A stretch of 64,000 bases of DNA from Roseibium sp. TrichSKD4. Lineage in GTDB: Bacteria > Pseudomonadota > Alphaproteobacteria > Rhizobiales > Stappiaceae. Location: the NCBI RefSeq assembly GCF_000148725.1, contig NZ_GL476320.1:555319-619318 (forward strand), given 5' to 3'. Under the pieces are notes generated by a model, which was not told the DNA's origin, ran no database searches, and worked only from the letters and a program-made list of their open reading frames with translations. The number at the start of each line of letters is the position of its first letter. The stretch's first letter is position 1. The translations under genes and the position numbers were made by a program. Shown piece by piece: positions 1-64,000 of this stretch.

Positions 1-3000
1 CGAAAACGATATGACGAAGCCGTGGCGGAACACGGGTTTCGCATCGTCAATCATCAGGTCGATGCAGACACCGTGTCGCCGCGCATATGCCTTGTATTTT
101 CTGAAAACCTGCCACGCGGCGCGGACCTGTCGCCTTACATCAAGGCAACCGGGGCCGGAACGTTGTCGGTCGAAACATCCGACAGTCAGATTTGCATTGA
201 TGGGGTTCAACACGGTGCGCGTTACAGCGTGACCGCCCGCAGCGGTTTGCCATCGGCAGACGGCGAGAAGCTGGAGAAACAGGCGCGCCTTTCGATCTAT
301 GTGCGAGACCGCGAACCTTCCGTCCGCTTCATCGGGCGTGCCTATGTGCTGCCTTCGGGCGGCGAACCGACAATCCCGATTATTTCGGTGAACACAACAG
401 AAGTGGAAACAAGCATCTACCGGATCGGAGACCGAGGCGTTGCCGATGCTGTACGAGATGGAAACTTCCTCAAACAACTGGCTGATTATCAGGCTAGCCA
501 AATTGAAGAAAAGCTGGGGGAGGCCGTTTGGTCCGGAACTGTTGAGACCGGCAGTGACCTGAACCGGGACGTGACCACGGCGATCCCGCTGTCTGAGATT
601 GGTCTGGACATAAAACCCGGCGTTTACGTTATGACAGCGCGCTCGCGCGCGGACACGAAAAACCGTTGGGGACCGCTGGCAACGCAGTGGTTTTTGGTGT
701 CTGATCTTGGGCTGAGTGCCTTGTCTGCAGATGACGGCATCACGGCGACCGTCCGCTCCCTTAATTCAGCAAAAGCCTTTGAAAGCACTCCGGTTCGGCT
801 TGTTGCCGTCAACAATGAGATTTTGGCAGAGACAACAACAGATAATCAGGGTGTAGCGCAGTTTTCTGCCGGTTTGACGCGGGGACTTGGTGGGCGAGCG
901 CCGGCGTTGCTGGTCGCAGAAACCGAAGATGGTGATTATGCTTTTCTGGATCTTCGCAAACCGGCATTTGATCTGTCAGATCGCGGTGTGGAAGGCCGTC
1001 CGGCTCCAGGTCCGCTGGATGTTTTCGCCTGGACGGACCGGGGTATCTACAAAGCGGGCGAAACTGTTCACGTTCAAGCTTTGCTGAGAACGCAAAAAGC
1101 TTCGGCGCAGTCCGGTCTGCCTTTAACTTTGAGAGTGTCCCGCCCGGATGGCGTAGAGCACCTCAAGACGGTTCTTCAAGACCGAGGGCTGGGTGGTTAT
1201 CTGCATGACCTCTCTCTAAGCCCGACCGCTCAGCAGGGCTTGTGGTCGTTTGAAATTCTAGCCGACCCAAGTGCACCGGCTCTGGCACGAAAGGACTTTC
1301 TGGTTGAGGATTATCAGCCGGAACGCGTTGATTACTCATTAAAAACCAAGGCGACCGCCTTCCGAACCGACGCACCAACGCCGATTTCAGTTGATGCGGA
1401 GTTTCTTTATGGAGCGCCGGCCAGCGGCCAAAAACTGCAAGGCACAATCAGCGTCAAGCCAACCCGATCTTTGCCGGATTACCCCGGCTATCAGTTTGGC
1501 ATGATCGACGATCAGGTTTTCCCGATTGGCAGCTCCCTTCCTGAGGGCTTGGTGACGGATGCAGAGGGAAAGCTGGAGTTCGGCCTCAGCCTGCCGAATG
1601 TTACGGAAACAACTGGGCTTTACAAAGCGGAAGTGACTTCTCGTTTGGTGGAAGCCGGTGGGCGCTATGTTGAGCGTCTGCTGGATATGCCTGTCGTCTC
1701 AAGAGGTGCCCGGATTGGAATCAAGCCCGATTTTGAAGATGGGGTGGACGAAGGCGGCCCAGCTGCCTTTTCGGTCATCGTGGTCGGAACAGACGGACAA
1801 ACTCAGGGCCAACAAGGCCTGAACTGGTCGCTCTACAAACTTGACCGTCAATACCAATGGTACATGACCGATGGCCGGTGGAAGTTTGAGCCGATCACCT
1901 CAACCCGGCGCGTGGCAAATGGTGAGCTTGGTGCAAACGCTGCAAGACCTGAACAATTGAGCGTCCCAGTCGAGTGGGGTGAATATCGCCTAGAAATCGT
2001 CTCGGAGCAGCTCGGCGCGGTCACCAGTGTTGAATTCTCCGCTGGTTGGTACACAGCAAGTGCCACATCTGACACGCCGGATTATCTGGACGTGGGGCTC
2101 GACAAGGAAACCTACACGCCGGGTGAGACTGCCAAGTTGCGGATTGTTCCGCAAATGCCGGGTGAGGTCACAGTTCAGGTAATCGCTGGCGGGGTTCAAA
2201 ACACACAAATTGTGACAGTCGGCTCGGACCCGGTGGAAGTTCCAATTGAGGTCACATCCGATTGGGGGGCAGGGGCCTATGTAACAGCCAATCTTGCACG
2301 GCCAATGGATTTGGAAGCGAGCCGGATGCCGTCTCGTGCCATCGGTCTCAGCTGGTTGAAGGTTGATCCGGGCGACCGCGTGCTTGACATCAATCTGGAT
2401 TTGCCGGAACGCATTTTGCTAGAGACCGAATTGGCGGTGCCGATTGAAATTGCCAATCTTGCGTCTGGTGAAGAGGCTTATGTGACAGTTGCTGCGGTAG
2501 ATGTCGGCATCTTGAACTTGACCCGGTTCGAAACACCAGCTCCAGACAAATGGTATTTCGGTCAACACCGATTGGGCGCTGACATGCGCGATCTTTATGG
2601 CCAGTTGATCGACAGAACACTTGGAACACGGGGCAGGGTGCGCTCTGGCGGCGATGGCGGTGCCATGCGCCTTGACGCGCCTCCACCGGATGAAGAGCCA
2701 GTTGCCCTGTTTTCTGGCGTTGTTGAAGTTGGAGCAGACGGAAAGGCGCTGGTTTCCTTCCAAATCCCCGATTTTAATGGCCGATTGAAACTTATGGGGG
2801 TGGCCTGGAGCAAGGATGGCGTTGGCCATGCGGAACAGGAAGTGGAAGTCCGCACGCCAGTTGTTGTGACAGCAACGGCGCCGCAGTTTCTCAGCCCTGA
2901 AGACACATCTCGTCTGGTGTTCGCAATCGACAATGTGGACGGAGCCGCGGGGCGTTACACCTTGTTGGTCTTGTCCGATGGTGGGGTCTCCTTTCCATCT

Positions 3001-4704
3001 CCAGACCTTGCAAACCGCACGCTGGAACTGGAAACCGGCAAGCGAGTTGATATTCGACTTCCGATAGCTGCCGGACGCACACTTGGCCGTTCCGAGATTG
3101 TTGCGAGATTGGATGGACCAAACGGTGAGCAGTTCAGCGAACGGGTCACCATTGACGTCAAGGATACGCAGCCGAATGTCGTGCGCCGGTCCCAACTTCA
3201 GCTCGCAGCCAATGGCAGCTTGACCCTTGATGCAGCTGTTCTTGATGGTCTGCGCCCACAAACCACACATGTCTCGGTCACAGCGGGTTTGTTTGGCCGG
3301 ATTGATGTTGGTGGATTGCTGACAGCCCTTGACCGGTATCCCTATGGCTGCACCGAGCAGACCACCAGTCAGGTTTTACCTCTGCTTTACTTGAGCTCCG
3401 TTGCCGAAAACGCTGGATTGGGCTCCGCTGGAGACCTTAAAGACAAGATTGAAGTCGGCATACAGCGCATTTTGGCCAATCAATCGGCGAGCGGTTCTTT
3501 CGGACTCTGGAACAGTTACTCAACGGGAGACGGCTGGCTCGACGCTTACGTGACCGACGCCTTGAGTCGTGCAAAGGAGCAGGGGTTTGCTGTGCCGGAA
3601 AGGGCGCTCCAATCTGCCCTTGATAATCTGGAAAACCGTCTCGCTTATGCCAGCGATTTCACCAAGGGCGGCGAAGACATTGGCTACGCGCTTTATGTTC
3701 TGGCGCGAAACGGCAGAGCGACGATTGGCGACCTGCGCTATTATCTCGACGCCAAGTTGAACGCTTTTTCCACCCCTCTGGCCAAGGCGCAAGTTGCGGC
3801 TGGTCTGGCGCTCTACGGCGAACAGGAGCGGGCAATGATCGGTTTCGATGCCGCTGTTTCAGCTTTGCAAACGGATGGTAACACCGGATACCGCTCCGAC
3901 TATGGCTCGCCCCTTCGCGATGATGCCGGGGTCGTCAGCTATATCGCCGGAACGCTCAATGATGCGCCGCTGGTGAACCGTGCTGTTTCCGTTCTTGAGA
4001 CCCATCAGGAAAATACGGCTTCTTATTCAACGCAGGACATGGCCTGGCTTCTGCTTGCGGCAAAGGAGCTTCAGAACGGGGCTGCAACGGCGGCGCTGTC
4101 CGTAAACGGTCAATCCGCGAACGGGCGCATTGCGTGGTCGTTTGACGGATCGGACTTGTCGGCCAACCCGGTGCAGTTTGAAAATGGCTCAACAGACGGT
4201 TTGGATCTTCTTGTTTCTGTCAGTGGCCAGCCGCACGTTCCGGAACCTGCAGGTGGTAAGGATTACGCCATTGAACGCGCACTTTATGATCTGGATGGTA
4301 ACAAGATTGAGGGCAACCTTCTTCCGCTGAACAAACGCATTGCCGTTGTCGTCACGGTCCGGGCCTTGAGTGAACAAGCTGGACGTTTGATGGTTGTTGA
4401 TCGTGTGCCCGCCGGGTTTGCTATCGATAATCCCCGTCTCGTTCGTTCCGGCGATGTTGGCGGCATGTCTTTCCTCGACACCATTGATCGACCACAGCAT
4501 ATTGCTTTTCATCCGGACCGTGTGGAAGCGGCCATCGATCAAACGCAGACGAGCGGCAAAACCCTGACCTTCGCTTATCTGGCGCGCACTGTGGTGCCAG
4601 GTACTTACAGTCATCCACCTGCAACGGTAGAGGATATGTACCGTCCCGATCGGCGTGCGAACACGGACACCAAACGAATCGAGATCGTTGGGCCAGACCG
4701 CTAA
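1..4704 (+). CDS. Bacterial alpha-2-macroglobulin family protein, 5' end outside window
   Basis: The reading frame is open from base 1, so this is the C-terminal ~1567 codons of a larger protein. Bacterial alpha-2-macroglobulins are periplasmic or lipid-anchored protease traps. The thioester motif CTEQ is intact inside YPYGCTEQTT, with the Cys codon at 3349-3351, so the trap should be of the thioester-forming class. Earlier segments look like repeated macroglobulin beta-sandwich domains (for example the part around GRAYVLPSGGEP), and the region after the thioester is the helical thioester domain followed by the receptor-binding-like C terminus. The stop is followed within a few bases by pbpC; this pair (yfhM-pbpC type) is widely conserved and is thought to protect and repair the envelope after breach. 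A GTG at 22 is only an internal codon; the true start and any signal peptide lie upstream of the window. Confidence 0.93.
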   Translation, partial: RKRYDEAVAEHGFRIVNHQVDADTVSPRICLVFSENLPRGADLSPYIKATGAGTLSVETSDSQICIDGVQHGARYSVTARSGLPSADGEKLEKQARLSIYVRDREPSVRFIGRAYVLPSGGEPTIPIISVNTTEVETSIYRIGDRGVADAVRDGNFLKQLADYQASQIEEKLGEAVWSGTVETGSDLNRDVTTAIPLSEIGLDIKPGVYVMTARSRADTKNRWGPLATQWFLVSDLGLSALSADDGITATVRSLNSAKAFESTPVRLVAVNNEILAETTTDNQGVAQFSAGLTRGLGGRAPALLVAETEDGDYAFLDLRKPAFDLSDRGVEGRPAPGPLDVFAWTDRGIYKAGETVHVQALLRTQKASAQSGLPLTLRVSRPDGVEHLKTVLQDRGLGGYLHDLSLSPTAQQGLWSFEILADPSAPALARKDFLVEDYQPERVDYSLKTKATAFRTDAPTPISVDAEFLYGAPASGQKLQGTISVKPTRSLPDYPGYQFGMIDDQVFPIGSSLPEGLVTDAEGKLEFGLSLPNVTETTGLYKAEVTSRLVEAGGRYVERLLDMPVVSRGARIGIKPDFEDGVDEGGPAAFSVIVVGTDGQTQGQQGLNWSLYKLDRQYQWYMTDGRWKFEPITSTRRVANGELGANAARPEQLSVPVEWGEYRLEIVSEQLGAVTSVEFSAGWYTASATSDTPDYLDVGLDKETYTPGETAKLRIVPQMPGEVTVQVIAGGVQNTQIVTVGSDPVEVPIEVTSDWGAGAYVTANLARPMDLEASRMPSRAIGLSWLKVDPGDRVLDINLDLPERILLETELAVPIEIANLASGEEAYVTVAAVDVGILNLTRFETPAPDKWYFGQHRLGADMRDLYGQLIDRTLGTRGRVRSGGDGGAMRLDAPPPDEEPVALFSGVVEVGADGKALVSFQIPDFNGRLKLMGVAWSKDGVGHAEQEVEVRTPVVVTATAPQFLSPEDTSRLVFAIDNVDGAAGRYTLLVLSDGGVSFPSPDLANRTLELETGKRVDIRLPIAAGRTLGRSEIVARLDGPNGEQFSERVTIDVKDTQPNVVRRSQLQLAANGSLTLDAAVLDGLRPQTTHVSVTAGLFGRIDVGGLLTALDRYPYGCTEQTTSQVLPLLYLSSVAENAGLGSAGDLKDKIEVGIQRILANQSASGSFGLWNSYSTGDGWLDAYVTDALSRAKEQGFAVPERALQSALDNLENRLAYASDFTKGGEDIGYALYVLARNGRATIGDLRYYLDAKLNAFSTPLAKAQVAAGLALYGEQERAMIGFDAAVSALQTDGNTGYRSDYGSPLRDDAGVVSYIAGTLNDAPLVNRAVSVLETHQENTASYSTQDMAWLLLAAKELQNGAATAALSVNGQSANGRIAWSFDGSDLSANPVQFENGSTDGLDLLVSVSGQPHVPEPAGGKDYAIERALYDLDGNKIEGNLLPLNKRIAVVVTVRALSEQAGRLMVVDRVPAGFAIDNPRLVRSGDVGGMSFLDTIDRPQHIAFHPDRVEAAIDQTQTSGKTLTFAYLARTVVPGTYSHPPATVEDMYRPDRRANTDTKRIEIVGPDR

Positions 4705-4710
4705 CTTGTG

Positions 4711-6846
4711 ATGGCGATCATGAAGAACCGATCCGAGGGGAAAAAGCGGGGAAGGCGCCGCTTGTTGGTTGGCTGCGGTGTCATCTGCTTGCTGTTAGGG
4801 GGCGCAGCGGGGCTCAAGCTGCGCTCCGATTACAAGTCAGCCTTTGCTTTTCTGGATCGAGTGGAAAGTTTGGTTTCCCCCGTTGTTCTTGATCGAAACG
4901 ACCACTTGCTGCGGGCCTTTTTGAGCAAGGATGAAAAATGGCGGCTGCCGGTCAAAGTCGCAGATATTGATCCGAAATATTTTGATCTGCTCATGGCTTA
5001 TGAAGACCGCCGCTTTCGCCAGCATAATGGCGTCGACATGCGGGCCATTCTCCGGTCAACTTTTCAACTGGTAAGCAACAGACGGGTCGTCTCGGGTGGG
5101 TCCACGCTGACAATGCAGGTCGCAAGACTGATGTCAGAGGAGGGAACGCGCAGCCTTTCTGGCAAGTACCACCAGATCTTGCGAGCATTGGCACTCGAAT
5201 CAGAATTCAGCAAAGACGAGATCCTGACCCTCTATTCCATGCGCGCGCCATTTGGAGGGAATCTGGAGGGAGTGCGCGCTGCCTCGCTTGTCTGGTTTGG
5301 CAAGGAACCAACCCGTTTGACCTTGGCAGAAGCCGCTCTGCTCGTCGCCGTTCCGCAATCACCTGCCGCCCGACGTCCGGATCGATTCCCCGAAAATGCG
5401 AAAGCTGCTCGTGATCGGGTACTCGATAGGGCGTTGCAATTGGGAACACTGACAGAAGAAGCAGTCTTGGCAGCCAAGCGGGAGCGTTTGCCGAAACTTT
5501 GGCGGAAAATGCCCCAACTGGCAGCCCATCGCGCCAGACAGGCGTTAGTTGACCAACCCGATCAGGTGGTACATCGCCTGACCTTGGACCGTGAGCTCCA
5601 AACTGCCTTGGAATCACTGGCGCGCCAACAGGCAGAAAAGCTGGATAGGAAGTCATCTCTTGCCATTCTGGTCGCCGATCATCAGAAAGGCGAAATTCTT
5701 GCAGCCGTCGGTTCACCCAACCTCCATGATAGGCAGCGGCAAGGGCATGTGGACATGACGCAAGCCGTCCGTTCTCCGGGGTCCACGCTGAAGCCCTATA
5801 TATATGGAGTCGCTTTTGAGGAGCGTTTGGCCCACCCGGAAAGCCTGATTGTTGACAAGCCAGTTGACTTTGCCGGTTATCGGCCAACCAATTTTGAACA
5901 AGGTTTCCAAGGCGCGGTGACAGTGCGCCAGGCGCTTCAACGGTCTTTGAACACGCCTGCTGTCCAACTTCTCCAAGCAGTTGGACCTGCACACCTCCTC
6001 GCAAGGCTTAAACGTGGCGGGTTGAAACCGGCGTTACCCGGTCAGGGTGCAGTTGGCCTGGCGCTAGGGCTCGGCGGCGTCGGCGTTCGCCTTGAGGATC
6101 TCGTCAGGCTTTATGCCGGGTTGGCCCAATTGGGGCAGCCGATCGACCTCTCTATATATAATGACAGGAATACCGCCGCTGCGGCGCTGCCCGCAAAACG
6201 ACCGTTTCTGGAAGAAGGAGCGGCCTGGCAGGTGCTCGACATTTTGTCCGGGAGCGAGCAATTGCATGCCGCTGAAACTAATGCCATCGCATATAAGACC
6301 GGAACGTCTTATGGATACCGCGATGCATGGTCCATTGGAGTAGATGGTCGATACGTTGTTGGTGTTTGGGTTGGGCGGCCGGATGGATCACCTGTGCCGG
6401 GACAGACAGGTGCGCAAACAGCTACGCCGGTACTTCAGGCCGCTTTTCAACTTGTCTCACCTGAGAGTGCGCCTTTGCCGCTAAAGCCGGATAGCGTGAT
6501 CGACGCTGTTACATCTGATTTGCCTATGCCGCTGCAGTTCGCTCGAACGCACTCAGCCGATGCAACCCCTGAAACGGCGTCCAATCTGGAAATCGTTTTC
6601 CCCCCAAACGGAGCAACGCTGGAGTTGGGGGGGAATCAGAACGAACAACCGCAAAACCCCATCATCCTCAAAATTGAGGGCGGGAAACGTCCCTTTTCGC
6701 TTTTGGCTGATGGACGCGTTATCGATTCCGATCAGTCCCGTTTTTCCCGGCAAATCAGATACCAGTCTTCTGAAGTCGGAGTTACCTCACTGGCCATCAT
6801 CGACAGCTTGGGCAACACGGCCTCTGTCCGAATCTCCATTCAGTGA
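4711..6846 (+). CDS. pbpC: Penicillin-binding protein 1C (bifunctional transglycosylase/transpeptidase)
   Basis: Class A penicillin-binding protein of the PbpC type, polymerising glycan strands and (by family) perhaps cross-linking them in the periplasm. An N-terminal basic stretch and one membrane helix (about residues 15-35) anchor it. The glycosyltransferase 51 domain shows EDRRF near residue 98 and GGSTLTMQVARL further on. The transpeptidase domain has the SxxK motif STLK at residues 358-361 and KTGTS at 529-533, so both active sites look intact. The C-terminal ~90 residues match the BiPBP_C extension typical of PBP1C. It starts 6 bases after the macroglobulin stop; GTG at 4708, ATG at 4711 and ATG at 4720 are all possible and none has a strong ribosome site. 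I chose the first ATG. It is very probably co-transcribed with the macroglobulin gene. Confidence 0.93.
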   Translation: MAIMKNRSEGKKRGRRRLLVGCGVICLLLGGAAGLKLRSDYKSAFAFLDRVESLVSPVVLDRNDHLLRAFLSKDEKWRLPVKVADIDPKYFDLLMAYEDRRFRQHNGVDMRAILRSTFQLVSNRRVVSGGSTLTMQVARLMSEEGTRSLSGKYHQILRALALESEFSKDEILTLYSMRAPFGGNLEGVRAASLVWFGKEPTRLTLAEAALLVAVPQSPAARRPDRFPENAKAARDRVLDRALQLGTLTEEAVLAAKRERLPKLWRKMPQLAAHRARQALVDQPDQVVHRLTLDRELQTALESLARQQAEKLDRKSSLAILVADHQKGEILAAVGSPNLHDRQRQGHVDMTQAVRSPGSTLKPYIYGVAFEERLAHPESLIVDKPVDFAGYRPTNFEQGFQGAVTVRQALQRSLNTPAVQLLQAVGPAHLLARLKRGGLKPALPGQGAVGLALGLGGVGVRLEDLVRLYAGLAQLGQPIDLSIYNDRNTAAAALPAKRPFLEEGAAWQVLDILSGSEQLHAAETNAIAYKTGTSYGYRDAWSIGVDGRYVVGVWVGRPDGSPVPGQTGAQTATPVLQAAFQLVSPESAPLPLKPDSVIDAVTSDLPMPLQFARTHSADATPETASNLEIVFPPNGATLELGGNQNEQPQNPIILKIEGGKRPFSLLADGRVIDSDQSRFSRQIRYQSSEVGVTSLAIIDSLGNTASVRISIQ

Positions 6847-7280
6847 AGACACGGAACTGCGGAAAATCCTTGAGGTTTGGCCGTAAATGTAGCCGATGAG
6901 GCGCGTTCGATTCTGAAATCTGGCGTGCAGGCCGGAGCCGAAGTCCCTGCAATTGCTTTCCAAATTGTGGATGAAATGCGGCGAAATCGCCTCAAGTCTT
7001 ACCAAGTTATTACCAGGGGCACCCAATTCTGTGACATTCCTACCACACCGCATCCCAAAGGATGCCGATCCAGCCTCACAACGTCACTTCGATGTTGAAC
7101 CGCAAATCCGGATGGGTATGGTCACTTCTGCGAGCGGCTCACGGGCCGCACTGCTTTGCCCACTCGGAATTAGATCCTCCGGTCGGGGCCAAAGACAGAG
7201 AAATTCGCGGGGAAACGATTTTGCATCAGGCAAAAGCCAAAAAGCAAAATCTGATAGAATTGACTGATTGGAGGTCAGAT
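6847..7280. other. Intergenic region and porin leader
   Basis: This 434-base stretch holds no gene I can support; an open frame running through it into the porin from 7062 has no homology-like content before the porin signal peptide. The last ~60 bases are A-rich (around 7220-7265) and should carry the porin promoter and 5' leader, but I could not place a well-spaced -35/-10 pair. A strong ribosome site, GGAGG at 7270-7274, precedes the porin ATG. Confidence 0.6.
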
Positions 7281-8411
7281 ATGAACTTTAAGGGCTTGAT
7301 GCTCGCAGCCGCTGCAGCCACTGCTGCTACCGGCGCTTCCGCTGCAGATCTTCCGGTAGCTCCGGAGCCGGTCGACTACGTAAAAGTTTGTGACGCATAC
7401 GGCGCTCGCTTCTTCTACATCCCGGGGACAGACACCTGCCTCCGCGTTGGTGGTCGTGTTCGTGCACAGGTTAACTCCGGCAACTTCGCTGACCGTGACG
7501 ACGCTAACCGCGACGGTTTCAGCGCACACGCTGACGACGGCATCGACATGAACGCCGAAGGTTACCTGTACCTCGACAGCCGTACGTCCACTGAATTCGG
7601 TCTTCTGCGGACTTACACAGAAATCGAAGTTGAGTCCGACAACGACGTTTCTCTCGGCAAGGCATTCATCCAGTGGGGTGGTGTCACTGCTGGTCATGCA
7701 ACGTCTTTCTTTGACTTCTTCACTGGTCAGGTTTTCGTAGGTTCTGTTGGCCGTAACTGGTCCGACGCAACAACCAACCTGTTCGCTTACACCGCTGCTT
7801 TCGGCAACGGCTTCTCTGCAACGATCTCTCTCGAAGATGGTCGCGTGCGTGAATCTGGTGACTACGGCGGAACTCGCTACCCGGATCTCGTTGCTAACCT
7901 GCGCGTGGACCAAGGTTGGGGTTCTGCTCAGCTTTCTGGTGCCGTTCACCACGTGAACCCAGCAGACGTTACCGCTAAGGGTGACACAGGTTGGGCTGTT
8001 GGCGGTGGTGTCATCATCAACCTGCCGATGCTGTCTTCTGCATCCAACATTGCTTTCCAAGCTCAGTACGCAGATGGTGCCCTGTCCTACATCGGTGCTC
8101 CGAACAGCACTGCCGACTACGACGCAACTGGTGGAACAACCAAAACCAACAAGGGTTACGCTCTTTCCGCTGGTATCTACCACGAAATCGGCAACATTGG
8201 TCTCGCACTTGACGGTTCTTATGCTGACGTTGACGTAGCTAACAACGGCAACGACGTTTCCCGTTGGGCTGTCGACGGTTCCGTACAGTGGGAGCCGGTC
8301 TCCGGTCTCCAACTCGGTGTTGACATGGGCTATGCGAACACAGACATCGATAACACCACTGGTGATCTCGATGAGTGGAAAGCTGGCTTCCGTATGCAGC
8401 GCACTTTCTAA
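7281..8411 (+). CDS. Outer-membrane porin, Omp2b/Rhizobiales type
   Basis: A 376-residue outer-membrane porin forming a trimeric general diffusion channel. Residues 1-22 are a classic signal peptide ending in ASA-A, and the mature protein opens with the family block DLPVAPEPVDYVKVCDAYG and a CxxYG/CLRVGGRVR region with the two cysteines conserved in this family. The C terminus ends in Phe (MQRTF), the beta-barrel assembly signal. The start at 7281 has GGAGG five to seven bases upstream and directly precedes the signal peptide; the longer frame from 7062 is not used. Codon choice is strongly biased (mostly GTT, GCT, GAC, CTG/CTC), unlike its neighbours, as expected for one of the most expressed genes in the cell. 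It is monocistronic, with its own terminator 27 bases after the stop. Confidence 0.95.
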   Translation: MNFKGLMLAAAAATAATGASAADLPVAPEPVDYVKVCDAYGARFFYIPGTDTCLRVGGRVRAQVNSGNFADRDDANRDGFSAHADDGIDMNAEGYLYLDSRTSTEFGLLRTYTEIEVESDNDVSLGKAFIQWGGVTAGHATSFFDFFTGQVFVGSVGRNWSDATTNLFAYTAAFGNGFSATISLEDGRVRESGDYGGTRYPDLVANLRVDQGWGSAQLSGAVHHVNPADVTAKGDTGWAVGGGVIINLPMLSSASNIAFQAQYADGALSYIGAPNSTADYDATGGTTKTNKGYALSAGIYHEIGNIGLALDGSYADVDVANNGNDVSRWAVDGSVQWEPVSGLQLGVDMGYANTDIDNTTGDLDEWKAGFRMQRTF

Positions 8412-8437
8412 GTTAATCTCTTAATCGAGATGAACGG

Positions 8438-8470
8438 GAAAACCCGGCGGAAACGTCGGGTTTTCTTTTT
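8438..8470 (+). terminator. Rho-independent terminator of the porin gene
   Basis: The stem AAAACCCGGCG pairs with CGTCGGGTTTT (one G-T pair) around a GAAA tetraloop and runs into TTTTCTTTTT. This is a textbook intrinsic terminator directly after the porin stop. Confidence 0.9.
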
Positions 8471-8529
8471 GTTGTTAGAGTGACTGCATATTGGTTCAGC
8501 TATCCAGCATATTGACGTATTCGTGACGA

Positions 8530-9450
8530 CTAGTCAGCTGATGACTTCAATAGGCGTGTAATCGCTTGCTGCGAATAATTATCCCATAGCAAGGGCGCGT
8601 GGCCCTCGGCCGGAATGGTCAAACTATCGGTGTCAGTATGCCGTTCGATCATTCGAGTGAGCGTTTCTTCCGACAGAAGGTCAGAATGCTGGCCGCGCAG
8701 GATTAGAAGTTTGCGGTCTTTTAGCCCATCAAAAACAGGCCAAAGATCGGGGAAGATGTCATGGTCTTCCAACCCATCCAGCTGATGGCGAAGCGCAGGG
8801 TCGTAATCAAGCACAACATGCCCGTCTCTTTCACTCGCCAACTGATGGGAAAAACGAAGCCAGTCCGCTTGGTCTAAAGCCAGAAATTGGGCGCCAAGAC
8901 CAGCTTTGAGGTGGTTCGTGAGATGGTCCCAGCTTTCAAACCTCATCTTTTGCCCAATGCTGTCGCGAATACGAAGCAGTGAGGCGAGAGGGATATCGGG
9001 GCCGATATCATTCAAAATGACAGCGGGCATTCGCGTTTTATCATAGCGATGTGCCATCGCCATAGCGTGTAGTCCGCCGCGGGATGTTCCCAAAAGGGCA
9101 AAGCGCTCCAGTTTCAAATGAGAAATGGCGGCGTCAATGTCTGTGCCTTCGACCGCAATCGTATAGTTTTCCCACTTGGGGTCCCAATCACTCCGGCCTC
9201 GGCCGCGATAGTCCAAAGCGTAAACAGCCACACCACTTTGTTGCAGATGCCGAGCAATGGCGTCGAAGTCTCTGGTATTGCGGGATAAACCGGGAAGACA
9301 AAGCATGGGCAACTGGTTTGAATGATTGGAGACCAGCCAATGAACGCCTGCCAAGGTCAGCCCATCTTCAGAGCGCCAGGTAAAGAAACGCGGCCCAAGC
9401 AGATTGGATGATGAAGATTCTTCGCCAGCTTCAATGTCTAACCCACTCAT
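8530..9450 (-). CDS. Alpha/beta hydrolase
   Basis: A 306-residue cytoplasmic alpha/beta-hydrolase fold protein of unknown substrate. The oxyanion/HG region is in the part LPMLCLPGLSRNTRDF, the nucleophile elbow is GTSRGG (Ser nucleophile), and a late GHAPLLW supplies the catalytic His. These are typical of the esterase/lipase-like group that includes MhpC and PcaD relatives. I placed the start at 9450 (MSGLDIEAG) because AGAGGG lies just upstream; the frame extends 15 codons further to 9495 without a good ribosome site. It is transcribed away from dapA and stands alone. Confidence 0.82.
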   Translation of the reverse strand: MSGLDIEAGEESSSSNLLGPRFFTWRSEDGLTLAGVHWLVSNHSNQLPMLCLPGLSRNTRDFDAIARHLQQSGVAVYALDYRGRGRSDWDPKWENYTIAVEGTDIDAAISHLKLERFALLGTSRGGLHAMAMAHRYDKTRMPAVILNDIGPDIPLASLLRIRDSIGQKMRFESWDHLTNHLKAGLGAQFLALDQADWLRFSHQLASERDGHVVLDYDPALRHQLDGLEDHDIFPDLWPVFDGLKDRKLLILRGQHSDLLSEETLTRMIERHTDTDSLTIPAEGHAPLLWDNYSQQAITRLLKSSAD

Positions 9451-9688
9451 AAAGGACCCTCTACATTCTAATGACGAAACAATTTTCGACAGCATAGCCT
9501 AGGAAAATCCTGTCCATTTCGCCAGTGATAGCCTTATCGAGGTGATTGAAAATCCTTAAATGCAGGTGACATAGAAAAAGGCTGTCTGTTTGGTCTGTTA
9601 CCCATTGCCGATGGTTCGACGGGACAGTATTGTCTGCGCCGGTTGATACCAATTGAAAATCCAAATGAAAGACCCAAGGAAACCGAAG

Positions 9689-10567
9689 ATGTTTAGAGGA
9701 TCGATTCCAGCGCTGATTACGCCGTTCAAGGACGGGGCGCTTGATGAGAAACGGTTTCAGGACTTTGTGGACTGGCAGATAAAAGAGGGCAGCCACGGTC
9801 TTGTTCCGGTTGGAACGACCGGTGAAAGCCCAACCCTCAGCCACGATGAACATAAGCGTGTTGTCGAACTGTGCATTGAAACAGCCAATGGCCGGGTACC
9901 TGTCATCGCCGGTGCCGGTTCGAACAATACACGCGAAGCCATTGATCTCGCCCAGCATGCCGAAAAGGCAGGTGCGGATGCGGTTCTGGTTGTAACGCCT
10001 TACTATAACAAGCCAAATCAGGCAGGTCTTAAGGCGCATTACAAGGCGATTGATGATGCAATCGGTGTTCCGATCATCATCTACAATATTCCAGGGCGGT
10101 CGGTGATCGACATGACGCCGGAGACGATGGCCGAGATTTATCGCGACTGTAAGAATGTCATTGGCGTCAAGGATGCAACGGCAAATCTGGCAACAGCAAG
10201 CCGTCAGCGCCACCTGTGCGGCCCGGACTTCGTTCAGCTATCCGGTGAAGACATTACGGCCCTTGGCTTCAACGCCCATGGCGGGGTCGGGTGTATCTCC
10301 GTTACCGCGAACATAGCACCACGTCTTTGCTCGCAGTTTCAGGACGCCTGTACGGCCGGTGACTATGCCAAGGCTCTAGAAATTCAGGACAAACTGGCAC
10401 CTTTACATCGTGCAATCTTCATTGAACCAAATCCGACGGGCACGAAATATGCCCTGTCGCTGCTTGGCAAGATTGACGAGGAACTGCGCTTGCCGCTGGT
10501 GCCGATTTCAGATGCAACGCGGCAGGAAGTCCGTGATGCGATGATCCACGCGGGTTTGATCAACTGA
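9689..10567 (+). CDS. dapA: 4-hydroxy-tetrahydrodipicolinate synthase
   Basis: DapA condenses pyruvate with aspartate-semialdehyde in the first committed step of lysine and diaminopimelate synthesis. The 292-residue length is standard. Catalytic residues match the E. coli enzyme: Thr44 and Thr45 in VGTTGE, Tyr106 in TPYYNKP, Tyr132 and Arg137 in IYNIPGRS, and the Schiff-base Lys161 in GVKDAT. The start at 9689 (MFRGSIPAL) has AAGGA upstream and gives the normal N terminus; the frame opens earlier at 9653 but those codons are not conserved in the family. It is followed by smpB after a 48-base gap containing a hairpin. Confidence 0.97.
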
Positions 10568-10575
10568 CGCGCTTG

Positions 10576-10598
10576 GGCGCCGGACTACCGGCGCCTTT
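10576..10598 (+). terminator. Hairpin between dapA and smpB
   Basis: A perfect 8-bp stem GGCGCCGG / CCGGCGCC with loop ACTA is followed by TTT. It is GC-rich with only a short T run, so it may be an attenuating terminator or mRNA-stabilising hairpin between the two genes rather than a full stop. Confidence 0.5.
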
Positions 10599-10615
10599 GG
10601 GCAAGGGAATATTAG

Positions 10616-11098
10616 ATGGCCCCGAAAAAGAACAAGAACGCGCCGAACATCTCTGTGGTGTCTGATAACCGAAAGGCGCGTTTTAATTTCGAAATTGAAG
10701 ACGTTCTCGAAGCAGGAATTGAGCTGAAGGGAACAGAGGTCAAATCCCTGCGGACAGGTAAGGCCAATATTGGTGAGTCCTACGCTGCCGAGTACCAGGG
10801 CGAAATCTGGATCTACAACGTCTATATTCCGGAATATACGCAAGGCAATAGGTTCAACCACGAACCGCGTCGCCCTCGCAAACTCCTTTTGCACAAACGG
10901 GAAATCGGCAAGCTTGCCGGAGCTGTTCAAAAGGACGGCAAAACCATTGTCCCGCTCAAGATCTATTTCAATGACAAGGGCAGGGCTAAGCTTGAGCTGG
11001 CGCTTGCGCGCGGCAAAAAGCTTCATGACAAGCGCGAGACGGAAAAGAAGCGCGATTGGCAGCGTGAGAAATCGCGACTGATGAAAAATCTGGGCTGA
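10616..11098 (+). CDS. smpB: SsrA-binding protein SmpB
   Basis: SmpB binds the tRNA-like part of tmRNA and delivers it to stalled ribosomes in trans-translation. At 160 residues it has the family's OB-fold with [12 protein letters not shown], the signature [13 protein letters not shown], and the basic C-terminal tail ([16 protein letters not shown]) that reads the empty mRNA channel. AGGG precedes the ATG by eight bases. The dapA-smpB order is common in Hyphomicrobiales. The tmRNA gene is not visible nearby. Confidence 0.97.
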
Positions 11099-11196
11099 TC
11101 CATTCACACATCACTCACAAGATAATCTGTTGAGCGTTTGTGGAAAACGTGTGAATAAGCGCGCATTCTGGTAGGCGGCGCACAATCGGGAACCGC

Positions 11197-11646
11197 TTAC
11201 AAAAGCGACGTCAATTTGTTGCGAAGACGGCCTTCAATAGGGGTCGGTTTGCGCGTTTCCCTGTCGACTAGAACATGCACAAAACGGCCAAGAGCGGCGG
11301 TAGCTTCTCCGTCTTCCTTGAAAAGACCAATTGAATAAACCACTGACGAAGAACCCAGTATTGAAATGCGCAAGCCTGCGGTAATGGTTTCGGGAAAGAC
11401 GAGTTCCTGAAAATAGTGGCAACCGGTTTCCACCACTAAAAAGACGGAACGTGAGGTTCGCGGATCGAGCAGGCCCTGCTTCACGTACCATCCGTTTACA
11501 GCGGTATCAAAGAAGCTGAGATACTGAACATTGTTGACGTGTCCATAGATGTCCACATCCATCCAGCGGGTCGGGAGTGTGGAAAAGGCGCGGAACGTGT
11601 CGCGGGAAGCAGGAACAGGCCGATCAGCGGTTTGGGACGAGGTCAC
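11197..11646 (-). CDS. Acyl-CoA thioesterase, 4-hydroxybenzoyl-CoA thioesterase-like hotdog fold
   Basis: A 149-residue single hotdog domain protein. The motif MDVDIYGHVNNVQYLSFFD carries the catalytic Asp and the GHVNN helix typical of the YbgC/FadM/4HBT group that hydrolyses acyl-CoA thioesters. The natural substrate cannot be read from sequence. It starts with GTG at 11646, overlapping the stop of the upstream alcohol dehydrogenase gene by four bases (GTGA), so the two are translationally coupled. Confidence 0.85.
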   Translation of the reverse strand: MTSSQTADRPVPASRDTFRAFSTLPTRWMDVDIYGHVNNVQYLSFFDTAVNGWYVKQGLLDPRTSRSVFLVVETGCHYFQELVFPETITAGLRISILGSSSVVYSIGLFKEDGEATAALGRFVHVLVDRETRKPTPIEGRLRNKLTSLL

Positions 11647-12806
11647 AGCGCTGCCTCATAGATCGCAAGGGCATCCGCTTCGGTCAGCTCTCGCGGGTTG
11701 TTTACCAGAAGCCGGGTCTGTTTCATCGCATCACAAGCCATCACGGGAAGGTCACGTTCTCCTATTCCGACCGCTTGAAGCCGGGTTTGAAGCCCGAGCT
11801 TTCGGCAAAGAAGTGCAAGCTCGTCGGCAAATGTGGCAGCACGCTCCTCCGGTTCCTGTAACAGGCTGAGTTCCGGGAAAACAAAGGGGGCAATTTCGGA
11901 ATAGTCAGCGGCTGCTTCGCAAGCATTGAAGCGAAGAACATGAGGCAAAACAAGGGCATTGGATAGGCCATGGGGAATGTGAAACCGCCCGCCAATCGGG
12001 TAGGCGAGGGCATGTACCGCGGCAACAGGCGAGTTGGCAAAAGCCATGCCCGCCAACATGGAGCCGAGCAACATCGCTTCACGGGCTTCGATATTGGTCG
12101 GGACTTCCACGGCTGTCTCAATATTGGCGCCAAGCAGTTTTAAGGCTTCCACCGCCAACGCCTTTGAGAGGGGATTGTTGTTCGCGCTCTTGGAAGCATA
12201 GGCTTCAATTGCATGCACCATCGCGTCCACGCCTGTTGCTGCGGTAACATTACCGGGCAAGCCGAGCGTCAGATCAGCATCAAGTAGAGCAAGGTCTGGC
12301 AGAAGGACAGGCGAGACAACGCCGCGCTTTTCGTCATCCTCAACAGTGACAATTGAAATAGGGGTCACTTCGGAGCCAGTTCCGGCTGTTGTCGGGATCA
12401 AGATGAGCGGCAGGCGAGAGCCATTGGCTTGATTGACACCCCATGCCTGGTCAAGATCTTCGCCGCTGCCGGCCAAAAGTGCGGCCAGTTTGGCAACATC
12501 AAGGGATGATCCGCCCCCAAGCCCGACAACACTCGTCGCCTTCGTATCACGTGCCATTTGGAACGCTGAGAGAACTTGGCTCTTTGGTGGGTCAGCGGTG
12601 ACAGTATCGAAAACTGCAACAGTCCGGCCTGATGTAACAAGGTGATCAACGACGGGCGCTAATAGGCCAGCTTCTACAATGCCTTTGTCGGTGACTAACA
12701 AAGGCCGTTCCCCGAGGAAGGGAGTGGCATGTTCGGCAAGGTTTTTCGAAGCCCCACGTTCAAACACCATGCGCTGACTTGTATTGAACGTGAAAGCCCC
12801 GATCAT
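11643..12806 (-). CDS. Iron-containing alcohol dehydrogenase
   Basis: A 387-residue group III alcohol dehydrogenase, oxidising a primary or secondary alcohol with NAD(P). The nucleotide-binding GGGSSLDVAK, the TTAGTGSEVTP loop and the metal ligands (Asp and His in DAMVHAIEAY, His in AVHALAYPIGGRFHIPHG) are all present. Substrate is unknown; related proteins act on lactaldehyde, 1,3-propanediol or hydroxyacids. It forms a two-gene unit with the downstream thioesterase, which hints at a shared small-acid or alcohol route, but that is inference. Confidence 0.88.
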   Translation of the reverse strand: MIGAFTFNTSQRMVFERGASKNLAEHATPFLGERPLLVTDKGIVEAGLLAPVVDHLVTSGRTVAVFDTVTADPPKSQVLSAFQMARDTKATSVVGLGGGSSLDVAKLAALLAGSGEDLDQAWGVNQANGSRLPLILIPTTAGTGSEVTPISIVTVEDDEKRGVVSPVLLPDLALLDADLTLGLPGNVTAATGVDAMVHAIEAYASKSANNNPLSKALAVEALKLLGANIETAVEVPTNIEAREAMLLGSMLAGMAFANSPVAAVHALAYPIGGRFHIPHGLSNALVLPHVLRFNACEAAADYSEIAPFVFPELSLLQEPEERAATFADELALLCRKLGLQTRLQAVGIGERDLPVMACDAMKQTRLLVNNPRELTEADALAIYEAAL

Positions 12807-12896
12807 TCCATTGCTCCGCTGAGTGACCTCGTGAGAATTGCCAAGTTAGTCATCGTATAGGCAGAGCGAGTTCTAGCAACATGGAAATCAACCACG

Positions 12897-12929
12897 CAAG
12901 AAAAAGCCCGGACCAACAGGCCCGGGCTT
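12897..12929 (-). terminator. Rho-independent terminator of parC
   Basis: AAGCCCGG (12904-12911) pairs perfectly with CCGGGCTT (12922-12929). Read on the minus strand the stem is followed by TTTTTCTTG, so it ends transcription just after the parC stop at 12951. Confidence 0.85.
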
Positions 12930-12950
12930 ATTACTTCATCATAGCGTCAC

Positions 12951-15209
12951 TCAGAGGTTTGGCGTGCCGAACTTGTTGGAGCGCGGGAAGCCTGTGGGCG
13001 GAAGTCGCCCGGCCTGTCCCCGGTCACCGCGCCAATCGGTTAGGTCTTCCAGAGACCGATTAAAGCTGCGCCCGGACGAATCGACCCATGTGAGACCGTC
13101 TTCGCCCTTGAACACACGCACATCAGCAATATCGCCATCACGATAGCGCTGCAGGCGGACGCCGCGGCCACGGGTCATTTGGGCAATCTGAGCCATCGGG
13201 AACACAAGCAGTTTGCGGTTTTGACCAATCACGGCGACATGGTCTCCGTCGGCCTCAACACAGATAGTTGCTTCCGCCGGGGCTGTCAGGTTCAACACCT
13301 GCTTGCCCTTGCGGGTGTTGGCCACAACGTCATCTTCACCCACGACAAAGCCACGGGCTTCGTTGCTGGAGATAAGCAGCTTGCGGCCTGCCTTGTGAAC
13401 GAAGGCGCAGACAACATCCTGCGCTTCGTCCATTTCAACCATGAGGCGGATTGGCTCTCCATGTCCCCGCCCGCCAGGCAGGTTCGCAGCTGACAGCGTG
13501 AAGAACTTGCCGCCCGTAGAAAACACGAGAATTTTGTCCGTGGTCTCCGCATGGAAGGACAGTTTCAGCGCGTCGCCTTGTTTGAAGGAAAGCGTAGAAA
13601 GATCGCTTTGGTGGCCCTTGAGTGCCCTGATCCAGCCTTTTTCGGAGATGATCACAGTGATCGGCTCTTTTTCGATCATGGCTTGCTGAATGTCGCCAAG
13701 ATCATGGTCCGGTGCTTCTGCTTGTTCAGTGCGGCGTTTGCCAAGCTCTGTTTCCGGGCCGTAGGCCTTGGAAATCTCGGCAATCTCTTTCGAAATGCGG
13801 GTCCACTGACGGGCATCAGAACCAAGCAATTTGGTCAGTTCGTCCTTTTCCTTCGTCAGCTTGTCATGTTCCTTGCGGATTTCCAGCTCTTCGAGCTTGC
13901 GCAAGGACCGCAACCGCATGTTCAAGATGGCCTCGGCCTGAACATCGGTGAGCGAGAAGGTCCGGATCAACTCCGCCTTGGCATCGTCTTCTTCGCGAAT
14001 AATGCGGATGACTTCATCAAGGTTCAGATAGGCGATCAGATAGCCTTCCAGAACCTCCAGGCGGTGGTTGATCTGCCCCAGCCGGTACTCTGATCGGCGG
14101 ATCAGAACTTCCTTGCGATGGTCGAGCCATTCGCGCAGCACTTGCTTGACGCCCATAACCATGGGCACTTTGCCGCCAGACAAAACGTTCATGTTCAAAG
14201 AGAACCGGTTTTCCAGATCCGTCAGCTTGAACATGGATTCCATCAGCAAGGTCGCGTCGACATTGCGAGAGCGTGGAACGAGAACAACGCGAATATCTTC
14301 GGTCGATTCATCACGGACATCATCGAGAAGCGGCAGTTTGCGGGCTGTCAGAAGTTCTGCGATTTTCTCGATAAGGCGAGACTTTTGCACCTGATAGGGA
14401 ATTTCGGTAATGACGACACACCATTGGCCGCGACCAAGGTCTTCAACCTCCCATTTTGCACGGACACGGAAGCTTCCGCGCCCTGTGGCATAGGCTTCGC
14501 GAATGCTAGCCGCATCAGACACTAGAAGGCCACCTGTTGGAAAGTCCGGCCCCTTGATGAATTGCAGCAGATCGTCAACTTCCGCATCCGGGTTCTTGAT
14601 CAGATGCTGACAGGCTTCACACAATTCATGTGCGTTATGCGGAGGAATTGAGGTCGCCATGCCAACCGCAATTCCGGACGATCCATTCGCCAGAAGGTTC
14701 GGAAACCCGCCGGGTAAAACAATTGGTTCCTTGTCTTCCCCGTCATAGGTCTCGCGAAAATCGATCGCGTTTTCATCAAGACCGTCCAGAAGGCGCTTGG
14801 CTGTTTCTGTCAGACGCGCTTCGGTGTAACGCATAGCAGCAGCATTATCGCCGTCCACGTTACCGAAGTTGCCCTGTCCATCAACCAGCGGATAGCGCTG
14901 AGCGAAGGTCTGGGCCAAACGCACCAACGCATCGTAAACAGCCTGATCTCCGTGCGGATGGTACTTACCGATCACGTCACCCACAACGCGGGCACACTTC
15001 TTGAAGCCGGAACCTGGATCCAACTTCAATAGGCGCATAGCGTACAGTAGCCGACGGTGAACCGGTTTCAATCCATCTCTGACGTCGGGCAGGGCCCTGT
15101 GCATGATGGTTGACAGCGCATAAGCAAGATAGCGCTCTTCCAGCGCTGTGCGCAGATCAATGCCCTGAACGCCGTCTGGGCCTTGTGGCGGAATCGTCTC
15201 ATTTCCCAT
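12951..15209 (-). CDS. parC: DNA topoisomerase IV subunit A
   Basis: ParC cuts and passes DNA to unlink daughter chromosomes. With the start at 15209 ([10 protein letters not shown]) it has 752 residues. The breakage-reunion domain includes the catalytic Tyr128 in [10 protein letters not shown], and the C-terminal beta-pinwheel is shorter than in GyrA and lacks a GyrA box, separating it from gyrase. At the quinolone-contact helix ([12 protein letters not shown]) the residue equivalent to E. coli ParC Ser80 is Gln89 and Glu84 is Asp; I believe this is natural for the group rather than a recent resistance change. The frame continues upstream to 15278, but I see no good ribosome site for either start. 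A terminator follows the stop. Confidence 0.95.
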
Positions 15210-15539
15210 GATCTGAGATGTACCGCTTCCGCTGATTTTACTCAATCTGAGAGTGCTAGAATTCTGCGGATTCGGCAATCAGTCAACGGTTTTCACAAGA
15301 CTGTTGAAACCATGAAATCAGATGGCTGGCGTCAAAAATTGTATTTTCATTGTACCGCAACGTAAGTGTGGGTAGGGTGCTGATTAGTTTCGCTACATGA
15401 AGTAAATGTGGTAGGTTGAAACACGTAGAGCACGAAGTGCCAGAATGGACGAACAAGCAAGACGCCAATGCTGACGTTCGAACGCATGGTGAAAAGTGGC
15501 TGGCAAGGCAAGAGAGGCATTCGCAGGGGCGAGGTGGAT
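15210..15539. other. Divergent intergenic region parC / GGDEF-EAL gene
   Basis: About 330 bases separate the parC start from the GGDEF-EAL start. It must contain both promoters. I see no RNA gene, no strong palindrome and no convincing small gene. GAGGTGG at 15529-15535 is the ribosome site of the rightward gene. Confidence 0.5.
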
Positions 15540-17525
15540 ATGATCCGGCAGGAATTAAAACCGCCGGATGATAAATCAAATCCGGATCTCGTGATTGCGC
15601 AATACAAGTCCTTGGCCCGACAAGCGCCGCTCATTTATGGGATCGGCCTTATCGGCGGATGGAGTCTTGCAATCTCCCATTGGAATGTTGCGCCTCTTTG
15701 GGCGGTGTTTGTCTATCCGTTGCTCGTCACAATCGTGTCTGCTGTAAGGGGCTACACATGGGCTCAGGTCAGGAACTCCGACGTCACCTATGCTGACGCC
15801 AAACGTCAGCTTGACCGCTCGAATGTCATGGCCATTGTTGTCCCAATACTCTTCGGGTTTTGGGGGTTTAGCCTATTCCCTTACGGGGATATGGCGCTGC
15901 AAGGGCACGTTATTTTCACCGTTTGTGTTGGCACCGTATCGGTGATGTTCTGTGTGCTTCACCTGCGTTCGGCTATGCTGGTTGGGGTGGTTTTCATCAA
16001 TCTAATCGGCGCGTCCTATTTCCTGATCTTTCAGGACTTTACGCATTTGCCCCTGTTCATAAGCTCGGTGATCTTCTGCATCGCGCTGTCCTTCGTGTTT
16101 CGGAACTACTACGACGATTTTATCCAGCTGGTGCAAACCGGGCGCGCACTCAAAATCAAACAGTCCGAGTTAGAGTTGAAGGCGGCTGAGACGCAGCGCC
16201 TTGCTGGCGAGAATGAGAAACTCGCCAACCATGACCCTCTGACTGGGCTGCCAAACCGAAGACTGTTTTTCTCCACCCTGCAGACCAGTTGTGTGAAGGC
16301 CAACAAGGCAGGCACGGTCTACGGTTTGTGCATCTTTGATCTGGGTGGTTTCAAGGCCTTGAACGACCTATTCGGCCATGTGGCAGGTGATAACCTTTTG
16401 GTGCAGGTCGCGAAGCGCTTGAAGGAAAAGGCAGGAGGAGAGTTCATCTCCCGATTGGGCGGCGACGAGTTTTGTTATGTCGTCGATAATGATGCCAATG
16501 CCAGGGAAGTTGAACTGAAATGCCGCCAGATCATGGAGATCTTCAAAGCGCCATTTCTTGTCCCCGGCGGAGGTGTCTCTCTGTCCGGCTATGCCGGAGT
16601 GGCCGTGTTGGCTGGCCCGGAAGAAACCCATGTTGAGCTTTATGAAAACGCAGCCTTTGCGCTGAAAGTCGCTAAAAGAAAACCGGAACACGGATTTGTT
16701 CTGTTTGGCGACCCTCAACGGCAAGAGATGGAACAGACGATCCGTTTGGAGCGGACGCTCTTAAATGCCAATCTTGCCAAGGAAATGACGCTGGAATATC
16801 AGCCGATCATCGACATCCATTCTTACAATGTGCGCGGATTTGAAGGTCTGGCACGCTGGGATAATCCGGAGTTGGGGCGTATCCCGCCATCGAGCTTTAT
16901 TCCGGTGGCAGAGCATTCCGGCTACATCAATCAATTGACCGGGTATTTGATGCAGCGTGCTTTGAAAGATGCGCGAAATTGGCCGGATGATGTGTCTCTT
17001 TCCTTCAACCTTTCGCCGACCAACCTCTCATCAAAAGACTTGGTGTCCCAGCTTCTACAGATCGTCTTTCAGTCGGGGTTCGACCCAAATCGGTTGGAAT
17101 TCGAAATCACCGAAACCGCGGTGATGTGGGATTTTGATCAGGCGCTTCTGGCGGTCCAGCAATTGAAGGAAAAAGGCGCCCGCATCTCGCTTGACGATTT
17201 TGGGACGGGCTACTCCAGTTTGAAGTTCATTCATGAATTGCCGCTTGACAAGATCAAGGTTGATCGCAGTTTTGTCCGTGACATCAACACCGACCAAACC
17301 AGACACGGGATTGTAAAATCCCTTTTGACCCTCAGCCATGACATGAATATCGATTGTGTGATTGAGGGTGTCGAAACCAATGCCGAGCTGGAAATTATCC
17401 GCAAGATCGGCGGCGAATTGGTGCAGGGCTATCTGCTTGGCAAGCCGATGAAACCCTCGGATATTCCAAGTTGCCTAAAGTCCTCGGACAAGCGCCAGAA
17501 AACCGCGTGGCTGACAGCTTCCTGA
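15540..17525 (+). CDS. Membrane-bound GGDEF-EAL cyclic-di-GMP protein
   Basis: A 661-residue protein with an N-terminal membrane sensor of about five or six hydrophobic helices (residues ~30-200, family not recognised), a short coiled linker (LELKAAETQRLAGENEKL), a GGDEF domain with intact RLGGDEF, and an EAL domain. The EAL active site appears complete: EGLARW in place of EAL, FNLSPTNL, EITE, DDFGTGYSSL, DKIKVD, EGVE and GGELVQGYLLGKP. Both synthesis and breakdown of c-di-GMP are therefore possible; no RxxD inhibitory site precedes GGDEF. The start at 15540 is chosen from GAGGTGG directly upstream. It converges on recO with only 10 bases between the stops. Confidence 0.92.
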   Translation: MIRQELKPPDDKSNPDLVIAQYKSLARQAPLIYGIGLIGGWSLAISHWNVAPLWAVFVYPLLVTIVSAVRGYTWAQVRNSDVTYADAKRQLDRSNVMAIVVPILFGFWGFSLFPYGDMALQGHVIFTVCVGTVSVMFCVLHLRSAMLVGVVFINLIGASYFLIFQDFTHLPLFISSVIFCIALSFVFRNYYDDFIQLVQTGRALKIKQSELELKAAETQRLAGENEKLANHDPLTGLPNRRLFFSTLQTSCVKANKAGTVYGLCIFDLGGFKALNDLFGHVAGDNLLVQVAKRLKEKAGGEFISRLGGDEFCYVVDNDANAREVELKCRQIMEIFKAPFLVPGGGVSLSGYAGVAVLAGPEETHVELYENAAFALKVAKRKPEHGFVLFGDPQRQEMEQTIRLERTLLNANLAKEMTLEYQPIIDIHSYNVRGFEGLARWDNPELGRIPPSSFIPVAEHSGYINQLTGYLMQRALKDARNWPDDVSLSFNLSPTNLSSKDLVSQLLQIVFQSGFDPNRLEFEITETAVMWDFDQALLAVQQLKEKGARISLDDFGTGYSSLKFIHELPLDKIKVDRSFVRDINTDQTRHGIVKSLLTLSHDMNIDCVIEGVETNAELEIIRKIGGELVQGYLLGKPMKPSDIPSCLKSSDKRQKTAWLTAS

Positions 17526-17535
17526 TAAGTTTTTC

Positions 17536-18306
17536 TCAATCGTACTCGACAAATTGCCAGTTGTTCCGCTGTCTGTGGTCCTTTTCAATCGTCTGAAGCA
17601 GTTGCTGACGGAGGCTTTCGATCGCAGGATCCGTTTGCCATTTTTCGTGGCGGGCCAAAAAAAACCGCGTCAGTTTAAAGCCGTTGCTCAGGTCTTTGAA
17701 AAGAAGCTCCGATCCAGGTTGCCTCTGTCCGTCAATCAGGAAGTCGGGAAGGGGGAGCAGCTTGTCGTGATAGGGCTGCCCGGCGTCTCGGCTGACAGCT
17801 CGGCCGGATTTCGGAGAGACATAAGCCAGATCCTCTTGCGATCCTGTCGCTGCACAGCAACTCAGATCAAGCCCGAACCCGAGTTCGTTTAACAACTCCA
17901 ACTCAAAGCGAATGAGAAGAGGTGGCCCAATATCCCCATCCTGCAGTTGATCCAGAACAAGGGTCAGAGCGCGATAAAGCGCGGCATGAGGATCGCGCTC
18001 CGGCAACATCCGCAAAAGCGCGCCCAGATGCTGCACTCCGTGAAGACCGAGCGGTGAGGCCATCAGTTCTGCAGCTCTTAGTCGGAGCGGTTCAATGGAA
18101 TAGGTCCCAAGCTGTTCCGGCAAGCGGGCACGCCAGGTTACTTGTAATTCGTTCCCCGGTTGGATTTGAGGTTGGCGGGTCCGTGACCGCCCTCCACGAA
18201 CAAGCCCCAGATGGCGACCATATGTCTCCGTCATGACCTCAAGAATGACGTCATTCTCACCGTGTTTGCGAGACCCTAGAACAATTCCGGTGGCGGTCCA
18301 TTCCAT
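17536..18306 (-). CDS. recO: DNA repair protein RecO
   Basis: RecO loads RecA on SSB-coated gaps with RecR. The 256-residue protein has the N-terminal OB fold (MEWTATGIVLGSRKHGENDVILEVMT), a helical body and an FGLDLSCCAATG segment where related proteins carry zinc-binding cysteines. It is the last gene of the rnc-era-recO run; 42 bases separate it from era. Confidence 0.95.
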   Translation of the reverse strand: MEWTATGIVLGSRKHGENDVILEVMTETYGRHLGLVRGGRSRTRQPQIQPGNELQVTWRARLPEQLGTYSIEPLRLRAAELMASPLGLHGVQHLGALLRMLPERDPHAALYRALTLVLDQLQDGDIGPPLLIRFELELLNELGFGLDLSCCAATGSQEDLAYVSPKSGRAVSRDAGQPYHDKLLPLPDFLIDGQRQPGSELLFKDLSNGFKLTRFFLARHEKWQTDPAIESLRQQLLQTIEKDHRQRNNWQFVEYD

Positions 18307-18348
18307 GTCGGTTTCGGTGCTCTCCGCCCGTTGGCCCAGTCAAAGCCG

Positions 18349-19308
18349 TCAGGTTGGGAACTCAAGCCCCATCTCCCGGTAACGTTCCGGGTCATTGGCC
18401 CAGTTCTCCCGAACTTTGACGAACAGGAACAAGTGTACGGGGGCTTCGACAATGTCTGCAAGTTCTTCGCGGGCTGACTGTGAGATGGCCTTGATGGTCT
18501 GGCCACGTTTCCCAAGCACAATGCTCTTCTGGCTATCGCGCTCCACATAGATGGTTTGCTCAATCCGAACTGAACCATCCTTCTTGTTCTGCCATTGCTC
18601 CGTTTCAACGGTCGAAATATAGGGCAGTTCTTGATGTAGACGCTCAAACAGCTTTTCACGCGTGATTTCGGCGGCCAGCAATCGCATGGGCAAATCGGAA
18701 GGCTGGTCTTCAGGATAGAGCCAAGGGCCTTCGGGAACCGCTTTGGCAAAATGATCCAGTATGGAGGCCACGCCGTCGCCATTCAACGCGGACACCATGA
18801 AGGTTTCCTTGAACGGCAGGATTTCGTGTGCCTTTTGAGCCAGTTGAAGCAGTTGATCGCGTTGGGTGACATCAATCTTGTTCAGGATCAATACCTTATC
18901 CCCGGGCAGATCGGACAAGCGGGACATGATGTCCTCGACCTCTTCATCAATGCCTTTTCGGGCATCGATCAGGAGGGCTGTCAGGTCAGCATCTCTCGCT
19001 CCACTCCAGGCCGTATCGACCATGGCTCGGTCCAGTCGCCGTTTCGGTTTAAAGATTCCGGGTGTGTCCACGAAGATCAGCTGCGAGGCTTCATGCATGG
19101 CAATCCCGCGCACGATGGCACGCGTTGTCTGAACCTTGTGTGTGACGATTGAAACTTTCGTCCCCACCAACTGGTTCAACAAGGTGGATTTGCCTGCGTT
19201 GGGCGCGCCAATCAGGGCCACAAAGCCAGCACGAGTGGCTTTCGGCTCGGGGGCGAGCGGCGCAGCAGGGGCTTGGTCGTCGTCGTTCAAGTTTCTTATC
19301 CGTTCCAC
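18349..19308 (-). CDS. era: GTPase Era
   Basis: Era is an essential GTPase that binds the 3' end of 16S rRNA and helps mature the 30S subunit. G1 is GAPNAGKST, G3 is DTPG, G4 is NKID, and a C-terminal KH domain has the conserved GKRGQTIKAI loop. The 319 residues include an ~25-residue Ala/Pro-rich N-terminal lead before the G domain. Its start lies 13 bases inside the end of rnc, so translation is coupled to RNase III. Confidence 0.97.
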   Translation of the reverse strand: MERIRNLNDDDQAPAAPLAPEPKATRAGFVALIGAPNAGKSTLLNQLVGTKVSIVTHKVQTTRAIVRGIAMHEASQLIFVDTPGIFKPKRRLDRAMVDTAWSGARDADLTALLIDARKGIDEEVEDIMSRLSDLPGDKVLILNKIDVTQRDQLLQLAQKAHEILPFKETFMVSALNGDGVASILDHFAKAVPEGPWLYPEDQPSDLPMRLLAAEITREKLFERLHQELPYISTVETEQWQNKKDGSVRIEQTIYVERDSQKSIVLGKRGQTIKAISQSAREELADIVEAPVHLFLFVKVRENWANDPERYREMGLEFPT

Positions 19309-20006
19309 ACGCCTTCACGCCGCAAAACGGCTTCAGCTGCGTTCTGTTCGGCAAGGCGCTTGGATCCGCCTTTGCCTTCTCCATTTTCCAGTCCCTTGAC
19401 GGCAACTGCCACAACGAAAATCGGGGCATGATCCGGGCCGTCACGGGAAATGACTTCATAAAACGGAGTGGGCAAACTCTTGGACTGCGCCCACTCCTGC
19501 AAGGTTGTTTTGGCATCGCGCAACGGGCCGGTCCAACTCAGCATCCGCTTTTTCCAAAAGCGCTGGATAAATGCTGTGGCTGCGTCAAACCCGCCATCCA
19601 GATAAATTGCCGCAATCACAGCCTCACAGATATCGGCAAGGAGTGCTGTTTTTTTGCGGCCACCGGTCTGAGCTTCACTGTGGCCAATGCGCATGGCATC
19701 GCCCAGATTGAGTTCTTGAGCAATTTCCGCACAGGTCTCCCGCTTGACCATGTGATTGAACCGGCGCGCGAGCTCACCTTCGTCGGCCTTGGGAAAATTC
19801 TTGTGCAACATGGTCGCGACAACCAGCCCAAGTACACGGTCACCAAGAAACTCGAGGCGTTGATAGCTTTGATCGTCTCCTTCACCCGGTTCCAGCGCAC
19901 TGGCGTGGGTGAGGGCCTTGCGGATAAGTTTTTCGTCCTTGAACGTATAGTGAAGGCGCTCAGACAGTTGTCTCAGCGCCTTGTCGGCTGTTTTTGATGC
20001 CATCAT
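19296..20006 (-). CDS. rnc: Ribonuclease III
   Basis: RNase III cuts double-stranded RNA in rRNA processing and mRNA turnover. The catalytic block RLEFLGDRVLGLV and the downstream DICEAVIAAIYLDGG acid residues are intact, and a C-terminal double-stranded RNA-binding domain ends the 236 residues. Two adjacent ATGs (20006 and 20003) follow GGAG; the second has the better spacing. It lies between lepB and era, as in most Alphaproteobacteria. Confidence 0.97.
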   Translation of the reverse strand: MMASKTADKALRQLSERLHYTFKDEKLIRKALTHASALEPGEGDDQSYQRLEFLGDRVLGLVVATMLHKNFPKADEGELARRFNHMVKRETCAEIAQELNLGDAMRIGHSEAQTGGRKKTALLADICEAVIAAIYLDGGFDAATAFIQRFWKKRMLSWTGPLRDAKTTLQEWAQSKSLPTPFYEVISRDGPDHAPIFVVAVAVKGLENGEGKGGSKRLAEQNAAEAVLRREGVWNG

Positions 20007-20054
20007 TGCTCCATCTGGCCCGAAAGCCGGACGCCTTGAAAAGAGGTTTGCCCT

Positions 20055-20807
20055 CTAAAGTGTGTTGAACAACCGGTCCCAACGAACCGTCCACGGCCAC
20101 TTCCAGAACATCCAGGCAGATTGTCCCTCTTCAACAGAGAAGAACAGAATTTCGGCCCGGCCTACAAAGTTCTCAAAAGGGACAAATCCGACAGCTGGCA
20201 AAACGCGGCTGTCGATTGAATTGTCGCGGTTGTCGCCCATCATGAAGTAGTGGCCTTCCGGCACTTCATAAACCCGGGTGTTGTCCCATTGCCCACGCTC
20301 TGTAAGGTCGAGCGTTTGGTAAGAAACGCCATTTGGCAGGGTTTCGCGATACCGCGCCACGCGCTGTACACCACCAAATGGGGTTTGTTCAATATAGTCG
20401 TCGATCTGCTCGCGTTGAACGGGTTCGTCGTTGATATGAACGACCCCATCAATCATCTGGATCCGATCGCCCGGCAGGCCAATCACCCGCTTGATGTAAT
20501 CCGTTGAATTGTCCCGCGGGAGTTTGAAGACAGCAATATCTCCGCGTGTCGGTTCACTGGCGAAGAGGCGGCCTTCAATCGGCGCCAGGCCATAAGGGAA
20601 CGAATAGCGTGAATAGCCGTAGCTGAACTTGGAAACGAACAGATAATCGCCGATCAGCAGGGTATCCTTCATGGACCCGGAGGGAATGTTGAACGGCTGG
20701 AACAAGAGTGTGCGAACAATCAGTGCGAGAGCCAGCGCTTGCACAATGACCTTGATAGTCTCGTAGAGCCCGCCGTCTTTTTCTGCTTTTTCGTCGCTCA
20801 CGCTCAT
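20055..20807 (-). CDS. lepB: Signal peptidase I
   Basis: LepB cleaves signal peptides at the outer face of the cytoplasmic membrane. One N-terminal membrane helix (about residues 18-36) precedes the catalytic Ser45 in PSGSMKDTL and Lys106 in DYIKRVIGLPGD; box E GDNRDNSIDSR is also present. The start at 20807 (MSVSDEKAEK) follows AAGGGA and gives 250 residues; the frame's earlier codons to 20861 are unlikely to be used. Confidence 0.96.
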   Translation of the reverse strand: MSVSDEKAEKDGGLYETIKVIVQALALALIVRTLLFQPFNIPSGSMKDTLLIGDYLFVSKFSYGYSRYSFPYGLAPIEGRLFASEPTRGDIAVFKLPRDNSTDYIKRVIGLPGDRIQMIDGVVHINDEPVQREQIDDYIEQTPFGGVQRVARYRETLPNGVSYQTLDLTERGQWDNTRVYEVPEGHYFMMGDNRDNSIDSRVLPAVGFVPFENFVGRAEILFFSVEEGQSAWMFWKWPWTVRWDRLFNTL

Positions 20808-20954
20808 TTTGTCCCTTGGTATCCCCGTGTCGAAGAACAGAAGTGTCGTTCGACATAGCAAAACTCATAGCCGCTTGAGAAACGACTAGCAACGTTATTG
20901 CCCTTTATTGACGCAGGTTTGCGGCTATTCAGCGGCCAGCTTGTGTGGATAGTT

Positions 20955-21389
20955 TCAATCTTGTGCCGGAGAAGGGATAGCCTGCGGCCAGTCTTCGGGC
21001 CAGGCGGATATCACCACGAAAGCCTGAGCAAGTGGAAAATCGTCGGTAATGGTGAGATCAATACGCGGGGTGAACCCTTCTGGAACCAGAGCTTTCAATC
21101 GGGATTGCGCTCCGCCGGTTAACGCGATGGTTGGTTGCCCGCTCGGCAGGTTGACCACGCCCATCTCGCGCCAGGCAACTCCCATGCGAACACCACTTCC
21201 CAAAGCCTTGGAGCAGGCTTCCTTAGCTGCAAATCGTTTTGCGTATGAGGCCGCGCGCAGTTTACGCCGATCTGATTTTGCCTGCTCGATCTCGGTGAAA
21301 ACCCGATTTGTAAAGCGGTCGCCAAACCGTTCCAAGGTTTGTTCGATGCGTCGAATATCGATCAGATCGCTGCCGATGCCGATTATCAT
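20955..21389 (-). CDS. acpS: Holo-[acyl-carrier-protein] synthase
   Basis: AcpS transfers the 4'-phosphopantetheine arm from CoA to acyl carrier protein. The family motifs [13 protein letters not shown] and [15 protein letters not shown] are intact in a 144-residue protein. It sits in the long minus-strand run between the DUF2062 gene and lepB; pdxJ, often next to acpS in relatives, is absent here. The ~147-base gap to lepB may hold an internal promoter, but I cannot place it. Confidence 0.95.
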
Positions 21390-21425
21390 GAGGCAGTTCC
21401 TTCAGTCTGGCGACCTGATAATAAC

Positions 21426-22016
21426 TCAGTCTTGAGTCTGTTCACCCACGGTTCCTGAACGGAACTGATTTTTGCGTTCCAGCACGTTCCGTCGCCGCCT
21501 CTGGTAAACTTCCACACCTTTCAATACGATAAAATAGCTGACTGTTGCAGAGATCAACCCAAGGGGGACGGCTCCAACCAGCATTGGCTTTATCAGCGGC
21601 AAAATTGTATCGAGCGACCGAGAGAACATTCCGTGGTGAAGCTCAATCTCAAGCTTGTCGTGATGCGGATGGTGAGAGCCACCTGACAGGATCCAGTTTC
21701 CGATCTTGTAAGTCGACGCCCATATCAGCGGAAAAGTCAGTGGATTGCCAATTGCCGTGCCGAAGGCGGATGCAATGATATTTCCACCCAGAAGATAGGC
21801 AAGGGCAAACGAAATGAGAAAATGAAGCCCGATAAAGGGAGTGAAACTTGCAAAAGCGCCGGCTGCAAACCCGATGGCAATGACATGAGGTGTTGCCGTC
21901 AGGCGCAGAACCCGTTTGCTGAGATATCGCGTCGAACGGGACCAGCTGTGGCGCGGCCAGACGGCCACCCGCAGCTTTTCAATCCGTGTTGGCGCTTTTT
22001 TTCTTTTGAACAGCAT
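21426..22016 (-). CDS. DUF2062 membrane protein
   Basis: A 196-residue inner-membrane protein. After a basic N terminus it has the DUF2062 signature (ATPHVIAIGFAAGAFASFTPF, then GNPLTFPLIW) and about four hydrophobic segments. Function is unknown; the family is often found near lipid, acyl-carrier or cell-envelope genes, here directly upstream of acpS with 36 bases between them. Confidence 0.85.
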   Translation of the reverse strand: MLFKRKKAPTRIEKLRVAVWPRHSWSRSTRYLSKRVLRLTATPHVIAIGFAAGAFASFTPFIGLHFLISFALAYLLGGNIIASAFGTAIGNPLTFPLIWASTYKIGNWILSGGSHHPHHDKLEIELHHGMFSRSLDTILPLIKPMLVGAVPLGLISATVSYFIVLKGVEVYQRRRRNVLERKNQFRSGTVGEQTQD

Positions 22017-22045
22017 CAGGCAATCACGCTCACACTCGCCATGGT

Positions 22046-22627
22046 TCAGGCCAGACCACGACTGCCGGGTTTGACCGCTGGAATAGCTGCCAGTTCCGGT
22101 GGCAGGTTATCAGGGTCGTAGGCCGGAACCTTATATTCGGCAAGTGCGACAATAGGCACACCCGCATCTGCCTCCCCACCAGAGCGGTCGATCAGGCAGG
22201 CAACCGCTCTCACTTCAGCGCCGAGTTCGGTCAGAGCCTCAACGGTTTCGCGGCAGGACAGTCCCGTCGTTACGATATCTTCCACGATGATGACCTTGGC
22301 GCCCTTGGGCAACTCGAACCGACGAAGCCGAAGCTTACCGTCCTCTCGCTCTACCCACATGGCCGGAACGTCAAGATGCCGTGCTGTTTCATAGCCGGGA
22401 ATAAGGCCGCCGAGGGCAGGGGATATTATGTAGTCAATCTCACCAATATCGGACGATTTCACTTTATCCGCCAGAGCCTTGCAGAGACGTTCGGTTTTTT
22501 CAGGATACATGAACACGCGGGCTTTTTGCAGAAAGACAGGGCTGCGAAGGCCGGAGGTCAGAATAAAATGCCCCTCCAGAAATGCGCCTGCTTCGCGGAA
22601 TATGTCGAGCACCTGATCGCGATTCAT
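22046..22627 (-). CDS. pyrE: Orotate phosphoribosyltransferase
   Basis: PyrE joins orotate to PRPP to make OMP in pyrimidine synthesis. The PRPP-binding motif [13 protein letters not shown] and the family start [19 protein letters not shown] are clear; 193 residues is the length of the alphaproteobacterial form. It lies 37 bases after the rsh stop and 29 bases before the DUF2062 gene, so it should be co-transcribed. Confidence 0.95.
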
Positions 22628-22664
22628 GATCCTGATATTATCCTTTTGATATGACAGTTCGTGG

Positions 22665-24899
22665 TCACCCGTTGACGCGGCTTACAGAAGAAACATTCGG
22701 CTTCGATCGAAGTTGATTTATGATACGATTCAAATGTTTCAAATCCCATACTTCCAGATCGATTACCATTTGGTGGAAATCTTCCGCTTTCTGGGTCATT
22801 TTCACGTTGTCGATGTTGCCGTTGTTTTCGCCGATTACCTGAGCAATCGTTGCCAATGATCCTGGCTCGTTGACAGCGGCAATATTAAGGCGCGCCGGAA
22901 AGCGTTCCGGGTCATCGACATCAATGTCCCAACGTACATCGACCCATCTGTCAGCCTGATCATCATATTCCTTCAGTGCAGGAGACTGGATCGGATAAAT
23001 GGTCAAGCCCTCAGATGGCGTCAAGATCCCGACAATTCGGTCACCTGGCACAGCACCACCGTTGGGAGCAAAGCGCACCGGGACATCTCCGGAAAGACCG
23101 CGAATGGGTAGAGCCCTGTGGGTCTGGTCGTCTTCGCCTTGCTCGCCATTGGTAAGCGTATCGACCGGAATACGGAACTTCAGACCAGTAGCCTTTTTTA
23201 GGCCAAACCAGCCTTCTTCTGGCATTGTCGGAACATGAGCGGCGCGCTCATCTTGATAATCAGGGTGAACCAACTTCAGCACTTCGCTTGCAGTGATTTC
23301 ACCGCGTCCAACGGCGGCGAACAATTCGTCGAGAGACGAAAATTTATGCTCGTCGAGTGCGACTTGCAGCAGCGTCTCCGAATAGCTTTTGTTTGCTCTG
23401 GTGAATGCTCGCTGCAAAATGTGATCGCCCAAGGCGCTGTATTGTTTGCGAACCGATTCCCGTGTGGCTCTGCGGATGGCCGCGCGCGCCTTGCCAGTAA
23501 TGGCGATATTCTCCCAAGCCGGGGGCGGCGTTTGGGCGGCTGAGCGAACGATCTCGACTTCATCGCCGTTCCGCAGTTCGGTTACCAAAGGCACGATCTT
23601 GCCATTGACCTTGCAGCCAACACATGTATTGCCGACATCCGTATGAACAGCATAGGCAAAGTCGATGGGGGTCGCACCGCGGGGCAGGGCAATCAAACGG
23701 CCTTTGGGGGTGAAACAGAAGACCTGATCGTGGAACAGTTCAAGCTTCGTATGTTCCAGAAATTCTTCCGGGGTATCGCCTTGAGAAAGAAGGTCAATCG
23801 TGCGCCTCAGCCACTCATATGCACGAGAATCATCAGTGTGAGTAGCAATATTTCGCCCACCAAATTCACCATCTTTGTAAAGGGCGTGAGCGGCAATGCC
23901 AAACTCGGCAACGCGATCCATCGCTGCGGTCCGAATCTGCAGTTCAACACGTTGGCGGGACGGTCCAACAATCGTGGTGTGAATGGACCGATAGTCGTTC
24001 TGCTTCGGCGTGGAGATATAGTCCTTGAACCGGCCTGGAACCGTCGGCCACGCCGTGTGAATAACGCCGAGAACCCGGTAGCAGGCTTCTACTGTGCCGA
24101 CGACAACACGGAAGCCATAAATATCTGAAAGCTGCTCAAAGCCGATCGACTTGCGCTGCATCTTGCGGAAAATCGAATAGGGCCGCTTTTCGCGCGCTTG
24201 TACCATCGCAGCCATGCCACGCTCAGCCAGTCGTTCGGTCAAGGTGGTCTCGATGCTGGCAATCAGTTCTTCGTTGCGCGCACGCAATTCATCAAGCCGT
24301 TCGGTGATGGCCTCGTAGGCTTCGAAGTTCAGTGTTCGGAAGGAGATGTCTTCCAGCTCTTCCCTAAGGTCATGCATTCCCATGCGACCGGCCAGCGGCG
24401 CATAGATTTCCATGGTTTCTTCGGCAATGCGGCCACGTTTGTGCTCAGGCATGTGGCCGAGCGTGCGCATGTTGTGCAGTCGATCGGCAAGTTTGACCAA
24501 AAGAACCCGAACATCATCAGCAATGGCGAGTAGCAACTTTCGGAAGTTCTCGGCTTGCTTGGCTTTGCGGGACACCAAGTCGAGGCGTTTGATCTTCGTC
24601 AGGCCATCAACCAGCTTTCCGATTTCATGTCCAAAGAGGGTGTCGATCTCAGCGCGCGTCGCGTCTGTGTCTTCGATGGTGTCATGAAGAAGAGCAACTG
24701 CAATAGTCGCATCATCCAACCGCAGATCTGTCAGGATTGCCGCAACTTCGAGCGGGTGAGAGAAAAAGGGGTCACCGGATGCGCGCATTTGGGAGCCATG
24801 CTTTTGCATGGCATAGACATAGGCCTTGTTGAGAAGGGCTTCGTCAGCTTCCGGATTATATCTTGTAACTCGCTCTACGAGCTCATACTGGCGCATCAT
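22665..24899 (-). CDS. rsh: Bifunctional (p)ppGpp synthetase/hydrolase, RelA/SpoT homologue
   Basis: The single long Rsh enzyme of Alphaproteobacteria, making and breaking the stringent alarmone. The hydrolase HD motif is intact at residues 72-73 ([11 protein letters not shown]), and the synthetase region has [18 protein letters not shown] and the substrate block VELQIRT, so both activities are expected. TGS and C-terminal ACT domains follow, making 744 residues from the start MMRQYELV at 24899. A GTG at 24953 would add 18 residues but lies in the T-run of the rpoZ terminator, so it is unlikely. Rsh follows rpoZ and precedes pyrE. Confidence 0.95.
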
Positions 24900-24944
24900 G
24901 GCCGAAACCGACTCCAAGGGCGGGCCGGGACGGTAGTCCGGAAC

Positions 24945-24981
24945 CAAAAACACCCGGCAACGGAGTGTTCCGTGCGCCGGG
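24945..24981 (-). terminator. Terminator or attenuator between rpoZ and rsh
   Basis: On the minus strand CCCGGC-GC-ACGGA pairs with TCCGT-T-GCCGGG around ACAC and is followed by TGTTTTTGG. It starts 18 bases after the rpoZ stop and ends about 45 bases before the chosen rsh start, so it should reduce read-through from rpoZ into rsh. Confidence 0.75.
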
Positions 24982-24998
24982 CGTCTGAAAGAGGTGAA

Positions 24999-25403
24999 TT
25001 AAACGTCGTCGTTGCTGCGGTCCGGCGGGACAAGGCCTTCCAGTCCGCGCAGAAGATCCTCTTCGGACATGCGGTCGAACTCGACAGCAGTGTCATCAAC
25101 GGAGTTGACTTGTGTGACATTTTGTTGACCCGGCGCAGGAACCATCGGCACTGCGTCTTCTTCCGGCTCATCCACTTCCACATATTTTTGCAGTGAATGG
25201 ATCAGGTCTTCTTTCATGTCTTCCGGGCTGACAGTTTGCTCAGCGATTTCTCGCAGCGCCACGACCGGATTTTTGTCGTTATCACGCTCAATTGTGAGCG
25301 GGGAGCCGCTTGAGATCATGCGAGCGCGATGTGCAGCAAGCAAAACCAGCTCGAAGCGGTTTTCGACCTTGTCGATGCAGTCCTCGACGGTCACGCGCGC
25401 CAT
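24999..25403 (-). CDS. rpoZ: DNA-directed RNA polymerase omega subunit
   Basis: Omega helps assemble and stabilise RNA polymerase. The 134-residue protein opens with [21 protein letters not shown] and has the family pattern with the AHRAR and [17 protein letters not shown] blocks; the last ~50 residues are an acidic tail typical of the alphaproteobacterial form. GGAG lies ten bases upstream of the ATG, and a well-formed promoter sits 47-75 bases before the gene. Confidence 0.96.
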
Positions 25404-25449
25404 ACCACGTCTCCATTATTGTTTATGGTTGGGAATCTCGAATTTCCAG

Positions 25450-25478
25450 CTTATAATAGCTGTGATTTAGGGAAGCAA
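25450..25478 (-). promoter_or_regulatory. Sigma-70 type promoter for the rpoZ run
   Basis: On the minus strand TTGCTT (25473-25478) and TATAAG (25450-25455) are separated by exactly 17 bases. Position and strand fit the rpoZ-rsh-pyrE run. Confidence 0.65.
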
Positions 25479-25747
25479 CCCCTGTCATATTCACATAAAC
25501 ATGTTCCAAAGTACGGCTACGTTATCTTAATCCCCGAAAATCCTTTAGCACATATCTAATTGTTTGCATTTGTCGTTGCGTCTTTTGTCAGAAATAGTGT
25601 AGCGAAGACTCACGGTAACAACCATGAAAACATGAGCCGTGCGGGAAAAAACAATAACAAAAATAGGAGTCGGTTAATCCACTCCCAATATTATATTCAA
25701 CAACGATAGGTGGAACCTGTCAGCTGTTTATTTTTTGCTGATCCATT

Positions 25748-25777
25748 TTGAGCGCCACTATCGTAGAGTTGTATATA
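25748..25777 (+). promoter_or_regulatory. Candidate promoter of the NYN gene
   Basis: TTGAGC (25748-25753) and TATATA (25772-25777) are 18 bases apart and end 23 bases before the ATG at 25801. This gives a short, plausible leader. Confidence 0.5.
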
Positions 25778-25800
25778 GTACGAGAAAGGTCTCCATAAGG

Positions 25801-26385
25801 ATGTTTGATGCAAGAGAAAAGGTTGCTTTGTTCATTGACGGCGCCAACCTTTATTCGACAGCCAAAGCAATCGGGTTTGATATCGATTACAAGCGGCTGT
25901 TGAAGGAATTCCAGGGGCAAGCATATCTATTGCGCGCGTACTACTATACCGCGCTCATCGAAGATCAAGAATACTCTTCAATTCGTCCGCTGATCGACTG
26001 GCTGGATTACAATGGCTACAAAGTCATCACAAAGCCGGTCAAAGAGTTCGTGGACAGCACTGGTCGCCGCAAGGTGAAGGGCAACATGGATATCGAGCTT
26101 GCTGTCGATGCCATGCAGCAGGTTGAACATGTCGATCACATTGTTCTGTTTTCCGGCGACGGCGATTTCCGTTCGCTCGTGGAGGCACTCCAGCGGCGGG
26201 GGCGCAAGGTGAGTGTTGTTTCCACATTGAAAACACAGCCACCAATGATCGCAGACGATCTTCGCCGTCAGGCCGACCATTTCATTGATTTGGCAAGCCT
26301 CGCCAACAAGATCGGCCGTGATCCGTCTGAACGCCCAATGCGCCCGGCACCAGAGCCGGAATACGAAGACGACGACGATTACTGA
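25801..26385 (+). CDS. NYN domain (LabA/DUF88) PIN-like protein
   Basis: A 194-residue single-domain protein of the NYN family, a PIN-like nuclease fold thought to act on RNA. The acidic residues expected for metal binding are present: VALFIDGANLYSTAK near the start, DIELAVDAMQ in the middle and LFSGDGDFRSLVEAL later. The C terminus is acidic (EYEDDDDY). The start at 25801 is chosen because the conserved fold begins there; an in-frame start at 25735 would add 22 unrelated residues upstream of the candidate promoter's start site. It is followed at once by a uracil-DNA glycosylase gene, so the two may be co-transcribed. Confidence 0.9.
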   Translation: MFDAREKVALFIDGANLYSTAKAIGFDIDYKRLLKEFQGQAYLLRAYYYTALIEDQEYSSIRPLIDWLDYNGYKVITKPVKEFVDSTGRRKVKGNMDIELAVDAMQQVEHVDHIVLFSGDGDFRSLVEALQRRGRKVSVVSTLKTQPPMIADDLRRQADHFIDLASLANKIGRDPSERPMRPAPEPEYEDDDDY

Positions 26386-26389
26386 TAAA

Positions 26390-27067
26390 ATGGTGCCCGG
26401 TTCAAATCCGGGCGGCATCGCGTCGGTACCGACTGATCCGCCCAGAGATTGTGTGCTTTGCCCGCGTCTGGTTGATCTTCGCAGGGATCTGCAGGGACAG
26501 CATCCGGACTGGTTTAATGCGCCCGTGCCGTCCTTTGGCGACGCGGATCCTGGGCTTTTGATAGTCGGCCTTGCTCCAGGCTTGCGCGGGGCAAATCGAA
26601 CCGGTCGTCCTTTTACAGGCGATTACGCCGGCGACCTGCTTTATGAAACCATGCTGGAATTCGGGTTCGCATCGGGGGTGTATGAAGCGCGTCCGGACGA
26701 CAGTTTGGTCCTGCATCAGGCGATGATTACCAATGCGGTTCGCTGCTTGCCTCCAGAGAACAAGCCAGTTGGTGCGGAGGTCAAAGCCTGTCGTCCTTAT
26801 CTCCTAGCGACATTGGATGCAAATCCGTCCATCCGGGCTATTTTGGCTCTTGGACGAATTGCGCACGATACGTTCTTGACAACGTTTGGTTTGAAAAAAT
26901 CGCTGTTTCCGTTCTCCCATGGAGGTCGCCATGAACTGGGCGTTCGGAATCTGACGCTGTTCGACAGTTATCATTGCTCACGCTACAACACGAACACCGG
27001 TCGGCTGACGGCGGAAATGTTCAAGTCGGTATTCGCAGACATCAGGACGCTTATTCCCCGCCCATAG
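26390..27067 (+). CDS. Uracil-DNA glycosylase, family 5 (UdgB-like)
   Basis: Removes uracil and probably other deaminated bases from DNA. Motif A is GLAPGLRGANRTGRPFTGDYAG and motif B is YHCSRYNTNTGRLT, the family 5 pattern with RP in motif A and NTxTGRLT after the loop. The early Cys pair CVLC is part of the set that binds the iron-sulfur cluster in family 4/5 enzymes. With ATG 26390 it has 225 residues, but the first ten (MVPGSNPGGI) are encoded by a tRNA T-arm-like hairpin and no ribosome site is obvious. The start is therefore uncertain and may rely on coupling to the NYN gene, whose stop is four bases upstream. Confidence 0.88.
   Translation: MVPGSNPGGIASVPTDPPRDCVLCPRLVDLRRDLQGQHPDWFNAPVPSFGDADPGLLIVGLAPGLRGANRTGRPFTGDYAGDLLYETMLEFGFASGVYEARPDDSLVLHQAMITNAVRCLPPENKPVGAEVKACRPYLLATLDANPSIRAILALGRIAHDTFLTTFGLKKSLFPFSHGGRHELGVRNLTLFDSYHCSRYNTNTGRLTAEMFKSVFADIRTLIPRP
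26395..26413 (+). other. tRNA T-arm-like hairpin at the 5' end of the glycosylase gene
   Basis: GCCCGG and CCGGGC form a 6-bp stem around the 7-base loop TTCAAAT, exactly the T-arm of a tRNA. No matching acceptor, D or anticodon arm can be built from the upstream sequence, which is the coding end of the NYN gene. It is therefore a T-arm look-alike or relic, and it encodes the SNPGG-type residues at the start of the next protein. Confidence 0.5.
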
Positions 27068-27074
27068 AGCACGA

Positions 27075-27845
27075 TTATTCGCTTTGGGGAGTGGTGGGCA
27101 ACTCAGCATCGCGCCACCCGTCCGGTCCGAGATGCTGTTGTGGGCGAAAGCGTGCCTTGTAAGCCATCTTCGGCGATCCATCCACCCAATAGCCGAGATA
27201 AACATAGGGCAGGTTCATTCGGCGCGCCCGCTCAATATGGTCCAGGATCATGTAGGTACCGAGGCCAGCCCCATCTGTTCCCGGTTCATAGAATGAGTAG
27301 ACCATCGACAGCCCATCGGAAAGTTGATCGCTTAAGGCAACGCCGAGGAGGGGGGCTTCTCCCATTCCGGTCATGAAAGTGTCCGGGCCGCGCTTGCGAT
27401 ACTCAATGACCATCGTCTCGACATGCGTGTCTTCCACCATCATGGCGTAGTCGAGCAGGCTCATTTCTGTCATGCCTCCGCTTTCATGGCGGGTGAGTAA
27501 GTAGTCCCGAAAGAGATCATACTGTTCGGCGGAAGGGCTTGCCGGAAGCCGTGCGCCAACGATGTGGGTGTTTTGCTTCCAGAGGCGTTTGAAGGACTTG
27601 GTCCATTTGAAATCGTCGACGCGAACGCGGACGGAAACGCAGGCACGACAGTTCTCGCAGGCCGGGCGATAGGCAATGTTCTGACTGCGCCGAAATCCGC
27701 CTTGGGTCAAAACGTCATTCAAAGCGGGGGCATGATGACCGATTAGATGCGTGAAGACTTTTCGCTCTTGCCGGCCCTCCAAATAGGGGCAGGGCGAAGG
27801 GGCTGTCAGATAGAATTGCGGGTGGTCCGTATGATGGCGTGTCAA
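27075..27845 (-). CDS. bpt: Aspartate/glutamate leucyltransferase (Bpt)
   Basis: Bpt adds leucine from Leu-tRNA to proteins with N-terminal Asp or Glu, marking them for ClpAP breakdown (N-degron pathway). The 256 residues show the ATE-type N domain with the [16 protein letters not shown] and [12 protein letters not shown] blocks and the C domain with [12 protein letters not shown] and YVYLGYWV. Annotation pipelines often call it arginyltransferase. The start is TTG at 27845; no ATG or GTG gives the conserved N terminus. It converges on the glycosylase gene. Confidence 0.93.
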
Positions 27846-27887
27846 AGCCTTGTCCCGATTCCCTCAGTTCTCGTTAAAGTCACTCTA

Positions 27888-29720
27888 TCACAGTCCATAA
27901 TACCATGGCGCGACCAGCGTAAAGGTCAACCACAAAATAAGTGCCAGCGGTACGCCAGCCCGGATGAAGTCAGAGAACCTGTAGTGTCCGGGGCCCATCA
28001 CAATCAAGTTGGTTTGATAGCCGATGGGCGTTGCAAAGGAACTGTTGGCTGCAAAGATAAGGCAGACGACAAAAGCTTCGGGCGGTTGTCCAAGCTGGTT
28101 TGCCATATTGATGGCGATGGGCGTGAAGAGAACAGCGGCGGCGTTGTTCGATAAGAAATTCGTCAGGATCATCACAACCAGATAAAGGACCGACAGAATG
28201 ACCGCAGGCGGCTGTCCGTCTAGCGCCGTAACCATTGAGGAGGCGACAGCGCTTGCACCGCCCGTTGCCTCAAGAGCCACAGCCCCCGCGAGAGATGCCC
28301 CCACCAGCATAAAGATCCTGCTGTCAATCGCACGCAGGGCCTGTCTTGTGTTCAGGCAACCTGTCGCAATCATTGCAAAGGTTCCCGCAACAGCCGTTGC
28401 AACAATCGGCACGAGGCCGGTGGCTGCGAGCAGAACAACAGCACCGAAAATGCCAAGCGCCTTGGGTGCATGGCGACGGCGTGGGACTTCGGCGGCAGAC
28501 CAGTCCAGCAAAAGCACATCCCGGTTTCCGCGCAGGCGGGCAATATCCTTTTCGCCGCCAGCGACCAACAGAACGTCACCGGCTTCAAGACGAATGTCGT
28601 TCATGGCCATCCGCGGCATGCGGCTGCGGCGCTGGATGCCCATCACCACGCAATCGGTTTCACTTTGAAAACCGGATTGCATCAGGGTTCGTCCCATCAG
28701 GCGTGATGCCGGTGCTACGACGACCTCGGCGAGGGTCATGGAGTTGGCATCCACATTTGGGGTGTCTTGACCTTCAGAAGAAGGGCCAGCCTCCGGGTCC
28801 ATGATTGGTTGGCGGCGGGCGAGGGCATTGGCGAGCGCAGCCCGCGTCGCCGCGACGATCACGGTATCCCCTGGACGTAAAGCGACATTTTCAAACGGTG
28901 GCAAGATCGGTTTGCCGTTCCGCTGGACGAGCCGAACGGTCATGTCCTTCAGGGCCGGAAACATGCCGGAAACGGATTCAATTCCAACCAATGGATGACC
29001 ATAGCCGACATGGATCTGTGCAATGAACTGCTTGCCAGATTGCCCCTGCATCTCTTCCGCCATGGTTTTGCGCGGCTTCAATAGCTTCGGCAAAACGAAC
29101 AGGACATAAAGGGAGCCCACACCGGCCAAAATCAATCCGAGCGGCGTGAAGGTGAAGAAGTCAAACTGGAGCCCGGAGCTTTGTTCCGCGTAATTTGCCA
29201 CCAACAGGTTCGTCGAAGAACCAATCAAGGTGGTCATGCCACCCAAAATGGCAATGAAGGAGAGGGGCATCAAAACCCGTGATGCTGACTGCCCCATAGT
29301 GGCCGCGACTGCGCTCAAGATCGGCAAGAACATCACCACCACCGGAGTGTTGTTCAAAAACGCGCTCAAAACCCCGACGGTCAAGAGAATGGGGATTGTG
29401 GCCACTGCCGACTTTCCCCGGGTCCAGCGGACGATTGCCTTTGCGGGACCTTCTAGAGCATCTGTTTGAAACAGCCCTTGTCCAATAATCAAAAGGCAAA
29501 TCACGGTAATCAGCGCCGGGTTTGAAAAACCAACCAGAAAGTCGCCGGGTTCTATCGGGCCGTCGCTTGTGACCACCGGAAAGAGCGTGAAGATGACAAT
29601 AAAAGCAACAACCGACCCCAATGCGATGGTCTCGATTGAAAAACGCTCCCACGCGTAAAGCACCACCGTTGTGGCAAGGACCAGAAAGGTCAGCGCCATG
29701 GCTATGTCAATTGACTGCAT
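27888..29720 (-). CDS. SLC13/DASS-type permease with two TrkA-C domains
   Basis: A 610-residue inner-membrane transporter of the ion transporter superfamily. About five to six helices at the N terminus are followed by two cytoplasmic RCK_C/TrkA-C domains (roughly residues 205-290 and 320-400) and then a second helix bundle containing FLSNNAAAVLFTPIAI, the SNN-type motif of sodium-coupled transporters. Substrate cannot be read; relatives include sulfate, dicarboxylate and citrate carriers. The start at 29720 (MQSIDIAMALTFL) opens directly into the first helix. It stands alone, 43 bases from bpt. Confidence 0.88.
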   Translation of the reverse strand: MQSIDIAMALTFLVLATTVVLYAWERFSIETIALGSVVAFIVIFTLFPVVTSDGPIEPGDFLVGFSNPALITVICLLIIGQGLFQTDALEGPAKAIVRWTRGKSAVATIPILLTVGVLSAFLNNTPVVVMFLPILSAVAATMGQSASRVLMPLSFIAILGGMTTLIGSSTNLLVANYAEQSSGLQFDFFTFTPLGLILAGVGSLYVLFVLPKLLKPRKTMAEEMQGQSGKQFIAQIHVGYGHPLVGIESVSGMFPALKDMTVRLVQRNGKPILPPFENVALRPGDTVIVAATRAALANALARRQPIMDPEAGPSSEGQDTPNVDANSMTLAEVVVAPASRLMGRTLMQSGFQSETDCVVMGIQRRSRMPRMAMNDIRLEAGDVLLVAGGEKDIARLRGNRDVLLLDWSAAEVPRRRHAPKALGIFGAVVLLAATGLVPIVATAVAGTFAMIATGCLNTRQALRAIDSRIFMLVGASLAGAVALEATGGASAVASSMVTALDGQPPAVILSVLYLVVMILTNFLSNNAAAVLFTPIAINMANQLGQPPEAFVVCLIFAANSSFATPIGYQTNLIVMGPGHYRFSDFIRAGVPLALILWLTFTLVAPWYYGL

Positions 29721-29813
29721 ACACTCGCCCGTTTTGAAATAAGCGAGCAACCCCCCGGTTTTCAAGGCGCCGCCCTGTCGCAACTGCGCAAGATAGAACA
29801 GTAAGCCCCATAA

Positions 29814-29844
29814 GAAAAAGCCCGTTCTGTCGGTAAACGGGCTT
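29814..29844 (-). terminator. Rho-independent terminator of the RDD gene
   Basis: AAGCCCGTT (29818-29826) pairs perfectly with AACGGGCTT (29836-29844). On the minus strand it is followed by TTTTCTT, ending the RDD transcript before the SLC13 gene. Confidence 0.85.
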
Positions 29845-29924
29845 TGGGGAGAAATCAGTTCCGCTTTCGGCGGAAATTTGGGGTGTCAAACCTCTGCTAC
29901 CGATTGGTTCAGTCAGCGCATCGC

Positions 29925-30431
29925 TTAGATAGCTTGCTGATACTGCAGACGATTCGCATCAGAGTTCATCACGACCGTGCCAAGGACAATGTCATGCAGC
30001 AGGCGCTTACGGTCGGAGAACAGTGAAATGAGCAGGATCAGCGGCGTCAACAGGCTGACAGAAAACCAGAATGCCAGAACGTGAACGGCTGCAAGCAGCG
30101 GATACGGTTTCGCCCCGTACCAGAGGCGCATTTCAAGGCCCATTGCACGCATGCCCGGAGTTGCAGCATTTGGTCCGCCAAGTGTGAACGCCACATAAAG
30201 AAGCGCAACAGCTGGAGCCATGATCGCATAGAGCAGCCATGCCAGGCCAAGGGTGAAAATCCCTAAAAAGAAGATCACCACAGCTGCAACGGTTGTCAGA
30301 ATAAAGATGCTGATGACGTCGATGAAAAACGCAAAGATACGCCGAGACCGCACGCCGGAAAAAAGCTCCGGGCGTACCAGCGGATCAAACTGATCCTGTC
30401 TGCTGTCAGCGGTCGAAAAGTCGGTCGTCAT
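29925..30431 (-). CDS. RDD family membrane protein
   Basis: A small inner-membrane protein (168 residues from the third of three successive ATGs at 30437, 30434 and 30431; GGAG ends right before the first, so the third has normal spacing). The RDD signature RRIFAFFIDVISIF opens the first helix and two further helix pairs follow; KRLLHDIVLGTVV is the usual family ending. Function is not known with certainty; some RDD proteins act as ion exchangers. Monocistronic, with its own terminator. Confidence 0.87.
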   Translation of the reverse strand: MTTDFSTADSRQDQFDPLVRPELFSGVRSRRIFAFFIDVISIFILTTVAAVVIFFLGIFTLGLAWLLYAIMAPAVALLYVAFTLGGPNAATPGMRAMGLEMRLWYGAKPYPLLAAVHVLAFWFSVSLLTPLILLISLFSDRKRLLHDIVLGTVVMNSDANRLQYQQAI

Positions 30432-30523
30432 CATCATCTCCAGTTTCTAACGACACCTGATGTGGGGATTCCTAGCTCAAATGGCAAATTGAAAATGTAA
30501 ACTCGCCAAGCCGCCAGCCGGAG

Positions 30524-31120
30524 TTATCGAATATTTTCTGCGAAATATTTCAATGGTTCACAGCGATTAAATGCAAAATAACTTGGATCAAATTTTTGAC
30601 GACGGATTGACCAATTAAGGGCCTCATGGAGTTCAAGCCCTTCGATGTTGAGCGTGAGGTGGGGTGAATGTTGTCCGCCTTTATTGAGGCTGAAATAACC
30701 GAGTTGATCAACTGATGTGATCGTCACGTCATCCGCCGTCGCGAGGCACCACTTTCTGCCGGCAGCCAGCACCTCAGCGTGGGTGAGGATGTTGCTCATT
30801 TGAAAAGTACCGAAGGTGGACATTATAGCGACGGCTATGCAGGCCCCTAATACAAAAGCCTTGGACCGACCCTTAAGTACGATATGTGCAACAACGCCCG
30901 ACGCTGTAACGGCAGCGGCAATAAAAATGTCAAGCCAGATTCCGCCGTTTGTCCCTCCAAGTAGAACCATCAGAATAAATGTGAAGAATATCCCAAGCAC
31001 TGTTCCGGCGAAGGCTGAAATAGTGATGTCAAACAACCGCATAGGCTCAGACGCGGAATGGCGGTTGAACCCGTCAAGAAGGTCGCCACGCACAGCGACG
31101 ATTATCAGCCGGATGCCCAT
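30524..31120 (-). CDS. Hypothetical membrane protein
   Basis: I do not recognise this 198-residue protein. It has three likely membrane helices (about residues 33-52, 62-80 and 87-105) and then a ~90-residue soluble C-terminal part with two cysteines (KWCLATADD and FNRCEPLKYF), perhaps extracytoplasmic. The start at 31120 overlaps the upstream small gene by 16 bases and has no ribosome site of its own, pointing to coupling; an alternative start is Met27 at 31042. Confidence 0.65.
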   Translation of the reverse strand: MGIRLIIVAVRGDLLDGFNRHSASEPMRLFDITISAFAGTVLGIFFTFILMVLLGGTNGGIWLDIFIAAAVTASGVVAHIVLKGRSKAFVLGACIAVAIMSTFGTFQMSNILTHAEVLAAGRKWCLATADDVTITSVDQLGYFSLNKGGQHSPHLTLNIEGLELHEALNWSIRRQKFDPSYFAFNRCEPLKYFAENIR

Positions 31121-31344
31121 AAGTGCTGAAAGGCAAAGAAAATAAAAACGGCGGCAGCAACCCCTAAAGCCCGTTCAACACTGTCATTTTCGGGGTGGAA
31201 AGGCTGTTGCAACAGGTGCATTCCAGCAAAGGCCAAGGCTGCCACACCCAAAAACCGCACAAAAAGAAAGTACGGCAGGAATATGCTGAGCGTGGCAAAC
31301 CAGAAAAACAAAAAGCCATAAATGGAACAGACAAAACTCATCAT
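31105..31344 (-). CDS. Small membrane protein of unknown function
   Basis: A 79-residue protein with about three hydrophobic segments (residues 4-21, 23-44 and 60-74) and little else. Two ATGs (31344 and 31341) follow AGGGT. It overlaps the next gene by 16 bases, so the two form a small membrane-protein pair. No family recognised. Confidence 0.6.
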   Translation of the reverse strand: MMSFVCSIYGFLFFWFATLSIFLPYFLFVRFLGVAALAFAGMHLLQQPFHPENDSVERALGVAAAVFIFFAFQHLWASG

Positions 31345-31427
31345 CGGCTGACCCTAGTAGGTCAACATGGCCATCGATTGGCTATTTCTTGCATCTGCGC
31401 TGTGTTTTTTTGTCGGCTTTATGTCGC

Positions 31428-32675
31428 TTACGGCTCCGCAATCGCTTGGCCGAGGTCCTGATGGCGGACGGTGTAGCCGCTGGTGCGAAGTTTATCGACA
31501 ATCTCCTGACCATGTGCCCGGTCGAACACTTCGAAGGTCACATCAAGTGTTGCGCCCTTGGCCGGAACATTGAGGAAGAGGTGGTGGTGGGCGACTTCGA
31601 CGACGTTGCCTTTGGCATCGCCTATAATTGTTGAAATCTCGCCAAGAACGCCGGGGCGATCCGGAGTGTCGATCCGCACAGATACCAGACGCCCGCCACG
31701 AGCAAGTTCACGAACAACGACTGAGGAAATCAAACGCGGGTCGATATTACCGCCGCACAGGACCAGGCCCACTTTTTTACCCTTGAAGCGAGCTGGCTCG
31801 GTCAGAACAGCAGCTAGTCCTGCCGCGCCAGCGCCTTCCGCAATGGTGTGCTGATAGAGAAGGTACGCGTTGATGGCCTGCTCAATCGTGCTTTCTTTCA
31901 CCAAGATAATGTCATCAACAACCTGGCGAACGATCTCCGAGGTCAAGGTGCCGACATTGCGCACAGCGATGCCTTCAGCAATCGTTGCCCCGGCACAGAT
32001 GACCGGTTTGTCGTTCACCTTGCCCCACATGGCCGGATAAAGTTCGGTTTCGACCCCGATCACTTCTATCTTCGGGTTCATTGCCTTGGCAGCTATAGCC
32101 ATGCCGGAGATCAGCCCGCCTCCGCCGATGGGGACGACCAGAACATCAAGGTCTGGGACTTCTTCCAGAATTTCAAAGCCGATGGTGCCTTGCCCGGCAA
32201 TCACGCGGACATCATCAAATGGATGAACCCAGACAAGTTGGTTTTCATCGGCAATGCGCGCCGCTTCCGCTCGGGCAGCGTCCACCGTGTCCCCCGCCAG
32301 GATTACTGTCGCGCCAAATTCTCGCGTGGCAGCGACTTTCACAAACGGTGTTGTTTCCGGCATGACAATGGTCGCCGGAATGCCAAGGCGGGCGGAATGA
32401 CAGGCAACCCCTTGCGCGTGATTGCCGGCGGACATGGCGATCACGCCGCGTTTGCGCTCGTCTTCGGAAAGACTGAGCAGTTTGACCAGCGCCCCTCGTT
32501 CCTTGAACGAGCCGGTCACCTGCATGTTTTCGTATTTCACGAAAATGTCGGCTCCCGTCAACTTTGAAAGTCGGGGGGCGGGGAGGCACGGTGTTTTAAG
32601 CACTGCACCTTTAATTTGGCGTTCTGCTTGCCGAATGTCGTCCGACGTTACGGGCAGGGATGGGGTGTTTGTCAT
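31428..32675 (-). CDS. ilvA: Threonine ammonia-lyase (PLP-dependent)
   Basis: Converts threonine to 2-oxobutanoate and ammonia. The PLP Lys58 lies in TGSFKERGA, the phosphate-binding loop is GGGGLISGMA, and a C-terminal ACT-like domain (after RGGRLVSVRIDTPDRPGVLGEI) makes 415 residues, the length of the ~400-residue form with one ACT domain. The ACT domain suggests amino-acid control, but whether its role is biosynthetic or catabolic cannot be told from sequence. It lies 18 bases after hemB and may share its transcript. Confidence 0.92.
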   Translation of the reverse strand: MTNTPSLPVTSDDIRQAERQIKGAVLKTPCLPAPRLSKLTGADIFVKYENMQVTGSFKERGALVKLLSLSEDERKRGVIAMSAGNHAQGVACHSARLGIPATIVMPETTPFVKVAATREFGATVILAGDTVDAARAEAARIADENQLVWVHPFDDVRVIAGQGTIGFEILEEVPDLDVLVVPIGGGGLISGMAIAAKAMNPKIEVIGVETELYPAMWGKVNDKPVICAGATIAEGIAVRNVGTLTSEIVRQVVDDIILVKESTIEQAINAYLLYQHTIAEGAGAAGLAAVLTEPARFKGKKVGLVLCGGNIDPRLISSVVVRELARGGRLVSVRIDTPDRPGVLGEISTIIGDAKGNVVEVAHHHLFLNVPAKGATLDVTFEVFDRAHGQEIVDKLRTSGYTVRHQDLGQAIAEP

Positions 32676-32693
32676 TCTTATAAAGCCAGCGAG

Positions 32694-35088
<2,395 letters not shown>

Positions 35089-35123
35089 GTAGCGGGCCTT
35101 TTATTTCCTTTGGAGACATTTCA

Positions 35124-36158
35124 GTGACCAAAGATATTCTGTTCGAGGTGCGCGGCCATGCCGGGTTCATTACGCTTAATCGGCCCAAAGCCCTTAACGC
35201 ACTAACCCACGATATGGCCATCGCCTTGGCCCGGCAGTTGGCTGCATGGGAAACGGACGATCACGTCCGCCATGTGGTTATTCGCGGGGCAGGGGAAAAG
35301 GCATTTTGTGCTGGCGGCGATATCCGGAACCTGTATGACGCCAAGCAAGCCGGTAAAACGGATGGCTTGAGTGATTTCTTTCAGGATGAGTACCGACTGA
35401 ACCAGCGGATCAAGTCTTATCCCAAACCCTACATCGCATTGATTGACGGCATAGTCATGGGCGGCGGTGTTGGAGTGTCCGTTCATGGCTCTCATCGTGT
35501 TGGCACCGAGAACATGATGTTTTCCATGCCGGAAGTGGGAATCGGTTTCTTCCCGGACGTAGGCGGCACCTATTTTTTGCCTCGCATGCCGAAATCCACG
35601 GGAATTTATTGCGCTCTGAGCGCTGGGCGTTTGAAGCAGGCAGATGCACTGGCAACCGGTGTTCTGACCCATGCAGTTTCGCGCGAAAAACTATCGGAAT
35701 TGGAGAGCGCTCTGGAAACAGCCGAGGATGTCGATGCGCTTCTGGCGTCATTTTCGGCCGATACGGGTCCAGCCCCGTTGATGGAGCGGGCTGAACAAGT
35801 AGATCGCATCTTCGGACTTGGGTCCGTCGGCGAAATTCTGTCGGCTCTGGAGGTTGAGGCTGACGAATGGGCCACAAAGACGGCTGCCACCATCCGCAGC
35901 AGATCGCCAACCAGTGTGCGCGTCGCCTTTGAACAAATGCAGCGCGGGGCGAAGCTTGATTTTACCGAATGCATGAAACTGGAATTTCGGATCGTCAACG
36001 AAGTACTGCGCCAGCAAGACTTTTATGAAGGCGTCCGCGCTGTTCTCCTGGACCGGGATCAAAGCCCAAATTGGCAGCCCGCGACTTTGGAGGAAGTGGA
36101 CACGAAGGCGCTGGAAGCGTATTTCGAAGAACCGGATTGCGGCGATCTAACGTTCTAG
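35124..36158 (+). CDS. 3-hydroxyisobutyryl-CoA hydrolase
   Basis: Crotonase-fold hydrolase releasing 3-hydroxyisobutyrate from its CoA ester in valine breakdown. The oxyanion sequences GEKAFCAGGDIR and MGGGVGVSVHGSHRV and the active-site FSMPEVGIGFFPDVGGTYFLPR match the HIBCH group, as does the 344-residue length, longer than plain enoyl-CoA hydratases. Start GTG at 35124 has TGGAGA upstream; a TTG at 35085 overlaps the dehydrogenase stop and is less likely. Middle gene of the valine operon. Confidence 0.92.
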   Translation: MTKDILFEVRGHAGFITLNRPKALNALTHDMAIALARQLAAWETDDHVRHVVIRGAGEKAFCAGGDIRNLYDAKQAGKTDGLSDFFQDEYRLNQRIKSYPKPYIALIDGIVMGGGVGVSVHGSHRVGTENMMFSMPEVGIGFFPDVGGTYFLPRMPKSTGIYCALSAGRLKQADALATGVLTHAVSREKLSELESALETAEDVDALLASFSADTGPAPLMERAEQVDRIFGLGSVGEILSALEVEADEWATKTAATIRSRSPTSVRVAFEQMQRGAKLDFTECMKLEFRIVNEVLRQQDFYEGVRAVLLDRDQSPNWQPATLEEVDTKALEAYFEEPDCGDLTF

Positions 36159-36191
36159 GGTCGCCTGACCTCTTCTTCTTTTGGAGCTGCC

Positions 36192-36617
36192 ATGCTGACC
36201 AATCTCCAGGACATTGTCGGATCACGGCTACACTGGAACACCTTGCTGGTTTGGTACCTGCGGGCCATGGCGCTTTTGCTGATTGGGGGCGGGGTCATTC
36301 ACTGGGCGCGAATTGTCGGATACGTGCCTTGGCGCGAAGTCTGGTTCTGGGACATGCCACTGGCATGGCAGACAGCCACTGTCTTTTTTGGCGTTCTTGA
36401 TTTGGTGGCGGCCATCGGTCTGTGGCTGACGGTGTCGTGGGGAACGGTCATGTGGATCTTCCGCGCCTTCTGCCAGATCGTCATGCACACTGTGTTTTGG
36501 GAGATATTTGGACGGCGTCCTTATGAGATCAGCTTCTATCTCCTGACAATCAGCATCTTCGCCCTTCTTTATTATATGTCCTTGCGCGAACACCGCGCGC
36601 GGACACCCGCGTCGTGA
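36192..36617 (+). CDS. Small membrane protein in valine operon (DUF6163-like)
   Basis: A 141-residue protein with four likely membrane helices (about 19-38, 60-80, 84-104 and 113-133). It resembles, from memory, the DUF6163 family found in Hyphomicrobiales; function unknown. A Trp-rich loop (VPWREVWFWDMPLAWQ) follows the first helix. It sits between the CoA hydrolase and mmsB with short gaps (33 and 40 bases), all on one strand, so it is probably co-expressed with valine breakdown genes. No catalytic motif is visible. Confidence 0.75.
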   Translation: MLTNLQDIVGSRLHWNTLLVWYLRAMALLLIGGGVIHWARIVGYVPWREVWFWDMPLAWQTATVFFGVLDLVAAIGLWLTVSWGTVMWIFRAFCQIVMHTVFWEIFGRRPYEISFYLLTISIFALLYYMSLREHRARTPAS

Positions 36618-36657
36618 CGCACCTGCGTTTCGGCCAACTATCTTTCGGAGGAATGTA

Positions 36658-37551
36658 ATGAGTACGCGGATCGGATTTATCGGCCTTGGGAACATGGGAG
36701 GCCCAATGGCAGCAAATCTGGTCAAGGCCGGACACGATGTTCTGGGTTTTGATCTGGCAGAAGACGCACTGGCTGCATTGGAGCAGGCTGGCGGCAAGCG
36801 CGCTGGCAGTGTGGTAGAGCTTGCACAGCATGGGGAAGTGATCGTCTCCATGCTGCCTGCTGGCGCGCATGTGCGCAAAATCTACATGGAAGAGGGCGGC
36901 ATTCTGGAAAACGCCAATCAAGGCACTGTCCTGATCGATAGCTCCACGATTGATGTTGACAGCGCACGGGTCGTTGCAGCCGCTGCAGCTGAAAAGGGCA
37001 TGCCGATGGTCGACGCGCCAGTCTCCGGTGGTGTGGGCGGCGCGACTGCTGGCACGTTGACCTTCATGGTTGGCGGTCCACAAGACGCATTTGCCAAGGC
37101 ACAGCCCTATCTGGACATCATGGGCAAGAATATTGTGCATGCAGGTGGCGCCGGAAACGGGCAGGCAGCGAAGATATGTAACAACATGATCCTCGGCATT
37201 TCCATGATTGGCGTGTCGGAAGCATTCGTTCTGGCCGAGCGTTTGGGACTCGATGCGCAAAACCTTTTTGACATCGCCTCAACCGCCTCTGGTCAATGTT
37301 GGTCACTAACTTCTTACTGTCCTGTCCCAGGTCCGGTGCCAGCTTCCCCTGCCAATAATGACTACAAGCCGGGGTTCGCGGCTGAAATGATGTTAAAGGA
37401 CCTTAAGCTTGCTCAGGAGGCCGCTGGAAGCGCCGGAGCCGCGACGCCGCTTGGTGCCGAAGCGTCAGTTTTGTACGACCTTTTCTGCAAAAGCGGCGGC
37501 CAAGGATCTGATTTCTCTGCGATCGTGAACTTCTTGAGGGGATCAAGGTAA
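36658..37551 (+). CDS. mmsB: 3-hydroxyisobutyrate dehydrogenase
   Basis: Oxidises 3-hydroxyisobutyrate to methylmalonate semialdehyde with NAD. The Rossmann motif IGFIGLGNMGGPMAANL opens the 297-residue protein; DAPVSGGVGGATAGTLTFMVGG is the substrate-binding signature and the catalytic Lys is in GNGQAAKICNNM near residue 170. GGAGG precedes the ATG. Last gene of the valine run; the next step enzyme (mmsA) is not in the window. Confidence 0.95.
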   Translation: MSTRIGFIGLGNMGGPMAANLVKAGHDVLGFDLAEDALAALEQAGGKRAGSVVELAQHGEVIVSMLPAGAHVRKIYMEEGGILENANQGTVLIDSSTIDVDSARVVAAAAAEKGMPMVDAPVSGGVGGATAGTLTFMVGGPQDAFAKAQPYLDIMGKNIVHAGGAGNGQAAKICNNMILGISMIGVSEAFVLAERLGLDAQNLFDIASTASGQCWSLTSYCPVPGPVPASPANNDYKPGFAAEMMLKDLKLAQEAAGSAGAATPLGAEASVLYDLFCKSGGQGSDFSAIVNFLRGSR

Positions 37552-37707
37552 ACAAGTCTTTGATGACAGGTGGTCAAAGTAGATTGAAATTTTAACCGAT
37601 GATTTATCTTGTCTCTTAAGCGGATATTAGAAGCGAGTCTGTAATCTTCAGTCATGGTGGAAAGAAAAAAACAACCACTAATGACAGGATAAAAAGAGGC
37701 GCAAAAC

Positions 37708-38220
37708 ATGATCACCGCGAATAGGGCAGTCGATGCTGTGATACAGAACGAAGAGGAAGCGGAAATCAAACCGCTCTACCTCGAAGCTCTGACGCTCGTT
37801 GAGCGTTTGCACAGACGACTACTTGATGTCATCAAAGATGAATTTGACCGGATGGGCCGCTCTGACGTGAACAGCGTACAGGCGCTCCTTCTGTTCAATA
37901 TTGGCGATGCTGAGCTAACAGCGGGTGAACTGCGGACGCGCGGTTACTATCTGGGCTCAAACGTCTCCTACAATCTGAAGAAGCTGGTGGAAACTGGCTA
38001 TATTCACCACCAGCGCTCCCGCATGGACCGTCGGTCCGTTCGTGTCAGCCTGACTGACAAAGGCCAGGAGGTTGCCCGGATCGTGAACGATCTTTACGAG
38101 CGTCACATGCTGTCTGTTGAGCAAGTTGGTGAAATCAACCGCGAAGATTTCGCGAACCTGAACAAGTCTTTGAAGCGCCTTGAGCGGTTCTGGACCGATC
38201 AGATCCTGTATCGCCTCTAA
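37708..38220 (+). CDS. ldtR: LdtR-type MarR-family regulator
   Basis: A 170-residue winged-helix protein matching the LdtR group first described in Liberibacter and Sinorhizobium, where it controls an L,D-transpeptidase gene and envelope traits. The helix-turn-helix region is ELRTRGYYLGSNVSYNLKKL and the wing is HHQRSRMDRRSVRVSLT. The linked L,D-transpeptidase gene lies just downstream on the same strand (in Liberibacter they are neighbours as well). A strong terminator separates the two, so they have separate transcripts. Confidence 0.9.
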   Translation: MITANRAVDAVIQNEEEAEIKPLYLEALTLVERLHRRLLDVIKDEFDRMGRSDVNSVQALLLFNIGDAELTAGELRTRGYYLGSNVSYNLKKLVETGYIHHQRSRMDRRSVRVSLTDKGQEVARIVNDLYERHMLSVEQVGEINREDFANLNKSLKRLERFWTDQILYRL

Positions 38221-38243
38221 GCGATCACGGTTTCTTTATTACC

Positions 38244-38277
38244 AAAACGCCGCTGCGGGGCCCGCAGCGGCGTTTTT
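38244..38277 (+). terminator. Strong Rho-independent terminator of ldtR
   Basis: AACGCCGCTGCGGG pairs perfectly with CCCGCAGCGGCGTT across a minimal GC loop and ends in TTTTT. Confidence 0.93.
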
Positions 38278-38363
38278 CGTTTTTGACTGAGGTGTTTGCG
38301 CTGTCTGCGGCTGGCGCCGCCAAGGTTTCTGCCGAATTCCCGACATGATGTGAACACATTGCA

Positions 38364-38379
38364 GTGTCTTATGGGACAC
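38364..38379. promoter_or_regulatory. Candidate operator upstream of the L,D-transpeptidase gene
   Basis: GTGTC-TTATGG-GACAC is an inverted repeat of 5 bp arms with a pyrimidine/purine-symmetric centre, ~180 bases before the transpeptidase start. MarR regulators bind such short palindromes, so it is a possible LdtR site. A partly similar TTGTCTCTTAAG occurs upstream of ldtR (about 37608-37620). Confidence 0.35.
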
Positions 38380-38561
38380 ATATATTCCTGACAGGACGCG
38401 CGAGAAACGGACGCCAGTCGGTCAATTCAGCACCTTGTTGCCGATTTGCATCCACAGGTTGCCGGAAATTTGTTAAACGTCAGCGGATATAGTCGCCGTC
38501 GAAGACCAAACATGGCGGGTTTTGGTCAGCCGATACACAGAATTTAAGTGGGAGAGAACAC

Positions 38562-39875
38562 ATGCTCGTGTTCCCGAACAAAATGAAGTCTTCGATCCAG
38601 GCTCTGCCCGCAAAAAGCGCGTTCTGCCTTGCTGCCGGACTTGCTGCATTTGGCGGTGGCCTGTCGTCAGCATCCGCCGAATCTCCCTTGCAGGCCCTTC
38701 AACAATATAATCAACGCGTTGAGTGGCAGGACGATTTCCAGAGCACGGTACAAAGCCTGAAGGCCCTGGAATCGTCAGCGCCTACATTGTCGCCTGAGAC
38801 GGCAGACTACATGGGTGTGGCCATCGACCGGTATTCCCGCATCGTGCAACTGGGTGGCTGGGGCGGTGTCACGTCTGGTGGCCGTGCGCTTCGGATTGGG
38901 TCCAAAGACAACAGGGTTGTCGAACTTCGCCAGCGTTTGATGGCGTCCGGTGACCTGCAGCAAAACGCGGGCATGTCGAGTGTATTCGATTCGTATGTCG
39001 ACGCAGCCGTTCGCCGGTTCCAGTTGCGCCACGGCCTTCTGCCAGATGGTGTTGTCGGGGAATCCACAATCGTGGCGCTCAATGTTCCGGCCAATGTGCG
39101 TTTGCGCCAGTTGGAAACAAACCTCGTGCGCCTTCGGTCCATGTCCGGCTTTTTGGGTGATCGCTACGTGATGGTGAACATTCCAGCTGCCGAAATCGAG
39201 GCTGTTGAATATGGCCGGGTGCGGTCTCGCCACACAGCTGTTGTTGGCAAGATTGATCGCCAGACACCCATTTTGAACAGCAAGATTTATGAGCTGAACT
39301 TTAACCCGTACTGGACGGTTCCTGTTTCGATCATCCGCAAGGATTTGATTCCGAAAATGAAGCAGGATCCGCAGTATCTCGCCAAAAACCGGATCCGGAT
39401 CTTTGATTGGAAGGGCAACGAACTTGCCTGGCAGCAGATCGACTGGAATACGGACGAGGCAACTAAGTACCAGTTCCGTCAGGAGCCGGGTGAAATCAAC
39501 TCCTTGGGCAGTGTGCGGATCAACTTCCACAACAAGCACCAAGTTTATCTTCACGATACGCCGTCCAAAACGCTGTTCGGCTCCGACTATCGGTTCCACT
39601 CCTCAGGCTGTGTTCGGGTCCAAAACGTTCGCGAAATGGTGACGTGGCTCCTGCAGTCAACTACGCCGGATTGGGACCGTGCGCGCGTTGATCAGGTCAT
39701 CCGCACAGGTGCGCGTGAAGACGTTCGTCTGAAATCCAGCATCCCGCTTTATCTGACTTACATAACGGCCTGGGCTAATGCGGACGGTGTGATTCATTTC
39801 CGCGATGATGTTTACAATCGCGATGGTCTTTACAACGGTGGCAATGTTGATGGCTTCACGGTCAGCCTGCAGTAA
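38562..39875 (+). CDS. Secreted L,D-transpeptidase (YkuD domain, LdtP-like)
   Basis: A 437-residue periplasmic enzyme that makes 3-3 cross-links in peptidoglycan or attaches proteins to it. Residues 1-39 are a long signal peptide (ending SSASAES). A peptidoglycan-binding domain follows (RIGSKDNRVVELRQRLMAS, then DAAVRRFQLRHGL). The YkuD catalytic block is FHSSGCVRVQN, with His, Ser, Cys and Arg all present. The C-terminal part (YLTYITAWANADGVIHFRDD) matches the YcbB/LdtD subgroup. This is the probable target of the adjacent LdtR regulator. Confidence 0.93.
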   Translation: MLVFPNKMKSSIQALPAKSAFCLAAGLAAFGGGLSSASAESPLQALQQYNQRVEWQDDFQSTVQSLKALESSAPTLSPETADYMGVAIDRYSRIVQLGGWGGVTSGGRALRIGSKDNRVVELRQRLMASGDLQQNAGMSSVFDSYVDAAVRRFQLRHGLLPDGVVGESTIVALNVPANVRLRQLETNLVRLRSMSGFLGDRYVMVNIPAAEIEAVEYGRVRSRHTAVVGKIDRQTPILNSKIYELNFNPYWTVPVSIIRKDLIPKMKQDPQYLAKNRIRIFDWKGNELAWQQIDWNTDEATKYQFRQEPGEINSLGSVRINFHNKHQVYLHDTPSKTLFGSDYRFHSSGCVRVQNVREMVTWLLQSTTPDWDRARVDQVIRTGAREDVRLKSSIPLYLTYITAWANADGVIHFRDDVYNRDGLYNGGNVDGFTVSLQ

Positions 39876-40122
39876 TCTCAGTTATATAACCCTCTAAAAC
39901 CCGCACTCACCGTCATCACGAAACACAATTAAACTCAACGACAAACGGTGCAGCAAAGTCGCAAATGTAAACCTCATGACAGAAAAGGCTCTACACTCAA
40001 GCGCCCAACTTCAATAAATGATACTCGATAAAATTGCGTATTATATTTGGTGAAAACACAGATTGCACCCTAACTGGGCTTAATCTAAGTTCTCTGAATT
40101 ATTTTTGGAGCAAGGACCTAAA

Positions 40123-40425
40123 ATGACCACCAGACGTGATTTTATGAAGGCAGTTCCAACTGTTGGCGCTGCATTTGTCGTAGCTGGTAAAATAGCTCTT
40201 GATGAAACGCCTGCTCGGGCCCAATCAGCATCGCCGCTTGAAGGTCACTTTCACCCAAAGGGCAAAGCGCCTTCAGAAAATACATTAAAACGGCAAAAAC
40301 CAACCGACGAATTCTCCCAATGGCTGGAGGAGAGTTGGGTCTCAGGTCACCCCCTGCACCCCAACGATCTGAGCCTCTGCCAGAGCGACGCGCGGGCTTA
40401 TGAACACCTCTCCATCACCGCTTAG
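40123..40425 (+). pseudogene. Tat-signal protein fragment, possibly truncated alkyl sulfatase
   Basis: A 100-residue frame starting with a clear twin-arginine signal peptide (TTRRDFMKAVPTVGAAF, cleavage near ARA-Q). The following GHFHPKGKAPSENTL recalls, from memory, the N terminus of SdsA1-type alkyl sulfatases, but after residue ~57 the resemblance stops and the frame ends; no downstream sequence continues it before the IS. AAGGA lies before the ATG. It may be a broken gene whose rest was lost in the rearrangement around the IS1380 element, or a small intact exported protein. Confidence 0.5.
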
Positions 40426-40518
40426 AATTTTAAACCCGGATAAGCCCGAAGGCTCGTTTGTCAATTTCGTAAAAAAATATGCGGCGCGCAACGGCTCTCA
40501 ACATGCCAGATTGTTGTA

Positions 40519-40545
40519 ATGTCATCATGATGACATGTCATCATG
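40519..40545. repeat. Overlapping palindromic repeats, operator-like
   Basis: TGTCATCATGATGACA (40520-40535) is a perfect 16-base palindrome and is followed directly by another TGTCATCATG, giving three alternating 10-base copies of ATGTCATCAT. It lies at the stop codon of the ribbon-helix-helix gene. Such arrays are typical operators of ribbon-helix-helix proteins, but position at the gene's 3' end is unusual. Confidence 0.5.
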
Positions 40546-40780
40546 TTGTGTATTTATCAAAGAGCATTTGAAAAGATTCTTCAATCATATCATTGACCGA
40601 GCGGCCTTGTTCAATCGCCAGCATTTTAAGCTTACGGCGGGTTTCATCCGAAACAAACGCCCCAACCTGTACCTTGTTGGCACGGCTTGGCGGTTTTCCT
40701 TCGGCCTTGGCTTCAAGTTTGCGTATAGGTGTAACGGTCTGTCCTGCTGCGGATTCCAGTGCTGCAATATATAATCGGAT
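40541..40780 (-). pseudogene. 5'-truncated ribbon-helix-helix DNA-binding protein
   Basis: The frame on the minus strand encodes a basic linker (KAEGKPPSRANKVQVG) and then a C-terminal ribbon-helix-helix domain (AFVSDETRRKLKMLAIEQ, then GRSVNDMIEESFQMLF), resembling chromosomal or plasmid ParG/CopG-type antitoxin or partition proteins. Upstream the frame runs into the left end of the IS1380 element; all codons from about 40781 to 40837, including the only possible starts (TTG 40837 or GTG 40825), are IS sequence. The native 5' end has thus been replaced. The domain itself is intact and could still be made from an IS start. Confidence 0.6.
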
Positions 40781-40792
40781 ATTTCCCAAGTA
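40781..40792 (+). repeat. Left terminal inverted repeat of IS1380 element
   Basis: ATTTCCCAAGTA; perfect inverse of 42415-42426. Confidence 0.85.
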
Positions 40793-40984
40793 ACTGTGTG
40801 TTGCGACGAGGTTGACCGTTTTCACGGACGTTTGCAACTCTGACGGCAGCGTTGTCGGGGCGATTATCGATTTTGACGGTTACGTAAGCGCGGTTTTTGA
40901 GCTTTTCGTGGACTTTATCCCGTTTGGGCTGCGACAAGACACAGCTGTGGAGCCGCATTTGTGTTGGTTTCGTTGTTTGGAGCG

Positions 40985-42337
40985 TCATGCAGGCCTCGGC
41001 GGGGGCTTGAGGGCGCGGATTGCGGCGAGGATTCGTCCGAAGACGTAGCCTGATACAGCCACCTCTGCCAGTTGGAACGTGATTTTGCGCGCATGGCGTA
41101 CGACCTTTGCCCCGATTTTGATGAGGCGGCTCTGGATACTTGTCAGCGACCAGTCGGCGACCTCTTCCGGGAGGTCTAGCCCTTGCAGGAAGACACCAAG
41201 GTTATACGCCAATGCGTGAAGCTGAAGCCGGACCTCATTGTCACAGAACCGCTTGCAGGACAGGCGGGTCCAAGTGATGGCGTTCTTGCCTTCTTTGATG
41301 TGCTGTTCGGCTGTGCCGCGCTGATTGTAGAAGCGGATGATCCATTCCGGCTCCATCGGCAAGTTGGTGACGACAAAACCCACGCGAGGGAATAGATCAC
41401 CGGGATACCATTCGATCTTGGCAACCACCTGACGGGGCTTGCTCCATGAAGCAGCCTGATACTCAAAAACCTCATAGAAGCGCTTGATCTTTGTCTTTGA
41501 GGGACGTCCCACGGGGCGGGTCAGCTGATGGCTGATCTTCTCTTCCAGCACAGCGTTCTTTTTGAGGCGGATGGCGTAGCGGTACCCTTCAGCCTCTAAA
41601 GTCTCGTAAAGTTCCGGAATGGCAAAGGCGGCATCAGCGCGAAAGAAGCGCATGATGTCGCGCTCTGCATAGCGCGCAATGACGGGTATCAGAAGAGCCT
41701 TCCAGTCATCCGCGCTGTGGACGCTGCCATTGCGCAGGGCACAGCGTTCCAAGTGGCCAAACTGATTGAAGATGAACAATGGGTGATAGCAGTTGCAGCC
41801 GAAATGCCCGTTCCATGCGGTTCCCTCCTGAGCGCCATGGGTGGGGCTGACAGAGCTATCCATGTCCAAGGTGATGTAGTTCAGTCCTTGGCGACCATGC
41901 ACCGCATCAATCCATTGACCGGGCATATCGGCCAAGGCTTCCCTGTTGGCGGCAGTCGCGAGCACCTCAGTCTCAAAGCGGCCCATCTGGGAGGAGGATG
42001 CCGCCTGAGTGTCAACGGCACGGCCCCCGATAATCTGGCGCATTACCGGGTCACGCGACAGACGCACGGCATCATTCACATCTTCATAGCCCGCAAGGCG
42101 ACCAAATATCGATTGGCGCAGCAGGCCCATCAAGGTGTGAACGCCATTCTTACCTTTGCGGGTATCCCGAAGGAACCGAACCGCTTTGCCGAAAAGGCCA
42201 AGGGCGTCATCAAGCTCCCGGTAAAGCAGAAGACCGCCATCAGAACTGATCTTTGAACCGTGGAATTCCAACCGCACCCGAGGGTCAAAATCCAGCCGAA
42301 AATCGCTCTCAGAACCCGCACCCGTTGGGTGTGCCAT
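40985..42337 (-). CDS. IS1380-family transposase
   Basis: A 450-residue DDE transposase with no frameshift or stop. Family features seen: the early HGSKISSDGGLLLYRELDDALGL block, the first catalytic Asp in NYITLDMDSSVSPTHG, the second in MRFFRADAAFAIPEL, and the YNQRGTAEQHIKEGKNAI segment holding the catalytic Glu. The protein looks active, so the element may still move. Confidence 0.93.
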   Translation of the reverse strand: MAHPTGAGSESDFRLDFDPRVRLEFHGSKISSDGGLLLYRELDDALGLFGKAVRFLRDTRKGKNGVHTLMGLLRQSIFGRLAGYEDVNDAVRLSRDPVMRQIIGGRAVDTQAASSSQMGRFETEVLATAANREALADMPGQWIDAVHGRQGLNYITLDMDSSVSPTHGAQEGTAWNGHFGCNCYHPLFIFNQFGHLERCALRNGSVHSADDWKALLIPVIARYAERDIMRFFRADAAFAIPELYETLEAEGYRYAIRLKKNAVLEEKISHQLTRPVGRPSKTKIKRFYEVFEYQAASWSKPRQVVAKIEWYPGDLFPRVGFVVTNLPMEPEWIIRFYNQRGTAEQHIKEGKNAITWTRLSCKRFCDNEVRLQLHALAYNLGVFLQGLDLPEEVADWSLTSIQSRLIKIGAKVVRHARKITFQLAEVAVSGYVFGRILAAIRALKPPPRPA

Positions 42338-42414
42338 TTTTCAGCCCTCCGTCATCAAGTAACACGCTGTAATATAAAGAGAAAAATAGGATAGAAGAAG
42401 CTAAATCAGCTGAC

Positions 42415-42426
42415 TACTTGGGAAAT
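42415..42426 (-). repeat. Right terminal inverted repeat of IS1380 element
   Basis: TACTTGGGAAAT; perfect inverse of 40781-40792. The gene fragment that follows begins at or within its last bases. Confidence 0.85.
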
Positions 42427-42670
42427 CCGGGCTCAGACCATTGTGGATCTTGCCCGTGCGTTTGATTTGAAGGTGGTTGCCGAAGGCATCGAGAATGAAG
42501 AGCAGCACCTGCTGCTGCGCGAGCTGGGCTGTGATCTCGGGCAGGGTTATCACTACGGAAAACCGATGGATCTTGAGACATTCTGCAAGACTTATGGCCT
42601 TGAAGCAGAAGCTGCTCCTGTGATCACACAAGAGCAGCCTCTCAAGCTTGATGTCGGGGCTCAGAGCTGA
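42425..42670 (+). pseudogene. 3' remnant of an EAL-domain gene
   Basis: About 80 codons encoding the end of an EAL phosphodiesterase domain: EIRAQTIVDLARAF, VVAEGIENEEQ, then LGCDLGQGYHYGKPMDL. The frame begins at the IS1380 right end with the first two-thirds of the domain missing, and no matching 5' part exists on the other side of the element. It has lost its promoter and start, so it is a dead fragment. Confidence 0.85.
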
Positions 42671-42679
42671 GGCAGCTCT
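42663..42679 (+). terminator. Hairpin at end of EAL remnant
   Basis: AGAGCTG and CAGCTCT form a perfect 7-bp stem with loop AGG followed by GGTTT. The T-run is short; it may be the old terminator of the EAL gene. Confidence 0.4.
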
Positions 42680-42682
42680 GGT

Positions 42683-44140
42683 TTAAAGTCCCAAACCTCC
42701 AATGCAGCTGTATTTGATGTTGAGATAGTCATCGAGGCCATATTTTGAGCCTTCGTTGCCGATCCCGCTGTCCTTGACGCCACCAAATGGGGCCACTTCG
42801 GTGGTAATGACGCCTTCGTTGACGCCCACCAGCCCGTATTCCAGCTGTTCCATCATCCGGAAGCTGCGGCCAAGATCGCTGGTGTAAAAATAGCAGGCCA
42901 AACCGTATTCGGTGTTGTTGGCCAGAGCTACAATTTCGTCCTCGGTTTCAAACTTGAACAGTGCTGCCAGTGGACCAAAGGTTTCCTCTTGGGCAACGCG
43001 CATGTCTGGTGTCGCGTTGGCGATCAAGGTGGGGGCAAAGAACGTGCCCGCGCTGCCAACCCTTGATCCGCCTGCTTTCAAAGAACCGCCTTTTTCCAGC
43101 GCGTCTTTTACATGAGAATCGACTTTTTCCAACGCTGCTTCGTTGATCAGCGGTCCTTGAGTGATGCCCGTTTCAAGGCCGTTGCCAGGGATCAAGTCCG
43201 CGTCCATCGCCGCTTTCAGTTTTTCCGCAAACGCCTCGTAAACACCGGCTTGAACGTAGATCCGGTTTGCGCAAACGCAGGTTTGGCCGCTGTTTCTGAA
43301 CTTTGATGCGATTGCACCCGCGACAGCTTTATCGAGGTCCGCGTCGTCGAACACGATGAAGGGCGCGTTGCCGCCAAGCTCCATGGAGATCTTCTTCATA
43401 TGCTGACCGGCTTGTGCGGCCAGCAGTTTGCCAACGCGGGTGGAGCCGGTGAAGGTGATCTTGCGCAGATCGGGGTTTTCGCACATCTCCGCGCCTATCT
43501 CAGCGGCATTGCCGGTCAGGATGTTGATGACACCGCCAGGCAGGCCAGCTTTTTCTGCCATGACCCCAAAGGCCAGAGCGGAATAGGGGGTAAATTCGGA
43601 AGGCTTGATGACAATTGTACACCCGGCGGCCAGCGCGGCCCCTAGTTTGCGGGCAATCATCGAGTTTGGAAAATTCCAAGGCGTAATTGCCCCGGCAACG
43701 CCGACCGGTTCCTTGGTCACGAGGATGCGCCTGTCGGCCCAAGGAGACGGGATCGTATCGCCGTAAACGCGTTTTCCTTCTTCGGCATAAAACCGGATGT
43801 ATTTCACACCAAGTGCGATTTCCCCTTTCGCCTCGGCAAGTGGTTTGCCCATTTCTGTGGTCAGGAGCGCAGCGAGGTCAGCAATTTGCTCCATAATCGC
43901 ATCGCAAAGCTTATGCATATGCTCGGAGCGGGCTTCAGCTGTCAGTTTTTTCCACGGCTTCAGCGCTTTGTGGGCTGCGGAAATGGCTTTTTTGGTTTCA
44001 TCACGGCCACAATTGGGAACCTCACCGATTGGCTCCCAGGTCGCTGGATTGGTCACGCCCAGCGTTTCCCCACTGTTGGCTGAAATCCATGTCCCGTCGA
44101 TGAAATTCGCATTTTTGATAAGCGCTGGATCAAACGACAT
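42683..44140 (-). CDS. gabD: NAD(P)-dependent succinate-semialdehyde dehydrogenase
   Basis: Oxidises succinate semialdehyde to succinate at the end of GABA breakdown. The 485-residue aldehyde dehydrogenase shows the catalytic Glu in [11 protein letters not shown] and Cys in [12 protein letters not shown], the NAD-binding [11 protein letters not shown], and the C-terminal [18 protein letters not shown], typical of GabD. No GABA transaminase is in the window, so the physiological substrate is inferred from the family. The gene looks intact and lies just beyond the rearranged zone. Confidence 0.92.
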
Positions 44141-44280
44141 TTATCACTCCCATGAAGGCTTGTGTCACAGCTTAGGCGTTGTGATCACATTTCTTTATAG
44201 GAGTGATAAGTGGCCTCAGACTGAGCTTCAAGGCCGAATAATGGAAGGATGGTTCGATTGATTGGTTGACGGTGTGTGGA

Positions 44281-44673
44281 TCAGCTCAATTCATCAATTC
44301 GCAGTTTCAAACGTTCGATTTCTTCGGTCAAAGCCAGCGCATGCTTATGGACCTTGTCGAGTGACAGACGAACGTTTTCGATATCCGTCAGCACAACATC
44401 TTCTTCCATCGGAGAAGAGCCGCGCCCCACGAGCAGCCATGTCGGGCTGACGTTCAGTACACCGGCCAGCAGCACCAACTTGTTGGAACGGGGTTCTGAG
44501 CGATCACTTTCCCAACCTTGCAGGGTTGAGGATTTGACACCAAGGCGACGAGCCAGCTGAGCTGTTGACAAGCCAGCTGCATCCCGCGCGCGGCAGATAC
44601 GTTCTCCGAGTGTGTAGTCGGTTGTCTCTGGCATGGTGGTATCGGAAACGTCCCTCAAATAGCTGGCAGTCAT
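44281..44673 (-). CDS. XRE-family transcriptional regulator
   Basis: A 130-residue protein with a helix-turn-helix of the Cro/C1 type (ERICRARDAAGLSTAQLARRL, the next helix GVKSSTLQGWESDRSEP) and a C-terminal ~40-residue coiled segment (LSLDKVHKHALALTEEIERLKLRIDEL) likely for dimerisation. The start at 44673 follows GGAGAC. It is divergent in position from tamB's end and lies upstream of gabD on the same strand after a 140-base gap; regulation of gabD is possible but unproven. Confidence 0.85.
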   Translation of the reverse strand: MTASYLRDVSDTTMPETTDYTLGERICRARDAAGLSTAQLARRLGVKSSTLQGWESDRSEPRSNKLVLLAGVLNVSPTWLLVGRGSSPMEEDVVLTDIENVRLSLDKVHKHALALTEEIERLKLRIDELS

Positions 44674-44919
44674 CGTCAGTCTCCACAAATCGCCTCAAGT
44701 TTCAAGGTTTCGGGCCGTTATTGGCATCCTTGCACGCGGAAAGTGCAGGCTGCAACCGGGGTGTCGGACACAGGCCATAGCATGACGGGTAATAGCAACG
44801 ATATGAGCAAAAATCGCAGGTTTTGCGCGGTTTTTGTAAAAATCGGAACTAAAGTTGGTACTGAAATGATGCCAAATTTTCCCTGAGCACAGGCCTAGCC
44901 CACCCAAGTCATGCAGCTA

Positions 44920-47900
44920 TCAATATTCGCGCTCAAAGAAAATTCCCGCCTTGGATGAGCCGTCTGCACCAACTTCGCCGCGAAGTTTCAATCCCCGGTC
45001 CAGATCGATGTCAACTTGAACGCGGCTGGAATCTGAACCGGTTCCCTGTTCGACACCCAGATAAATGTTGTCATTGATGTACTTTCCGACAGAGACCGAT
45101 GTTTCACCTTCGCTGTCAGTGTTGATGTCAATGGCATCCAAACCCAACGATTTTCGAATTTGAGCCAATGGACCATTGTCGCTTCCGCCTGTCAGGGTCT
45201 GAATTGCGGCTGCCAATTGGGCAATTTGGGCTGGGGAAAGATTGCCAACGCTTTTTCCAAAAAGCAACAAGGCCAACACTTCATCTTGAGGCCGTTCTGG
45301 AGAAGACGTGAATGAAATTTCAGGGTCGTCAGCTTCTCCGGCAACACGAACCGTGATTTGCGTGTCTGAGACAGTTGTTGTTGCGGCAAAGTCGATGATC
45401 GGCGTGAAAGAGCCGTCAAAGGTGGCACTTCCCGTCGAAAAGACCATGCGGCGGGTCAAAATATCCAACTGCCCGCGTTTCATGGTGAAGGCACCTACGG
45501 CCTGTGGGTCATCTGTTGTTCCGGCAATTTTCAGGCTACCCTGCAATTCTGCATCCAGACCTCGACCTCTGATGAATATCCGCCCCGGCGCGGAAACCGT
45601 AACGTCAAGTCGCGGTGGGGCGTTACCCGTCCCTGACTTCTTTTCCGGTGTCTTGTCTGCGCCCATGGCTTTCATTTGTTGCTCAACTGCCTTTGGCGCA
45701 TTGACGTGCTGAACGGCAATAGGGGACACAGTTCCTGACAGGTTTTCCGGAATTGAAATGTCGGCCCGCTTGATGACCACATTTCCCGCAACAAGGGCTG
45801 ATTGTGAAGGACTGGCCATAGGCCTCTTGACTGCGATGTTTGCGCCCACAGTTGCGGCAAGCAGTCCGGGCTGGATGATACGACCTTCGTCAACGCTGGC
45901 CCTGATATCTGCCGGCATTCCGTCAGCCAGACCGACTGACCCTGAGACCGAGAGCGTTCCGCCCGTTGAAATATCTCCGCGCAGGGTGTTGATCTGAACC
46001 CCGTCAGGCGTCGCACTGATGTTTCCGGTCACGTTTTGCAGTTTCATGCCTGTGTTGAGGCTGGTGGCTGTCAGGCCATTGGGCTGGACGGTGACGTTGT
46101 AATTCGGGGCATTGATGCTGCCATTTATAGTTCCCGAAATTGCGAGTGCTCCTGCGGCTGATATGCCTGCTTCCGTCAGCGGACGCCGTAGGACACTCAT
46201 TGGAACAGAGCCGGAAAGGGAGATGGCCAAAGGTTGATTGCCGGAAAGCGTGACTGATCCATCCGCACTGAGCGATAGGCCAGATGGATTGGTAACTTTG
46301 GTCTGCTGTTTCACTGTCTGCTTCTGAAAGCTTCCGTTAGAGGTCAGACCAAGGGCTTGAAGACCGTTTTGGCGCAAGGGTGTCACCGTCAAACCGGTCC
46401 CCTGCAGCGACCAGGTGGCTTTTGGATCTGCTGGTGACCCTGTGGCTTTGACAGTTCCGCTCACGGTTCCAGCAAGGCCAAGGTCCGGGACAAAGCCGTT
46501 GGCAAGTGAAACCGGAATGGCCTTCAACGATGCATTTATGTCGAGGTCGGCGCCAGCCGTTCCAGAAACGGACAAGGTGCCATTTCCCAGCGCTAAATCC
46601 AGTGGCGACAGGTGTGTGGTGCCGTTTTCCGTTGTGATCGTTGCCGGGCTGCGAAGTGACGTTTCCAGCCCCTCAAAACGTCCTTTGAAGCTGTTGAGGG
46701 CAAGTTCCAGTCCAGCAGGTAAAGACTTGAGGGTCGCGTTTGCATCAAGTCCGTCTTGAGAGCCTCCCTCAAAGAGGCGGACCCTTGCTGCCAAGGCCGT
46801 TGCACCGGGGGCAGGGGTTGCTGTCAGCTTGACGGAGTGAATTGCCTGACTGCCGGTAAAAATGTCCTCGCCATCCAATTGGGCGGTCAGCGCCGACGGA
46901 TCGATTGGAGTTGGTAAGGAAAAGGCAAGTGTGAGTTTGGTGATGCTGCTGCCTGCGGCTTCAAGTTTGTCCGCATTGAGTGTTGCGCGCAGTTGGTGCC
47001 GCCCGTTGGCGTCGTCTGCAACCAATTTGCCCGCCAATTGGCCAGACAATTCTGTGAGCGCAAGCGGTGAGAGCTCTGAAAGTTTTGGAGCGTCAAGCGT
47101 CAGCTCACCCTTGAGTGTTTCGAGCGGTTTGGCGGGGTTGCTGATTGTGAATGCGCCAGTTGCCTCGTTGGACCCAAGCCGCGCAACAAGTGGACTGACA
47201 TTGAGCGCAGTTCCGTCCTGATTGGCTTCCATATCCACTTTCAGAGGAAGCTCACCGAGTTTGCCGTTGATGACAACAGACCCACTTGGCGCAGATGGAG
47301 AGAGCGTCGCGTCGACATCAACGGCCAGGGCAGTGAGCGGTGTCTCTGCCAAAAACAGCTCGTCTGACTGGCTGGAGAGTTTGATGTGCGGGGCAGAAAG
47401 TGGGCCGTTGATGTCTGCGTTCAGCGCCAGTTGTCCATTGATTTGTGCGTCGAGTTTGGAGAGGTCCGGCAAGCTGGTGGTCACATTTGCAGTGACTGTG
47501 TCCCCATCCAATTCACCTGTGGCGTTTGCCTCCACATAATCGCCCTTCAAGGAGACTGACTTAAGGTGGATGGTATCTAAAGCTTCGACTTCCACATTGG
47601 TGGTCAGATAGGTGCGCGCGCCAAGCAGATTGTCGGCTTGGGAGATGCCGGTTGTCAGGCCATGCCCTGTGAGTGAAAGAGTAAGCGCAGCCTTTTTGTC
47701 TTGCGGGACGCTGCTCACTTCGAAGTTTCCGCCAACGGACCCGGAAAGAGGACGCGCTGCAAGCGTTGAAAATGCCGCAAGTTTTGGAAGCTTTAATTGT
47801 CCTTCAAGCACTGCATCAGATGGCGAGTACTTGACCTTGGTCAAATCGATCCGAGCCAAGTTTGTCGTCAGAACCCCTTGAGACAAACTATAGGATGCTT

Positions 47901-49305
47901 CTGCCGTGTCGAGGTCTCCGGCGAGCGACAAGCGAACCTCGCCGTCAAACTGCTCCAGTTCAACATCGGGCAAATTGATACCAGTCACGCTGGCATCGAC
48001 GGCAACATCTGTTTTCAAGGTGTCGTTTTCAATCAGTCCGTTTTGACCGGAAATACTGAAGTTAGCCTTTTGATAGCTGGCTGCTGGCAGGCGAAGGTTG
48101 GTCGAGGACACATTGGCGTGCCAATCAAACACGCTCAGCGTTCCAGAAGTTGCGGCGTCCAGATGCAGCGGGCCAAAGGTGATGGTCTGATCGGCTAATT
48201 CCAGGGCAATGACCGCACCGTCTCCGGCGGAAACATCCAGATTGGCTTTTCCGTTTAATGCTGCCGATTGGCGATCAAAAGAGGCTTCTGCATCAAGTGC
48301 AACGGTGTTTGTTTTCAGCCCCAGTTTACCGCTTTTCGGCATGAAGTCCGTATCCAGCGCCATAGAGCCCGATGCTCGGGTGGTGCCTTGCACAAAGGCT
48401 CCGACCGCTGGAGGGGCGAGCTGTTCCAAGTCGCCGTTTAGGGCAAATTCCAGGACATACCCTGCTCCCGTCTCGGTAATGCGAGCCGTGCCTGCAGCGG
48501 TTTTTTGATCATCAAGTGCCACATAAAGTGCAGCGGCCCAATCGTCCAATGGACCATCGCCAGACAAATTGATGTCCAGTGCAGGCAACCCTTCGATCTT
48601 GCCAAGGGAGGCGACCAGACCGCCGCGTGGTTCATCGACTTCAAGAGCAAACGTCAAAATCCGTTCGTTCGGGATAAAGGTTGCCTGCGCTGTGATCAGC
48701 CCCTCAATTCCGTCGACCCTGGTGAGGCTTACGCCACCGGAGACAGCGAGAGGTTTTGGGTCTGCTGCGGCATTTGCTTCCACTGAATAAGAGATTGGTT
48801 GGCCAACCAAACCTGAGCCAATATCAAGCGTGTTGATCGCCAGTTGATCCAGCTTGAGTGTCAGGCCGAGGGGAATGCCGCTGGAGTTTGACGGTTCTTC
48901 CAGATCCGGGGCTGGCGCCTCTTTGTGCGGCGTTTGAGGTGCGCGCAAGACTGAGAGTTTGCTCAAGGAAATGGAAGTAACTTCGATCTGCTTGCCAAAG
49001 AGCTTCAGGGGTGCCCAGCGAATTTGAAGGTCTTCCGCGCTCAGCCATTCTCCTTGTTTGTCGGCAAGGGAAAGGCTTGTGAGAGCAATTACTGACAGTC
49101 CGGGGCTGATGGAAAGCTGTTCAAGCTTGACCACTTGATCTGGAGTTGAGGCCAGCGAACTGATCAGATCAGCAACGGATTTCTGGCCGAAAGGGAACTG
49201 GAGAAACGCAATAAAACCAACAAACACTGCCATCAAGATGGCCGTGAGCCACGCGACAGTTTTCACGATCAGTTTTCCGAAGCGGAACAAAAATTTCATG
49301 TGCAA
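44920..49305 (-). CDS. tamB: Translocation and assembly module protein TamB
   Basis: TamB is a long periplasm-spanning AsmA-like protein anchored in the inner membrane, working with TamA in outer-membrane protein assembly or lipid transport. One N-terminal membrane helix (residues ~12-34) is followed by more than a thousand residues of beta-rich repeats and the conserved C-terminal DUF490 domain (LTRRMVFSTGSATFDGSF, then DDPEISFTSSPERPQDEVLALL), ending in a barrel-like EREY. Length 1461 residues is normal. The tamA stop lies 24 bases upstream; the second ATG at 49299 is an equal start. Confidence 0.95.
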   Translation of the reverse strand: MHMKFLFRFGKLIVKTVAWLTAILMAVFVGFIAFLQFPFGQKSVADLISSLASTPDQVVKLEQLSISPGLSVIALTSLSLADKQGEWLSAEDLQIRWAPLKLFGKQIEVTSISLSKLSVLRAPQTPHKEAPAPDLEEPSNSSGIPLGLTLKLDQLAINTLDIGSGLVGQPISYSVEANAAADPKPLAVSGGVSLTRVDGIEGLITAQATFIPNERILTFALEVDEPRGGLVASLGKIEGLPALDINLSGDGPLDDWAAALYVALDDQKTAAGTARITETGAGYVLEFALNGDLEQLAPPAVGAFVQGTTRASGSMALDTDFMPKSGKLGLKTNTVALDAEASFDRQSAALNGKANLDVSAGDGAVIALELADQTITFGPLHLDAATSGTLSVFDWHANVSSTNLRLPAASYQKANFSISGQNGLIENDTLKTDVAVDASVTGINLPDVELEQFDGEVRLSLAGDLDTAEASYSLSQGVLTTNLARIDLTKVKYSPSDAVLEGQLKLPKLAAFSTLAARPLSGSVGGNFEVSSVPQDKKAALTLSLTGHGLTTGISQADNLLGARTYLTTNVEVEALDTIHLKSVSLKGDYVEANATGELDGDTVTANVTTSLPDLSKLDAQINGQLALNADINGPLSAPHIKLSSQSDELFLAETPLTALAVDVDATLSPSAPSGSVVINGKLGELPLKVDMEANQDGTALNVSPLVARLGSNEATGAFTISNPAKPLETLKGELTLDAPKLSELSPLALTELSGQLAGKLVADDANGRHQLRATLNADKLEAAGSSITKLTLAFSLPTPIDPSALTAQLDGEDIFTGSQAIHSVKLTATPAPGATALAARVRLFEGGSQDGLDANATLKSLPAGLELALNSFKGRFEGLETSLRSPATITTENGTTHLSPLDLALGNGTLSVSGTAGADLDINASLKAIPVSLANGFVPDLGLAGTVSGTVKATGSPADPKATWSLQGTGLTVTPLRQNGLQALGLTSNGSFQKQTVKQQTKVTNPSGLSLSADGSVTLSGNQPLAISLSGSVPMSVLRRPLTEAGISAAGALAISGTINGSINAPNYNVTVQPNGLTATSLNTGMKLQNVTGNISATPDGVQINTLRGDISTGGTLSVSGSVGLADGMPADIRASVDEGRIIQPGLLAATVGANIAVKRPMASPSQSALVAGNVVIKRADISIPENLSGTVSPIAVQHVNAPKAVEQQMKAMGADKTPEKKSGTGNAPPRLDVTVSAPGRIFIRGRGLDAELQGSLKIAGTTDDPQAVGAFTMKRGQLDILTRRMVFSTGSATFDGSFTPIIDFAATTTVSDTQITVRVAGEADDPEISFTSSPERPQDEVLALLLFGKSVGNLSPAQIAQLAAAIQTLTGGSDNGPLAQIRKSLGLDAIDINTDSEGETSVSVGKYINDNIYLGVEQGTGSDSSRVQVDIDLDRGLKLRGEVGADGSSKAGIFFEREY

Positions 49306-49328
49306 TCAACGGCCTAAGCCAAGGGATG

Positions 49329-51221
49329 TCAGAACGCCTGACTTAATCCGACATATAGGGCGAAATCAGGGTCATCCTTTTCCGGGTCAAGAGGAATGGC
49401 GGCATCAACCCGCAGCGGGCCAATCGGGGTGAAATATCGAATGCCCGCGCCAACCCCGATCTTGAAGGGTTCTGAAAAGTCGGGAATTTCGTCCTCATAG
49501 GCATTGCCTGCATCTACGAAGCCGACAACACCAATTTTATCGGTTACCTTCACGCGCACTTCACCAGAAAACTCAAGAAGCGAACGACCGCCAACAACCT
49601 CACCGTTTACCCGTGGCCCGACGTTTCGGTAAGCGTACCCACGAATGGAACCACCGCCGCCTGCAATCAAACGGCGATTGGCAGGTATATCCTGAATTTC
49701 TGGACCCAAGATGGTGCCCGCAGACACTTTGCCTGCCAAAATGAAGCGTTTGGCATCGTCCAATGCAACATAGGTCGACGCGGTGCCTCGGATGAACAGC
49801 ATTTGATTGTTCTGCAACGTGTCATAGGCGGGTTCAACGGCCAGAACGCTGAAAACGCCCTTGGATGGGTTCAGCTTGTCGTCTCGCGTGTCCCAAGTCA
49901 GATCGGTTGGAATGCTGAAAAGCAGGTAATCTGAATTTCCAAACACATCCTCTTCGTTGGCGTAGGTAACTGCCGCACCGATCCGGCCATTCAATTGGTC
50001 GGAGAATTTACGTTGGTAGTAGGCGTCAAAAGTTACCCAACGGCTAGTATAGGCATCCGGGTTCTCCTGCTTGGCAGTCAGGCTGGAGGTGAACTTGGTC
50101 AGTGGACCGAAGGCTCCCGGCTTTTCAAAGACAATGCGGGCGGAATATTCCATGTCGCCGACATCCTTGTTGCCGATCCGGCCGACAGAGCCTTCAACGG
50201 AAAGCAGTTCGCCGCGCCCAAACAGATTTCGGCGTCGCCAATAAGCCTCGAGCCCAATGCCTTCGGTGCTGGACCAAGAAGCGCCTGCGCCTATGACATG
50301 ACGTTTGCGTTCGGTGACCTCAATGGTGATCGGCATGGTGCCATCCGGCCCGGCAATATCACCTTCAACAAAGCGGATGGAACCGAATATGCCTAGTTCA
50401 TTGAGTCGCTTGCGTGCGTCTTTTAATTCTTCAGGTGAATAGGTTTTGCCTTCCGGGATCATGGTCTGACGAGCTACAAACTGAGGATCAGTGACCTCGG
50501 TACCCGCGACAGATACCGGCCCAAACCGGGCCCTGTTCCCAGAAGAGACGGTAAGGGTAACATCCAGCGTCTTGTTGGAGTGATCGGCGACGATGACGCG
50601 TTCGGCGATCTTGGCTTTCGGATACCCCTGATCTTGCAGGTTTTTGGTTAGGCGCGCTTCTGCTGTGCGCACTTCACCGGACTTTGCGACCGCACCCGGA
50701 CGAAGGCCCCAGTCTGCTGCATCTGCGGGAAGGTCTGGTTCAGACCCAGGTGTATCTACAAACTGAATTTTGACTTCGCCAAAGAGAAATTCCGGACCAG
50801 GGTCGATTGAAATGGCCACGCTAGCTGGCGGTGAACCCGGAAGGGTGCCGTTTTCCAGTGCCTGTTCCAGCGAAACTCCATCAAGGGATATATCAACTGT
50901 TCCGCCATAATAGCCAGCTGCATAAAGCTGGCCAATCAGGGCTTCCTGATCTGAAAGGGCGCGCGATATCAATCCGGTGACGCCAGAAGGCAGCGTTTCC
51001 TGTTTGGAAAGCAGGATCGATCGAGCTCTAAGCGTCTTTTTCAGGTAAGAATCGGTTGGCTGGGTAAATGTCAGCTCTGAGGTGTAGGCGTACGGGTCTT
51101 CGACAGCTGGTGTTTCAGCCTCTTCACTTTCGAAAAATTTGAATCCGAATAGATCGAGCGCATTTGCATCTTCAATCGGCGCCAGACTGATCAAAAGCGC
51201 AGTGAAGAAGGTTAAAAGCAT
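49329..51221 (-). CDS. tamA: Autotransporter assembly factor TamA (BamA/Omp85 family)
   Basis: Outer-membrane beta-barrel protein with POTRA domains. The start at 51221 gives a signal peptide (MLLTFFTALLISLAPIEDANA) and 630 residues. Three POTRA-like repeats precede the 16-strand barrel, which has the lid-lock motif GGGGSIRGYAYRNVGPRV and ends in Phe (LSQAF). No ribosome site is clear at 51221; the frame remains open to 51341 but the extra residues look non-coding. It forms an operon with tamB. Confidence 0.93.
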   Translation of the reverse strand: MLLTFFTALLISLAPIEDANALDLFGFKFFESEEAETPAVEDPYAYTSELTFTQPTDSYLKKTLRARSILLSKQETLPSGVTGLISRALSDQEALIGQLYAAGYYGGTVDISLDGVSLEQALENGTLPGSPPASVAISIDPGPEFLFGEVKIQFVDTPGSEPDLPADAADWGLRPGAVAKSGEVRTAEARLTKNLQDQGYPKAKIAERVIVADHSNKTLDVTLTVSSGNRARFGPVSVAGTEVTDPQFVARQTMIPEGKTYSPEELKDARKRLNELGIFGSIRFVEGDIAGPDGTMPITIEVTERKRHVIGAGASWSSTEGIGLEAYWRRRNLFGRGELLSVEGSVGRIGNKDVGDMEYSARIVFEKPGAFGPLTKFTSSLTAKQENPDAYTSRWVTFDAYYQRKFSDQLNGRIGAAVTYANEEDVFGNSDYLLFSIPTDLTWDTRDDKLNPSKGVFSVLAVEPAYDTLQNNQMLFIRGTASTYVALDDAKRFILAGKVSAGTILGPEIQDIPANRRLIAGGGGSIRGYAYRNVGPRVNGEVVGGRSLLEFSGEVRVKVTDKIGVVGFVDAGNAYEDEIPDFSEPFKIGVGAGIRYFTPIGPLRVDAAIPLDPEKDDPDFALYVGLSQAF

Positions 51222-51583
51222 TGATTTTAAAGGGGAATATACGTTCGGTGAAGCTCGCTCATCAGAACAAATATATCCTTTCCGTTGTGCAACTCTTGCG
51301 CAGCAGTTCAGACTTATCATGTTCGACGGTCGACGCGTCACTCACCCCCCGCCTTTGCAAAAACGCTTTCCCGGATCATCTTATGACGACCGAATATGTC
51401 TGTTTAAAGAGCAATTTCCGGTGAAACCCAAGTCCCAAAATACACTTTTTGCGTTAAAAATGTTTCAGCCCTCGCTGTGTTATCGGGTGACGGGAATAAA
51501 GGTGGCAGTGGTCTGAAGAAAAACGGCCCGCACGGATTATGCCGTGTAGGCCGTTTTCGTCAAAGAATACAGTGATTTCGGAT
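51222..51583. other. Intergenic region folD end / tamA leader
   Basis: 362 bases. The right part is the tamA promoter side of the minus strand and also contains the folD terminator at 51517-51557. A GGTCGACGCGTC block near 51330 is partly symmetric. No gene seen. Confidence 0.5.
51517..51557 (-). terminator. Rho-independent terminator of folD
   Basis: AAAACGGCC (51520-51528) pairs with GGCCGTTTT (51549-51557), with a further inner pairing GCACGG/CCGTGT. On the minus strand the stem ends in TTTTTCTTC. Confidence 0.87.
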
Positions 51584-52495
51584 TTAGAAGACTGGGTCGG
51601 CTTCTGGAAGGCCAAGTTGGCGGCGGGCTGCTGTGACCGTGTTGGCCATCAACATGGCAATGGTCATCGGACCAACGCCGCCGGGAACAGGCGTGATGGC
51701 GCCTGCGTGTTCGGCTGCCTCTTCATATGCAACATCGCCGACGAGCCGCGTTTTGCCTTCGCCTTTTTCAGGCGCTGGAACACGGTTGATTCCAACGTCA
51801 ATGACAGTCGCTCCTGGTTTGATCCAATCGCCTTTGACCATTTCTGGGCGGCCAACCGCAGCAACCACAATATCGGCTGCACGAACCACTTCGGACAAAT
51901 CCTTGGTGCGGCTATGGGCGATTGTGATCGTGCAGCTTTCCTGCAGAAGCAAGCTGGCCATAGGCTTGCCGACAATGTTGGACCGGCCAACGATGACGGC
52001 TGTTTTTCCAGATAGGTTTTTGCCGAGCGCGCGCTTGATCAGAACAAGGCTTCCGGCTGGCGTGCACGGCACAAGAGCAGATGATTGCTCTCCAGCGGTC
52101 AGCAGGCCGACATTGATCGGATGAAAGCCGTCGACGTCCTTCTCCGGTTTGATGAGGTTCAGAACCTTGCTCTCATCAATATGGCCGGGCAGGGGAAGCT
52201 GCACGAGAATGCCGTGGATTGCTGCATCGTCATTCAGCTTTTGCACCATCGCCAGAAGATCGTCCTCGGATGTGTCTTCCGGCATGTCGTGTTTGACGGA
52301 ATGAAAGCCGCAGGCTTCAGCGGTTTTCTGCTTGTTGCGGACATACACCTGGCTGGCCGGGTCATGGCCGACGATGACAACTGCAAGTCCCGGACGGGTC
52401 CCGTGATTTTCCAGAAGGTCCTGTGATCGACGGGTAATTTCTTCGCGAACGGATTCTGCGACTGCTTTTCCGTCAATGACTTGTGCTGCTGCCAT
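51584..52495 (-). CDS. folD: Methylenetetrahydrofolate dehydrogenase/cyclohydrolase
   Basis: FolD turns 5,10-methylene-THF into 10-formyl-THF with NADP. The catalytic Lys lies in [14 protein letters not shown] and the nucleotide site is [17 protein letters not shown]; the 303-residue length is normal. The start at 52495 (MAAAQVIDG) has AGGGA upstream, and the longer frame to 52606 is non-coding-like. It lies next to a locus that feeds methyl and methylene units to folate (55-64 kb), so it could process that flux, though folD is also a housekeeping gene. Confidence 0.95.
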
Positions 52496-52627
52496 GATCC
52501 CTGCCTGCTTTCGGGTTTGGGTGGAGGAGGTGGTGCCGCTGTCTATAGAACTGCGTGCGAGGCAGGGAAAGACTGTAAGCGTCTTTTCCTTGCCCGGTTT
52601 CGTCATCTGCTTGTTTTTGACACGATT

Positions 52628-53803
52628 TCAGAGCGTGTCCGCATAGTCTTTCAACTGACTGATCGCGCAGACGATATGATAAAAGGAGCTGGCGGGGGCC
52701 GGTTCATCCTTGAACGTTCCGTCTTCTTCAATCTTGTCGCGCCAAAGACCTGCAGGCACGTCAGCATAGTATTCTTCCAAGGCATCGCAGGCAGATATTA
52801 TGTCTTCCTGATAGCCGGTCTGTTCCACGCCAAAGGAGAGGCAGGCGAGAACACAGGCGGCCTTGATCCATTCGGTTTGCCCCCAAAGACGCGCCATCGG
52901 ATCATGAACGCTGAAGTCGTCATGGAGCGACATGATGGCGACTTGCCGCTCGCGGTCGATGCCATGGGTGCGGCCGATTTGGTAAACACGGCGGGCAGCG
53001 TGCAGGGCAATTGGTTCCTTGCGGGACGTCCCCCACAAGGTGAGCAACCAAGCCCATTCAAACTGATGGCCGGGTTCCATGATCCGACCCTGATCGCCCG
53101 GCATCGGCGACCAGTCGTGATCGAAAAACTCCCGCAAGCCGCCGCTGACGGGATCAATGAAGCGGGTCAGGGCGAGTTCAGCAATCATGTCGGCGAGGTC
53201 TGTCCAACGCGCGTCGGGTTCCACGTTTTCCAGCGCCAACATGGCTTCAAACAAGTGCATTTGCGGATTGGAGCGCAACGGCAGCCGGTCCGGATTGTCC
53301 TCGCGAAACCCGATTTCTGAATGAGCCAGTGTCTCTTGCAGATGGTCCATCAGGGAATGTGCGCGGGCCAGAGCGTCGTCCTTCAGGTCGTCCAAAGTTT
53401 TTGCAATATGGGCAAAAGCAAACAGCGCGAAGGCTTGATTGTAGAGGTCAAAACCCTCGTCCGCAGAAGCTCCCGCCTGCGTTGCAGCTGAGATCACTGT
53501 GCCATCTGGCTTGAAGTAGGTCTTCAGATACCATTCGTAGCCTGCGCGACTGATCGTTTGCCAATCGCCAGACCAACCGAGTTTGCCACCCTCCAGAAAC
53601 GAATAAATCTGACGGGGCTGAACCCGCGCCCGGCAATCCGCGTTCGTTGCTTTCTGGGTGTCCAGCGCAATCGCCTCAGCAAAGCCCCCCGTTTGTTCAA
53701 AACGCCCCACACTTGCCCAAATCGGCAGGGCCTTTTCGGTCAGCCAATTCAAATGTTGGGCTGATTTTTCCTGAATTTGGACATTCAATTCGGTGGCGGG
53801 CAT
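52628..53803 (-). CDS. AGE-family sugar epimerase/isomerase
   Basis: A 391-residue (alpha/alpha)6-barrel enzyme of the N-acylglucosamine 2-epimerase family, which also includes mannose isomerases and phosphomannose isomerase-like proteins. Barrel motifs seen include GGFAEAIALDTQ, RVQPRQIYSFLEGGKLGW, REFFDHDWSPM and MEPGHQFEWAWLL, where the conserved His and Glu/Arg of the active site fall. Substrate is not decided by sequence. It lies 133 bases upstream of folD on the same strand. Confidence 0.85.
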   Translation of the reverse strand: MPATELNVQIQEKSAQHLNWLTEKALPIWASVGRFEQTGGFAEAIALDTQKATNADCRARVQPRQIYSFLEGGKLGWSGDWQTISRAGYEWYLKTYFKPDGTVISAATQAGASADEGFDLYNQAFALFAFAHIAKTLDDLKDDALARAHSLMDHLQETLAHSEIGFREDNPDRLPLRSNPQMHLFEAMLALENVEPDARWTDLADMIAELALTRFIDPVSGGLREFFDHDWSPMPGDQGRIMEPGHQFEWAWLLTLWGTSRKEPIALHAARRVYQIGRTHGIDRERQVAIMSLHDDFSVHDPMARLWGQTEWIKAACVLACLSFGVEQTGYQEDIISACDALEEYYADVPAGLWRDKIEEDGTFKDEPAPASSFYHIVCAISQLKDYADTL

Positions 53804-53968
53804 GAGTGAACCTTCAAAACACGGGAATTTCAGGATCGGTCATAGAAGGTTTTGACAGACTGGTCGAGAGTGTGGAGGAAAAGGAATAAGGCCTTGCCCA
53901 AATGTGACCAATTGATTGGGTAAGGCGAATAGTTCCTGAAACTGGTGGCGTTTTCCCGACGATACCAA

Positions 53969-54196
53969 CTACTCGACTTGGATTACTGTGATACCTGGAT
54001 TGTAATCACTGTAGTCTTGGAAACATGAAACGCTAAAACCATTCATATGGATTTCGCCTCTTTCTCTCGAGGCGCATTGTATAGCTCCCACACCCTGAAG
54101 GATTGCATATCCAATGACTGGCAATAGCAGAAAAGCAAAAAGAATAATTTTGTTGCCGAGTATACTATTTTTTTCTTTTGTCTCTGTTTTTGGCAA
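53969..54196 (-). CDS. Small single-helix membrane protein
   Basis: A 75-residue protein starting with TTG at 54196; the start is supported by GGAGGG at ideal spacing. A basic/acidic N terminus (MPKTETKEKNSILGNK) precedes one membrane helix (residues ~17-34), then an ~40-residue extracytoplasmic part with two cysteines (AIQCASRERG and SVSCFQDYSDY). No family recognised. It follows the gene at 54234-54830 with a 37-base gap, probably one transcript. Confidence 0.6.
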   Translation of the reverse strand: MPKTETKEKNSILGNKIILFAFLLLPVIGYAILQGVGAIQCASRERGEIHMNGFSVSCFQDYSDYNPGITVIQVE

Positions 54197-54233
54197 GGTA
54201 TCCCTCCATTTATATGTATTTGGAATTTTGGTG

Positions 54234-54830
54234 TTATTTATATTTCGGGCAAGTTCTGTGCAGGAGTTTGTTGATTTCGCGGGTCAGGCTTTCTTGTAGG
54301 AGTCCGGTCTTGTCATTGAGGCCTGCAACGGTCCACAAAAGGCCGCTGATGGCATAGGAGCCGTCGATGTCTGACACATTGAACAGGGCTTCGGTGGCCT
54401 TGCCGTTCTCGAATGTTACCGTTGGCGCTAGCGAGAGAGTTGCCAGATGGTTTTTGGGGGCCGTATCGCCGATGCATTTCAATTCGTGCGGATTGAAATG
54501 CAAGGTTCCGTTCTTCGCTTTGAGGGCTTCGGTGAGGTCTTTGCGCGGCAGCAGCAGGCGAACGGAGCATGTCGCGCCGCCATAGGTCCAGCTGACGCCA
54601 ATCTTCTCCGCTTCGCTGGCAAGTTCCTCAGCTTTCCAGGTCTTGCGAATGGGGCAGGAAAGAGTTCCAGTTTTCAACGAGTTGTTCACGGATCGGCAGA
54701 TTTGTTTCTCGCAGCGCAGAAGGTCCCTGCGCTCGCTGTCTGCGTTCGCTGTGATGGAAATTCCGATGAGAATGCTCGTTACGAGTGTTGGAACAACTCG
54801 GCGAAGTGCCGGGGAAAGGGAAATGATCAT
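54234..54830 (-). CDS. Secreted protein of unknown function
   Basis: A 198-residue protein with an N-terminal signal peptide (MIISLSPALRRVVPTLVTSI to about ANA-D). The mature part has five cysteines (LRCEKQICRSV, LSCPI, GATCSV, LKCIGD, HRTCPK) and looks like a folded periplasmic domain; I do not recognise it. The frame is open much further upstream (to 55289), but that part is the antisense of the mttB gene and is not coding. A transcription terminator of the mttB unit lies between. Confidence 0.65.
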   Translation of the reverse strand: MIISLSPALRRVVPTLVTSILIGISITANADSERRDLLRCEKQICRSVNNSLKTGTLSCPIRKTWKAEELASEAEKIGVSWTYGGATCSVRLLLPRKDLTEALKAKNGTLHFNPHELKCIGDTAPKNHLATLSLAPTVTFENGKATEALFNVSDIDGSYAISGLLWTVAGLNDKTGLLQESLTREINKLLHRTCPKYK

Positions 54831-54966
54831 CAAAAATCCGAGTCTGCAAAAAATTACCCTACGTAATTTATGCCGGATTCGTAAATGAGGTGTGTATCGT
54901 AGTCGGTCTTGAAAGACCTTTTTTTGGCTGGCTGTCGCGCTGGGGTGCGCATTGATTAGCTGCCAA

Positions 54967-54995
54967 AAGAGAAACCCCCAGCTTGTGGCCGGGGG
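54967..54995 (-). terminator. Rho-independent terminator of the mttB-family gene
   Basis: CCCCC (54975-54979) pairs with GGGGG (54991-54995) around an 11-base loop that can close two more GC pairs; on the minus strand it is followed by TTTCTCTTTT, 16 bases after the mttB stop. Confidence 0.8.
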
Positions 54996-55011
54996 TACAA
55001 TTTGGGGAGGA

Positions 55012-56553
55012 TCAAACGTTGCTGTCTGGGAAGGAGGCTTTGCGTTCTTCCATGAAGGCAACAAGTGCCTCATCAATGCCGGGGTCGAGTTCAGGGCCGG
55101 TATAGGCGGCCAGTTGCTCTTTCCAGATCTTGTTGGCCCGTTTGGCGGCGTCCAGCTCGCCATCAGCCAGCCATTGCTCATAGGAGTTGTTGTCAGCCAC
55201 AGTTGAGCGGTAGAAGGCGCTTTCAAAGTTGCGCTGGGTGTGGGCTGCGCCGAGGAAGTGACCGCCCGGTCCGACTTCTTCCAATGCATCCATGGCTATG
55301 GCTTCGTCTGAAAGGTCGATGCCCTTTGCCAGAACATGCATCATGCCTAGTTGATCGGCGTCCATGACGAATTTTTCGTAGGACGAGCAAAGGCCGCCTT
55401 CCAGCCATCCGGCCGCATGCAGACAGAAATTGACGCCGCCTTGAACCGTTGCCGTAATGGTTTGCGCTGATTCCTGCGCAGACTGCGCGTCCGGCAATTT
55501 GGATGCCGTGAAAGAGCCGCCAGAGCGGAAGGGCAGGCCGAGGCGACGGGCGAGTTTTGCTGCGCCGTTCAAAAGCAGAGAGCCTTCCGGGCTGCCGAAG
55601 GTCGGCGCGCCAGATTGCATGGAAATGGAGCTCACGAATGCCCCAAAGACAACCGGTGCGCCCGGACGGATCAGCTGGGTGAGGGCGCAGCCTGCCATGG
55701 CCTCTGCGAGCACCTGTGCCAGCGTGCCGGCGACCGTGACCGGGCTCATGGCACCTGCCAGAATGAAAGGCGAGACAATACAAGCCTGATTGTTTTTGGC
55801 ATAAACCTGCAGCGCGCCGAGCATGGTTGCATCAAACACCAGCGGTGAGTTGGCGTTGATAAGCTGGATCATCACGCAGTTCTGGTCGACAAATTCCTCG
55901 CCAAAGACAATCTGCGCCATTTTGACGGAATCTTCCGCCCGTTCCGGCGCGGTGACAGATCCCATGAAGGGTTTGTCGGAATATTTGATATGGGAATAGA
56001 CCATATCAAAGTGGCGCTTGTTGACCGGCAGATCCACCGGCTCACAAACCGTGCCGCCAGAGTGGTGCAGCCACGGAGACATGTAGGCCAGCTTCACGAA
56101 ATTGCGGAAATCATCAATCGTGCCATAGCGACGACCGTTGTCGAGATCGGTCACAAAGGGAGGGCCATAAACCGGGGCGAGCACAAGGTTTTTGCCGCCG
56201 ATTTCGACGTTCCTAGCCGGATTGCGCGCATGCTGAGTAAATTGGGCAGGGGCTGTTTTCAGGATTTCCCGCAGCATGCCTTTTGGAAAGCGAACCCGCT
56301 CGCCATCAACTTCTGCGCCAGCTTGTTTCCAGATTTCCAGAACTTCTGGCGCTTCACGGAATTCCAGACCGATTTCTGCCAGAATGCGGTCGGCATAGGC
56401 TTCGATCTTTTCCGCACCTTCATCGCTGAGCACTTCAAAATTCGGAATGTTCCGATTGATGTAAGGCGCGCCGACAACGCCGCCTCCCGTCTTGCGACGT
56501 TCCCGGCGAGCAGATCGTCCGCGGCGGCCCGCAGAAACAGCAGCGTCAGTCAT
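55012..56553 (-). CDS. MttB-family corrinoid methyltransferase, non-pyrrolysine type
   Basis: A 513-residue member of the trimethylamine methyltransferase (COG5598) superfamily, moving a methyl group from a quaternary or tertiary amine to a corrinoid protein. The frame has no in-frame amber codon, so no pyrrolysine is used; such members include the glycine-betaine methyltransferase MtgB. Family features are the N-terminal NRNIPNFEVLSDEGAEKIEAYA, DVNAPGPPFVTDLDNG-like sequence near residue 120 and barrel segments to residue ~480. Residues 1-25 are an Arg/Gly-rich tail (AGRRGRSARRERR), like those on three other proteins of this locus. AGGGG precedes the ATG. Divergent from the FAD/GcvT gene. 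Substrate is inferred, most likely glycine betaine or a similar N-methyl compound. Confidence 0.9.
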   Translation of the reverse strand: MTDAAVSAGRRGRSARRERRKTGGGVVGAPYINRNIPNFEVLSDEGAEKIEAYADRILAEIGLEFREAPEVLEIWKQAGAEVDGERVRFPKGMLREILKTAPAQFTQHARNPARNVEIGGKNLVLAPVYGPPFVTDLDNGRRYGTIDDFRNFVKLAYMSPWLHHSGGTVCEPVDLPVNKRHFDMVYSHIKYSDKPFMGSVTAPERAEDSVKMAQIVFGEEFVDQNCVMIQLINANSPLVFDATMLGALQVYAKNNQACIVSPFILAGAMSPVTVAGTLAQVLAEAMAGCALTQLIRPGAPVVFGAFVSSISMQSGAPTFGSPEGSLLLNGAAKLARRLGLPFRSGGSFTASKLPDAQSAQESAQTITATVQGGVNFCLHAAGWLEGGLCSSYEKFVMDADQLGMMHVLAKGIDLSDEAIAMDALEEVGPGGHFLGAAHTQRNFESAFYRSTVADNNSYEQWLADGELDAAKRANKIWKEQLAAYTGPELDPGIDEALVAFMEERKASFPDSNV

Positions 56554-56970
56554 GGGGGACCCCTAATTTAGAGAATTGCCAGTGTTGCATGAAGTCTTAG
56601 GCAAGTTTGGATTTTGCCTCTGCCCAGATCCGTCTCAACTTGCTCTAATTACGGCATGATAGCGTTTCGGTGCGAAAGAAATGCCGCCGTAATTTCCTTG
56701 CGCATATGCTTTTCTTTTTTCGGGTGAACAGGTCCGATTTATGGCTGTTCAGCTTGTGAATTCGCTTGCCCGTGTCGTGGCGCTTATGCTGCCGTGACGC
56801 AATTAGGCTATCTGGCTTGCTTGAGCGCCGCGATACTGCCGTTTGAAAGATCAAATCCGTAAGACACTCCTCACCAGTCGGGCGAGGAGATGCACGCTTT
56901 GATATGCGGATGACAAAGGCAATTGGACCCTGAGAGAAAATCGGGGCGGTCGGTTGAAGAGGAAGAAAAG
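56554..56970. other. Divergent control region of the C1 locus
   Basis: 417 bases between the mttB-family gene and the FAD/GcvT gene, the place where both promoters and any co-regulation must sit. I see the inverted repeat CTCCTC / GAGGAG (56864-56869 and 56883-56888) and near its end AAAGGCAATTGGACC, reminiscent of the 3' half of a glycine riboswitch but without the full fold. GAGGAAG at 56959-56965 is the ribosome site of the FAD gene. No gene found. Confidence 0.5.
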
Positions 56971-59532
56971 ATGTCAGCGTTTCCTGACAAGGCACAGGTT
57001 GTCATCGTCGGTCTGGGAGGCATCGTGGGGGCATCTATTGCCCATCACCTGATCGAACGCGGATGGACTGATATTGTCGGCATCGACAAATCCGGCATAC
57101 CGACCGATATCGGCTCGACGGCCCATGCGTCCGACTTCTGCTACACCACCAGTCATGATTACCTATCGACATGGACGTCGCTCTATTCTGTCGAATTCTT
57201 TGACAAGATGGGCAATTACGAGCGTGTGGGCGGGTTTGAAGTTGCGCGCACTGGCGATGATAACTGGATGGAAGAAATCAAGCGCAAGGTTACTTCCGGC
57301 AAAGCTTTTGGCACCAATGTGCGTCTCGTGACACCTGCCGAAATCAAGGAACAATTTCCCTTGATCGAAGAGGACCAGGTGCAAGGCGGGATGTTTGATC
57401 CCGATGCCGGTCTGGTTGTTCCGCGTTCGCAGACGGTTGCTGGAAAGCTGGTGGAAGAGGGCGAAAAGACCGGCAAGCTGAAATCCTTCGCCAACACGCC
57501 GGCCCAGTCCCTGATCGTTGAAAATGGCCGTATCACCGGTGTCAAAACGCATCGCGGCACCATCATGGCAGATCATGTGGTGGTGTGTGCGGGTCTGTGG
57601 GGGCGTCTGATCGCCAATATGGTGGGCGAAGATCTGCCAGTGATGCCAGTTGACCACCCGCTGACTTTCTTCGGCCCTTACACCGAGTTTGAAGGCACCG
57701 GAAAGGACATTGGTTATCCCTTAATGCGCGATCAGGGCAACTCGGCCTATATGCGTGATACGGGCGACCCCAAAACAGCAGAAGGCGGCCAGATCGAGTG
57801 GGGGTATTACGAGACGGACAACCCGCGCATGTGCCACCCGCGCGACCTGCAGGAAAAGGAAGAGGCGCGACTTTCACCCTCCCAGCGCGACCTGGAAATG
57901 GAACAGGTAATCGAGCCGCTGGAGCGGGCCATGGAGCTGACGCCGATCCTCGGCGAGATCGGCTACAACGAGCACTGGTCTTTCAATGGTCTTCTGCAGG
58001 TGTCTGCTGCTGGCGGTCCATCCTGTGGTGAAAGTCAGAAAGTGCGCGGTCTTTGGTACTGCGTTGCGATCTGGGTGAAGGACGCGCCGGGTTATGGCAA
58101 GCTGATCGCCGACTGGATGACGGATGGGCGGACAGAAATCGACCACGCACCGATTGATTATTCTCGCTTTTATCCGCACCAGCTGACGGAGGAGTATATC
58201 GAAGGGCGCTGCTACGAAGCGGCCCAGAAAATCTACTTCCCGGCGATCCACCCGCGTGAGCCTTATGCCAATGCACGAAATGTGAAGCGCTCCCCGTTCT
58301 ATGAGCGTGAAGTTGAACTTGGCGGCTATTTCATGGAGCTTGGCGGCTGGGAGCGGGCGCATGGCTATGCGGCCAACGAACACCTTCTGGAAAAATACGG
58401 CGACCAGGTGCCGGTTCGCGAGAATGAGTGGGACAATCGCCACTTCTGGCGCGTCTCCAATGCCGAACAACTGGCGCTCAGTGAAGACTGCGGCATCATC
58501 AACCTGTCCCACTTCTACATGTTCGATGTGGAAGGCCCGGATCATGTTGCCCTGATGGAATGGCTCTGCGCAGCCAAGATCGGCGGCGACAACAACATCG
58601 GCAAAGGCATCTACACCCACTTCCTGGATGATGAAGGCAATGTACGGGCAGACCTGACCGTCTTCCGCATGGAAGACCGCTGCCGCATTGTTGACGGAGC
58701 GGATGCCGGCCCGCGTGATTATCACTACGTCAAACGCGTGGCAGAGGACAAAGGCTTTGACGTCACCGTGACTGACGTCAACGAGCAGTACACCACCATT
58801 GGCATCTGGGGCCCGAACGCCCGCGAGAACCTGAAAAAGGTGGTGAGCGAGCTGTCAGACCTTGATCTGGAAAACTTCCGGTTTGCAGGTCTTCGCCAGA
58901 TTGAGATTGCGGGCAAGCCTGTTTCCGCCCTGCGCCTTTCCTATGTCGGGGAGCAAGGCTGGGAACTGCACATGAAGTATGAGGACGGTCTGGCTGTCTG
59001 GGACGCCTTGCGCGATCTCGGCATCATGGCCGTTGGCGTTGAAACCTACGCAAACTCCCGCCGATTGGAAAAGTCCCTGCGTTTGCAGAACGCGGACCTT
59101 CTGACCCAGTACAATCTTTATGAGGCTGATCTTGCCCGTCCAAAGGTCAAGGAAGCGGATTTCCGAGGCAAAGCCAAGCATCTGGAATACCGCGCACGCG
59201 ACAAGCAACCGGCAATGCTCTGCACGCTGGTGATGACCGAGCACACAGATTCAAAGGGTGTGAAGCGATACCCGGTTGGTACCATGCCGGTTCAAGACCC
59301 GGACACAGGCAAGACGCTTGTCGATGAGCTGGGCCGGATTTCCTACACGACCTCAGTTGCCTACGGCCCGACGATTGGCAAGAACATCGTCCTTGCCTAT
59401 CTGCCGCAGGAGTACGCGCAGGTCGGCCGCAAGCTGCAGGTGGAGTATTTCTCCGAGAGCTATCCGGTTGAAGTGGCTGGTGTCGGCTACGCCCCGCTCT
59501 ACGACCCGGAAAACCTCAAGCCACGGAGTTAG
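56971..59532 (+). CDS. FAD-dependent oxidoreductase fused to GcvT-type aminomethyltransferase (dimethylglycine/sarcosine dehydrogenase-like)
   Basis: An 853-residue protein that, by family, oxidatively removes an N-methyl group and hands the C1 unit to tetrahydrofolate as methylene-THF. Order of domains: FAD-binding DAO fold (residues ~9-370, dinucleotide motif VVIVGLGGIVGASIA), FAO-M linker (~375-435), GCV_T folate domain (~440-720, with YVGEQGWELHMKYED) and GCV_T C-terminal domain. His52 in GSTAHASDF matches the His that covalently carries FAD in dimethylglycine and sarcosine dehydrogenases, although the usual Trp before it is Ala. Start 56971 follows GAGGAAG; an in-frame ATG-less extension to 56923 is less likely. 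Unlike its neighbours it has no Arg/Gly tail. Confidence 0.92.
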   Translation: MSAFPDKAQVVIVGLGGIVGASIAHHLIERGWTDIVGIDKSGIPTDIGSTAHASDFCYTTSHDYLSTWTSLYSVEFFDKMGNYERVGGFEVARTGDDNWMEEIKRKVTSGKAFGTNVRLVTPAEIKEQFPLIEEDQVQGGMFDPDAGLVVPRSQTVAGKLVEEGEKTGKLKSFANTPAQSLIVENGRITGVKTHRGTIMADHVVVCAGLWGRLIANMVGEDLPVMPVDHPLTFFGPYTEFEGTGKDIGYPLMRDQGNSAYMRDTGDPKTAEGGQIEWGYYETDNPRMCHPRDLQEKEEARLSPSQRDLEMEQVIEPLERAMELTPILGEIGYNEHWSFNGLLQVSAAGGPSCGESQKVRGLWYCVAIWVKDAPGYGKLIADWMTDGRTEIDHAPIDYSRFYPHQLTEEYIEGRCYEAAQKIYFPAIHPREPYANARNVKRSPFYEREVELGGYFMELGGWERAHGYAANEHLLEKYGDQVPVRENEWDNRHFWRVSNAEQLALSEDCGIINLSHFYMFDVEGPDHVALMEWLCAAKIGGDNNIGKGIYTHFLDDEGNVRADLTVFRMEDRCRIVDGADAGPRDYHYVKRVAEDKGFDVTVTDVNEQYTTIGIWGPNARENLKKVVSELSDLDLENFRFAGLRQIEIAGKPVSALRLSYVGEQGWELHMKYEDGLAVWDALRDLGIMAVGVETYANSRRLEKSLRLQNADLLTQYNLYEADLARPKVKEADFRGKAKHLEYRARDKQPAMLCTLVMTEHTDSKGVKRYPVGTMPVQDPDTGKTLVDELGRISYTTSVAYGPTIGKNIVLAYLPQEYAQVGRKLQVEYFSESYPVEVAGVGYAPLYDPENLKPRS

Positions 59533-59549
59533 GCAAGGGATCGAATGGC

Positions 59550-59610
59550 GCCCCGGACACCGATCCGGGGCCTTTGAGACCGTGAGATGGCCCCGGTTCA
59601 AGACCGGGGC
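59550..59610. repeat. Two tandem GCCCCGG hairpins
   Basis: GCCCCGGA-CACCGA-TCCGGGGC (59550-59571) and GCCCCGGT-TCAAG-ACCGGGGC (59590-59610) are perfect 8-bp stems nearly identical to each other. They follow the FAD/GcvT stop at 59532 and look like members of a dispersed intergenic repeat rather than one terminator, as neither is followed by a T-run. Confidence 0.7.
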
Positions 59611-59629
59611 GGCGACTACAATATACCAA

Positions 59630-59655
59630 AACCCGCGTAGACATCTGCGCGGGTT
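59630..59655 (+). terminator. Hairpin before the homocysteine methyltransferase gene
   Basis: AACCCGCG pairs perfectly with CGCGGGTT over a 10-base loop and is followed by CTGCTATTT. A weak T-run makes this a possible terminator of the FAD/GcvT transcript. Confidence 0.55.
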
Positions 59656-59715
59656 CTGCTATTTCGCATATACAAAGTTATCGCAGCGAAAGCTGCTTTG
59701 GTGGGCAAGAAAATC

Positions 59716-60741
59716 ATGTCGAAATTTGAAGATCTTCTGGCGAATAAAGGTGCGCTATTGGCAGACGGGGCCACGGGCACGACCCTGTTTGATATGGGGC
59801 TCACTTCGGGTGATGCGCCAGAGCTTTGGAACGTGGATGAGCCTGAGAAAATCAAGGAACTGCACCGCGGCTTTGCCGAGGCTGGTTCGGATATCATTCT
59901 CACAAACACGTTCGGGGCCAATCGGCACCGGTTGAAGCTTCACAATGCAGAAGGACGCGTGAAAGAGCTGAATGCAGCTGGTGTTCGTCTGGCCCGGGAA
60001 GTTGGTGAAGCGTTAGGCCGCGATGTACTGGTGGCCGGATCGATCGGTCCAACAGGAGAGCTGTTCCAACCTCTCGGCGCACTGAGCTTTGAAGAGGCAG
60101 TTGAGGCATTTGTAGAGCAAATCGACGGGTTGATTGAAGGCGGCACTGATATTCTTTGGGTTGAGACCATGTCTGCCCCTGAAGAAATGAAGGCTGCAGC
60201 AGAAGCGGCCAAGGGCAAGGGCGTGCCGCTGGTGATCACGGCCAGTTTCGACACCGCTGGCAAGACCATGATGGGCCTGTCTCCAAAAGGTATGGCGCAG
60301 CTCAAGTCAGAGTTTTCCTGCGAGCCGGTGGCGATTGGGTCAAACTGCGGTGTTGGCGCGTCCGATCTTCTTGCTGCCATTTCCGAGATCACGGAAGCAG
60401 ACCCTTCCGCCATCGTCGTTGCCAAGGCAAACTGCGGCATTCCGGAAGTTCGCGGCGACGAAGTCGTTTACACCGGCACGCCGGAGCTGATGGGCAAATA
60501 CACCCATATGGCGCTCGACGCGGGGGCACGGATTATCGGCGGGTGCTGCGGCACGTCGGCAGGTCATCTCGCCGCTATGCGTTCAGCGATGGACACACAC
60601 ACCAAAGGCGAGCGCCCCACACTGGAGGCAATCCTTTCGGAAATCGGTCCGCTCGTCTCACCTCCCAATCTGGAAGCCGATGCAGCCCGGGAAAGCGATG
60701 GCGGCGGGTCTGGACGCAGGCGAGGACGACGGCGCGGGTAG
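59716..60741 (+). CDS. Homocysteine S-methyltransferase family protein (BHMT-like)
   Basis: A zinc-dependent methyltransferase giving homocysteine a methyl group to make methionine, like betaine-homocysteine methyltransferase. Zinc ligands are Cys211 in GSNCGVG and Cys277/Cys278 in GGCCGTS; the N-terminal DGATGTTLFDMG is typical. With start 59716 (MSKFEDLL) it has 341 residues. Residues 329-341 form an Arg/Gly tail (GGGSGRRRGRRRG). It reads the same way as the FAD/GcvT gene and faces the RamA-like gene. From memory, Sinorhizobium meliloti has a BHMT-type bmt gene for glycine betaine use; whether this protein uses betaine, dimethylglycine or methyl-corrinoid is not known. Confidence 0.9.
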   Translation: MSKFEDLLANKGALLADGATGTTLFDMGLTSGDAPELWNVDEPEKIKELHRGFAEAGSDIILTNTFGANRHRLKLHNAEGRVKELNAAGVRLAREVGEALGRDVLVAGSIGPTGELFQPLGALSFEEAVEAFVEQIDGLIEGGTDILWVETMSAPEEMKAAAEAAKGKGVPLVITASFDTAGKTMMGLSPKGMAQLKSEFSCEPVAIGSNCGVGASDLLAAISEITEADPSAIVVAKANCGIPEVRGDEVVYTGTPELMGKYTHMALDAGARIIGGCCGTSAGHLAAMRSAMDTHTKGERPTLEAILSEIGPLVSPPNLEADAARESDGGGSGRRRGRRRG

Positions 60742-60769
60742 TTTCCAAATATGCATATTGGACGCTGTC

Positions 60770-60811
60770 ATTCCAGACAAGCTGAACCAGAGTGAAGCGC
60801 AGATCTGGAAT
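60770..60811. repeat. Intergenic hairpin repeat, copy 1
   Basis: ATTCCAGA (60770-60777) pairs with TCTGGAAT (60804-60811) in the form of the ATTCC...GGAAT dispersed intergenic element of related genomes. Followed ~70 bases later by a second copy. Confidence 0.6.
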
Positions 60812-60882
60812 CCAGACATAAGTCAGGCTTCGCGTGGCTTGAGCGTTTTTGGAATTCGCTTAGGCTCATGCTGCAACGCTGG

Positions 60883-60923
60883 ATTCCGGATCATCGTGCA
60901 GCTTTGCTGCACTCGTTCGGAAT
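60883..60923. repeat. Intergenic hairpin repeat, copy 2
   Basis: ATTCCGGA pairs with TTCGGAAT, and inside it GTGCAG pairs with CTGCAC around CTTTG: a two-level hairpin in the gap between the converging homocysteine methyltransferase and RamA-like genes. Could also stop transcription from both sides. Confidence 0.65.
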
Positions 60924-60966
60924 GACTGAAGTAGATGCGCCAACAAGTTGAACACGATAGCGGTGG

Positions 60967-63000
60967 CTACCCCCGCCGACGCCTTCTGCGTCTACCGCCG
61001 TCATCGCTGCCGGCCGTTTCAAGTTCCTTACGCGCTGGCAGCTCGACGGCTGCGCGGAGCTTCGGGAAGGGGTCCACCTTGTTGGGCAGGGCCATGGCAT
61101 TGACGAAGTGATTCTGGAACTTGGGTTCCAGCGCGGTTTCGATTTTCTCAATGTCTCGAACGGTTTGCTCGATCTCGCGGCGATATCCCATGTTGAGAAG
61201 GGCCATGCGCGCGCCTGTGCCAGCTGCGTTGCCAACTCCTGACACATGATCCACCGAGCAATCCGGGATAAGCCCCAAAACCATGGCATAGGTCGGATCA
61301 ATGTAGCTGCCAAAGGCACCAGCGAGTTTGATGCGGTCAATCTTGTCTGTGCCGAGCTTGTCCTGCAGCAGTTTCACACCGGCATAAAGGGCTCCCTTGG
61401 CCAGCTGAATGGCACGGATATCCGTCTGCAGGATTTTGATTTCAACGTCCCGGTCGGCGATCTTGTACGAAAAGGTGCGGCCTGAGGCCTCAACGCGGTC
61501 TGTCCGCTCGGCCATGGAACCATCGATGATGCCATCTTCGGTGATGAGGCCTGAAAGATACATTTCAGCGACGGCTTCAATAATGCCGGAGCCGCAGATG
61601 CCGGTGACGCCGACCTGATCGATCTTTTCCTCAAAACCGTCTTCATCTGACCATTCATCAACGCCGATGACCTTGTAGCGCGGCTCCAGCGTGTTGCGAT
61701 CTATGCGCAGGCGCTCAATGGCTCCGGGAGCGGCGCGTTGGCCGGAGGAGATTTCAGCCCCCTCAAAGGCTGGTCCGGTTGGAGAACTGGCCGCCAGAAG
61801 GCGGGCCTTGCCGCCCAGAACGATCTCGGCATTGGTGCCAACGTCGACCAAAAGCGTAATTTCTTCAGACGAATAGGGGCTTTCCGCCAGTGTAGCTGCT
61901 GCTGCGTCCGCCCCCACATGACCAGCAATGCACGGCAGCATGTAGACATGCGCACCAGGGTTCAGCTCCAGATCAAGATCACGGGCTTTCAGCTGCAAGG
62001 CATCAGAAACAGCAAGCGCAAACGGCGCACCGCCCAACTCTACCGGGTCAATGCCAAGGAAGAGGTGGTGCATCACCGGGTTGCCGACAAAGACGGCATC
62101 CAGAACATCGGATCGCTCTGCGCCAACATCTGCCACCAGCTTGCCGATCAGCGCGTTGATGGCATCGCGCACAGCCTTGGTGAGATCCGGCAGCTTGGCG
62201 GGGTTCATCTGCACATAAGACACCCGCGACATGAGGTCTTCGCCAAAACGGATTTGCGGGTTGGACGTGCCCTGCGAGGTCACTGTGCGGCCATTTTGCA
62301 GGTTGCAAAGGTGGGCTGCGATCGTTGTTGAGCCAATGTCGACGGCAAGGCCATAAACGCCGCGTTTTTCGCCCGGCCAGAGAGCCGAAATCGAAGCAGC
62401 GTGATCGCCATCTTCATGAAGCGCTGCGGTGACTGTCCATTTGCCTTGACGCAGGATGGTCTGGATACGCGGCAAAAGGGCCGGATCAATTGTCAAGTTG
62501 GCCACACCGCAAGCCGTGGCGACAGCTTCGCGCAGGCGGTCAGCATCCCCGCGCGGTGTTTCCATGTCCGGTTCTTCCAAAGTGACTGTGACCAGCCGGA
62601 TCGGCGAATCTGCCTTTATGGCCTTGGCTTCGGCGCGCTTGCGCACAACTTGCCGGTTGGTCTGGGCATCGGTTGGAACATCAACAACCAGGTCGCCCAG
62701 AATTTTTGCCTGACAGGAAAGGCGACGGTCAGCGGGTAGGCTGCGCTTTTCCGCGTAGCGGTTTTCTGCGTCGGTTGCTGGCGCAAGGTGGCTTGCGTCA
62801 CTGACGACATTTTCCTTGGCAAAGGAACCTTCGGAAACGGAAATCTGGCAGCGGCCGCAAATACCGCGACCACCACAAACAGATTCAACATAAACACCGA
62901 GAGAGCGTGCAGCATCCAAAAGAGGTGTGCCAACGGGGAAGGTACCCCGTCTTCCACTTGGCTGGAAAACGACCTTTGCCAGTTCCTTGCCGTTGCTCAT
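60967..63000 (-). CDS. RamA-like corrinoid activation protein (2Fe-2S ferredoxin + ASKHA domain)
   Basis: A 677-residue protein that, by family, uses ATP to reduce the inactive Co(II) form of a corrinoid protein back to Co(I). The N-terminal ferredoxin carries Cys42, Cys48, Cys51 and Cys96 (in VCGGRGICGRC and RRLSCQAKI), the plant-type 2Fe-2S pattern. The ASKHA part contains YGLAVDIGSTTIAAHL and LLVDVGTNAEIVLGG. Residues ~665-677 are a Gly/Arg tail (DDGGRRRRRRG). GGGAG precedes the start. It lies 23 bases after the methyl-THF methyltransferase gene, same transcript, and serves the MttB-family methyltransferase whose cofactor goes inactive. Confidence 0.93.
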   Translation of the reverse strand: MSNGKELAKVVFQPSGRRGTFPVGTPLLDAARSLGVYVESVCGGRGICGRCQISVSEGSFAKENVVSDASHLAPATDAENRYAEKRSLPADRRLSCQAKILGDLVVDVPTDAQTNRQVVRKRAEAKAIKADSPIRLVTVTLEEPDMETPRGDADRLREAVATACGVANLTIDPALLPRIQTILRQGKWTVTAALHEDGDHAASISALWPGEKRGVYGLAVDIGSTTIAAHLCNLQNGRTVTSQGTSNPQIRFGEDLMSRVSYVQMNPAKLPDLTKAVRDAINALIGKLVADVGAERSDVLDAVFVGNPVMHHLFLGIDPVELGGAPFALAVSDALQLKARDLDLELNPGAHVYMLPCIAGHVGADAAAATLAESPYSSEEITLLVDVGTNAEIVLGGKARLLAASSPTGPAFEGAEISSGQRAAPGAIERLRIDRNTLEPRYKVIGVDEWSDEDGFEEKIDQVGVTGICGSGIIEAVAEMYLSGLITEDGIIDGSMAERTDRVEASGRTFSYKIADRDVEIKILQTDIRAIQLAKGALYAGVKLLQDKLGTDKIDRIKLAGAFGSYIDPTYAMVLGLIPDCSVDHVSGVGNAAGTGARMALLNMGYRREIEQTVRDIEKIETALEPKFQNHFVNAMALPNKVDPFPKLRAAVELPARKELETAGSDDGGRRRRRRRG

Positions 63001-63023
63001 TGCCGCTCCCGGTATTGTTTTTA

Positions 63024-63974
63024 TCAGGCCGTCCGACGTGCCGCGCGCCCGCCGCGGCGGCGACCGCCCGCGCTTGGCGCTTCAGTTGGAGCAGCTGATG
63101 CCCCGGCTGCTGCCGGTTGGTGATCACGATAGGTCATGATCCATTCCTGACAGTTCGGGTCAGTGCCATTGAGCACGTTCGCTGCACGAACAGCTTCCAT
63201 TTCCTGCGGACGGCACGGGTTCATGATGGCGGAGGTCATGCCTGTGGCAATAACCATCGGAATGAATGCCCCGTTGATGCCGTGACGATGCGGCAGGCCG
63301 AAGGAGATGTTGGACAGGCCACAGGTGGTGTTGACTTTCAATTCGTCGCGGAGGCGGCGAAGCAGTTGGAACACCTGCTGACCAGAAGTGCCAACAGCGC
63401 CAATGGGCATGACCAGCGGGTCTACCACAATGTCGTGTGCCGGGATGCCGTAGTCGGCAGCGCGTTCGACGATTTTCTTGGCAACGGCAAAGCGAACGTC
63501 CGGATCTTCGGAAATGCCGCTTTCATCGTTGGAAATCGCAACAACCGGCACATCATATTTTTTCACCAGCGGGAGAATCGCTTCCAGCTTTTCTTCTTCA
63601 CCGGTGACAGAGTTGACCAGGGGGCGGCCCTTAGCGACCCGGAGCCCTGCCTCGATTGCGGCGGTAACTGAGGAATCGATGGAGAGCGGAACGTCGACAA
63701 GTTCCTGAACGATCTCAAGCGTCTTGACCATGAGTGGCGGCTCGGTCTCGTTCGGGTTGACCGCCGTCACACCAGCATTGACGTCCAAAACTGTTGCGCC
63801 TGCTGCGACCTGTGCCAGAGCGTCGGCTTTTACGGTTTCGAAGTTGCCTTCGTTCATTTCCGCTGCAAGCTTTTTGCGGCCGGTCGGATTGATGCGCTCG
63901 CCGATAACGCAGAACGGCTGATCAAAGCCGATGATGACTTCCCTGGTCGCCGAAGCCACAATTGTGCGTGTCAT
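63024..63974 (-). CDS. Methyltetrahydrofolate:corrinoid methyltransferase
   Basis: A 316-residue pterin-binding-fold enzyme that moves a methyl group between a corrinoid protein and tetrahydrofolate, of the MtvA/AcsE type. Signs are FCVIGERINPTGRKKL, VLDVNAGV, PLSIDSS, DPLVMPIGA and LSNISFGLPHR. The last 17 residues are an Arg/Gly tail (SAGGRRRGGRAARRTA) after an Ala/Pro linker. GAGGGA lies before the start at 63974. The gene is first visible of its transcript; the corrinoid protein (MtbC type) it needs is likely just beyond the window edge, to the right. Confidence 0.92.
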   Translation of the reverse strand: MTRTIVASATREVIIGFDQPFCVIGERINPTGRKKLAAEMNEGNFETVKADALAQVAAGATVLDVNAGVTAVNPNETEPPLMVKTLEIVQELVDVPLSIDSSVTAAIEAGLRVAKGRPLVNSVTGEEEKLEAILPLVKKYDVPVVAISNDESGISEDPDVRFAVAKKIVERAADYGIPAHDIVVDPLVMPIGAVGTSGQQVFQLLRRLRDELKVNTTCGLSNISFGLPHRHGINGAFIPMVIATGMTSAIMNPCRPQEMEAVRAANVLNGTDPNCQEWIMTYRDHQPAAAGASAAPTEAPSAGGRRRGGRAARRTA

Positions 63975-64000
63975 TTTCGTATTTCCCTCAAGCTCTCAGG

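What the first reader, a model, noticed from the sequence alone, without database searches (positions are those of the whole stretch)
55012..63974. Four proteins of the corrinoid C1 locus carry matching Arg/Gly-rich tails
Direct reading: the MttB-family methyltransferase starts with a tail (AGRRGRSARRERR, residues ~8-20); the homocysteine methyltransferase ends in SGRRRGRRRG; the RamA-like protein ends in GGRRRRRRG; the methyl-THF methyltransferase ends in GGRRRGGRAARRTA. These four proteins have unrelated folds, so shared ancestry does not explain the tails, and the FAD/GcvT protein of the same locus lacks one. Each tail hangs off a disordered Gly/Ala linker. A common docking, complex-building or RNA/membrane-binding signal for enzymes passing a labile methyl group is the simplest reading. 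I know of no description of this as a shared assembly tag.
Basis: partly seen in the sequence, partly recalled or inferred. Interest (0 to 1): 0.78.

Follow-up and report, generated by a model that had tools for sequence, protein, structure and literature searches.

The report
Arginine tails on B12 methyl-transfer enzymes
Four different enzymes that work with one small vitamin-B12 carrier protein each carry a floppy, arginine-rich tail that related bacteria keep faithfully, possibly as a shared tag that brings them to that carrier.

Summary
The tails are real and not chance. The locus is the known MtgBCDE split methionine synthase / glycine-betaine demethylase with its RamA-like activase. MtgB has an N-terminal tail; MtgD, MtgE and RamA have C-terminal ones. 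Over 85 sources, a C-terminal cluster of at least 4 R in 12 occurs in 85/85 RamA, 80/80 MtgD and 14/15 MtgE (the miss looks like a fused MetH), against 0 or 1 member in each of six neighbour families. MtgB has its N-terminal tail in 52/52. In 701 genes of a related genome 2 reach 6 R in 12. Tails persist where the genes are dispersed, and 21 same-family paralogues of MtgE lack them. Basic residues in the tails are almost all Arg (1422 R, 22 K), so Arg itself is selected. The tailed proteins are the methyl donors, acceptors and reactivase expected to contact the corrinoid protein MtgC, which has an acidic N-terminal extension. Best reading: client tags that dock enzymes on MtgC. Pathway specificity is shown; the docking partner is inferred. 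Corrections: three of the four are TIM barrels, and MtgC lies beyond the window edge. I saw no description of the tails in the papers searched.

The parts
55012..56553 (-). MtgB-type MttB-family methyltransferase (methylated-amine donor side)
   Evidence: PF06253 E 4.9e-239; the match begins at residue 10, i.e. inside the tail
56494..56532 (-). N-terminal Arg tail of MtgB, residues 8-20 AGRRGRSARRERR
   Evidence: direct reading; 52 of 52 orthologues have at least 5 R in a 20-residue stretch ahead of the core
56971..59532 (+). FAD/GcvT protein (dimethylglycine/sarcosine dehydrogenase type by domain content), no tail: internal negative control
   Evidence: DAO, FAO_M, GCV_T, GCV_T_C; 0 of 29 homologues have a C-terminal Arg cluster
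59716..60741 (+). MtgE, homocysteine methyltransferase module of the split methionine synthase
   Evidence: PF02574; NF005718 484 bits against cut-off 338
60709..60738 (+). C-terminal Arg tail of MtgE, SGRRRGRRRG
   Evidence: direct reading; 14 of 15 homologues in loci, the miss a 1263-aa protein that looks like fused MetH
60967..63000 (-). RamA-like corrinoid reductive activase (2Fe-2S ferredoxin + RACo/ASKHA domains)
   Evidence: PF14574, PF17651, PF17650, PF00111
60970..60999 (-). C-terminal Arg tail of RamA, GGRRRRRRRG
   Evidence: direct reading; 85 of 85; solved RACo 3zyy has 9 residues beyond the aligned core, against 36 here
63024..63974 (-). MtgD, methyltetrahydrofolate:corrinoid methyltransferase
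   Evidence: PF00809; NF005719 405 bits against cut-off 259
63027..63068 (-). C-terminal Arg tail of MtgD, GGRRRGGRAARRTA
   Evidence: direct reading; 80 of 80 with at least 4 R in 12; residues 288-316 predicted with pLDDT below 50

Best explanation
This is the split B12-dependent methyl-transfer system MtgBCDE plus RamA. One small corrinoid protein, MtgC (just beyond the window edge, judging by relatives), shuttles the methyl group: MtgB loads it from a methylated amine, MtgD exchanges it with tetrahydrofolate, MtgE passes it to homocysteine, and RamA re-reduces oxidised cobalamin. In fused methionine synthase such modules are held together by linkers. Here each client instead has a disordered, guanidinium-rich tail that acts as a short tether, raising its encounter rate with MtgC. 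The most likely landing site is the acidic N-terminal extension of MtgC (consensus MxDDEIxLxxLSDDEL) and the acidic cap helix after it. SHOWN: the tails, their restriction among the locus's families, their conservation across dispersed genes, Arg-not-Lys selection, predicted disorder of the MtgD tail, and the acidic extension on MtgC. TAKEN FROM PAPERS: the MtgBCDE reactions and mutant phenotypes. INFERRED: that tails bind MtgC, that the acidic extension is the site, and that this speeds methyl transfer or reactivation.
For: In 85 sources: C-tail (at least 4 R in 12) in RamA 85/85, MtgD 80/80, MtgE 14/15; in neighbours MtgC 0/71, DUF1638 1/74, PF13769 protein 1/76, MTHFR-C 0/56, MTHFR 1/57, FAD/GcvT 0/29. 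MtgB N-tail 52/52. In a class sample of 142 genomes: RamA orthologues 23/26 with at least 5 R by the last-30 rule, two of the three misses having an Arg cluster followed by extra residues; MtgD 25/27, the misses being one fragment and one 40%-identity non-orthologue; MtgE 22/24 with at least 4 R. At 20 of 29 MtgC loci of a phylum sample: MtgE 17/17, RamA 6/6, MtgD 7/7, MtgB 6/6. MttB paralogues keep the tag down to 26% core identity (49/50). Tails hold 1422 R against 22 K while bodies have R:K 1.0-1.8, and all six Arg codons are used. Same-family paralogues of MtgE 0/21. RamA-like proteins of other corrinoid systems lack tails (0 of 5). Solved RACo and MeTr end within 9 residues of the aligned core. 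MtgC: acidic N-terminus in 27/27 and 20/20 copies, ahead of the Pfam cap domain that starts at residue 18. Mutants show that MtgC and MtgD serve both pathways (PMC12478193).
Against: No binding data. DUF1638 is also predicted to take part in cobalamin reactivation (PMC12478193) and has no tail, so the match between tails and MtgC partners may not be perfect. Other corrinoid proteins also have acidic N-termini (8 of them, net -2 to -12 in 40 residues), so acidity alone is not specific. Two MttB-family proteins next to a different corrinoid protein (L288, L304) still show Arg-rich N-termini, and one MtgD-like protein of a non-MtgC system (L291) ends in WRTKQRETKRAAR, which passes the 4-R rule. 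No trend links MtgC acidity to tail strength: G070 and G100 have weak MtgC charge (-9) but tails on MtgE and RamA. MtgD tails are weaker in many loci: 48 of 80 reach 5 R in 12. Tails also contain acidic residues (406 D/E over the four sets). The near absence of Lys is stricter than plain electrostatics needs.
Confidence: 0.47

Rival explanations
1. The Arg tails and the acidic MtgC extension make a complex coacervate: a methyl-transfer condensate rather than one-to-one docking, with oligomeric clients giving multivalency.
For: Strong preference for Arg over Lys; arginine-rich chains phase-separate more readily than lysine-rich ones (PMC9705477, abstract and passages); Gly/Ala linkers; M. barkeri MttB is a homohexamer (PMC9842639, passages).
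Against: Each tail has only about 4-8 Arg and the window tails lack repeated RGG units and aromatic residues; no imaging evidence.
Confidence: 0.15
2. The tails bind RNA or ribosomes, or anionic membrane, and co-localise the enzymes by a common third surface.
For: Of the 12 sampled G001 genes with at least 5 R at the C-terminus, 3 lie in one stretch that looks like a ribosomal-protein operon (L149; naming recalled).
Against: Lys is almost absent, unusual for general polyanion or lipid binding (recalled); the absence of tails from the other C1 enzymes of the locus is unexplained.
Confidence: 0.13
3. The tails bind another conserved protein of the cluster (DUF1638 or the PF13769 protein) that acts as the scaffold.
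For: Both are conserved beside MtgC (DUF1638 74 and PF13769-type 76 hits in 85 sources); DUF1638 mutants of P. inhibens are rescued by methionine (PMC5764234, passages).
Against: In 13 of 20 MtgC loci of the phylum sample no PF13769 protein was found within the 20 kb taken, while tails persist (the rest of those genomes was not searched for it); mean net charge of the PF13769 protein is only -3.5.
Confidence: 0.14
4. Low-complexity drift: GC-rich CGN codon runs at protein ends with no function.
For: Tails are low-complexity and end proteins; linkers vary freely.
Against: All six Arg codons including AGA/AGG are used and neighbouring species encode the same tail with different codons; background is 2 of 701; same-family paralogues lack tails (0 of 21).
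Confidence: 0.03

Closest known systems
MtgBCDE of Ruegeria pomeroyi and the split methionine synthase of Phaeobacter inhibens (PMC12478193, PMC5764234)
   Same: Same protein families and roles; MtgB, MtgD, MtgE, RamA homologues here; MtgC present in relatives
   Different: The main text of PMC12478193 has 0 hits for the words arginine or tail; of PMC5764234 only term-matched passages were seen. In those two species the genes are dispersed, here clustered
MttB-MttC complex of Methanosarcina barkeri (7xcl, 7xcn) and MtgB of Desulfitobacterium hafniense (2qne, 9yce)
   Same: Homologous methyltransferase and corrinoid protein
   Different: The Arg tail finds no counterpart in the alignments (9yce has 2 residues before the aligned core; the unaligned first 16 of 2qne and 33 of 7xcl were not printed); MttC and 1y80 have 4 residues before the part aligned to MtgC residues 15 and 19. 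MttB contacts MttC by cap domain and dimerisation loop (PMC9842639, passages). Organism of 2qne recalled and from PMC9842639
MtaC N-terminal domain
   Same: An extra N-terminal segment on a corrinoid protein that appears to stabilise the complex with its methyltransferase (PMC9842639, passage)
   Different: It is a domain fitting a groove between MtaB subunits, not a short acidic extension meeting Arg tails
MetH, fused methionine synthase
   Same: Same modules
   Different: Modules are covalently joined; the fused example in L057 has no Arg tail

Membership tests
MtgBCDE split corrinoid methyltransferase / methionine synthase | MTTB, pterin-binding, homocysteine-methyltransferase and RamA-like proteins encoded separately | tested here: met
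MtgBCDE split corrinoid methyltransferase / methionine synthase | stand-alone corrinoid protein MtgC encoded with them | tested here: inconclusive
   not in the window, which ends beside MtgD; found about 1.3-3 kb upstream of MtgD in close relatives L005-L012
MtgBCDE split corrinoid methyltransferase / methionine synthase | activity: glycine-betaine demethylation and methionine synthesis | not testable with these tools
   known from mutants of R. pomeroyi
RG/RGG low-complexity motif | Arg strongly preferred over Lys, with Gly | tested here: met
   R:K about 10 to 139 in tails
RG/RGG low-complexity motif | several RGG or RG repeats | tested here: not met
   window tails are R-runs or a single RRRGGR unit (by reading)
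Tat twin-arginine signal peptide | RR motif followed by a hydrophobic stretch at the N-terminus | tested here: not met
   MtgB tail is followed by KTGGGVVGAPY and the core; the other three tails are C-terminal (by reading)

The most novel reading that the evidence does not exclude
A guanidinium-specific client code: enzymes of separate families that must visit one diffusible B12 protein have each gained an Arg-rich disordered tail that partners an acidic extension on that hub, replacing the covalent linkers of fused methionine synthase and assembling a dynamic methyl-transfer metabolon or condensate in aerobic proteobacteria.
Probability: 0.3. Interest if true: 0.82.

Novelty: new variant of a known kind. 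Interest (0 to 1): 0.64.

Why it matters
If right, it explains how a methionine synthase can be split into freely diffusing parts and share one corrinoid carrier between catabolism and biosynthesis: a simple charge code recruits clients to the hub. It would give a sequence marker for MtgC-dependent MttB paralogues (many of unknown substrate in marine and soil bacteria), a portable tether for engineering corrinoid methyl transfer, and an easily tested case of pathway-wide convergent evolution of a disordered tag.

Tried and rejected
Chance and composition: rejected by background counts and codon use. An earlier background from longest-ORF calling (58 of 1019 with at least 5 R) was inflated by antisense ORFs and replaced by a codon-scored gene call. 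Other genes of the loci themselves: 20 of 935 with at least 5 R, 7 with at least 6.

Operon tag: rejected, since MttB paralogues on other contigs carry it and genomes with scattered genes keep tails.

Counting rules matter for the N-terminus. By 12-residue windows in the first 40 residues only 11 of 52 MtgB reach 5 R, because the Arg are spread over about 20 residues; by 20-residue windows ahead of the core 52 of 52 do, but so do 49 of 56 MTHFR-C and 33 of 57 MTHFR. Those stretches run into the folded domain: with a low-complexity condition they fall to 1 and 0 while MtgB stays at 51 of 52.

MtgC acidity as a unique mark: weakened, other corrinoid N-termini are also acidic. Co-variation of tail loss with MtgC charge: one suggestive genome (G098: RamA and MtgE tails gone, MtgC charge the weakest at -8) but no trend.

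Fold search was not used. Prediction of complexes was not available. Literature: listings seen were 20 of 39, 5 of 5 (21), 15 of 207 (60), 10 of 33 (70), 8 of 8 (71), 12 of 14 (87) and 8 of 373 (95); none of the listed titles or abstract starts describes these tails. Full texts were seen only in part: PMC12478193 outline, section 4 part 1 of 2, sections 7 and 9, and term finds; PMC9842639, PMC5764234 and PMC9705477 passages only.
Full report
WHAT WAS CHECKED. Families: MTTB (PF06253), homocysteine methyltransferase (PF02574; NF005718 above its cut-off), RACo/RamA-type activase (PF14574, PF17651, PF17650, Fer2) and pterin-binding methyl-THF methyltransferase (PF00809; NF005719 above its cut-off), with an FAD/GcvT protein between them. 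The Pfam MTTB profile itself begins inside the tail (protein residues 10-509 match profile 2-500). This is the MtgBCDE system described in Ruegeria pomeroyi (PMC12478193: outline, sections 4 part 1, 7 and 9; [quoted passage not shown] No whole genome is held for the window; the best RamA matches are Roseibium, Stappia, Labrenzia and Pannonibacter contigs (74-84% identity).

IS IT MORE THAN CHANCE. I called genes by codon score in 800 kb of a related genome (G001, 40 stretches): 701 genes; at least 6 R in 12 within the last 30 residues in 2, at least 5 in 12, at least 4 in 41. In the window (40 genes called) at least 6 R occurs in 3, which are MtgE, RamA and MtgD (the caller trimmed the MtgB start). 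An N-terminal low-complexity tail like MtgB's occurs in 2 of 352.

CONSERVATION. One scan of genome contigs with a RamA alignment gave 80 loci, the best 80 of 585; with four plasmid loci and the window that makes 85 sources. C-terminal cluster of at least 4 R in 12: RamA 85/85, MtgD 80/80, MtgE 14/15; at least 5 R: 85, 48, 14; at least 6 R: 82, 38, 8. Neighbours at 4 R: MtgC 0/71, DUF1638 1/74, PF13769 protein 1/76, MTHFR-C domain 0/56, MTHFR 1/57, FAD/GcvT 0/29. The MtgE miss is a 1263-residue protein, 31% identical over the MtgE part, that looks like fused MetH. MtgB: 52/52 have at least 5 R in a 20-residue stretch before the core, 51/52 of low complexity. The linkers vary in sequence and length while the Arg cluster stays (output cut in the RamA part). 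Azoarcus, a betaproteobacterium, has the tails on MtgD and RamA.

PATHWAY, NOT OPERON. In 14 genomes the MTTB family has 52 places; I examined 50, and 49 carry the N-terminal tag, even at 26% core identity; the exception, L127, matches the profile only from position 45. In a class sample of 142 genomes I could examine 24 MtgE-like, 28 RamA-like and 27 MtgD-like frames, each from 30 loci. MtgE: 22/24 with at least 4 R (21 with 5); the misses are in G098 and G075. RamA: 23 of 26 orthologues with at least 5 R; of the misses, L206 (GGGGRRRGLRRRG then an extension) and L221 (an inner cluster, NTRRKSNRRGTGR) still have Arg clusters, L219 (G098) has none. MtgD: 25/27; the misses are a fragment and a 40%-identity non-orthologue. 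Forty-two further MTTB frames, out of at least 124 places, gave 38 with the tag; the misses are L283 and L300 (4 R each), L289 (3) and L287 (0), and for L288 the measured stretch is not anchored at the core. At 20 of the 29 MtgC loci of a 299-genome phylum sample: MtgE 17/17, RamA 6/6, MtgD 7/7 (one with only 4 R), MtgB 6/6, within the 20 kb taken. In several genomes the tailed genes lie far apart or on different contigs, e.g. G036 and G110.

NEGATIVE CONTROLS. Twenty-one single-domain homocysteine-methyltransferase-family paralogues, several from genomes that also hold a tailed MtgE, have no tail (0/21). Two genomes with a different corrinoid system (G095, G139) have tail-less RamA-like proteins (3 and 2 R); of their MtgD-like proteins L290 has no tail, but L291 ends WRTKQRETKRAAR, an R/K end that passes the 4-R rule. 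RamA homologues of Halomicrococcus, Acetoanaerobium and Vescimonas and the stand-alone MtgD homologue of Acetoanaerobium lack tails. Among solved structures, RACo (3zyy) and MeTr (2e7f) end 9 and 3 residues after the aligned core. For D. hafniense MtgB (2qne, 9yce) and M. barkeri MttB (7xcl) the alignments begin at or after the core; the first residues of 2qne and 7xcl were not printed. 4yyc, which agrees with the S. meliloti protein of L001 in the stretches that I could compare, aligns through the tag. One MTTB protein beside its own, different corrinoid protein has no tag (L287), in a genome whose other MTTB proteins do; but L288 and L304, in the same situation, have Arg-rich N-termini. That weakens a strict rule.

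CHEMISTRY. Tails hold 1422 Arg and 22 Lys over the four families (and 406 Asp/Glu), whereas the bodies have R:K of 1.0 to 1.8; all six Arg codons occur, and neighbouring species encode the RamA tail with different codons. This excludes simple codon-repeat slippage and indicates selection for Arg itself. The MtgD model is confident over the barrel (overall mean pLDDT 82.8) and below 50 over residues 288-316, the tail.

THE HUB. In the closest relatives MtgC lies about 1.3-3 kb upstream of MtgD, which here would be beyond the window edge. Every canonical MtgC examined with its N-terminus has an acidic start: mean net charge -12.9 in 40 residues over 71 copies (one of them a fragment), -8 to -16 in 27 copies, -12 to -17 in 20 copies. 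The first 17 residues precede the Pfam cap domain, are present in an alignment of 33 copies, and are not matched in solved relatives (1y80 aligns from residue 19, MttC from 15). The model (mean pLDDT 75.8) leaves residues 1-13 mostly unstructured before the first cap helix. Other corrinoid proteins can be nearly as acidic (eight, net -2 to -12), so this is suggestive only.

INTERPRETATION. The four tailed proteins should contact MtgC: methyl donor side, folate side, homocysteine side and reactivase. Of the untailed neighbours, DUF1638 is also predicted to help reactivation (PMC12478193), so the match is good but perhaps not exact; the others have no contact with MtgC that I know of. The economical reading is a shared client tag for the hub, doing by charge what linkers do in MetH. 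I give 0.47 to docking on MtgC, 0.15 to a condensate, 0.14 to another scaffold protein, 0.13 to RNA or membrane. The pathway-wide tag itself I regard as established at the sequence level (about 0.95).

NOVELTY. The enzymes and pathway are known. The tails are not mentioned in the main text of PMC12478193 by the words arginine or tail, and the listings seen (partly capped) show no paper on them; supplements and most subscription papers were not available.

Noticed in passing
L001 14601-14939; also L017 9485-9772, L018, L019, L022, L033, L039, L043: A small protein (about 80-116 aa) encoded between MtgD and RamA in Rhizobiaceae ends in a basic R/K tail (e.g. KPYGKRVRSNARRLSRRKP); the L001 copy has no Pfam family above cut-off. 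Unlike the four tails it contains Lys.
   Followed up: partly
L004 11722-14004: In Terrarubrum flagellatum a protein annotated 'virulence factor' and RamA form one 760-aa frame that keeps an Arg tail, hinting that the PF13769 protein works with RamA.
   Followed up: no
L287 4324-6557 (G093): An MTTB-family protein without Arg tag next to its own corrinoid protein (40% identical to MtgC), in a genome with tagged MTTB paralogues.
   Followed up: partly
G098 (L187, L219, L307): A small genome whose RamA and MtgE lack the tail and whose MtgC N-terminal charge is the weakest of the class sample; MtgD keeps its tail.
   Followed up: no
window 51584-52606 (-): A frame that reads like FolD (methylene-THF dehydrogenase/cyclohydrolase; recalled, not run through a library) lies near the locus, fitting oxidation of the methyl groups.
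   Followed up: no
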